A stretch of DNA of 38,996 nt, from contig JABMOG010000234.1 in assembly GCA_013204265.1 (NCBI GenBank), positions 1 to 38,996 of the forward strand. The letters run 5' to 3'. The notes beneath the pieces are model-generated. The model was given only the letters and a program-made list of their open reading frames with translations, did not search any database and had not been told where the DNA came from. The stretch is from Rhodospirillales bacterium. Lineage in GTDB: Bacteria; Pseudomonadota; Alphaproteobacteria; Rhodospirillales; Casp-alpha2. Position 1 is the first letter of the stretch; each line of letters starts with the position of its first letter. Below are positions 1 to 38,996 of the stretch, piece after piece. The translations under genes were made by a program, and so were the position numbers.

Positions 1-70
1 CAACCCGGTCAGGTCCGGAAGGAAGCAGCCGTAACGAGTTTTGGTCTGGGTCGGTTCCAGCCTCCCACCT
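1..70 (+). ncRNA. ffs: Bacterial signal recognition particle RNA (4.5S), 3' part; 5' end lies outside the window
   Basis: Contains the conserved SRP RNA apical motif GGTCAGGTCCGGAAGGAAGCAGCC followed by the closing strand ending CCAGCCTCCCACCT; located just upstream of dnaX, a common arrangement. Confidence 0.9.
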
Positions 71-108
71 AATTTCTTTCTGCCATTGGCACCTTGATAT
101 ACCCAACA

Positions 109-1626
109 ATGAACGAAACCGTTTCCTCCACAACCGGCGTCGCCTATCAGGTTTTCGCGCGAAAATACCGCCCGTCCACCTTTGCTGATCTGATCGGCCA
201 GGAGGCCATGGTGCGAACCCTGACCAATGCCATCCAGTCCGACCGGCTGGCCCAGGCGTATATCCTGACGGGGGTGCGGGGCATTGGTAAAACCTCGACG
301 GCGCGAATCATAGCGCGTGCGCTTAATTGCATCGGCGTGGACGGCAATGGCGGGCCAACGGCTGAGCCCTGCGGCGTGTGTGAACACTGCACCGCCATCG
401 CCGAAGACCGCCACGTCGACGTTCTGGAAATGGATGCCGCCAGCCGCACCGGTGTCGATGATATCCGCGAGGTCATCGAAGGGGTGCGGTACCGTCCGAC
501 CTCGGCGCGGTTCAAGATTTATATCATCGACGAAGTGCATATGTTGTCCCGCCACGCCTTCAATGCATTGTTGAAAACGCTGGAAGAGCCGCCCGAACAC
601 GTGAAATTCGTATTCGCCACCACGGAAATCCGCAAGGTTCCGGTGACCGTGTTGAGCCGCTGCCAGCGGTTTGATCTGCGGCGCGTCGATATGGAGACCT
701 TGAAGGCACATTTTGCGTCTATTGCCGAAACCGAGGGTGCCAAGGTTTCCGATTCCGCACTGCACCTGATCGCGCGCGCCGCCGACGGCAGCGTGCGCGA
801 CGGCCTCAGCCTGCTCGACCAGGCGATATCCCACTCAAACCCCGACAGCTTTGAGGAAATCGGCGAGGACGCGGTGCGCGCCATGCTCGGGCTGGCCGAC
901 CGGTCGCGTAGTTTTATGCTTTTGGAATCGGTCATGGGCGGCGACGTGGCTCCGGCGCTGGACCTTCTCGATCAACTTTATAAAGAAGGCGCCGATCCGC
1001 TGGCCGTTCTCGAAGACCTGTTGGAAATTACCCATTGGCTGACCCGTATCAAGGTTGTTCCGAGCGCCGCCGATGCGCCGGAAGTGCCGGAAATAGAACG
1101 CGTCCGGGGCCGGGAGATTGAAGGCCGCCTGTCGATGACGGCGTTGGCCCGCGCCTGGCAAATGCTGCTTAAAGGCTTGGGCGAAGTGCGCCAGGCGCCG
1201 TCGCCGATCCAGGCGGCGGAAATGATTTTGGTGCGGCTCGCCCATGCCGCCGATCTGCCGACCCCGGAAGAGGCCATCCGCCAGATTAATTCCAGCTCTG
1301 TGGGTTCCGCCCCGCAAGGTGCGGCGGTCGTGGCGGCCTCTTCACTCCCATCCTCTGGGCCAGGTCCGTCTTCGCCGCCGCCTGAACCCGTTGCCGTACC
1401 GACCCCACCCCCGCCGCGGGTGTCCAACAACAGTGTTTCTGCGGCACCCAGCGCCAGTGCAAAATCGAAACAGGACGCCGCCAAACACCCCCTGGTGCAG
1501 GCGGTGATGGCGACGTTTCCCGGCGCTACCATCGAAGAGGTCCGCGAAGCGGGCGTAGCTCCGCTAAAAGAGCCCGAATACGATTTAGCCGACGAGTCTT
1601 CCGATTCCGGCCCTGATCAGGACTAG
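109..1626 (+). CDS. dnaX: DNA polymerase III subunit gamma/tau
   Basis: YQVFARKYRPSTFADLIGQEAMVRTL, Walker A GVRGIGKTSTAR, Zn-module cysteines CGVCEHC, DEVHMLS, sensor 1 region. ATG at 109 preferred; ORF track extends to a TTG at 94. Confidence 0.95.
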   Translation: MNETVSSTTGVAYQVFARKYRPSTFADLIGQEAMVRTLTNAIQSDRLAQAYILTGVRGIGKTSTARIIARALNCIGVDGNGGPTAEPCGVCEHCTAIAEDRHVDVLEMDAASRTGVDDIREVIEGVRYRPTSARFKIYIIDEVHMLSRHAFNALLKTLEEPPEHVKFVFATTEIRKVPVTVLSRCQRFDLRRVDMETLKAHFASIAETEGAKVSDSALHLIARAADGSVRDGLSLLDQAISHSNPDSFEEIGEDAVRAMLGLADRSRSFMLLESVMGGDVAPALDLLDQLYKEGADPLAVLEDLLEITHWLTRIKVVPSAADAPEVPEIERVRGREIEGRLSMTALARAWQMLLKGLGEVRQAPSPIQAAEMILVRLAHAADLPTPEEAIRQINSSSVGSAPQGAAVVAASSLPSSGPGPSSPPPEPVAVPTPPPPRVSNNSVSAAPSASAKSKQDAAKHPLVQAVMATFPGATIEEVREAGVAPLKEPEYDLADESSDSGPDQD

Positions 1627-1648
1627 TTCAAGAGGGTAGGTTATAAAG

Positions 1649-1674
1649 AAAGCGGCGACCCGCGGGCCGCCGTT
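1649..1674. terminator. GC-rich hairpin downstream of dnaX
   Basis: AAGCGGCG-ACCCGCGGGC-CGCCGTTT inverted repeat shortly after the dnaX stop, between convergent genes. Confidence 0.5.
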
Positions 1675-1683
1675 TCTCCTCAA

Positions 1684-1722
1684 AGAACCTCCGATTTCCC
1701 CCGGATTTCACCGGAAGGTTCT
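1684..1722. terminator. Second inverted repeat in the dnaX convergent intergenic region
   Basis: AGAACCT (1684-1690) and AGGTTCT (1716-1722) are perfect complementary arms; an inner CCG/CGG extends the stem with one bulge. Confidence 0.35.
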
Positions 1723-1735
1723 CGAAGACTGTGCC

Positions 1736-2404
1736 TTAGTGATTTGTTGCCAACGCGGCGGATTGCGTTGCTGGCGCGTGTTGACGTCCTGTGACCCAGC
1801 GATAGATGACGTTGCGCCGGGGCGCGACCGGGGTTGCTTGAAGCCTGACCGGTGCCAGGGTTGGGATTTCCATTGCGGTCGTAATACTCCTTACGCTGCT
1901 TGCTGTATTTTTAGCCATCGCCCCGGGGGGAGCGGCCCGGGCCACGCGTTGGGCCGGGCGTTGCGGCCTGGACAGACCGACAACGACGCGCCTGCCATCT
2001 GCCGTGGTGACGACGACATCGGACCTGTAGGGCCTATTAAAGTCGGAGGGTCGGCGTTTATTGATCGCAGACGAAATGACCTGGCCAAGGCGTTTTTGCC
2101 GCAACACCCCATCGGCTTTCATGTGTGAAAAGACGGCGCCCCATCCGCGGCCGTTCATTTTGGCTTTGGCGATAGAGTCGAGGCTCCACACGGGGCTACC
2201 GTCCTCGGCCTGCTGGGCGTTAAAAAGGGCGTCCGCGATATTCTGGTTGCCGGCAGATAGCTGGCTGTAAAAACCGGGCTGGACAATAGGTGCCTGCACA
2301 GTGATTTCCGTATTTCCGCCGCTATCGGCGGGAAGGACGATTTGAGCTGAGGCTTTGCTAGTGATCATCGCGGCGACAAGGCCAAAAATGATGGTTCTGT
2401 GCAT
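1736..2404 (-). CDS. Secreted hypothetical protein
   Basis: 222 aa ORF with N-terminal signal-peptide-like sequence MHRTIIFGLVAAMITSKASAQ; stop/start 3 nt from the upstream lipoprotein gene. Confidence 0.7.
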   Translation of the reverse strand: MHRTIIFGLVAAMITSKASAQIVLPADSGGNTEITVQAPIVQPGFYSQLSAGNQNIADALFNAQQAEDGSPVWSLDSIAKAKMNGRGWGAVFSHMKADGVLRQKRLGQVISSAINKRRPSDFNRPYRSDVVVTTADGRRVVVGLSRPQRPAQRVARAAPPGAMAKNTASSVRSITTAMEIPTLAPVRLQATPVAPRRNVIYRWVTGRQHAPATQSAALATNH

Positions 2405-2407
2405 TTT

Positions 2408-2893
2408 CTAATACTCCTTGTTTAAGGTTGCGGTTTCTTGCGGGTCGAATTCCTGCCCATTTATGTCGTTTTGCTCCATGTCCAGCGTTTGCGCCGTCTG
2501 GATGATAATTTCAGTGGCGGTCGAAGCGTCCTTGAAGAATAGTCCCCTGTGGTTGGCGACGACCCGCATCCGGGTGAGCTGTCGGGTCAGGGCCTCCAAT
2601 TCGATCTCGATGGTTCTATCGCGGGCGATGGCGGTGATGGTCCAGCCTTCGGGTTTGCGAATTTGGTCGGCGATTTCCATGTCCAGGCGGTCGAGCGTGT
2701 TAAACGCGGCTGCGCGCATGTTGTCCATGGAAGTGGAGAACGTTTTGTAGGAAATGCCACTCAGCGTGTGGTCGAGCCCTGCGTCTGCGGCCATGGAGCC
2801 AGCGGTCGCGATAACCCCCGAACATCCCTGTAGAATCACAAGCCCGAGGGCCATGGCCGTAAATCGAGTTGCTATAATTTTATTTCTATACAT
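2408..2893 (-). CDS. Putative lipoprotein, DUF3568-like
   Basis: 161 aa with lipobox-like LVILQGCSG; body resembles small DUF3568-type lipoproteins (family assignment from memory). RBS-like AGGAGG before the ATG. Confidence 0.65.
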   Translation of the reverse strand: MYRNKIIATRFTAMALGLVILQGCSGVIATAGSMAADAGLDHTLSGISYKTFSTSMDNMRAAAFNTLDRLDMEIADQIRKPEGWTITAIARDRTIEIELEALTRQLTRMRVVANHRGLFFKDASTATEIIIQTAQTLDMEQNDINGQEFDPQETATLNKEY

Positions 2894-2921
2894 GGTGTCC
2901 TCCTGTAAAATAATTCTCCTT

Positions 2922-2952
2922 TATTATTGGTGATTTGGTCAAATCAATAATA
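2922..2952. promoter_or_regulatory. Candidate operator: AT-rich inverted repeats upstream of the 2893-1736 operon
   Basis: Palindrome TGATTTG-GT-CAAATCA at 2931-2946 nested in TATTATTG...CAATAATA (2922-2929/2945-2952). Confidence 0.4.
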
Positions 2953-3075
2953 TGCAAGTATTATTCATAAAAATACATTGATAATGCATTTTTTATTTAA
3001 GTAAAAATTTACATAAATTAACGGCGCGCTGACCCATGCCGGGGCGTGCGTCCACCTGTCGTTTGGGGGGGTACC

Positions 3076-3906
3076 CTAGAAGGTGAAGCTGTTGCCGGAG
3101 GCTTGGCCCCAGGCGTCCATGAATTCCGTCAGGTAGGGTCGATCGGCACCCTCCGCCTGGATCAAAGAGACGATGTCGGCGATGGCGGCGTTGTAGCCTC
3201 CGCGCTCCATCGTGCCACGGTGCAGCATCCAGCGCAGGTAAACCAGATAGGTATTCACGACATCGGTTTCGCAGTAATGGCGAACCTCATCGATCCGTCC
3301 GTCGTCGACCATTTGCGCAACATCGGCGCCGGAAACACCGAATTTTCCGGGAAAGCCCATGGCTGAGCAGACTTCGTCCAGGCTGACGCGGGCCGATGCC
3401 CCGTGGTCGGACAGCACGTCGAGCAAGTCGCAGTGCCAGTCGGTGGAATAGCGCTGGGTATAGCTGTTCCATTTGTCACCGGCGCCGTATAGCCAGGGGG
3501 CCGAGATGCCGTGTACCATGGCCCGGTATTTCAGCACCGGCAGATCGAATCCGCGCCCGTTGAAGCTGACCAGTCGGGGTTTCAGCCGTTCGAAATAGCT
3601 GAAAAACCCTTGCAGCAGTTGTTTCTCGTCAAACCCGGCTTCGCCGCCGGAACGCAGTTCACGCAACAGATAGGCCTCTTGGTCCCCAGTACGTTCGATC
3701 TCGGCTTCGAGGAAACTGATCGCCACGACCTTGTGAAAAGGCTGGCGCGGGAAGGCATTTTTACCGCCGGTCTTTTCCAGATGATAGCGTTCCAGCTCTT
3801 CGCGCCGTTCGGCCACACCGGGATCGTCGAACCCGGTCAGGTTGGGCACGGCGTCGGTGTCGGGCACGGTTTCGATATCGAAGACGAAGAGGTTTTGATG
3901 CTGCAT
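3076..3906 (-). CDS. Predicted 3'-5' exonuclease related to PolB exonuclease domain
   Basis: MQHQNLFVFDIETVPD (DxE exo I), LVSFNGRGFDLPVLKYRA (exo II), YCETDVVNTYLVYLR (exo III). Start set at ATG 3906; the ORF-track N-terminal extension is antisense to ybaB. Confidence 0.85.
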   Translation of the reverse strand: MQHQNLFVFDIETVPDTDAVPNLTGFDDPGVAERREELERYHLEKTGGKNAFPRQPFHKVVAISFLEAEIERTGDQEAYLLRELRSGGEAGFDEKQLLQGFFSYFERLKPRLVSFNGRGFDLPVLKYRAMVHGISAPWLYGAGDKWNSYTQRYSTDWHCDLLDVLSDHGASARVSLDEVCSAMGFPGKFGVSGADVAQMVDDGRIDEVRHYCETDVVNTYLVYLRWMLHRGTMERGGYNAAIADIVSLIQAEGADRPYLTEFMDAWGQASGNSFTF

Positions 3907-3969
3907 GGCTGCATGTACTATAACACTGTTCATCGTTTCCGGCCCACTTTCGTGAAAGAAACACCCCTG

Positions 3970-4293
3970 ATGAAAAACCTCGGAGATATGCTGAAGAAGG
4001 CCCAGGACTTCCAGTCCAAAATGACAGGTATGCAGGAAGAACTGGCGGACATGGAAATAACCGGATCGTCCGGCGGCGGCATGGTGCGCGTCACCCTGAA
4101 TGGCAAAGGCGAAGCCCGTGCGATTAAAATCGACCCGGCGCTGGTGACCCCCGACGATGCGCAGGTTCTGGAAGACCTGATTCTCGCCGCCTTTAACGAC
4201 GCCAAGGGCAAGATCGAGACTATGATGCAGGAAAAAATGTCCGATTTGACCGGCGGGATGGGGCTGCCGCCGGGCTTCAAGCTGCCGTTCTAA
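3970..4293 (+). CDS. ybaB: YbaB/EbfC family nucleoid-associated protein
   Basis: [58 protein letters not shown]; located directly upstream of recR. Confidence 0.93.
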
Positions 4294-4310
4294 GGGAATT
4301 TCCACGGATC

Positions 4311-4904
4311 ATGATTTCGCCGGACATCGAGAATCTGATTGCCCTGCTGGCCAAGTTGCCGGGGCTTGGCCCGCGTTCGGCGCGGCGCGCCGTTTTGCAT
4401 CTGATCAAGCGCCGCGAAGCCTTGGGCGCGCCTTTGACCAAGGCCATGACCAACGTTCTCGAGACCGTCAAAACCTGTTCACAATGCGGCAACCTTGATA
4501 CCGTCGACCCGTGCCCGTTGTGTACGGACCCCAAACGCGATGCCGGTTTGATCTGTGTCGTCGAGGATGTCGCCGACCTTTGGGCGTTGGAGCGGGCCAA
4601 GGTGTTCCAAGGCCGCTATCACGTATTGGGCGGGGTTCTGTCGGCGTTGGACGGCGTCGGGCCGGAGGATTTAAACATTCCCGCGCTGATAGAACGCACC
4701 ACCCGCGGCGGAATTCGCGAAGTGATCCTGGCCAACAGCGCCACAGTCGATGGCCAGACCACGGCGCATTATTTGACCGACCTGCTGGCAGGAAGCGGAG
4801 TTGAAATATCCGAACTGGCGCACGGCGTGCCGGTCGGCGGCGAGCTGGATTACCTGGACGATGGAACCCTGGGCGCGGCCCTGAAAGACCGCCGCCCGGT
4901 TTAG
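4311..4904 (+). CDS. recR: Recombination mediator protein RecR
   Basis: [27 protein letters not shown]4 motif [16 protein letters not shown], Toprim region [15 protein letters not shown]. Confidence 0.96.
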
Positions 4905-4908
4905 CGGG

Positions 4909-5958
4909 CTAGACCTCTTTCAACAGGGGCCGGGGGGTGTCCAGGTCTTCCAGCGAATTGTCGTCTTCTAACTGCACATCTTTGATTTTTTGACCGCGAT
5001 CGGTGATTTTCCCGTTCGACGTTGAAATGGCGCCAATGTCATCGCTGGCTTGCCGGAAGTGGGTTTTTAGTTTGCCGACACGGTCGTCCAACAGGCGAAC
5101 ATCATTCAGCAACAATTCGACCTGCTTTTGAATCAGCCCGGCTTGTTCCTTCATCCGGCCATCCTTAAGAATCGAGCCAACGGTATTGACCAAAGCCATC
5201 AGGGTAGACGGCGAGGCAAGCCCGACACGGCGGCGTTGAGCGTCTTCGACGATGTTGGGAAAATTTGAATGGAGTTCGGCAAAGATAGCCTCCGACGGCA
5301 GGAACATGATTGCCCAATCGGTTTCGTTGGCAATGATATATCGGTCGGCAATATGCTTGATATGGGTGTTCACATCCCTGGAAAAATCCCGATTGGCATT
5401 TTTATTATCCGTATCGTTTTTCGCCTGCTGGATGGCGCGGTAGGCCTCCAGGGGGAATTTAGAATCTATCGGTATGATTCCCGGCGGGGACGGCAGCCGT
5501 ATCAGGCAATCAACGCGGTTGCCGTTGGAAAGGGTCGCCTGGAAGTCATAGGCAGAGGGCGGCAAGGCGTCCTTGATCAGGGACTCCATCTGAAATTCCC
5601 CGAAATTCCCCCGCAACTGTTTGTTGGACAGAATATCCTGCAGCCCGACCATCTCTTTTCCCAAATCGGTGATATTTTTCTGCGCCGTATCGATGACGGC
5701 CAAGCGCTCGTGCAGACCTTTGAGCTGTTCGCCGGTTTTCTCGGTATGTTGCACCAGGCCTTCGCCGACTCGTTTAGACAACGCCTCGAGGCGCTCATTC
5801 AGGCTCGATTCGGAATGTTGCACGTGGCCCTTAAGCTCGGCCTGGATATTAATAATCTGGTCCAGTTTTTCGGTCGAAACGGAACCCCCGCGCCGACCTG
5901 CCAAAAACGCGGCTAAGGCCAACACAATCATGACTATAATGGCAATCGTCCAATCCAT
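4909..5958 (-). CDS. rmuC: DNA recombination protein RmuC
   Basis: N-terminal TM helix, coiled coil, RGNFGEFQMESLIKD and VDCLIRLPSPPGIIPIDSKFPLEAYRAI motifs. Confidence 0.92.
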   Translation of the reverse strand: MDWTIAIIVMIVLALAAFLAGRRGGSVSTEKLDQIINIQAELKGHVQHSESSLNERLEALSKRVGEGLVQHTEKTGEQLKGLHERLAVIDTAQKNITDLGKEMVGLQDILSNKQLRGNFGEFQMESLIKDALPPSAYDFQATLSNGNRVDCLIRLPSPPGIIPIDSKFPLEAYRAIQQAKNDTDNKNANRDFSRDVNTHIKHIADRYIIANETDWAIMFLPSEAIFAELHSNFPNIVEDAQRRRVGLASPSTLMALVNTVGSILKDGRMKEQAGLIQKQVELLLNDVRLLDDRVGKLKTHFRQASDDIGAISTSNGKITDRGQKIKDVQLEDDNSLEDLDTPRPLLKEV

Positions 5959-6045
5959 GGCCGAAGATTACCTCTTAGGCGCGGTGTCCGCCAGCCGCAA
6001 ACCGCCCTTGACGGAGCCGCCCAATGGATGGGAAAAGACCAAATC

Positions 6046-6576
6046 ATGGCTATACTTGAAATCATCGTAGCGCCGGACCCGCGATTGAAGGTCACAGCCA
6101 AACCGGTAGACGGCGTTGACGATGATGTCCGCAAATTGATGGACGATATGCTGGAAACCATGCATTCGGCCCAGGGCATCGGTCTGGCGTCGACCCAGGT
6201 CGGCGACCCCCGGCGCGTGCTCGTGGTCGACGTCTCAGGCGTGGACGAAAACCCGGACCCCATTCGCATGGCCAACCCGGAATTGATTTGGGCGTCGGAC
6301 GAAAACAGCATTCACGAAGAAGGCTGCCTGTCGCTGCCCGAACAATACGCCGAGGTCGTGCGGCCGGATTCCATTCGCGTGCGATATCTCGACGAGACTG
6401 GTGAAATCCGTGAACGCGAGGCCGACGGGATGCTGGCGACCTGCATCCAGCACGAAATGGATCATCTCGACGGGGTCTTGTTCGTGGACCATATTTCCTC
6501 CTTGAAGCGCGGTATGATCCTTCGCAGGCTGATCAAGGTGAAGAAGCAGGCCGAGGCGGAGGCGGAGGCGGTTTAA
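6046..6576 (+). CDS. def: Peptide deformylase
   Basis: Motifs QGIGLASTQVG, EEGCLSLPEQ, QHEMDHLDGVLFVD; start at ATG 6046 (MAILEIIVAPDPRLK). Confidence 0.95.
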   Translation: MAILEIIVAPDPRLKVTAKPVDGVDDDVRKLMDDMLETMHSAQGIGLASTQVGDPRRVLVVDVSGVDENPDPIRMANPELIWASDENSIHEEGCLSLPEQYAEVVRPDSIRVRYLDETGEIREREADGMLATCIQHEMDHLDGVLFVDHISSLKRGMILRRLIKVKKQAEAEAEAV

Positions 6577-6610
6577 ACCGGTTTTTGTGCCCTGGGAATG
6601 AACAACGGCT

Positions 6611-7546
6611 TTGGAGGGGGATTTGAGTCCTTTGCGTCTTGTTTTTATGGGAAGCCCGGACTTTTCGGTGCCGGTTCTGGCTGCCTTGCTCGAAGCCGGC
6701 CATGAAATCGTCTGCGTCTATAGCCAGCCGCCCCGGCCTGCCGGGCGTGGGCAAAAACAAAAACTTTCACCGGTGCAGGCCTTCGCCGAGACCCAGGGAC
6801 TTGCCGTCAGGACACCGGAAACCCTGAAATCGGCGAAGGACCAGGCTGAATTTCAGGCGTGGCAGGCCGATGCCGCTGTCGTCGTCGCCTATGGGTTGAT
6901 TTTGCCCGCCGCCGTGATTGACGCGCCCCGGTTGGGGTGTTGGAACGTACATGCGTCGCTGTTGCCGCGTTGGCGGGGGGCGGCGCCGATCCAGCGGGCG
7001 ATCATGGCCGGGGATACGAAAACCGGCGTCAGTATCATGAAAATTGATACCGGGCTGGACACCGGCCCCGTTGCGCTGCGCCGGGAAATTCCACTGGGCG
7101 ATCAGACTACGGCGCCAGACCTGCACGACGCCCTGTCCGAAATGGGTGCGGCGATGATGGTTGAGGCCCTGGCGGGCCTGGCTGCGGGGACGCTACATCT
7201 GAGCCCACAGCCGGGCGACGGCGTCACCTATGCCGCCAAGTTGAGCCGTGCAGAAGGGCGGCTGGATTGGAATTGTCCGGCGGTGGACCTGGAACGCCAG
7301 GTGCGCGCGCTCAACCCGTGGCCGGGGGTGTGGTTCGAATTCTCCGGCGAACGCATCAAGGTGCTGGCGGCTGCGGTGGCGGACGAGGCGGGTACGCCGG
7401 GCACCACGATAGACGATATGCTTGGCGTCGCCTGCGGGGCAGGGGTGCTGCGTCTGTTGCGGGTGTGCCGGGCCGGCAAATCCGCGCAGGACGCAGGGAC
7501 CTTCGTCAGGGGGTTCCCAATACCGGCAGGGACAAAACTGGATTGA
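6611..7546 (+). CDS. fmt: Methionyl-tRNA formyltransferase
   Basis: [76 protein letters not shown]. Confidence 0.96.
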
Positions 7547-7568
7547 CGATTGAAGAGGATAAAAACGC

Positions 7569-8618
7569 TTAATTCAGTGAAGACAGCATGGGCGCGGAGT
7601 CTTCGATTTTCTGGATCTTGTCCATGCCTTGGCGCATTTCCGACATGATGAATTCGGCGCGTTTGCCGGGGCCACCGGCGGAAGGGTTGGGGAACAGCCG
7701 CGCCCAGGCTTCCATCTTCACGCTGAGCGAGCACAAAACCCCGCCGATAGTGGTGTGATAGCTGGAGATAAGTTGTTCGACCTTGTGGAAGCGTTCGGCG
7801 GAAATTTCATCCCACATGTGTTTGGTGCCGCGTTCGAAATTTTCGAACCGTCCGGTAATCGCCGCCATCAGTTCGTTGATGGTGGATTCCATGTCTTCCA
7901 TTGTCTTGCCTAAATTCTGGTCGGTCTTGAACTGATAATTGCCGCGAAGCGAGTCCATGGCCTCCAAAAATTCGGTGATGGTCGGCTCAATGGCGTCCAA
8001 ACAGCGGCGGTAATAGGACAACGACAGGAAGATATCACCGTAATCTTCCATAAACTTGGGGATTTCCTCGGGCTTGATGCTCAATTTGTCGGCCATGACG
8101 CGGATTTTTTCCAACGCCTTGCCGACGTCCGGTGACCGGAACAACTTGATCACGTCGTCAAAACTTTCGATCGCCACATCTTCGCCGCCATAAATCTGCG
8201 CAATCAGGGGGCGGGTGAAATCCGTCATGTAAGACGTCAATTCCTTGCTCATGGCGGGCGAAAGCTTGAGGGATTCGTGATCATTGATGGGAATGTCCAT
8301 TTCCCGAAGCGAGATACGCAGGCTGTAAACATCATAACTGGGCAGATTGCCGACCTTGCGAATGATGCTCATATCGGAGGGTGGACTGGCCATGTCCCAA
8401 CTGAATTCCTGGGGCAGATCCTCAATGTCGATTTGGCCGCTGCCGGCATCCTTGTCGGAGAACAGTTCGATGACACTTTCCAGGCGCACACTCTTGATCA
8501 ACCGGGCGCGGTTTAAGGCCGGTGTTTCCAACGGCAAAATCGACATGGGGAGGATATGCAGGGAATCTCTGTCCGTATCCGATATCGCCGTGGTGTTCAA
8601 GTTTTCGATCCTGCTCAT
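7569..8618 (-). CDS. Conserved-looking hypothetical protein, 349 aa
   Basis: Long ORF with good coding character on the minus strand between fmt and truA; no recognised domain. Confidence 0.75.
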   Translation of the reverse strand: MSRIENLNTTAISDTDRDSLHILPMSILPLETPALNRARLIKSVRLESVIELFSDKDAGSGQIDIEDLPQEFSWDMASPPSDMSIIRKVGNLPSYDVYSLRISLREMDIPINDHESLKLSPAMSKELTSYMTDFTRPLIAQIYGGEDVAIESFDDVIKLFRSPDVGKALEKIRVMADKLSIKPEEIPKFMEDYGDIFLSLSYYRRCLDAIEPTITEFLEAMDSLRGNYQFKTDQNLGKTMEDMESTINELMAAITGRFENFERGTKHMWDEISAERFHKVEQLISSYHTTIGGVLCSLSVKMEAWARLFPNPSAGGPGKRAEFIMSEMRQGMDKIQKIEDSAPMLSSLN

Positions 8619-8850
8619 CCATTAATAAAGGTTGGAAAATTTTTCGGTTGCAAAGCACCGAGTGGAGCTCGCCCCAACATGAGAAATACCATATTGGCGC
8701 TCATTTGTATCAGGGATATGCCCGATCTATGTCTGTTTGTACCAATATATGTCATTATTTTACGAGGCCTTCGTTAATATTTTTCTCAATTTTGACATGT
8801 TGGGGACATAATCTCTCGCCTAGCGGACGGTCGCGGTCTAAAAAACAGCC

Positions 8851-9588
8851 ATGGTTCGATATAAAATTATCATCGAATATGACGGCACCGATTTTGTCGG
8901 CTGGCAGCGCCAGGACAACGGGTTCAGTGTGCAACAGGCGATTGAAAAGGCGATCACTGAGTTTTCCGGCGAAACCGTGATCCTGTTCGGGGCTGGGCGC
9001 ACCGATTCCGGCGTTCATGCCTTGGGCCAGGTCGCCCACTTCGACCTGGAACGCGACACCAATGCCAATACGGTCGCCAACGCCCTGAACTTCTACCTCA
9101 GGTCTATGCGAATATCTATTCTTAGCGCCGAAGCCGTGAATAATGGCTTCGATGCCCGTATTTCGGCGAAAGAGCGTGCGTATATTTACAAGATCACCAA
9201 TCGCCGCGGCCCTCTGAGCGTGGGCCGTGGCAATAGTTGGTGGGTGCCGGTGCCGCTGGACGACGTCGCCATGAATGAGGCGGCCAAGGTGTTAATCGGG
9301 AATCACGACTTCACCACCTTTCGCGCCACCAGGTGTCAGGCCAATTCACCCATCAAGACGCTCGATGAATTGACCGTCACCCGGTGTGGTGAGGTGGTCG
9401 AGGTCAGGGCCCGGGCCAGATCGTTCCTGCATCATCAGATGCGAAATATCGTCGGCACCTTGAAACTTGTCGGCGAAGGGCGGTGGACGGAGGCTGATGT
9501 TCGCACAGCCCTGGAGGCAAAGAAACGCGCCGCCGGCGGCCCGACGGCACCGCCGGATGGCCTGTATCTGGTCGAAGTCATTTATTAA
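8851..9588 (+). CDS. truA: tRNA pseudouridine(38-40) synthase
   Basis: [33 protein letters not shown] catalytic Asp motif, [13 protein letters not shown]. Confidence 0.96.
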
Positions 9589-9643
9589 CGGAGGCGACTG
9601 CTCGTTGTCTCATAAGTGCCGGGGATTTATAGTCAGGTCGATC

Positions 9644-9997
9644 ATGAAAAAAATGTCCCTCAGCTTGAATTCTAAATCCTCGGAGCAAAAAGACTCTGGT
9701 CCGGGGCCTGAGGATGTTGAGGGAATGGAAAAACCGAATTCCGGTTCAGAGGACCAGGGCGTCATCCGCACGCCGGGCGGCATCCCCATTATGGGCGCGG
9801 CCGCCGTCGCTTTCGGCCTGCTGGGAATTTTCTCCATTGGCTATATTTTTGTACCGTTGGCCTTTATCTGTTCGCTGATGGCCCTCTTTTTTGGCCAGAT
9901 GTCGTGGGCCTTCATCGGCTTGCTGCTGACAGTGGCTGGGCTTTTAACGTCGCCGGTGCTGCTGGCGGCAATAGGCATCGGCTGGCTTTGGCCCTGA
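9644..9997 (+). CDS. Small predicted membrane protein
   Basis: 117 aa, acidic N-terminal segment followed by two to three hydrophobic helices; start at ATG 9644 rather than the ORF-track 9467, which overlaps truA. Confidence 0.55.
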   Translation: MKKMSLSLNSKSSEQKDSGPGPEDVEGMEKPNSGSEDQGVIRTPGGIPIMGAAAVAFGLLGIFSIGYIFVPLAFICSLMALFFGQMSWAFIGLLLTVAGLLTSPVLLAAIGIGWLWP

Positions 9998-9998
9998 C

Positions 9999-10562
9999 CT
10001 ACAGCACCTTGACGGAAACGGTGTGAATCAGGATGCTGATTAAAAAATCGATGCCGACGATTGCCGCCGCCATCGGACCCGACACGCCCAACGCGGTTCG
10101 GGTGACAAACCAGACATAGGCAATGATCGCGGCCAGGGCGAAAAGCCCCAGCAGGCTGGCTGCGGCCGATGGCAAAACCCCCGTTATGGCGAAAAGTTCG
10201 ATGGGCAGAAAGAGCGCGTTTTGCCACACCGACGACCAGTTGTAGGCGACGATGAAGGGGACGTAGTTTTCAGTGCGGTCAATTTCCCGGACCAGACTGG
10301 ACATGAACAGGGGGAAGGCAACCCAGGCGATGATGTAGGCAATGGTTTCCAGTGCGACAAAGCGGAAAAAAGAAGTGTCGGCGAATTCCGCATACCGAAA
10401 ATGCAGGATCAGAAAATAAAACGGCGCAATTAGAACGGCGGCGAAAAACGAGCGCCAGAATCCGGTTGTGGAGGTGTCAAAATAATTATGTCCGGAAACG
10501 TCGAAGCGGGCCAGACGATAGGCGCCGTACAGGGCGGCAAGGATATCGCGTGCCGAGGGCAT
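9999..10562 (-). CDS. Predicted multi-pass inner-membrane protein
   Basis: 187 aa with several hydrophobic helices; starts 9 nt after the dapE stop, consistent with the same operon. Confidence 0.7.
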
Positions 10563-10571
10563 GGCGAAGAG

Positions 10572-11720
10572 TCAATCCGCGCCGTCGAAGAAGCCATCTA
10601 GCACGGCTAAATAAATATCCGCCAACAGTCGGATATCTTCGAGGCGGGCGTTCTCATTGGCCTTGTGAGCGGTTGCGTTGGTCAATCCGAATTCACAGAC
10701 CGGGCAATGATCCTTGATGAAGCGCGCATCCGATGTGCCGCCGGTGGTGCTGAATTCCGGCCCCCGTCCGGTGACCGATTGCACGGCCTTGGCGACGACG
10801 TCGCTCAAATGGCCATGCGGCGTCAGGAAGGCCTCGCCGGATACCCGTACGGCCATCTCATACTCGCCGCCGATTTCATTGAACCGTTGGCGCAACAGGG
10901 CTTCCAAACTGTCGCCGGTATGCAGATCATTAAACCGGATATTGAGCCGCGCCGTGGCGATTGCCGGGATGACGTTGGTCACTGGGTTGCCGACGTCGAA
11001 GGTGGTGACGACCGGGGTGGAGGGTGGAAAATGCGCCGTGCCGTCGTCGAGCGGCGTATCCAGAATAGAGGACAACATCGCCATCAGGCGGTGAATGGGA
11101 TTGTCGGCGAGATGTGGATACGCGGCGTGCCCGCTGGTGCCTTTGACGGTGATGGTCGCCGACAAGGATCCGCGACGGCCGATTTTGACCATTTCGCCCA
11201 GCGTCTCGGGGTTGGTCGGCTCTCCCACCAGGCAGGCATCCAGAACCTCGCCCTCGTTTTTCAGCCAGTCGAGCACTTTAACCGTACCGTTGACGGCATC
11301 GCCTTCTTCATCGCCGGTGATTAGCAGACTGACGGAACCGGGAAAATTTCCGCCGCGGGCCTCAAGAAACCGGGCGGTCGCAGCAACAAAAGCGGCGATG
11401 GCGGGTTTCATGTCGGACGCGCCGCGGCCAAACAGTCGATTGTCATGAATCTCGGCGCCGAAGGGGTCTGTGGCCCATTCGCTCGAGTCGCCCACCGGCA
11501 CCACGTCGGTGTGACCGGCAAAACAGAAATTAGGTCCCGCCTCGCCGATGCGCGCATACAGGTTTTGCACCTCTGGCGATTCATCAGAGGCAAAGGGCAG
11601 CCGGTGACAGGTGAAGCCAAGGCCTTCCAGCGCGATGGTCAGAACATCCATCGCACCGGCATCCGTCGGCGTCACGCTGGGGCACCGGATCAGGGCCTGG
11701 CTGAGATCAATTGGATCCAT
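10572..11720 (-). CDS. dapE: Succinyl-diaminopimelate desuccinylase
   Basis: [53 protein letters not shown]. Confidence 0.95.
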
Positions 11721-11740
11721 TAGAGACTGTTCCGCCCGGC

Positions 11741-12583
11741 TCAATCGCGGAGCAAGTCGTTGATAGATGTCTTGGAACGGGTCTTTTCGTCCACCCGCTT
11801 GACGATGACGGCACAGTACAGTCCTGGGCCGGGGGTGCCGTCGGGCAGATCTTTGCCTGGGACAGAGCCCGGCACGACAACCGAATAGGCAGGCACTCGC
11901 CCGAAATGCACCTCACCAGTGGCGCGGTCGATGATCTTGGTCGAATTGCCGATGTAAACGCCCATTGAGAGGACCGAACCTTGCTCGACAATGACGCCCT
12001 CGGCGACTTCGGAGCGCGCGCCGATGAAACAGTTGTCTTCGATGATCACCGGTCCGGCCTGCAACGGTTCCAACACGCCGCCGATTCCGGCACCGCCGGA
12101 AATGTGGCAATCCTTGCCGATTTGTGCGCAACTGCCGACCGTCGCCCAGGTATCGACCATGGTGCCGCTGTCGACGTAGGCACCCAGGTTGACGAAGCTG
12201 GGCATTAGTACGACGCCGGGCGCGATATAGGCGGAATGGCGCACGATGCAGTTGGGCACGGCACGGAAGCCGGCGGTGCGGAAGCGGGCGTCGTCCCAAC
12301 CCTGGAACTTGGACGCGACCTTGTCGAACCACTGGGCACCGTCGGGTCCGCCGCTGATGGGCGCCATGTCGTTCAGCCGAAACGACAGTAATACCGCCTT
12401 TTTCAGCCACTGGTTAACCTGCCAGCCGTCGGCGATTTTTTCGGCGACGCGGGCCGCGCCTGAATCCAGCAGGGCCAGGGTTTCGGTAACGGCGTCGGCG
12501 ACCGCACCGGAGGTGGCGGTGGTGATCGTGTCGCGGGTGTCCCAGGCGTCGTCGATGGTGGTTTGCAGATCAGCGGTGGTCAT
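11741..12583 (-). CDS. dapD: 2,3,4,5-tetrahydropyridine-2,6-dicarboxylate N-succinyltransferase
   Basis: Left-handed beta-helix acyltransferase; [43 protein letters not shown]. Confidence 0.96.
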
Positions 12584-12656
12584 GGGTGCTCCGGTAATTT
12601 CTTAGGCTACGGCGTCAGAAAATGCGGCACACCGGCCAAGGTGTCAATACGGACGC

Positions 12657-13340
12657 CTATTCCGACGTCAAGGCCCCCAGCCAATGGGCCAAATCGTCAA
12701 CCACATGATGAATATGGCTGTCCGCGCGGTCTTCGTGGTTAAGTTCGCTGTCCGATCGCACCCAGACCGTGGTCATGCCCAAGGCGGCGGCTGGTTTCAG
12801 GTTGCGGATCAAATCTTCGACCATCACCGTATTTACCGGTGTCAACTGGTAGCGGTCGACCAGAACGTCGTAGGGGTCAGACCTCGGCTTGGGGATGTAA
12901 TCAGCACTGATGATATCGAAAATGGCCTCGAAATGGTGGCGGATGGAGACCCGGTCGAGAACCCGCTCGGCGTGATCGGTGGTGCCGTTGGTATAAATGA
13001 TTTTCCGGCCCGGTAGCCTGGATAGCGCCTGGCTCAAGTCCGGATCAGGCTCGATCGCGCTCAAGTCGATATCATGCACGTAATCGAGAAAGTCCGCCGG
13101 GTCCATGTCATGCAGGGCCATCATGCCAGACATTGTTGTGCCGTGGTCGCGGTAATAAATTTTTCGAATTTTGCCTGCGTGCACGGGGTCGACGTCGAGA
13201 AAATCGGCGATGTAGGCTGTCATTTTCCGGTCGATCTGAGGGAACAGGTCCGACGAAGCCGGATACAGGGTGTTGTCCAGGTCAAAAACCCAGCATTCGG
13301 CACGGTTCAGCCGGTCTTTGAGCGTCTGGTTTTGTTTCAT
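12657..13340 (-). CDS. HAD-superfamily pyrimidine 5'-nucleotidase-like protein
   Basis: WVFDLDNTLYPAS (DxDxT), IIYTNGT, PKPRSDPYD, VMVEDLIRNLKPA. Confidence 0.88.
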   Translation of the reverse strand: MKQNQTLKDRLNRAECWVFDLDNTLYPASSDLFPQIDRKMTAYIADFLDVDPVHAGKIRKIYYRDHGTTMSGMMALHDMDPADFLDYVHDIDLSAIEPDPDLSQALSRLPGRKIIYTNGTTDHAERVLDRVSIRHHFEAIFDIISADYIPKPRSDPYDVLVDRYQLTPVNTVMVEDLIRNLKPAAALGMTTVWVRSDSELNHEDRADSHIHHVVDDLAHWLGALTSE

Positions 13341-13495
13341 GCGTTTAATATGTAAAACCTTCTATTAAGAATATTGGTTTATGCAGACCTATGGGGTGGC
13401 GGGACAGTTTTTTATCCCATAAAATCACACGATTATATATATTGCCCTAGCGGATTGTCCGCCCTGGGGTTTGAATTTCTGGGATACTTTATTTT

Positions 13496-15247
13496 ATGCC
13501 TACAGACCAGCCTTTAGGGTCGCTTGAAAATCTGGACAAAAACAATGTGTCCGGCGAGCCCTCTCCGCAAGAGGTCTTGCTGGCCGGGTATCCCGGTGCA
13601 GCCCTGCTGGTCAATGGGGAAGGTAAAGTGTCTTGCTCCAATGCCAAGGGCGCCGGTCTGGAAGCCTTGATCCAGCATGAGGCCGCGCCCGAAATCAGGG
13701 AAATGATCGATCATGCCCGCGCCCAGGGCTGCGTCGCCGCCGGTTCGGTGTCGTTAAACAGCGCCAAGGGCGAAATCGTTCTGGAAATTTCCGTCATTCC
13801 CGGCCTAAGTAATGACGGCGAGGTTCTGGTCATGGCCCGTGATATGACGATGGAACGCAATCTTCGCACGGCGCTCGTCGAATCCCGTCAACGGTATAAG
13901 GACCTGGTCGAGGTTTCCAGTGACTTTTCCTGGGAAACCGGGACCGGGGGCGAATTTATTTTCGTCTCGCCGAAGGGTGCGCTGGGCTATCAGGTAGAAG
14001 AACTGATCGGCAAAAAGGCCGAGGAATTTGTCCTTTTGCCGGAGGAATTCTCGCCGCTGCCGTTTGCCAGCTCCAAGGCTTTGGATGATATCGAGATTTG
14101 GATGCGTAACAAGGACGGCTCAACCGCGTGTGTAGTCCTGTCGTGCGTTCCCCTGATAGCCGAGGAAGACGGCGAGGAACAATGGAAAGGTTCGCGTGGC
14201 GTGTGCCGCAACGTGACCGAAGAACGCGAGAACGAGTCCGCCCTGGCCCGGGCCCGGCGCCGGGAACAGCATCTCAACTATATCGTCAGCACCATTCGCG
14301 ACGAGTTGGAGCCCCATAACATGTTGAGCGCGGCGGCGGCGGCTACCGCCCGCGCGCTGGGCGTGACCGGGTGCCGGATTTACCGCAGAGGCCAGGAAGA
14401 ACCCTTCCGCATCGCGGCTGAGCACGGCAACGTTGAAGGACTGGGAGGCCTGGACAACAAACTGGCGGCGCTAGATTCCGGGGACAAACTGGCGGAAATG
14501 CAGATCGGCAAATGGCGGGTCCTGGCGACGGCGACGAATTATCGCCAGCGGATCAACGGCGCCATTTCCATCTGGAAGCCGGTCGATGACGAAGAATGGG
14601 ACGACGACCACCTGTTGTTGATCAGCGATGTCGCTAACCAGTTGGGGATCGCCAACGAACAGATCAGCAATCATGAACGTATTCTGGCCCTGTCGCGAAC
14701 CGACAGCATGACCGGCCTGTTGAACCGGCGGGCATTTTACGAAGAAGACCTGCCCAGGCGAATTTCCCGCCTTCAGCGCAGCCGGGAGACGGCGGCGTTG
14801 TTTTTCGTCGATATGGACAATTTCAAGCGGGTCAATGACGTACATGGACATCAGGCCGGTGATGACGCCATTTTGTCGCTGCGCGATTTGTTGATGGAAA
14901 TGTCCCGGCCCGGCGATGTGATCGCCCGGTTGGGTGGCGATGAATTTGCCATGTGGCTGGACGGAATTTCGCCCAAAGTCACGGAAACACGTGCCGCCCG
15001 GCTGATCGAGGCATCGCACAGTTTGCGAGAGTTCTCAGGCGATGACGACCATCCGCTCGGTATTTCGGTCGGTGTGGCAATTTACGACCCCGATGAAAAT
15101 GAAGCGCTGGAAGACATAGTGGTGCGCGCCGACAAGGCCATGTATGAAGCAAAGAACGCTGGCAAGGGTGGTTACTTTATGGCCGCCCCACCCGTAATAG
15201 CCGATCCGGGTGAAGGCGTCAGAACGATAGAGAAGCCGAAACTGTGA
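13496..15247 (+). CDS. PAS/GAF-GGDEF diguanylate cyclase
   Basis: PAS-like sensor regions, GAF-like segment, and GGDEF domain with RLGGDEFAMWL; RPGD lies exactly five residues before GGDEF, matching an I-site RxxD. Confidence 0.92.
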   Translation: MPTDQPLGSLENLDKNNVSGEPSPQEVLLAGYPGAALLVNGEGKVSCSNAKGAGLEALIQHEAAPEIREMIDHARAQGCVAAGSVSLNSAKGEIVLEISVIPGLSNDGEVLVMARDMTMERNLRTALVESRQRYKDLVEVSSDFSWETGTGGEFIFVSPKGALGYQVEELIGKKAEEFVLLPEEFSPLPFASSKALDDIEIWMRNKDGSTACVVLSCVPLIAEEDGEEQWKGSRGVCRNVTEERENESALARARRREQHLNYIVSTIRDELEPHNMLSAAAAATARALGVTGCRIYRRGQEEPFRIAAEHGNVEGLGGLDNKLAALDSGDKLAEMQIGKWRVLATATNYRQRINGAISIWKPVDDEEWDDDHLLLISDVANQLGIANEQISNHERILALSRTDSMTGLLNRRAFYEEDLPRRISRLQRSRETAALFFVDMDNFKRVNDVHGHQAGDDAILSLRDLLMEMSRPGDVIARLGGDEFAMWLDGISPKVTETRAARLIEASHSLREFSGDDDHPLGISVGVAIYDPDENEALEDIVVRADKAMYEAKNAGKGGYFMAAPPVIADPGEGVRTIEKPKL

Positions 15248-16530
15248 ACAAAGAAGAGCTCCACAACGAAGCAATTTCTTATGAAATCGCTAAGAGACTG
15301 GCTCGGGACGATGATCCCGAGGTGCGCCGGATTTTGGCCCAGCGCAAGGATATGAAACCGGAAATTTTGTATTTTCTCGCCGAAGACACGGACGCCACCG
15401 TGCGCCAGGCGGTGGCCAACAATTTGTCGGCGCCGCCTCAGACGGACGTGTTGTTGGCGAAAGACGATGACGTCGGCGTGCGCGGCGACCTGGCCGACAA
15501 AATCGCCCGCCTGATGCCTGAGTTAAGCGCCGATGAACAGGACAAGGCCCGGCGCACTACCCATGAAGCACTGGAGGTATTGGCCCGGGACCAGATCGCC
15601 AAGGTTCGGGGTATTTTGTCCGACGCGCTGAAGGACATCGCCGACGCGCCCGCTGACGTTATCAAGATCTTGGCCATGGACACCGAGATAGAGGTTTCCG
15701 GGCCAGTGCTCGAATTTTCGCCGGTACTGAGCGACGATGACTTGGTTCAGATCATTGAAAAAGGGCCGGCTAAGGGAGGTGTGAATGCCATTTCCAGACG
15801 CGTCGGCGTGGCCGAGGTCGTTTCCGAAGCCATCGTCGGCACCAATGACATCAACGCCATTGCCGAACTGTTGAGCAACGACTCGGCGCAAATCCGCGAA
15901 GCCACCCTGGACGACCTGATCGAACGCGCGCCAGAAATTGATTTGTGGCACGCCCCCCTGGTGGGGCGGCCGAAGCTGCCCAGTGGCGCGGAAATTCGAC
16001 TGGCCAATTTCCTCGCTGACAACCTGCTGGGGGTTCTCCATGAACGCGCCGATCTTGACGCCGAGACCTTGGATGCGGTCAAGGTCGCGGTGCGCGAACG
16101 TATCGGCAGCGACGACGCGGCCAAGGCGGTGGGCACCGATGGCGGCGGACAGGATTTTCTCAACATGGAAGCGCCCATCGACATGGTGGGCAGGCTGTAT
16201 CAGGCCAGAAAACTGGACGGCAAGGTTATCGGCAAGGCCCTCAATGCGGGGGATTTCAGTTTCGTTCTGGCCGCCCTGATTGTTCGGGCGGAATTGGACG
16301 AGATCCTGGTCAAGCGCGTTTTTCTGGAAAAAAGCGCCAGGGGAATTTGCGCGGTTTCGTGGAAGGCGGACTTGCCGGCCAAAATGTCGACACAAATACA
16401 ACAGCGCATGGGCAGGATCGCCCCTTCAGACGTTCTTATGGAGGACGGCGACAACTATCGTTTAAGCGCAGATGACCTGCAATTCCAGATCGACTTTTTT
16501 ACCGACCTGGCTGCCAAGGGAACTGGGTAA
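15244..16530 (+). CDS. DUF2336-like alpha-helical repeat protein (paralog A)
   Basis: 428 aa; GTG start overlaps the GGDEF gene stop by 4 nt (GTGA). HEAT-like repeats such as DPEVRRILAQRKDMKPEILYFLAEDTDATVRQAVANN. Confidence 0.85.
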   Translation: MNKEELHNEAISYEIAKRLARDDDPEVRRILAQRKDMKPEILYFLAEDTDATVRQAVANNLSAPPQTDVLLAKDDDVGVRGDLADKIARLMPELSADEQDKARRTTHEALEVLARDQIAKVRGILSDALKDIADAPADVIKILAMDTEIEVSGPVLEFSPVLSDDDLVQIIEKGPAKGGVNAISRRVGVAEVVSEAIVGTNDINAIAELLSNDSAQIREATLDDLIERAPEIDLWHAPLVGRPKLPSGAEIRLANFLADNLLGVLHERADLDAETLDAVKVAVRERIGSDDAAKAVGTDGGGQDFLNMEAPIDMVGRLYQARKLDGKVIGKALNAGDFSFVLAALIVRAELDEILVKRVFLEKSARGICAVSWKADLPAKMSTQIQQRMGRIAPSDVLMEDGDNYRLSADDLQFQIDFFTDLAAKGTG

Positions 16531-16537
16531 GAGGCCG

Positions 16538-17812
16538 GTGAAAAGCCTTTTCAAGCGTCTGTTTCAGGGAGATACAAAGGCCGAATCCCTGTCCTATCAC
16601 CAGGCCAAGGAAATGGCCCAGGACAAAGTTGAAGAAGTGCGCCTGGAATTGGCGTCGCGCGCGGATATCGAACCCGAAATCCTGTATTTCCTGACCGAAG
16701 ACCCGTCTCGGGAAGTGCGCCGCCGGATAGCCTCCAACAAGGCAACGCCGGTTCAGGCCGACTTGGTGCTGGCCAAAGACGTTGATCAAGACGTGCGTGG
16801 CGATCTGGCGGAAAAAATCGCCCTGTTGGCGCCGGGCCTAAGCGCCGACGAACAAGATACGATGCGCCGCATGGCTTATGAAGCCCTCGACGTTCTGGCG
16901 CGCGACCAAGTGACCCGTGTCCGACAGATATTGTCCGAAGCCCTGAAAGATGTCGCTGATGCGCCGCCCGACGTCATCCGCCGACTGGCGTCCGATGTGG
17001 AACTGGTGGTGGCCGGGCCGGTACTGCAATATTCACCGGTTCTGACCATAGACGACTTGCTCGAAATCATCCAAAACAATTCAACGACGGGAATCCTTTC
17101 CGCTGTTGCCCAGCGCAACGAAGTTCCGGCGACGCTGGCCGACGTCATTGCCGCGACCTATGACGAGGAAGCGGTGGCGCTTTTACTTAACAATCCGAGC
17201 GCCCAGATCCGCGAAGAAATGCTGGACCGTATCATTGACCGGGCGGCGGATATAGACCCCTGGCACGAGCCATTGGTGCATCGGCCCAGCTTGCCTGGTC
17301 GGGCCGCGGCCAAGCTGGCGCGGTTCGTCGCCCACATTTTACTCAAAGCGCTCCAGGAACGCCATGATTTGGAACCGGAGGTCATGCAGGAGGTCCGAGA
17401 CCTCGTCAACAAGCGGCTCGAGGATGAATCCCCGGAAGTGGCGGGCATGGAAAAAACCTCCGCCGGCGAAGCCTTGGAAAAGATCGGCCAATTACACGCC
17501 GAGGGAGCCTTAAGCGAAGCGGTGATCGCCGACATGGTCAAAAGCGGGGATCGGGAAATGACCATTGCCGCCTTGGCGGCCATGGCCGGCCTGAAAGTGG
17601 GGTCCGTCCGCTCGGCGATTTTAAACCGTAGCGCCAAAGGCATGGTGGCAATTTCCTGGAAATCCGGACTGAGCGCAAAACTTAGCGAAATCCTGCAAAA
17701 AGACCTTGCCTTGATTACGCCATCGGAAATGTTGCGGGCCGACGGCGGGAGATACCCGCTCGACGAAAGCGCCATGGAATGGCAACTGGACTTTATTAAG
17801 GATCTCGGTTGA
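16538..17812 (+). CDS. DUF2336-like alpha-helical repeat protein (paralog B)
   Basis: Aligns by eye over its length with paralog A (e.g. PEILYFLTEDPSREVRRRIASN; LSADEQDTMRRMAYEALDVLARDQVTRVRQILSEALKDVADAP). Likely GTG start at 16538, 7 nt after the upstream stop. Confidence 0.83.
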   Translation: MKSLFKRLFQGDTKAESLSYHQAKEMAQDKVEEVRLELASRADIEPEILYFLTEDPSREVRRRIASNKATPVQADLVLAKDVDQDVRGDLAEKIALLAPGLSADEQDTMRRMAYEALDVLARDQVTRVRQILSEALKDVADAPPDVIRRLASDVELVVAGPVLQYSPVLTIDDLLEIIQNNSTTGILSAVAQRNEVPATLADVIAATYDEEAVALLLNNPSAQIREEMLDRIIDRAADIDPWHEPLVHRPSLPGRAAAKLARFVAHILLKALQERHDLEPEVMQEVRDLVNKRLEDESPEVAGMEKTSAGEALEKIGQLHAEGALSEAVIADMVKSGDREMTIAALAAMAGLKVGSVRSAILNRSAKGMVAISWKSGLSAKLSEILQKDLALITPSEMLRADGGRYPLDESAMEWQLDFIKDLG

Positions 17813-17848
17813 ACGATCAGGAAACGGGAGCCGGTAAGACTTTCCCGA

Positions 17849-18766
17849 TCAGTCGGGTTTAATCAAGGTTCCGACGCCGCCTTCGGTGAACAGTTCGATC
17901 AAAAGCGCATGTTCGACCCGGCCGTCAATAATGACGGCGCCCTCGACGTCACCTTCGACGGCGGACAGGCAGGTTTCGATCTTGGGAATCATGCCGCCGG
18001 AAATGGTGCCGTCTGTGATCAGGCCTCTGGCTTCGGTGACCGTCATCTCGGCGATCAGTTCGCCGCTTTTGTCCAAAACGCCGGCAACATCGGTCAACAT
18101 CAACAATCGTTTGGCGCCAACCGCATTGGCGATGGCGCCGGCCACGGTGTCGGCGTTGATATTCAGGGTCTCTCCGTCCGGCCCGACGCCGATGGGGGCA
18201 ATGACCGGGGTAATATCCGATTCATCAAACAACGCCAAAATATGAGGGTTGATAACTTTCGGCTCACCAACCAGGCCCAGGTCGAGAACTTTTTCGATAT
18301 TGGAATCCGGATCGCGCGTTGTTTTCGTCGCCTTGTCACACTTGATCAGGTTTCCGTCCTTGCCCGACAGCCCGATGGCGAAGCCGCCGACGGCGTTGAT
18401 GGACGATACGATCTGTTTGTTGATCGACCCGGACAACACCATTTCGACGACGTTGACGGTTTCCTGATCGGTTACCCGGAGCCCGTCGATGAATTCACTT
18501 TTGATCTTGAGGCGTTCCAGCATTTCGCCGATCTGCGGGCCGCCGCCGTGCACGATGATCGGATTAATGCCGATCTGGCGCAGCAACACGATATCGCGGG
18601 CGAACAGGTCGGCCAAACCGGCATCGCCCATGGCATGGCCACCGTATTTGATGACAAAGGTTTCGCCAGCATAGCGCTGCATATACGGCATCGCCTGGGA
18701 TAACACCGTGGCCTGGCCCAACCAGTCATGGTCGGTGGGTTTTGGGGTATCGGTTTTTTTGCTCAT
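17849..18766 (-). CDS. argB: Acetylglutamate kinase
   Basis: [46 protein letters not shown]. Confidence 0.96.
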
Positions 18767-18778
18767 AACGGGTGGAAC

Positions 18779-19465
18779 CTAGCCTAGATTTTCCGCTGCT
18801 GCCAGCATCGCCAGCGCGGCACGCAATTGCGCAATGCCGTCGCCTTTGCGCGAAGAGGTGGTGATGATCTCAGGGTGCGCCGCCGTGTGTTTGGTCAATT
18901 CACCGAGCATGGCATTGATGCGAGCCTGTAGCGGGGCTTGCTTGACCTTGTCGCACTTCGTCAGCACGATTTGATAGGGCACGGCCGACTGATCCAGCAG
19001 GTCCATCGCCTTGCGGTCGCCTTCCTTCGGTCCGTGGCGGGCGTCGATCAGCAGGCAGACGCGCCTGAGTATGGCCCGGCCGCGCAGATAATCTTCGATC
19101 AGTGCCGTCCACTCGGCGATTTCCGTTTTCGGCGCACGGGCGAAACCGTAGCCGGGCAGGTCGGTCAGCATCAGCCGGTTGTGTAAGTTGAAGAAGTTTA
19201 AAAGCCGTGTGCGCCCCGGTGTGTTGGATGTGCGCGCCAGCGTATTGCGCCCGGTCAGGGCGTTGATCAGGCTCGATTTGCCGACGTTGGAACGTCCCGC
19301 GAAGGCGATTTCCGGAAGGTCCGATTCCGGCACCTGGTCCATGTTGGTTGCGCTGATAACGAAATCGCAGGCTTGGGCAAACAACAGGCGCCCGTTCTCC
19401 AGTGCGGCCTCATCAAGGCTGGTGTCATTGCCGGGTGTTATGGTCTCGGGTGAGCTTGAAGGCAT
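18779..19465 (-). CDS. engB: Ribosome biogenesis GTP-binding protein EngB/YsxC/YihA
   Basis: FAGRSNVGKSSLINALTGR, LTDLPGYGFA, VLTKCDKV. Confidence 0.95.
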   Translation of the reverse strand: MPSSSPETITPGNDTSLDEAALENGRLLFAQACDFVISATNMDQVPESDLPEIAFAGRSNVGKSSLINALTGRNTLARTSNTPGRTRLLNFFNLHNRLMLTDLPGYGFARAPKTEIAEWTALIEDYLRGRAILRRVCLLIDARHGPKEGDRKAMDLLDQSAVPYQIVLTKCDKVKQAPLQARINAMLGELTKHTAAHPEIITTSSRKGDGIAQLRAALAMLAAAENLG

Positions 19466-19489
19466 GCGAGCCTCCTCATTGCCTGGAAT

Positions 19490-21274
19490 TTATTTCAGCG
19501 CGTCTTTTCCGGAAATTCCCATGCGTTTCATGATCAACCATTGCTGGCTCATGGACAGGGTATTGTTGACAGCCCAGTAAATCACCAGACCGGCCGGGAA
19601 CCGCGCCAGCATGACGGTAAACATGAGCGGCAGGAACAGGAAGATTTTGGCCTGCATGGGGTCGGTCGGTTGCGGATTGAGTTTCTGTTGCAGGAACATG
19701 GTTATACCCATGATCAGCGGCCAGACACCAATCATCAGGACCTCCGGCGGCGTCCACGGAATCAATCCGAACAGATTGAACACGGTGGTCGGGTCGGCCA
19801 CTGAGAGGTCTTTGATCCAGCCGAAAAACGGCGCCTGGCGCATTTCAATGTTGACGAACAAAACCTTGTACAGCGCAAAAAATACCGGAATCTGAATCAA
19901 TATGGGCAGGCACCCGGACGCCGGGTTGACCTTTTCACGCTTGTACAACTCCATCATTTCCTGGTTCAGCCGCTGTTTGTCGTCGGCGAAACGCTCGCGC
20001 AGGGTCGTCATCTGCGGCGCCAATTTTTTCATCCGGCTCATCGATGTATAGGACTTGTTGGCGAGCGGGAAGAACGCCAGCTTAATAAATATCGTCAGAA
20101 GAATGATCGAAATGCCGAAGTTCTGAACCACGTTGTTGATATAGAGAAGGGCATAGAAAATCGGCTTGGTCAGGAAATAGAACCAGCCGAAATCAATGGT
20201 CAGGTCGAACCGGTCAATGCCTAAATTTTCGTTATAAGCGTCCATAACCGACACTTCCTTGGCCCCCGCGAACAGCCGGTTTTCGCTGGCCGTTGATGCG
20301 CCTGGGGCTACAGTGACGGCGGCGGACAGGTAATCGACCTGATACAGGTCGTCGCCGGATTCCTTGTGGTAGAAAAAGCGTGCGTTTACCTGGGCCTTCT
20401 GGTCCGGCACCAGGGATGTCAGCCAGTACTTGTCGGTAATGCCGAGCCAGCCGCCCTTGGACGATTCTTTGATCTCTCCATCTTCCTTGATATCTTCGTA
20501 TTTGATTTCCTTTAGCGTGCTGTTGGTGACGCCGATCAGGCCCTCATGGATGATGTAAAAGCCGCTGACTTCGGGGGTCGTGCGCCGGGAGATTAATCCG
20601 TAAGGATGCAACGTCGCCGCCTTTGCGCCGGTGTTTACGACTTGCTGGTAAATGGTGAACATGAAATTTTTGTCGACCGAAAAGGTACGGAGGAATTTCA
20701 GGCCCTGACCGTTGTCCCATGTCAGGGTTACCGGGGCGTCCAGGCCCAGCGTTTTGGCGTTGGCCTGCCAAAGAGTATCCGGGCCGGGCGTAGCCTGGCC
20801 GCCGACGGCGACCCAGCCGAATTCGGCGAAATAGGCATTCTTGTCACCCTTAGGCGTCAGCATAACGATTTCTTTACTGTCGGCCTCCAGGGTTTCGCGG
20901 TAATCGGCCAGTGTCAGGTCGTCGAGGCGTCCGCCCAGCAAAGAGATGGAGCCGTGCAGGCGGGGTGTGCTGATTCTGACGCGGGGGCTCAATTCGAGAA
21001 TTTTCTGGCGTGAAACGCCGAGGCTGACGGTCGGCAGGCCGGGGACGGTGGGCACGATGGACCCCGGGGTTGGCGTCGCCTGCGGCGTTTGTGCGCCGGA
21101 TGTACCTGGCGCGGTCTTGGGGGCCGTCACCGGCGATTGTCCAGGCGTTTGTTGCGACTGGGCCTGATTGTCCGGGGGCGGTGCTGTGCGGGTTTTCGAG
21201 AAGAACATCTCGAAGCCGACCAGAATGGCGATGGACAGCACCACCGCCAGGATCATGTTGCGATTGTCGATCAT
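19490..21274 (-). CDS. yidC: Membrane protein insertase YidC
   Basis: MIDNRNMILAVVLSIAILVGFEMFF start; RMKKLAPQMTTLRERFADDKQRLNQEMMELYKREKVNPASGCLPILIQIPVFFALYKVL. Confidence 0.97.
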   Translation of the reverse strand: MIDNRNMILAVVLSIAILVGFEMFFSKTRTAPPPDNQAQSQQTPGQSPVTAPKTAPGTSGAQTPQATPTPGSIVPTVPGLPTVSLGVSRQKILELSPRVRISTPRLHGSISLLGGRLDDLTLADYRETLEADSKEIVMLTPKGDKNAYFAEFGWVAVGGQATPGPDTLWQANAKTLGLDAPVTLTWDNGQGLKFLRTFSVDKNFMFTIYQQVVNTGAKAATLHPYGLISRRTTPEVSGFYIIHEGLIGVTNSTLKEIKYEDIKEDGEIKESSKGGWLGITDKYWLTSLVPDQKAQVNARFFYHKESGDDLYQVDYLSAAVTVAPGASTASENRLFAGAKEVSVMDAYNENLGIDRFDLTIDFGWFYFLTKPIFYALLYINNVVQNFGISIILLTIFIKLAFFPLANKSYTSMSRMKKLAPQMTTLRERFADDKQRLNQEMMELYKREKVNPASGCLPILIQIPVFFALYKVLFVNIEMRQAPFFGWIKDLSVADPTTVFNLFGLIPWTPPEVLMIGVWPLIMGITMFLQQKLNPQPTDPMQAKIFLFLPLMFTVMLARFPAGLVIYWAVNNTLSMSQQWLIMKRMGISGKDALK

Positions 21275-21278
21275 ATGT

Positions 21279-21596
21279 TCAGCCCGCGCTTGTTGCCGTT
21301 GTTTTAGGGTGTGTATCACTGGTGTCTGCATCCATGCCAGGCACCAGATCGATGCCCGCCTCGCCCCAAGGATGACAGCGCAAGATTCGCTTTAAGGCCA
21401 GCCAACCGCCCGTGATGGGCCCATGCAGGCCAATGGCGGCAAAAGCGTAATGCGAACAGGTCGGATGAAACCGGCAGCCGCCCGCCGGCAGCACCGGGAT
21501 AATCAGCAGCTGATAGGCGCGAATGGCGCCTTGCATAGATTTGCCGAGAATCGTTCTTAGCCCCATGTCCACACCAAGCTGCCCTGTTTCCAGCAT
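21279..21596 (-). CDS. yidD: Membrane protein insertion efficiency factor YidD
   Basis: [64 protein letters not shown]. Confidence 0.95.
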
Positions 21597-21995
21597 TTAT
21601 TCGTTATAGGCATCAAGTTTTTGCAATGCCGTTTCCAGGTCTTCGATTAGGGCCGGAAACGCCCTTTTTAATGTCGCCCGGCGGCCGATCAGGACGAAAT
21701 CATGTCCAGGGCGCGCATGTCCAGGCATAACTTTCTGGGCCGCTGCTCTTAGCCGCCTGCGGGCCCGGTTTCGGTCAACCGCACCGCCGACCTTGCGGCT
21801 GACGGTATAGCCGATGCGAAACTCGGAATCTCCATTCGTCTCGCTGCCCTCAGTGCACAGGGCCTGGACGATCAGCCCGGGCGCGGCCCACTTATTTTTG
21901 GCGGCGGCAACGCGCAGAAACTCGCTGCGTTGCTTTAATCGCAACACGGCAGCGGGCTCGATATGGAAAGTCGCGGACGGGTTGGAGAACCGCAA
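21597..21995 (-). CDS. rnpA: Ribonuclease P protein component
   Basis: LKQRSEFLRVAAAKNKWAAPGLIVQAL, RIGYTVSRKVGGAVDRNRARRRLRAA. Confidence 0.94.
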   Translation of the reverse strand: MRFSNPSATFHIEPAAVLRLKQRSEFLRVAAAKNKWAAPGLIVQALCTEGSETNGDSEFRIGYTVSRKVGGAVDRNRARRRLRAAAQKVMPGHARPGHDFVLIGRRATLKRAFPALIEDLETALQKLDAYNE

Positions 21996-22007
21996 TCGGC
22001 CACAACA

Positions 22008-22142
22008 TCACGCAGAAAGACGTTTCCGCCCCTTGGCGCGGCGGTTGGCAAGAATTCTGCGGCCACCCACGGTTGCCATGCGATGGCGGAATCCATGCCT
22101 GTGTTTGCGGACAATTTTACTAGGTTGAAAAGTGCGTTTCAC
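22008..22142 (-). CDS. rpmH: 50S ribosomal protein L34
   Basis: 44 codons: (M/V)[46 protein letters not shown] start at 22142 preceded by GGAGG. Too short to be listed alone in the ORF track. Confidence 0.96.
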
Positions 22143-22170
22143 GGTCGCCTCCGAGTAATAACGAGCCCGG

Positions 22171-22199
22171 TGTATACGGTGTTGCCAAAGCGAAGTCAA
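22171..22199 (-). promoter_or_regulatory. Sigma70-type promoter for rpmH-rnpA-yidD-yidC-engB-argB
   Basis: On the minus strand TTGACT, 17-nt spacer, TATACA, about 29 nt upstream of the rpmH GTG. Confidence 0.7.
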
Positions 22200-22380
22200 C
22201 GCCGGTGACGGCTCGGTCGGGGTCGCAAATACGGGACTTTCAAAGGCCCCGGGCCACACCCGCAAGGGGTCTTGCCGGTGGTCTGCAAAAGACGGTCACG
22301 GTATGTTTACTGCTTGAGGGACGATTGTCGCCATGTTCGGGTTGCTCAACGCGGGTAGTATCACTTTAATGGCCTATAAT

Positions 22381-22412
22381 CGACTGTTCCCGGCCTTGTC
22401 TGGGAATAGTTG
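22381..22412 (+). promoter_or_regulatory. RNA hairpin in the leader of the TVP38-like gene
   Basis: CGACTGTTCCC (22381-22391) pairs with GGGAATAGTTG (22402-22412), 11 bp including two G-U pairs; a TATAAT hexamer lies immediately upstream at 22375-22380. Confidence 0.35.
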
Positions 22413-22440
22413 ATCGAAATTGACCTGGAACGCCGCCCCG

Positions 22441-23196
22441 ATGACTGAAGCCGTAAACGAAGCTCCCGCCGAACAGGCGAACAAAGCCCTCTGGAAACGG
22501 CTTGCGCCTTTGGTTTTGGTGGGTCTGGCGCTGGCCGGCGTGTTTATCTTCGACCTCGATGATTTTCTCAGCTTCGAAATGCTGAAAAACCACCGCACGG
22601 ATGCGCTCGACTGGTACCAACAAAACCGAATACTGTCGACCGCCAGTTTCGTTGCGCTTTATGCGCTGGCCGTGGCCTTGTCGGTGCCGGGGGCGGTGTG
22701 GCTTTCACTGGCGGCGGGGTTTCTAATGGGAACCTGGGCGGGGACGATTATGGTCGTTTTCGCGGCAACGCTGGGGGCGTTGGGGATTTTCCTCATCGCA
22801 CGGTATGCGCTGGCCGATTTCTTTCACGACAAAACGGGAAGTGCTGGCCGCAAAATGGAGGCCGGTTTCCAGGAAAACGCGCTGTCGTACCTGTTGGTGT
22901 TGCGGCTCGTGCCGTTGTTTCCGTTTTGGCTGGTCAATCTGGTGCCGGCGCTGTTGGGGGTTCCGGCCCGGACTTTCGTGATCGGCACCTTTTTTGGAAT
23001 TATTCCCGGCACCGCTGTTTTTTGCAGCATCGGCAATGGATTGGGGGCCGTTATTGATCGCGGCGATATGCCGGATTTGAACACCGTCTTTCAGCCGGAA
23101 ATTCTTGGTCCCCTGCTGGCCTTGGCAGTGTTGTCGCTGGTTCCCGTCATCTACAAGAAAATGACAAAAAACAAAGGCACGCCGCATGGCGAATAA
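22441..23196 (+). CDS. TVP38/TMEM64 (DedA-like, SNARE-associated) family membrane protein
   Basis: SVPGAVWLSLAAGFLMGTWAGTIMVVFAATLGALGIFLIARYALADFF, LRLVPLFPFWLVNLVPALLGVPARTFVIGTFFGIIPGTAVF. Confidence 0.88.
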   Translation: MTEAVNEAPAEQANKALWKRLAPLVLVGLALAGVFIFDLDDFLSFEMLKNHRTDALDWYQQNRILSTASFVALYALAVALSVPGAVWLSLAAGFLMGTWAGTIMVVFAATLGALGIFLIARYALADFFHDKTGSAGRKMEAGFQENALSYLLVLRLVPLFPFWLVNLVPALLGVPARTFVIGTFFGIIPGTAVFCSIGNGLGAVIDRGDMPDLNTVFQPEILGPLLALAVLSLVPVIYKKMTKNKGTPHGE

Positions 23197-24637
23197 GACG
23201 AATACCCTGAGTGTCGATATTTGCGTCATTGGCGCGGGCGCGGGCGGACTGTCGGTGGCCGCCGGCGCGTCGCAAATGGGGGCTTCGGTGGCCCTGATTG
23301 AAAGCGGCAAAATGGGCGGCGATTGTCTCAATTTCGGCTGCGTGCCGTCAAAAGCCATGTTGGCGGCGGGGCATGCGGCCGAAGCCGTCCGCCGCGCCGG
23401 GCGTTTCGGCGTCGGCGCAGTTGGCCCAACCATCGATGCCAAGGGCGTATACGGCCATATTCATAGCGTCATCGCAGCCATCGAGCCGAACGATTCCGTT
23501 GAGCGATTCGAAGGCATGGGCGTAACCGTGGTCCGGGGCGTTGGGCGGTTCATCGGGCGACGTGAAGTTGAAGTTGGGGGAGAAGCTGCTACCACGCGCA
23601 TTACCGCCCGGCGTTTTGTCATCGCCACCGGGTCGCGCCCGTTCGTGCCGCCGATCCCTGGACTGGACGGAGTCGACTACCACACCAACGAGACGATTTT
23701 TCAGGGGCCTGAACTGCCGGACCACCTGATCGTTATCGGCGGCGGCCCCATTGGAATCGAAATGGCCCAGGCGCACCGCCATCTGGGAGCGCGGGTGACG
23801 GTGCTGGAAATGTTTTCGATCATGCCCAAGGACGACCCTGAACTGGTTGCGGTGGTTCGAAGGCAACTTGACGAGGACGGCATCGATATTATCGAGGGTG
23901 CGGCTATTACCGGCGTAGAAAAAAGCAGCGCCGGGGTCACGGTCTCCCTGGGCGGCGGCGACGGCGGACAGACGCGGACCATTGAAGGTTCTCACCTTCT
24001 TGTCGCCACGGGGCGGCGCGCCAATGTCGATGGGATGAGGCTGGAGGCCGCGAACATCAGTGCATCGCCCAAGGGAATTGAGGTCGATGCGCGGCTGCGC
24101 ACCACAAACAAACACGTATTTGCCATCGGCGATGTCGCCGGCGGCCTGCAATTCACCCACGTCGCCGGGTATCACGCGGGCGTGGTCATCAAGAATGCCC
24201 TGTTCCGGTGGCCGGCCAAGGCCGATCATCGGTTTGTGCCTTGGGTCACCTTTACGTCGCCGGAACTGGCCCAGGTCGGCCTTACCGAAGCCGACGCCAT
24301 AAAGGAACACGGCGATATTCGTGTCCTGCGCTGGCCCTATCATGAAAACGACCGCGCCCAGGCCGAAGCGGCCACCGATGGCATGGTCAAGGTAGTGGTG
24401 ACGCCTAAGGGTAAAATTCTCGGGTGCGGTATCGCTGGCGCCCGCGCCGGAGAGCTGATTCAAACCTGGGTGTTGGCGATGAGCCAAAACATAAAAATCG
24501 GCGCCGTGGCGCAGATGATCGCACCCTATCCAACCTTAGGCGAGGTTTCTAAACGAACTGCTGGCAGTTTCTATACGCCGTCACTGTTTTCCGAACGGAC
24601 CCGGAAAATAGTCGGTTTCCTGCGCCGCTTCGGGTAA
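23186..24637 (+). CDS. FAD-dependent pyridine nucleotide-disulfide oxidoreductase (mercuric reductase/dihydrolipoamide dehydrogenase-like)
   Basis: GAGAGGLSVAAGASQMGASVALIESGKMGGDCLNFGCVPSKAM (redox CxxxxC), GGGPIGIEMAQAHRHLGARVTVLE, VFAIGDVAGG. Confidence 0.92.
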   Translation: MANKTNTLSVDICVIGAGAGGLSVAAGASQMGASVALIESGKMGGDCLNFGCVPSKAMLAAGHAAEAVRRAGRFGVGAVGPTIDAKGVYGHIHSVIAAIEPNDSVERFEGMGVTVVRGVGRFIGRREVEVGGEAATTRITARRFVIATGSRPFVPPIPGLDGVDYHTNETIFQGPELPDHLIVIGGGPIGIEMAQAHRHLGARVTVLEMFSIMPKDDPELVAVVRRQLDEDGIDIIEGAAITGVEKSSAGVTVSLGGGDGGQTRTIEGSHLLVATGRRANVDGMRLEAANISASPKGIEVDARLRTTNKHVFAIGDVAGGLQFTHVAGYHAGVVIKNALFRWPAKADHRFVPWVTFTSPELAQVGLTEADAIKEHGDIRVLRWPYHENDRAQAEAATDGMVKVVVTPKGKILGCGIAGARAGELIQTWVLAMSQNIKIGAVAQMIAPYPTLGEVSKRTAGSFYTPSLFSERTRKIVGFLRRFG

Positions 24638-24658
24638 AACGGGTATAGGGTACACACC

Positions 24659-26068
24659 ATGTCCGACACGCAATTGCACCACCCCCCTTTCCTGCGCGGC
24701 CTGTCGTTCAGGCTGCTGGTGTTGACGATGTTCTTCGTCATGCTGGCGGAATTTTTGATCTGGACGCCTTCCATCGCACGCTTCCGCAAGGTCTACCTCG
24801 AAGAAAGCCTGGCCCGGGCACATCTGTCGATGCTGGCGGTCGAAGGGATGCCGGAGGGAAACGTCAACAAGTCCTTGGAAGAGGCATTACTACAGCACAC
24901 CGACGCGTACGGCATCATCCTGAACCGTCCTGACAGGCGCATGTTGATGTTGTCTAAAGACATGCCGCCCAAGGTCGATCTCATGGTTGATATGCATATT
25001 GATTCGTTTGTCGGCTTCATCCGCGATGCTTTCGAGACCCTGGTCCAGAACAAGAACCGGGTGCTGCGCGTTATCGGCCCGTCGCCCAAGGACACCCAGG
25101 TCACGGTCGAAGTCCTGATCGACGAGAAGACTATGCGCGCCGCCATGCTGGATTATTCGCGGCGGATTTTTAACCTGTCCATTGTCATCTCGTTGTTTAC
25201 CGCGACCCTGGTATATTTCAGCCTGCATTGGCTGATGGTGCGGCCCATGCGCACCATTACCGACAGCATGGCGCGGTTCCGCGAGGCCCCCGAAGACGAA
25301 ACGCACATCATCGATCTCAGCATGCGCACCGACGAGATCGGCGTCGCTCAACGCGAACTTGCGGTGATGCAGGACGAGCTGCGCGGCGCCCTGCAGCAGA
25401 AAACGCGCCTGGCGGCGCTGGGCACGGCGGTGGCCAAAATCAACCACGACCTGCGCAATACACTGGCGACGGCGGTGCTGGCGTCGGATCGGCTGGCTCT
25501 AGTGGAAGACCCCGAAGTCAAGGTGACGATGCCGCGTCTGATGAACGCCATCGATCGGGCGGTAAACCTGTGTAGCCAGACCCTGAATTTCGTCAGCGAC
25601 GCCAAGCTGCAACCGCAAACCGAACGTTTCTTACTGTCGGCGCTGGTCCAAGAGGCCGGAACCACGGTCGCGTCCTATGGCAAGGGTGGGGAAACCACCC
25701 AGTGGGAAAACACCGTCGACGCCGGGATAGAATTGACTGCCGACCGCGAGATGCTGTTCAGGGTGTTGACCAACCTGGGCCAAAACGCGCTGGAGGCGGG
25801 CGCCGGGTGGGTGCGCATTAGCGCCGAGACCGACGCCCAATGGATATCCATTGATGTTTGCGATGACGGCCCCGGTCTTGCGCTCAAAGCCAGAGAAAAC
25901 CTTTTTCAGCCCTTCGCCGGAACGTCCCGCGATGGCGGCACCGGGCTGGGGCTGGTGATCGTTCGCGATATTGCCCGCGCGCACGGCGGCGACGTGGTGT
26001 TGGCCGAGGATGAGACCGGTCTCGGCGGGGCGGTGTTCCGCATCCGATTGCCATACGCAGAAGGATAA
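24659..26068 (+). CDS. Membrane sensor histidine kinase
   Basis: Two TM helices, H-box KINHDLRNTLATAVLASDRL, N-box LTNLGQNALEAG, G boxes DVCDDGPGL and GGTGLGLVIVRDI. Confidence 0.9.
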   Translation: MSDTQLHHPPFLRGLSFRLLVLTMFFVMLAEFLIWTPSIARFRKVYLEESLARAHLSMLAVEGMPEGNVNKSLEEALLQHTDAYGIILNRPDRRMLMLSKDMPPKVDLMVDMHIDSFVGFIRDAFETLVQNKNRVLRVIGPSPKDTQVTVEVLIDEKTMRAAMLDYSRRIFNLSIVISLFTATLVYFSLHWLMVRPMRTITDSMARFREAPEDETHIIDLSMRTDEIGVAQRELAVMQDELRGALQQKTRLAALGTAVAKINHDLRNTLATAVLASDRLALVEDPEVKVTMPRLMNAIDRAVNLCSQTLNFVSDAKLQPQTERFLLSALVQEAGTTVASYGKGGETTQWENTVDAGIELTADREMLFRVLTNLGQNALEAGAGWVRISAETDAQWISIDVCDDGPGLALKARENLFQPFAGTSRDGGTGLGLVIVRDIARAHGGDVVLAEDETGLGGAVFRIRLPYAEG

Positions 26069-26072
26069 ACCC

Positions 26073-26837
26073 ATGAGACACGCCTGGAACCCCGGCCAGT
26101 ACCTGAAATTCGGTGGCCACCGGCTGCGCCCGGCCATCGACCTTCTGGCCCGCGTCGATGTTGAAAACCCTGAAACCATTTTCGACTTAGGGTGCGGCCC
26201 TGGAAATTCGACCCGCCTGTTGGTCGACCGCTGGCCCAGCGCACGCATTACCGGAATCGACGGCTCGGGCGACATGCTGGCGCAAGCGGCGAAAGACATG
26301 CCTGAACAGGACTGGACAAAGGCCGACCTCAACACCTGGGCGCCGCCCCGCCCCGCCGATGTTCTGTTTTCCAACGCGGCGCTGCACTGGCTCGACGATC
26401 ATGCGGCGCTGTTTCCGCGCCTGTTCGAACATCTCAACCCCGGCGGCGTGCTGGCGGTGCAGATGCCCGGCAATCATGCGCAGCCATCGCATATGTCGAT
26501 CCGTGCGGCGGCAGGACCGTGGCGGGACAAAATAGAGCCGGTGATGCGTCCCGACCCGGTTGAAAAATTATCGCTGTATTACGATGCGCTGTCGCCGCTC
26601 GCCAGTCAGCTGGATATTTGGGAGACCACCTACACCCAGGCACTGGAAGGCGAAAATGCGGTCGCCGAATGGATCAAGGGCTCGGCCCTGAAACCGTTGC
26701 TCGATGTGCTCGAAGAGGGCGAGGCGCAAGCCTTTTTCGCCGCCTATTCGGCGCTGGTGCAGAAAGCCTATCCGAAACGCCCCGACGGCAAGACCCTGTT
26801 CCCGTTCCGCCGGGTGTTTATTGTCGCCGGGAAGTAA
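26073..26837 (+). CDS. tam: Trans-aconitate 2-methyltransferase-like SAM methyltransferase
   Basis: WNPGQYLKFGGHRLRPAIDLLARV, FDLGCGPGNSTRLLVDRWP, ITGIDGSGDMLAQA; start at ATG 26073. Confidence 0.88.
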   Translation: MRHAWNPGQYLKFGGHRLRPAIDLLARVDVENPETIFDLGCGPGNSTRLLVDRWPSARITGIDGSGDMLAQAAKDMPEQDWTKADLNTWAPPRPADVLFSNAALHWLDDHAALFPRLFEHLNPGGVLAVQMPGNHAQPSHMSIRAAAGPWRDKIEPVMRPDPVEKLSLYYDALSPLASQLDIWETTYTQALEGENAVAEWIKGSALKPLLDVLEEGEAQAFFAAYSALVQKAYPKRPDGKTLFPFRRVFIVAGK

Positions 26838-26978
26838 AAAAGGACAAATCTTTCATTGAGGCGACGTTAAAATTAGACCTAATTCAACAGTCACAGATAT
26901 CGAAGATCACAGAGAACGAGTTTCATGATGATTACACTCCCGGGCGACGAACGGGGTCGGTCTTGGGTGCAGGGCTAA

Positions 26979-27239
26979 TGGTCCGAGCATTCGGTTCAGG
27001 AAAAGAAAATCTTTGCGACCTTAATAACAACCGATGAAGACGATAAGCCTTTGTTACTCGGAAATTCTTTTGTTATCCGAGACAACGGTGACAGCGCAAT
27101 TTGCCTGGGTGCTGCGCATAGTTTTGAAAAGGTTAAGCATTTACAAAGCATGCGCACAGCCCACGGTCATTTCAATTTGGCACCAGGTTTCCAAGCTAGA
27201 GGGCCTCGATGCTGTGGCCTGCAATGGGTTTGGGCCTAG
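26979..27239 (+). pseudogene. Probable gene fragment with trypsin-like protease N-terminal motif
   Basis: Open frame without clear start: EKKIFATLITTDEDDKPLLLGNSFVIRDNGDSAICLGAAHSFEKVKHLQ...; G-x-S-F-V-I and A-A-H resemble the catalytic-His region of trypsin-like proteases. Confidence 0.35.
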
Positions 27240-27454
27240 ATGTCGAATTCTCGCCCCATGCTAAAGGGCATGAGTTCCTCGCGGACCTTCTTTGCAAGAA
27301 ATTGCTTGATGATCGTTCGAATGGGGTAAAAGTCCGCGTTCGGCACCCAAATGATAAAACCGAGATTCTGTACGTTGATGAGCGAACCAATCCACCAACT
27401 AAGGTACTTCTGTCGACGGCGGGCCATCCCAACGTTAAGAATGACCCGTTCCAA
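27236..27454 (-). pseudogene. Possible short gene or remnant
   Basis: 72 aa ORF RVILNVGMARRRQKYLSWWIGSLINVQNLGFIIWVPNADFYPIRTIIKQFLAKKVREELMPFSMGREFDI; codon third positions are GC-rich in this frame, but no family recognised and an opposite-strand ORF competes. Confidence 0.3.
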
Positions 27455-27529
27455 TAAGAGCGGTGCTTGTTGTAATAATCCTATTTCCGTTCTTAAAAGT
27501 AGCAGTAACCGGTTTAATGAAATCGCTCC

Positions 27530-29302
27530 CTAATCCCCCAGCGCGACGCCTTCGCGGCGTTTGTCAGAGCCGCCTTCGAAGCCGTCTTTGGTGACGATAA
27601 TGCCGTTCAGCCCGCTGCTGGCGGTTAGCGGGCGTACTGTATGCCCCAATTTTTCGAGCGCCGGTATCAGCGCCTCGAAGCGCGAGCCTTTCTCGATTTC
27701 CAGTGGCCCGTTGCGGTTGACCACATTGGGCAGGTCTATGGCTTTTTGGATATTCATTTTCCAATCCAACGCCGCGATCAACGTCTTGGCGACATAACCG
27801 ATAATGCGTGATCCGCCCGGCGAACCGATGGCCATGACGACACGGCCATCGCCGTCGAACACCAGCATCGGCGACATCGACGAGCGGGGCCGCTTGTTCG
27901 GTTCGGCCCGGTTGGCGACGGGGCCACCGCCGGCGTTGGGCCGGAAATTAAAATCGGTCAGTTCGTTGTTGAGCAGGAAGCCGCGCACCATCAGCCGCGA
28001 GCCGAATGTCCGCTCAATGGTCGCGGTCATGGAAACGGCGTTGCCCTCAGAATCGATAATGGAGAGGTGCGTCGTCGACAGACCCTTTATGCCGCCCAAA
28101 TCGTCCGGGATGGCGGGGTGATTGGAAGCGGCGGGACCGGGCATTCCGGGTGGACGCTTGCCGAGGGCTTTTTTCGGGTTGATTTCGCGCGAACGGAGCG
28201 AAAGGTACTCCGGGTCGAGCAATCCCGATGACGGTACGGGGACAAAATCCGGGTCGGCGATATAGACGTTGCGGTCGGCAAAGGCGAGGCGGCTGGCTTC
28301 GCCCAACAGATGCAGCGCCCGGACGGCGCCATCATCGGATTCGACGTCGATTTTGGCCAAGTCGTATGCCCGCAAGAGTCCCAAAATCTGCAAGGTCGTC
28401 AGCCCGCCCGACGACGGCGGACCCATGCCGCAAATCAGCCACACCCGGTAGGGCAGACACACCGGCGGGCGTTTTTTTGCGGTGTAGGATTCGATATCGG
28501 AAACCGTCAGCACAGTGGGCCGGATGGGAGAACGGGTTACGGCGGCGGCGATAGCGCTGGCGATGTCACCGGTATAAAAAGCGTCCGCGCCCTCATTGGC
28601 GACGCGGTTGAGCGTGTCGGCGAGGTCTCGGTTTATCAGGTTTGTGCCGGCTTTTTTCGAGCTGCCATCGTTCTCAAAGAAATAAGACGCGGCAACGGGG
28701 CCTTCGGACAGGTGCTCAGCCGACGCAATCTGGCGGGCCAACCGTTTGGATATGGGAAATCCTGTGTTGGCCAGTGTGATGGCGGGCTGGAAAAGATCAC
28801 GCCATGGCAGCCGCCCGTGTTCCTTGTGCGCTAGTTCCAGCATTCGCAGCAATCCCGGAACGCCGACGCCGAGCCCGCCGACAGAGGCGTCGCCCCATTT
28901 CAGCGGGCTGCCGGAACCGTCGAGAAACATGTAGGGGTTGGCCGATTTGGGCGCCACCTCCCGCCCGTCATAGGTATCGATGGCGCCGGTTTTAGTGGCG
29001 TAATGGACCAGAAACGCGCCGCCGCCGATGCCCGACGATTGGGGTTCAACCAAATTCAGCACCATTTCCGCGGCGATGGCGGCGTCGATGGCGGCTCCGC
29101 CCTTTCGCAGCATTTCGCGTCCGGCCTCGGCGGCCAGTGGATGTCCGACGGCCACCATATGTTTGTTCGCGCGCACTGGGCCCGCCGACCCAGGCGTCAC
29201 CGGGCTTGAAAACAGGAACTCGGTGCCGTCGTGCTGGCACGCACTCAGTAATAATGTCGCCCCGGTGAGCAGGGCGATAACGGCGTTGCGAGGCAGGGTC
29301 AT
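27530..29302 (-). CDS. ggt: Gamma-glutamyltransferase, predicted lipoprotein/secreted
   Basis: Signal/lipobox LLSACQ; HPLAAEAGREMLRKGGAAIDAAIAAEMVLNLVEPQSSGIGGG; catalytic Thr region LSTTHLSIIDSEGNAVSMTATIERTFGS. Confidence 0.93.
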   Translation of the reverse strand: MTLPRNAVIALLTGATLLLSACQHDGTEFLFSSPVTPGSAGPVRANKHMVAVGHPLAAEAGREMLRKGGAAIDAAIAAEMVLNLVEPQSSGIGGGAFLVHYATKTGAIDTYDGREVAPKSANPYMFLDGSGSPLKWGDASVGGLGVGVPGLLRMLELAHKEHGRLPWRDLFQPAITLANTGFPISKRLARQIASAEHLSEGPVAASYFFENDGSSKKAGTNLINRDLADTLNRVANEGADAFYTGDIASAIAAAVTRSPIRPTVLTVSDIESYTAKKRPPVCLPYRVWLICGMGPPSSGGLTTLQILGLLRAYDLAKIDVESDDGAVRALHLLGEASRLAFADRNVYIADPDFVPVPSSGLLDPEYLSLRSREINPKKALGKRPPGMPGPAASNHPAIPDDLGGIKGLSTTHLSIIDSEGNAVSMTATIERTFGSRLMVRGFLLNNELTDFNFRPNAGGGPVANRAEPNKRPRSSMSPMLVFDGDGRVVMAIGSPGGSRIIGYVAKTLIAALDWKMNIQKAIDLPNVVNRNGPLEIEKGSRFEALIPALEKLGHTVRPLTASSGLNGIIVTKDGFEGGSDKRREGVALGD

Positions 29303-30288
29303 GATTTAAAGTATTCCGGAACGGTTTTTTTAAGGCAATCCCGGATGCGCTCGCGGATCGGTATTGCTGGGTCCGGTTTTTCGAACGTCTGGCCGGTGAC
29401 CTGCTCAAATAGCCTGACGTATTTTTCGGAAAATTCGATCAGGGTCTCAGTCGGGATATCGGGAATGGGGTCGTTGTAGGGATCACATTGCCCCCTGATC
29501 CAAAGCCTGAGAAATTCCTTGTCCAGGCTTTCCGGTTCCTGGCCGGCGTTGAGCCGAGCGTCGTAAGACTTCCGGATCCAGAATCGCGACGAATCCGGGG
29601 TGTGGATTTCGTCGGCCAGGGTAATCCGCCCGTCCGGGTCCAATCCGAATTCATATTTAGTATCGACCAGGATCAGGCCGTTGTCGGCGGAAATTTCCCG
29701 CCCGCGCGCGAATACTTTGATGCTGAGTTCCGCCAACTCGTCCCACTGATCTTGGCTGAGCAGGCCTTGTTCGACAATTTCCACCGCCGTAATCGGCGCA
29801 TCGTGTTCGCCCTGGGCGGCTTTGGTGGTGGGCGTCAGGATGGTGCCGGGCAATTTCTGGTTTTTGACCAGGCCGTCCGGGAATTGGTGTCCGCACAGCA
29901 TCCGCTCGCCGCGCTCATACATCGGCCAGATGCTGGTTTCCGTGGAGCCGGTCATATAATCGCGGACCACCATTTCCACCGGCAGCATGTCGAGCCGCCG
30001 GGCGATGACTACGTTGGGGTCGGGCGCTTCGATGATGTGGCTGGGGCAGATATCCCGCATTTTGTCGAACCAGAACATGGCCGTCTGGTTCAGCACCTGA
30101 CCCTTATAAGGGACCGCAGTCAGAACATGATCGAAGGCCGATTGCCGGTCGGTGGCGATCATGATCCGCCGTCCGTCTGGCAAATCGTAAGACTCCCGGA
30201 CCTTGCCGCTTTGATGTCCGGGCAGTTCAGGGAAAAAGGCGTCTTGCAGACAATTGTCGATGAAGCGCTGGGTTTCAGTATCGGTCAC
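29299..30288 (-). CDS. purC: Phosphoribosylaminoimidazole-succinocarboxamide synthase
   Basis: GKVRESYDLPDGRRIMIATDRQSAFDHVLTAVPYKGQVLNQTAMFWF, NGLILVDTKYEFGLD, LADEIHTPDSSRFW. Confidence 0.95.
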   Translation of the reverse strand: MTDTETQRFIDNCLQDAFFPELPGHQSGKVRESYDLPDGRRIMIATDRQSAFDHVLTAVPYKGQVLNQTAMFWFDKMRDICPSHIIEAPDPNVVIARRLDMLPVEMVVRDYMTGSTETSIWPMYERGERMLCGHQFPDGLVKNQKLPGTILTPTTKAAQGEHDAPITAVEIVEQGLLSQDQWDELAELSIKVFARGREISADNGLILVDTKYEFGLDPDGRITLADEIHTPDSSRFWIRKSYDARLNAGQEPESLDKEFLRLWIRGQCDPYNDPIPDIPTETLIEFSEKYVRLFEQVTGQTFEKPDPAIPIRERIRDCLKKTVPEYFKS

Positions 30289-30443
30289 GTGTTATCTCGT
30301 ATCAGTTTGCGTGGTTTGGGCAGGGAGTATAGAACACGTGTTCCGGTCTTTCAGCCCCCTTCCCGTGGCTTCTGTCATTTTTTGTCGTTTTTATTAACCG
30401 GCGCAATCTGTATAGACTGCCGGTGATTTTTCGGAGGATGCTA

Positions 30444-31277
30444 GTGAACGATCCCAAAGGCGAAATCCGGCGGATTTCCGTTTCCGACATCCAGGCCCGC
30501 AAGGGCGGCGTACCCCTTGCCTGCCTGACGGCCTATTCCAAGCCGATGGCCCAGTGGCTGGACCCGCACATGGACCTGTTGCTGGTCGGCGACAGTCTGG
30601 CGATGGTCATTTACGGCATGGAAACGACCCGGGGCGTGACCCTGGATGCCATGATCAATCATGGGGCGGCGGTGATGCGGGGGTCTGAGCGGGCCTGTGT
30701 GGTTGTCGATCTGCCCCACGGCACCTATGAGGACTCTCCCCAGCAAGCCTATGCCTCGGCGCGCCGGGTGCTCGATGAGACCGGCGTTCAGGCGGTCAAG
30801 CTGGAAGGCGGGGTCGAGATGGCGGAAACCATCCGCCACCTGACGGACCAGGGCATTGCCGTTCTCGGCCATATCGGTCTGTTGCCGCAAAAAGCCGAAA
30901 ACCGGGGCGGGTTCAAAATTCAAGGCCGTGACGACGAGGGCTGGAAAAGGGTTATGGCCGACGGCCAGGCCGTCACCGAGGCCGGCGCGTTCGCCATTGT
31001 TATTGAGGGAACGGTCGAGGCCCTGGCCCGCGAGATCACCGAAACCGTGGCCGTGCCGACTATCGGCATTGGCGCCTCGCCGGGTTGCGACGGACAAATT
31101 CTGGTGACCGACGACGCGCTCGGGCTGTTTTCCGACTTCACGCCGACCTTCGTCAAACGCTATGCCGAATTGGGCGAAGACATTAATCGCGCGGCCGAGG
31201 CCTATGCCGCCGACGTTCGCGCCCGCAGCTTTCCGGGGTTGGAGCATTGCTTCGGCGTGCCCAAGGACAAAAAGTGA
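30444..31277 (+). CDS. panB: 3-methyl-2-oxobutanoate hydroxymethyltransferase
   Basis: [72 protein letters not shown] at 30444 preceded by GGAGG preferred; track start 30423. Confidence 0.95.
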
Positions 31278-31298
31278 CCCGCATTGCTCCGCCGCCCC

Positions 31299-32138
31299 AT
31301 GATTAAAATCGTCCATACCATCGAAGACCTTCGCGCCGAAATCCGGGCGTGGCGCCAAGCCGGTGAAACGGTGGGCTTGGTGCCGACGATGGGGGCGCTG
31401 CACGAAGGGCATCTGTCGCTGGTGCGCCTCGTTCGCGCCAAATGCATGCGCACCTGTGCCACGTTGTTTGTCAATCCAAAGCAGTTCGCCCCGAACGAAG
31501 ACCTGGACAAGTATCCCCGCGACGAAGCCGGAGACGCAGCCCGGCTGGCCGACGAAGGCGTCGACCTTTTATTCCAGCCCGGCATTGATGAGGTCTATCC
31601 CCCCGGCTTCACGACCACGGTCCACATCGAGGGACTGGGCGATATTTTGGAGGGCGAACACCGCCCTGGTTTTTTCACCGGCGTCGCCACGGTGGTAACC
31701 AAGTTGTTGTTGCAATCGCTACCCGATATCGCGGTGTTCGGCGAAAAGGATTACCAACAGGTTTTGGTCATCAAACGCCTGGTCCGTGATCTCGATATTC
31801 CGGTGCGGATTGAAGCCGCGCCGATTGTCCGCGAGGCCGGTGGCCTGGCCCTGTCGTCACGCAACGCTTACCTGAGTGAGGGCGAACGGGGGATCGCGGC
31901 GGCTCTGTTCGGTACAATCTCCCAGGTAGCGGAAAATGTCGGGCGCGGGGCTGCGCCCATGGAACAAGCCGACTGGGGCACTGACCAGCTGTTGCGGGCC
32001 GGGTTTGCATCGGTCGATTATCTAACCGTCCGCGATGCCGAGACGCTGGATGTGGTTACCGAAGCATCGCGCCCGGCCCGGGTTTTGGCCGCCGCAACGC
32101 TGGGCCGGACGCGCCTTATCGACAACATATCTGTTTAA
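31299..32138 (+). CDS. panC: Pantothenate synthetase (pantoate--beta-alanine ligase)
   Basis: VGLVPTMGALHEGHLSLVRLVR, FVNPKQFAPNEDLDKYPR, FGEKDYQQVLVIKRLV, LSSRNAYLSE. Confidence 0.96.
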   Translation: MIKIVHTIEDLRAEIRAWRQAGETVGLVPTMGALHEGHLSLVRLVRAKCMRTCATLFVNPKQFAPNEDLDKYPRDEAGDAARLADEGVDLLFQPGIDEVYPPGFTTTVHIEGLGDILEGEHRPGFFTGVATVVTKLLLQSLPDIAVFGEKDYQQVLVIKRLVRDLDIPVRIEAAPIVREAGGLALSSRNAYLSEGERGIAAALFGTISQVAENVGRGAAPMEQADWGTDQLLRAGFASVDYLTVRDAETLDVVTEASRPARVLAAATLGRTRLIDNISV

Positions 32139-32162
32139 GGGGGCCGTTTAGGCGGACCTTGC

Positions 32163-32591
32163 ATGGAAGGATATCTGGCCCTTTTCGTCAGCGCCCTGCT
32201 GGCCGCGACCATCCTGCCGTTTTCGTCCGAAGCTGTTCTGGTCGGGCTGTTAGCAGCGGGGCGCTATGACGTGGTCGGATTATGGGTGGTGGCCAGTTTG
32301 GGCAATGTGCTGGGCGCGTGTATCAATTGGTGGCTGGGGCGGTTTTGTTTGCACTGGCAGGAACACCGTTGGTTTCCCGTATCCAAAAACCAACTGGACC
32401 GCGCCAGCAAGTGGTATTCGCGCACTGGCGTGTGGTCATTATTGCTGGCCTGGGTGCCGGTGATCGGCGATCCGCTGACTTTCGCCGCCGGAATCCTGAA
32501 GGTCGATTTCCGCCTGTTCGTGTTGCTGGTCACCATTGGCAAGGCCGGGCGCTATGCCGCCGTGGTGATGGCGACCGAGAATGTTTTGTAG
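32163..32591 (+). CDS. YqaA family small DedA-like membrane protein
   Basis: LFVSALLAATILPFSSEAVLVGLLAAGRYDVVGLWVVASLGNVLGACINWWLGRF; WVPVIGDPLTFAAGI. Confidence 0.85.
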   Translation: MEGYLALFVSALLAATILPFSSEAVLVGLLAAGRYDVVGLWVVASLGNVLGACINWWLGRFCLHWQEHRWFPVSKNQLDRASKWYSRTGVWSLLLAWVPVIGDPLTFAAGILKVDFRLFVLLVTIGKAGRYAAVVMATENVL

Positions 32592-32682
32592 GCCAGAAGT
32601 TAGGCTGGCCTTCGGCTGGAATAACGGCTCGGGATGTGCGAAAATAAACGTAATACGGCTCCCACTAGAAGGAGATACAATC

Positions 32683-32883
32683 ATGGTTATGGACGATCTG
32701 AACGCTGAAATTTCCTTTCTGATGCAGCAGTTGGAAAGCGATCCCGGCGATTTTCACGAAATCTTTTTCCGCCTGCATCAGGCTCTGTCGACGCTGCGCG
32801 CCGAAGGCCTGCCGGTGCCGGAAAATCTGGCCCGGATGGAAAAAGACCTGGACGCCCGCTTCGCTGACGATCTCAAGGGCTAG
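32683..32883 (+). CDS. Small hypothetical protein, 66 aa
   Basis: MVMDDLNAEISFLMQQLESDPGDFHEIFFRLHQALSTLRAEGLPVPENLARMEKDLDARFADDLKG with strong RBS AAGGAGAT 8 nt upstream of ATG. Confidence 0.75.
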   Translation: MVMDDLNAEISFLMQQLESDPGDFHEIFFRLHQALSTLRAEGLPVPENLARMEKDLDARFADDLKG

Positions 32884-32916
32884 GCGTTTCGCACAACGTT
32901 GCCGGGCGGGCAAAAT

Positions 32917-32948
32917 AAAACCGGCGTACCTTGATGGGGCGCCGGTTT
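32917..32948. terminator. Bidirectional rho-independent-like terminator
   Basis: AAAACCGGCG...CGCCGGTTT hairpin between convergent genes, A-rich on one side, T-rich on the other. Confidence 0.7.
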
Positions 32949-32975
32949 GAATTTTTGAGAATTTAAAAAACGCAA

Positions 32976-34178
32976 TCAACGCAGGTAGACGTGAACCTCG
33001 TTGGATTTGGCGTTGGCCATGGTTTTGGCCGAAACGGCAACGCGAGCCGGCGGCAGGCCCATTTCAATCAGCGCCCGCAGGACTTCTTCGGCATGGCGGC
33101 GTGACTTGTTGGAATTCAAGGCCACCCGGGCGGCGCCGCCGGACGACGGGGCCACGGCGACGAGATCGAAAACGGCGGCCGGGCGACTTTCCAGCACACG
33201 ACTGATGGCGTGGTACAAGGCTTGCTGGTACGGAACTTTGTTGCGGTCGAAGCGGATAACCACCAACGGGCGCTTGCCGGAAACATCGGACGGTCGGGCG
33301 GCGACGTTGATGTTTCGGCCCGCGGTCGCAGACGCCAGGGCCTTGTTGGCCAGGCTGCCGCCGAAGATCTCGCCGGTGCGAATAGCGGCGGACACCAGGT
33401 TCAGGTTGGCACGCTCGGTGGCGACATAATTGGTCTGGCGGCGAACATCGTTGGCGACTTCTTTTAGAAGGCGCGAAATCAGAACGTCGGTGCGGTTGAC
33501 CTCGTCTTCCAGGATCGCCAGTTGACGATGGTCTTCATCGACGGCGCCGGAAACGGCAAAGGAGGCGCGCGCCGATTCGGACAGATATGACGACATGGTC
33601 GAATTGTTACTGACCCGGCCAGCCAGCGTGTTCATATCGGTAATGTCGGCGGCTATACGGTCAAGGTCGGCCTGGGCGCTGTTGAACTGCTGCACCAGGA
33701 TCGGGTTGCCCGGCGTGGTGCCGACTTGTAGGCGCGCGTTCACAGCGGCGATGGTGCCGTGATAACGTTGCGAATTGGCGACGATCTTTCCGCGCAGGGC
33801 CTGCAACTGGCTGTTATGCGTGGAGATGGATGCCTGCAGGCGTTTTAGCTCGCCCCGCATTTCGATGGCTTTTTTGCCGACGAAGGTGCCTGTGGCCTGA
33901 CCGGGCGTGACGCCGGAGGGCTGAAAATTAGAGGTTCCCAGTGGTGGTGGGTTGGCAGCAACGATAACGGACTGCGCACTGCCGGGCGTTTGGCGGGCAA
34001 CGGGTGCGCTGCTGCGCGCTTGCGATGAAGCGGCTGGTTTAGATGCTTGAGCAGGCGCGGTGCTGGCGGCCGGGCTCTCGCCGGTCAACGATGGCCAAAG
34101 AGAGTCTTCGGTGAATGAGCATGCGGAAACGGTCAGAATCGCTCCGGCAAGAAAAATTCGGACTCCAAAATACGCCAT
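32976..34178 (-). CDS. Putative lipoprotein with coiled-coil region and OmpA-like C-terminal segment
   Basis: MAYFGVRIFLAGAILTVSACSF lipobox; C-terminus RPLVVIRFDRNKVPYQQALYHAISRVL...SRRHAEEVLRALIEMGLPPARVAVSA resembles an OmpA/MotB-type fold but is divergent. Confidence 0.65.
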   Translation of the reverse strand: MAYFGVRIFLAGAILTVSACSFTEDSLWPSLTGESPAASTAPAQASKPAASSQARSSAPVARQTPGSAQSVIVAANPPPLGTSNFQPSGVTPGQATGTFVGKKAIEMRGELKRLQASISTHNSQLQALRGKIVANSQRYHGTIAAVNARLQVGTTPGNPILVQQFNSAQADLDRIAADITDMNTLAGRVSNNSTMSSYLSESARASFAVSGAVDEDHRQLAILEDEVNRTDVLISRLLKEVANDVRRQTNYVATERANLNLVSAAIRTGEIFGGSLANKALASATAGRNINVAARPSDVSGKRPLVVIRFDRNKVPYQQALYHAISRVLESRPAAVFDLVAVAPSSGGAARVALNSNKSRRHAEEVLRALIEMGLPPARVAVSAKTMANAKSNEVHVYLR

Positions 34179-34449
34179 CACACGCCTTTGTCTTTGATTC
34201 TGAATGGAATCATCCCCTGAACAACAATAACTACTTTGGGGCATAAAGAAAGTCCCCTTCCCCCTAATCTATTAGCGGCGATCTTACTCAATGAGGAATC
34301 CGACCACAAGTGACTATTTTCATACGTTAATTTCACTTCAAAAGGAAGCCTTTCAGGTTCTTGCCATCGCCGCATCTGTGGAGTAGTGTCGCCAGCCTTC
34401 GGGGAGGCAAATTCGCCAATATCCAGCCTCGATTCGCAAAAATGATAAA

Positions 34450-34526
34450 GCACCCGTAGCTCAATTGGATAGAGCACCTGACTACGAATCAGGAGGTTAG
34501 GGGTTCGAGTCCCTTCGGGTGTACCA
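34450..34526 (+). tRNA. tRNA-Arg, anticodon ACG, CCA encoded
   Basis: GCACCCGTAGCTCAATTGGATAGAGCACCTGACTACGAATCAGGAGGTTAGGGGTTCGAGTCCCTTCGGGTGTACCA; acceptor, anticodon and T arms pair; loop CTACGAA. Confidence 0.97.
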
Positions 34527-34532
34527 TTGCTT

Positions 34533-34565
34533 CCCCGCCGATCCATTGATCCGGCGGGGTTTTTA
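34533..34565 (+). terminator. Rho-independent terminator of tRNA-Arg
   Basis: CCCCGCCG-ATCCATTGATC-CGGCGGGG followed by TTTTT. Confidence 0.85.
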
Positions 34566-35594
34566 TTTCGATTTCGGCGTGGCGTCTTCGACCAGGTCTT
34601 TCATGCGCCGGGTGAAGGTGGACGCGGTGTAATCAGCAATCCGGTACACCCAGCCTTTGGTCCGTGCCGTGATGGTTGCGGCGTCTGCGTGGTTGCCGGA
34701 TGCCTCAACCGTTAGCCAGAACGCGCCGCTCCGCTCAACCAGCCGCACCCGTACCATCAATCCGTCGAAGGTGGAGAACTCAGCGGTAATGGTTTTTGCT
34801 GCCTCAAACGGACCTGCGGCGGCGGCCGTCCGCACATCGTCCAACACCAGATTGACCAGCGCCTTGCCGATGGTGGTCGGCTCCATGGCGGATAATAGTT
34901 TTTTACCAGCCGGTACGGCGTCCAGGGCAAACAGGGATTCCTCCGGCGTCGTCTTGATAATGGTGACGACTTCGCCGTCCGGGTGGCGAAGGACGACCCG
35001 TTTGACACGCTTGGCATCGATATTGACGATTTTGCGTTCCAGCCAGTCGATGCTTTTTTTAGAAATATCGGCGTCGCCCGTCGCCAACCATGTCTGGGTG
35101 TCGCCGGGTTTGCGCACATACAGGTCGCCGTTGATCGTTCCCGCAAAACCGGGGCGGCGTTTGCCGACGATGAGGGCGCCGATTTCCGTGCCCGCCCGGT
35201 CGAACAGACGGACCAGTTTCGATTGCGCGGATGGGGTTTTAGGGTCTTGCAGTTCCAGTTTGGCGAATTTTTCCGTCCGCCGCGTTTTCGGCTCACTGAG
35301 GGTAAGTTGGGCCAGGCTTAAGATGGAGCGTTTGATCTTTACCGTGCGCGCCGCATAGCCGCTGCGTTCCTTAACCGCCCAACCCGCGGCGCCGGAGGTT
35401 AGCGCGATTGTGCCCGCGTTGTGCTCAATGGTAATGGCGCCGATGTCATTGGCTTTTTGTAACAGCCCCTCAATGGCGGGATCACCGGCGCCCGCCACCG
35501 GGCGCAGAACGCGGTCGTTGGCAACCATCACAACCGCCGCGACCAGGGTGGTAATGGTTAAAAAACCAAGGATGATGAACGATTTTGGGGACAC
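34563..35594 (-). CDS. DUF4340-like protein of a GldG-type ABC cluster
   Basis: N-terminal TM helix, beta-rich body; follows a GldG-like gene. GTG at 35594 (VSPKSFIILGFL) is a plausible start; track start 35654 overlaps the upstream gene. Confidence 0.8.
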   Translation of the reverse strand: MSPKSFIILGFLTITTLVAAVVMVANDRVLRPVAGAGDPAIEGLLQKANDIGAITIEHNAGTIALTSGAAGWAVKERSGYAARTVKIKRSILSLAQLTLSEPKTRRTEKFAKLELQDPKTPSAQSKLVRLFDRAGTEIGALIVGKRRPGFAGTINGDLYVRKPGDTQTWLATGDADISKKSIDWLERKIVNIDAKRVKRVVLRHPDGEVVTIIKTTPEESLFALDAVPAGKKLLSAMEPTTIGKALVNLVLDDVRTAAAAGPFEAAKTITAEFSTFDGLMVRVRLVERSGAFWLTVEASGNHADAATITARTKGWVYRIADYTASTFTRRMKDLVEDATPKSK

Positions 35595-35613
35595 GTGCGG
35601 GGTTCCTGTTTTC

Positions 35614-37530
35614 TTAGACTTGCGCAGTGGTTGGCTTGCGCCGAAACCGGCCAATCAGGGTGGCGACAATAGCGCCGGCGGCCAAGAGCAGCGGAATGAG
35701 CCCGATGTTGATGAATTTGAGGAAGGCTTCGAGCCGGTCCAGTTCCTCTCTCAAGGCTCGTTGCACGTCGCGCAGATCACCCCGGATGGCAATCATTTGC
35801 CCCTTGATGGCGTCGATGGTGGCGTTGTCCTCGGCGCTGATGATGATCGCGCCCTCGACACCGCCACGGCGTTCCAGGGTGTGCAGTTTATTGCGGGCGG
35901 CTTCCAGTTTTTCCTTCAAGGTTTGTTCCTTGGCGCGGAATTTCCGTTCCGCCTTCTGGCGGATGTTCTGAACCATGGTAAAAGGCCGGGCAGAGGCGGT
36001 GCGCCCGCGCAGTCCGATCAGGGCGTCGCTGCCGCCCAGATTATCTAGCGCGTTGACGACAAAATCGGCGTTGTTGGCGTATGGCACGAACATCTGCTGA
36101 CCCAGGAGCTCGCGCACCTCGGCCCAGAACCGCTGGTGCAGCATATCGGCATCGGCGACAACGATAAGATTGGCGGGCCTGGCCGAGCGCGCCAGATGTT
36201 TTTCGGGAACGCCCTTGGCCGCTTTGCCTTTGTCGGGGCCGGTGGTTTCTTTCGGCGCGCCCCCGGCAAAGACGGTTGTCAGCGTGCCCTGAACCCGTGC
36301 GGCCAACATCAGCGCCTTGTCTTGCGCCTTGAAATCGCGGAACAGCGCAACCGCGTCGGGCCGCCGGATAACCTTTTCGGCGTCGATCGCCATGGCGCGC
36401 GGGCCAATCGAAATCAGCGACTGAATGCGCACCCCCTCAAGGCCGGTTTTTTCCAGGATGCCGGCGCCAGCCATGTTGATGGCGCTGAGATCGCCGGTGA
36501 CGGCGTCGGTGGGATCAAAATTCTTTTTACCGAGACCAAGCCAGACCACATAGTCGATGACGGATGTTTTTCCACCAGCCCGCACGTTTACGCGGCGTGC
36601 AGTGTCAAGGTCGCCGGCGACTTTGTTATCCGCCATTTTTAATCCCCAGCCTGTGAGGATTTTGTTGAAATCGGAAGTAGGTAGGCTGACCATCCGCCCG
36701 TCGGCGGGCACGTCGACTTCGGCGTTGGCGTCTACGAACACCAGCGCCCGTCCGCCGCCAAGCACAAACTGGTCGATGGCGTACAGTGTAAAATCATCGA
36801 ACCCCTTGGGATGCACCAGCATCAGGATATCGATGTCGCCGGGAATCTGGCGCAGTTCGGTCGGCAGGGGGTGGACCTCAAAAAACTCAGCAATCTGGTC
36901 GAAGATTGCCCAGCGCGGGGTCTGGGTGAAGGGCGGGCGCGAGGCCCCGCCGGTGATCGGCAACGACGACATTATGCCGACGACTTTACGTTTCGGGTCG
37001 GCCAGGGTGTAGACAATTTTGGTCAGGTCATATTCGAGAAAGGTCTCGCGTTCCGGCGAGAAAAACGGGATGGCGGCTTTATCATCGGTGCTGTTGGACC
37101 CAGCCAGCCCGAAATAGCCGAGGTCGCCGGCGTTGTTGAGAGGCAGGCCCTGCAGACCGGCTGCGACGGCGGCGTCCTCGGTGGTGGAAAATTGCTCCGG
37201 GTTGATTACTTCCAGGCGAACCTTGCCGCCGGAAATATCCTGATAGCGGGCCAACAGTTCGCGGATGCGCTCGAAATAGGTCGCGTGCTGCGGGCTGCGC
37301 TCGCCGAGAAGTTTGCTGTAATATAATTTAAGGGAAATCGGCTCTTCGATATTTGCGAGAACATTCCTTGTCCCTTGCGACAGGGTAAACAGCCGGTCTT
37401 CGGTGAGGTCGAGGCGGACGGTCTGAAAAGCCGCGTTGGAAAAAATGTTTACGGCGAAGAACAACACCACGCCGAGCACCAGGGCGGCGATGGCCAGTTT
37501 CGATCGCTCAATGGTTTCGATCCACCGCAT
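35614..37530 (-). CDS. GldG-like ABC transport auxiliary protein
   Basis: VRLDLTEDRLFTLSQGTRNVLANIEEPISLKLYYSKLLGERSPQHATYFERIRELLARYQDISGGKVRLEVINPEQFSTTED; C-terminal TM. Confidence 0.88.
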   Translation of the reverse strand: MRWIETIERSKLAIAALVLGVVLFFAVNIFSNAAFQTVRLDLTEDRLFTLSQGTRNVLANIEEPISLKLYYSKLLGERSPQHATYFERIRELLARYQDISGGKVRLEVINPEQFSTTEDAAVAAGLQGLPLNNAGDLGYFGLAGSNSTDDKAAIPFFSPERETFLEYDLTKIVYTLADPKRKVVGIMSSLPITGGASRPPFTQTPRWAIFDQIAEFFEVHPLPTELRQIPGDIDILMLVHPKGFDDFTLYAIDQFVLGGGRALVFVDANAEVDVPADGRMVSLPTSDFNKILTGWGLKMADNKVAGDLDTARRVNVRAGGKTSVIDYVVWLGLGKKNFDPTDAVTGDLSAINMAGAGILEKTGLEGVRIQSLISIGPRAMAIDAEKVIRRPDAVALFRDFKAQDKALMLAARVQGTLTTVFAGGAPKETTGPDKGKAAKGVPEKHLARSARPANLIVVADADMLHQRFWAEVRELLGQQMFVPYANNADFVVNALDNLGGSDALIGLRGRTASARPFTMVQNIRQKAERKFRAKEQTLKEKLEAARNKLHTLERRGGVEGAIIISAEDNATIDAIKGQMIAIRGDLRDVQRALREELDRLEAFLKFINIGLIPLLLAAGAIVATLIGRFRRKPTTAQV

Positions 37531-37533
37531 AGC

Positions 37534-38268
37534 TCAGGCTGCCTTTTTCAGGTCGAGAACGATGATGGTGGCAAACAGCCAGAACGCGATCAGCGAGAAA
37601 AAGAAAATCACGTCCCTAAGGTCGATGACGCCCTTGGTGACGGCGGCAAAATGGGTCAGGAAGCTCATCGAGGCAATGGTCTTCACCACGACCTCGGGCG
37701 TCCAGTCGCGGAAGAAATTCAACACCAGATCGAGGCCGCTCATGGTGAACAGAAAACACACGGTGGCGGTGACGATGAAGGCAACGACCTGGTTTTTGGT
37801 CATGGCGGAGATGCACGACCCGATGGCGAGAAACGCACCGGCCATGAAAAAACTACCAAAATAACTGGCGACGATGACCCCGTTGTCGGGGTCGCCCAGC
37901 ACATTGACGCTGATCCAGATGGGAAACGTTCCCAACAGCGCAATACCCAAAAACGCCCACGCCGCGAAATATTTACCGAGCACGGCTCCCGGCATCGACA
38001 CCGGCAGGGTCATCAGGATTTCAATGGTCCCGGTCTTGCGTTCCTCGGCCCACAGGCGCATGGAGACGGCGGGAACCAACATCAGGTAGAGCCACGGGTG
38101 ATACATGAAGAATGTCACCAGGCTGGCCTGTTCGCGGGTAAAAAATCGTCCGATGTAAAAAGCGAAGGCTCCGGTCAACGCCAGAAAGATGACGATGAAT
38201 ATATAGGCCAGCGGGGTCGCGAAATAGCTTCTGAGTTCGCGCTTGGCGATGATGGCGATATTACGCAT
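37534..38268 (-). CDS. ABC-2 type permease (GldF-like)
   Basis: MRNIAIIAKRELRSYFATPLAYIFIVIFLALTGAFAFYIG...MRLWAEERKTGTIEILMTLPVS. Confidence 0.9.
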   Translation of the reverse strand: MRNIAIIAKRELRSYFATPLAYIFIVIFLALTGAFAFYIGRFFTREQASLVTFFMYHPWLYLMLVPAVSMRLWAEERKTGTIEILMTLPVSMPGAVLGKYFAAWAFLGIALLGTFPIWISVNVLGDPDNGVIVASYFGSFFMAGAFLAIGSCISAMTKNQVVAFIVTATVCFLFTMSGLDLVLNFFRDWTPEVVVKTIASMSFLTHFAAVTKGVIDLRDVIFFFSLIAFWLFATIIVLDLKKAA

Positions 38269-38996
38269 CGGCAAAATCCTCCGGCGCCGTAATTTTACGG
38301 AAGACGTCGTCCAGGGCACCGCGTTCAACGAACAGCTCGCGCACCGGAGTGTTCGTTGCGCGCAGCATTTCTCCGACGGCGTCGGCGATGGTGGCGCCGC
38401 CCGCCGCCTGCGCCCGCAGGCGCCGCACCCCGTTTGTCTCGCCCACAAACGAGACATCCTCGACCGCCGTGACGCCGCTCACGCTTTCCAGATTGCGCCG
38501 CAAATTATCGGCGGCGGCGGCATCGACGGTAATCAGCACGGCGTTGTGGTTTTGCGCCTGGGCCAGCAGGTCGGCCGGTGTGCCATCGGCCAGAAGGCGG
38601 CCGTGGGCGATGATGATGGCGCGCGAACAAACGGCCTCGACCTCTTCCAGGATATGGGTGGAAATGATGATCGCCCTGTCTTGCGACATTTCGCGGATCA
38701 GGGACCGGACCTGATGTTTCTGGTTCGGGTCCAGGCCATCGGTCGGTTCGTCCATGATCAGAATTTCCGGGTCGTGCAACATGGCCTGGGCCAACCCAAC
38801 ACGCCGCTTGAAGCCCTTGGACAATGTGTCGATGGGCTGGCGGGTGACGCCCCGGATATCGACCTTGTCGACGACGGAATCGACCCGGCGGCGTTTTTCC
38901 GCGCCATCGAAACCACGGATTTCGGCGATAAAACCCAGGTAGGATTCCGGCGTCATGTCGCCGTAGGTGGGCGCACCCTCGGGCAGGTAGCCGATG
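38261..38996 (-). CDS. ABC transporter ATP-binding protein, N-terminus outside the window
   Basis: IGYLPEGAPTYGDMTPESYLGFIAEIRGF, LSKGFKRRVGLAQAMLHDPEILIMDEPTDGLDPNQ; frame remains open to the window edge; stop overlaps the permease start by 8 nt. Confidence 0.92.
   Translation of the reverse strand, partial: IGYLPEGAPTYGDMTPESYLGFIAEIRGFDGAEKRRRVDSVVDKVDIRGVTRQPIDTLSKGFKRRVGLAQAMLHDPEILIMDEPTDGLDPNQKHQVRSLIREMSQDRAIIISTHILEEVEAVCSRAIIIAHGRLLADGTPADLLAQAQNHNAVLITVDAAAADNLRRNLESVSGVTAVEDVSFVGETNGVRRLRAQAAGGATIADAVGEMLRATNTPVRELFVERGALDDVFRKITAPEDFADA

What the first reader, a model, noticed from the sequence alone, without database searches (positions are those of the whole stretch)
13496..17812. 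Coupled module: diguanylate cyclase plus two tandem DUF2336-like repeat proteins
Seen: a PAS/GAF-GGDEF gene is followed by a DUF2336-like gene through a 4-nt GTGA overlap, then a second paralog after 7 nt, all on one strand and with no other gene. This tight linkage suggests the helical-repeat proteins act with c-di-GMP signalling, as effectors, regulators or scaffolds. DUF2336 proteins are common in alphaproteobacteria, but I know of no established biochemical role. The functional link is inference.
Basis: partly seen in the sequence, partly recalled or inferred. Interest (0 to 1): 0.62.

Follow-up and report, generated by a model that had tools for sequence, protein, structure and literature searches.

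The report
Conserved cyclase plus helical-repeat partner operon
Across many related bacteria, a gene for an enzyme that makes the signal molecule c-di-GMP is almost always followed directly by a gene for a helical-repeat protein of unknown function, which suggests that this protein is a dedicated partner of the enzyme and makes the idea easy to test.

Summary
A PAS-PAS-GAF-GGDEF gene (13496-15247) overlaps a DUF2336 gene (15244-16530) by GTGA; a second DUF2336 gene (16538-17812) follows after 7 nt. It is not local: of 69 orthologous cyclase loci read class-wide, 68 have DUF2336 directly downstream on the same strand, also where flanking genes differ (Thalassospira). 145 of 147 cyclases keep GGDEF and 134 the RxxD inhibition site. 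A single DUF2336 partner is ancestral; the a/b pair arose by duplication in the window's order. Copy b and most single partners carry a basic amphipathic N-terminus that copy a lacks. Cyclase and copy a covary in evolutionary rate about as strongly as dapD-dapE. Other DUF2336 paralogs sit beside another membrane cyclase, kinase/regulator pairs, PilZ and Tad-pilus genes; family presence tracks flagella and Tad pili. Best reading: DUF2336 is a HEAT-solenoid adaptor that docks and places the cyclase. The functional link is strong; binding is untested, and a linked AlphaFold model showed no fixed interface. Three genomes keep the cyclase without detectable DUF2336, so it is not an obligate subunit. 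The one characterised relative, Caulobacter SpbR, is not an ortholog.

The parts
13341..13495 (+). intergenic region upstream of the module, presumed to hold its promoter; divergent from the nucleotidase gene 12657-13340
   Evidence: no promoter called above chance
13496..15247 (+). diguanylate cyclase gene, 583 aa: weak N-terminal PAS, PAS_9 (aa 149-242), weak GAF (aa 274-386), GGDEF (aa 402-557)
   Evidence: Pfam; orthologs in 71 of 289 class genomes
14906..14917 (+). RPGD, the RxxD product-inhibition (I) site of the cyclase
   Evidence: alignment A3; kept in 134 of 147 modules
14933..14947 (+). GGDEF active-site motif
   Evidence: GGDEF in 145 of 147 modules
15244..15247 (+). GTGA overlap of the cyclase stop and the DUFa start (translational coupling)
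   Evidence: 60 of 107 distinct junctions overlap
15244..16530 (+). DUFa, first DUF2336 gene, 428 aa: N-terminal HEAT-like repeats and DUF2336 core (15694-16419); no amphipathic N-terminus
   Evidence: PF10098 152.4 bits; AF2 all-helical solenoid, pLDDT 91
16531..16537 (+). 7-nt spacer GAGGCCG with an SD-like GAGG
16538..17812 (+). DUFb, second DUF2336 gene, GTG start, 424 aa; DUF2336 core 17009-17701
   Evidence: PF10098 164.3 bits; start supported by homologs
16538..16585 (+). basic amphipathic N-terminus of DUFb (MKSLFKRLFQGDTKAE), possible membrane-binding helix
   Evidence: conserved in DUFb and most single partners, absent in DUFa; moment 0.52 against 0.40 shuffled, charge +1.8

Best explanation
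A self-contained cytosolic c-di-GMP module. The PAS/GAF protein senses an internal cue and makes c-di-GMP, with product inhibition through its RxxD site. DUF2336 is a dedicated HEAT-type solenoid adaptor whose synthesis is coupled to the cyclase. It docks on the cyclase and sets where, and perhaps when, it works. The ancestral single partner joins both jobs: a solenoid that meets the cyclase, and a basic amphipathic N-terminus that can sit on the membrane or pole. In the window's order the partner duplicated: DUFa became the soluble, cyclase-facing copy and DUFb kept the membrane-type N-terminus. The output is probably the motile/sessile programme (flagella, Tad pili). Shown by computation: gene order, conservation, intact cyclase motifs, solenoid fold, duplication, N-terminal difference, rate covariation, co-occurrence. 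Inferred: physical binding, membrane targeting, effect on activity, output.
For: DUF2336 directly follows the cyclase in 68 of 69 class-wide loci, also in new contexts (Thalassospira L149 and others). Cyclase motifs intact in 145/147. Cyclase-DUFa is the strongest covarying pair among 7-8 linked genes (residual r 0.66, p 4.6e-5; 0.78, p 1.5e-6) and equals dapD-dapE over 50 taxa (0.52 against 0.54). DUFa is monophyletic (support 1.0) and derived. N-terminus. HEAT-solenoid fold, nearest to scaffold proteins. Other DUF2336 paralogs beside other signalling and Tad genes. The cyclase persists after partner loss, as expected if the partner places rather than builds the enzyme.
Against: AF2 of a linked cyclase-DUFa chain gave pTM 0.47 with a disordered linker, so no fixed interface. 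Most loci share ancestry and synteny. Cyclase-DUFb covariation depends on the controls (0.03, 0.61-0.68), so the division of labour is weakly supported. Some single partners lack the amphipathic N-terminus. No binding, activity or localisation data exist.
Confidence: 0.5

Rival explanations
1. DUF2336 is the dedicated c-di-GMP receptor (effector) of this cyclase: it binds the product and passes the signal to a target without touching the enzyme.
For: Operon partnership with an intact cyclase and presence near other c-di-GMP genes.
Against: No known c-di-GMP-binding domain found. Paralogs also sit with kinase/regulator pairs and Tad genes that lack a cyclase. Rates covary with the cyclase protein itself.
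Confidence: 0.2
2. DUF2336 is a catalytic modulator: it binds the cyclase to switch dimerisation or activity on or off, as SiaC does for SiaD, without a role in location.
For: A precedent of an operon-encoded partner activating a cyclase (PMC8457831); tight coupling; rate covariation.
Against: The cyclase survives with intact motifs in three genomes without detectable DUF2336, which an obligate activator would not allow. The conserved membrane-type N-terminus is not explained.
Confidence: 0.2
3. Mere conserved synteny: the genes share a promoter and a slowly changing neighbourhood, with no shared function.
For: Most copies lie in the same spot between dapD and argB, so loci are not independent.
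Against: The pair stays together where the flanks differ; overlaps recur; duplications happen inside the unit; other DUF2336 paralogs pair with unrelated signalling genes; adjacent argB-engB covaries much less (0.23 and 0.07).
Confidence: 0.07

Closest known systems
SpbR (Caulobacter crescentus), NCBIfam NF052659
   Same: Same Pfam family, DUF2336; best NCBIfam match of both proteins (E 1.2e-43 and 3.9e-47).
   Different: 149.6 and 161.1 bits against a cut-off of 400. The window's copies are about 430 aa and belong to a clade separate from the shorter SpbR-type paralogs. No cyclase partner of SpbR is known to me.
SiaC-SiaD (Pseudomonas aeruginosa)
   Same: Cyclase with an operon-encoded binding partner that controls it (PMC8457831).
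   Different: The cyclase is not SiaD (115.6 bits against cut-off 290), and the DUF2336 proteins match no SiaC-type family.
DgcY-HhmR (Halomonas) simple cyclase cassette
   Same: Cyclase regulated by a partner protein; simple cyclase cassettes are described as widespread and little explored (PMC12421958).
   Different: HhmR is a LysR-type regulator and DgcY a six-transmembrane cyclase without the autoinhibitory site; here the partner is a HEAT solenoid and the cyclase is soluble with an RxxD site.
PP2A A-subunit and other HEAT scaffolds
   Same: Closest solved sequences (E 4.5e-7 over about 95 residues) and folds (Foldseek E 3.9e-4).
   Different: Low TM-score (0.3-0.4): generic repeat resemblance, no evidence of common function.

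Membership tests
DUF2336 (PF10098) | Score above the Pfam gathering cut-off (34.6 bits) | tested here: met
   152.4 and 164.3 bits
SpbR (NF052659) | Score above the equivalog cut-off (400 bits) | tested here: not met
   149.6 and 161.1 bits
SpbR (NF052659) | Cell-pole role | not testable with these tools
   needs imaging
Diguanylate cyclase | GGDEF domain with intact active-site motif | tested here: met
   129.6 bits against 23.8; GGDEF in 145/147 modules
Diguanylate cyclase | RxxD product-inhibition site | tested here: met
   RPGD in the window; 134/147 modules
Diguanylate cyclase | Makes c-di-GMP | not testable with these tools
   needs an enzyme assay
SiaC-SiaD partner system | Cyclase is SiaD (NF038266); partner is of the SiaC family | tested here: not met
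   SiaD model 115.6 bits against cut-off 290; only DUF2336 and weak HEAT-type matches for the partners
HEAT-repeat alpha-solenoid | All-helical repeat solenoid fold | tested here: met
   AF2 of DUFa all-helical, pLDDT 91; HEAT/ARM proteins are the best fold matches
Cyclase-binding adaptor | Physical interaction with the cyclase | tested here: inconclusive
   Linked AF2 model pTM 0.47; rate covariation is indirect

The most novel reading that the evidence does not exclude
DUF2336 is an alphaproteobacterial family of HEAT-solenoid adaptors, each clade dedicated to one signalling or polar machine (this cyclase, another membrane cyclase, kinase/regulator pairs, Tad pili), which place signalling enzymes at the membrane or pole. 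SpbR would be one member, and local c-di-GMP pools would be set by such adaptors.
Probability: 0.3. Interest if true: 0.75.

Novelty: new variant of a known kind. Interest (0 to 1): 0.55.

Why it matters
DUF2336 is a class-wide family (147 of 289 sampled alphaproteobacterial genomes, often several copies each) with hardly any known biochemistry. A near-invariant operon with an intact cyclase gives it a concrete, testable partner in cultivable genera (Azospirillum, Magnetospirillum, Thalassospira). If the partner positions the cyclase, it offers a handle on how bacteria with many cyclases keep c-di-GMP signals apart.

Tried and rejected
(1) DUF2336 as a flagella-only factor: among close relatives, 5 of 6 genomes without DUF2336 still have FliG, although class-wide the association is strong. 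(2) Dependence on the PopZ polar hub: PopZ (PF10691) is present in 5 of 6 DUF2336-less relatives. (3) A linked cyclase-DUFa AF2 chain: no confident orientation, and no coordinates were available to inspect. (4) Locating the covariation in one cyclase domain: all domains show similar modest values. (5) CtrA or sigma-54 sites upstream of the cyclase: scattered matches with one to three mismatches, none conserved; the promoter/terminator scan found no more sites than shuffles. (6) DUFb as decoupled from the cyclase: 0.03 but 0.61-0.68 with other control sets, so dropped. (7) Papers: no hit for DUF2336, PF10098 or COG5330 in the open-access library, none joining diguanylate cyclase, HEAT repeat and Alphaproteobacteria. 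The SpbR paper itself is not held; only its title was verified.
Full report
WHAT IS THERE. The window (from a 3.1 Mb, 371-contig assembly; nearest named records are uncultured MAGs such as NIOZ-UU45 and casp-alpha2) holds three genes on the + strand: a cyclase at 13496-15247, DUFa at 15244-16530 and DUFb at 16538-17812. Genes 1 and 2 share GTGA; 7 nt with an SD-like GAGG separate genes 2 and 3. The unit is bounded by a divergent nucleotidase-like gene and a convergent argB, so by layout it is a free-standing transcription unit. No promoter or terminator could be called above chance. The cyclase has a strong GGDEF domain and PAS_9; the first PAS and the GAF are sub-threshold. Both other proteins are PF10098/DUF2336 far above cut-off and resemble, but fail the cut-off of, NCBIfam's SpbR model.

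IS IT MORE THAN LOCAL. In relatives of the window's genus, family and order, 22 fetched loci have the same three genes in the same order with one-to-one best matches, usually between PyrNase-dapD-dapE and argB-engB-yidC. To avoid looking only from DUF2336, I searched 289 genomes spread over the class with the full-length cyclase profile: 71 have a match at E<=1e-90. Of 69 such loci outside the window that I read, 68 have a DUF2336 gene directly downstream on the same strand. The exception, L211, is a copy with an internal stop in a genome whose second copy does have DUF2336. By genome, 70 of 71 carriers have DUF2336 against 77 of 218 others; the odd one, G162, matched over profile positions 30-299 only. 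Named genera with the pair include Azospirillum, Magnetospirillum, Thalassospira, Telmatospirillum and Caenispirillum. In the Thalassospira loci, L140 and L171 none of the usual flanking genes is near, yet the pair is intact. Junctions are tight: 60 of 107 distinct ones overlap and the rest lie within 60 nt. In a phylum-wide sample, all 87 of 399 genomes with DUF2336 belong to the window's class.

ANATOMY AND HISTORY. Of 147 distinct modules, 145 cyclases have GGDEF, 1 has GGEEF, and 134 have RxxD at the inhibitory position, so the enzyme is expected to be active and product-inhibited (inference from established cyclase biochemistry). In a 224-protein tree the roughly 430-aa DUF2336 clade (support 0.92) is separate from the shorter SpbR-type paralogs, and DUFa forms one clade (support 1.0), while DUFb mixes with the single partners. 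A single partner is thus ancestral and DUFa the derived copy. L195 and L196 show another doubling, DUF-cyclase-DUF. DUFb and most single partners start with a basic amphipathic stretch (MKSLFKRLF, MSNLLKRLLG, MIRLFGRKG); DUFa does not. AF2 gives an all-helical solenoid for DUFa (pLDDT 91); its nearest solved relatives are HEAT proteins, above all the PP2A A-subunit scaffold, at low TM-score.

DO THEY EVOLVE TOGETHER. Using the neighbours argB, engB, yidC, PyrNase, dapD and dapE from the same loci as controls, I fixed the topology and compared branch-wise rates. Cyclase-DUFa (or cyclase-single partner) is the top pair with 17 taxa (residual r 0.66, p 4.6e-5), 15 taxa (0.78, p 1.5e-6), 34 taxa (0.57) and in three further sets (0.68-0.79). 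With 50 taxa it is 0.52, level with dapD-dapE (0.54). Adjacency alone does not explain it: argB-engB is 0.23 and 0.07 in the same analyses. The idea that DUFb is decoupled from the cyclase (0.03) did not hold with other control sets (0.61-0.68) and I do not rely on it. Several taxon sets and control schemes were tried; p-values are uncorrected.

WIDER FAMILY. SpbR-type paralogs also sit in signalling contexts. A GGEEF cyclase with a hydrophobic, apparently six-helix membrane part precedes one in five large genomes (L226, L227, L229, L232, L246; membrane part judged by eye). A PAS-GGDEF-EAL gene overlaps one in L258 (EAL judged by eye). An OmpR-type regulator and a PAS kinase flank one in L271 and in L028. 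Among 41 operon-like neighbours 4 have GGDEF, 4 TadE, 3 kinase domains and 1 CheR. PilZ genes lie beside two unlinked 430-aa paralogs, L069 and L070. The window genome has its own Tad-TadE-DUF2336 row (L262). Class-wide, DUF2336 is in 78 of 89 genomes with both FliG and TadE, 48 of 81 with FliG only, 14 of 34 with TadE only and 7 of 85 with neither. Among close relatives all 6 genomes without DUF2336 in the Pfam search also lack TadE (25 of 35 others have it; p 0.002), while FliG and PopZ show no such link. These tests are not corrected for phylogeny, genome size or assembly gaps. They agree with the report that SpbR is lost together with flagella, holdfast and c-di-GMP regulators in Caulobacterales (PMC12700997).

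NATURAL LOSSES. G008, G019 and G021 keep the cyclase with intact motifs but have no detectable DUF2336; downstream of the cyclase, G008 and G021 retain what reads by eye as short decayed DUF2336 sequence. G005 keeps only a broken DUF2336 tail between argB and PyrNase. G015 keeps DUFb without cyclase or DUFa at the locus. G017 and G035 lack the cyclase; G035 shows only a broken DUF2336 fragment. The cyclase can therefore persist without the partner, and DUF2336 paralogs tend to go together, as expected of adaptors that serve a shared programme.

MECHANISM. I favour a dedicated solenoid adaptor that docks the cyclase and places it, with division of labour after duplication in this order (0.5). 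Receptor (0.2) and catalytic modulator (0.2) remain open; mere synteny is unlikely (0.07). A read-through linked AF2 chain of cyclase and DUFa from L050 gave good domains but pTM 0.47 and a disordered linker: no support, but also a poor test for an enzyme expected to work as a dimer.

NOVELTY. Cyclases with dedicated partners are known (SiaC-SiaD, DgcY-HhmR). A DUF2336 partner is not described in the literature I could search. The kind is known; the partner fold, its spread and its duplication are new.

Noticed in passing
L262 (G000:C124), 2236-5738: Another DUF2336 paralog of the window's own genome follows Tad-pilus genes (Tad/TadE-like, then TadE, then DUF2336 after 12 nt) on one strand; TadE also precedes DUF2336 in other relatives.
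   Followed up: partly
L271 3439-6436; L028: A DUF2336 gene lies inside a two-component operon: OmpR-type response regulator, DUF2336, PAS histidine kinase.
   Followed up: partly
L255 4300-6620, L256 3416-5830, L257 3658-5997: A second, unrelated GGEEF cyclase with a hydrophobic membrane part is followed by an SpbR-type DUF2336 in large genomes of one family.
   Followed up: partly
L069 4577-6665; L070 4512-6246: Unlinked 430-aa DUF2336 paralogs lie beside a convergent PilZ-domain gene (c-di-GMP receptor family).
   Followed up: partly
L195 2134-6680; L196 2067-6593: In one genus the cyclase is flanked by DUF2336 genes on both sides, a separate doubling of the partner.
   Followed up: no
L211 and L217 (G141): One genome has two copies of the cyclase, both with an in-frame stop in the profile match; one copy has lost the DUF2336 neighbour.
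   Followed up: no
G005, G008, G017, G019, G021, G035: Close relatives mostly have either several DUF2336 genes or no intact one, as if the paralogs are lost together; all six also lack TadE.
   Followed up: partly
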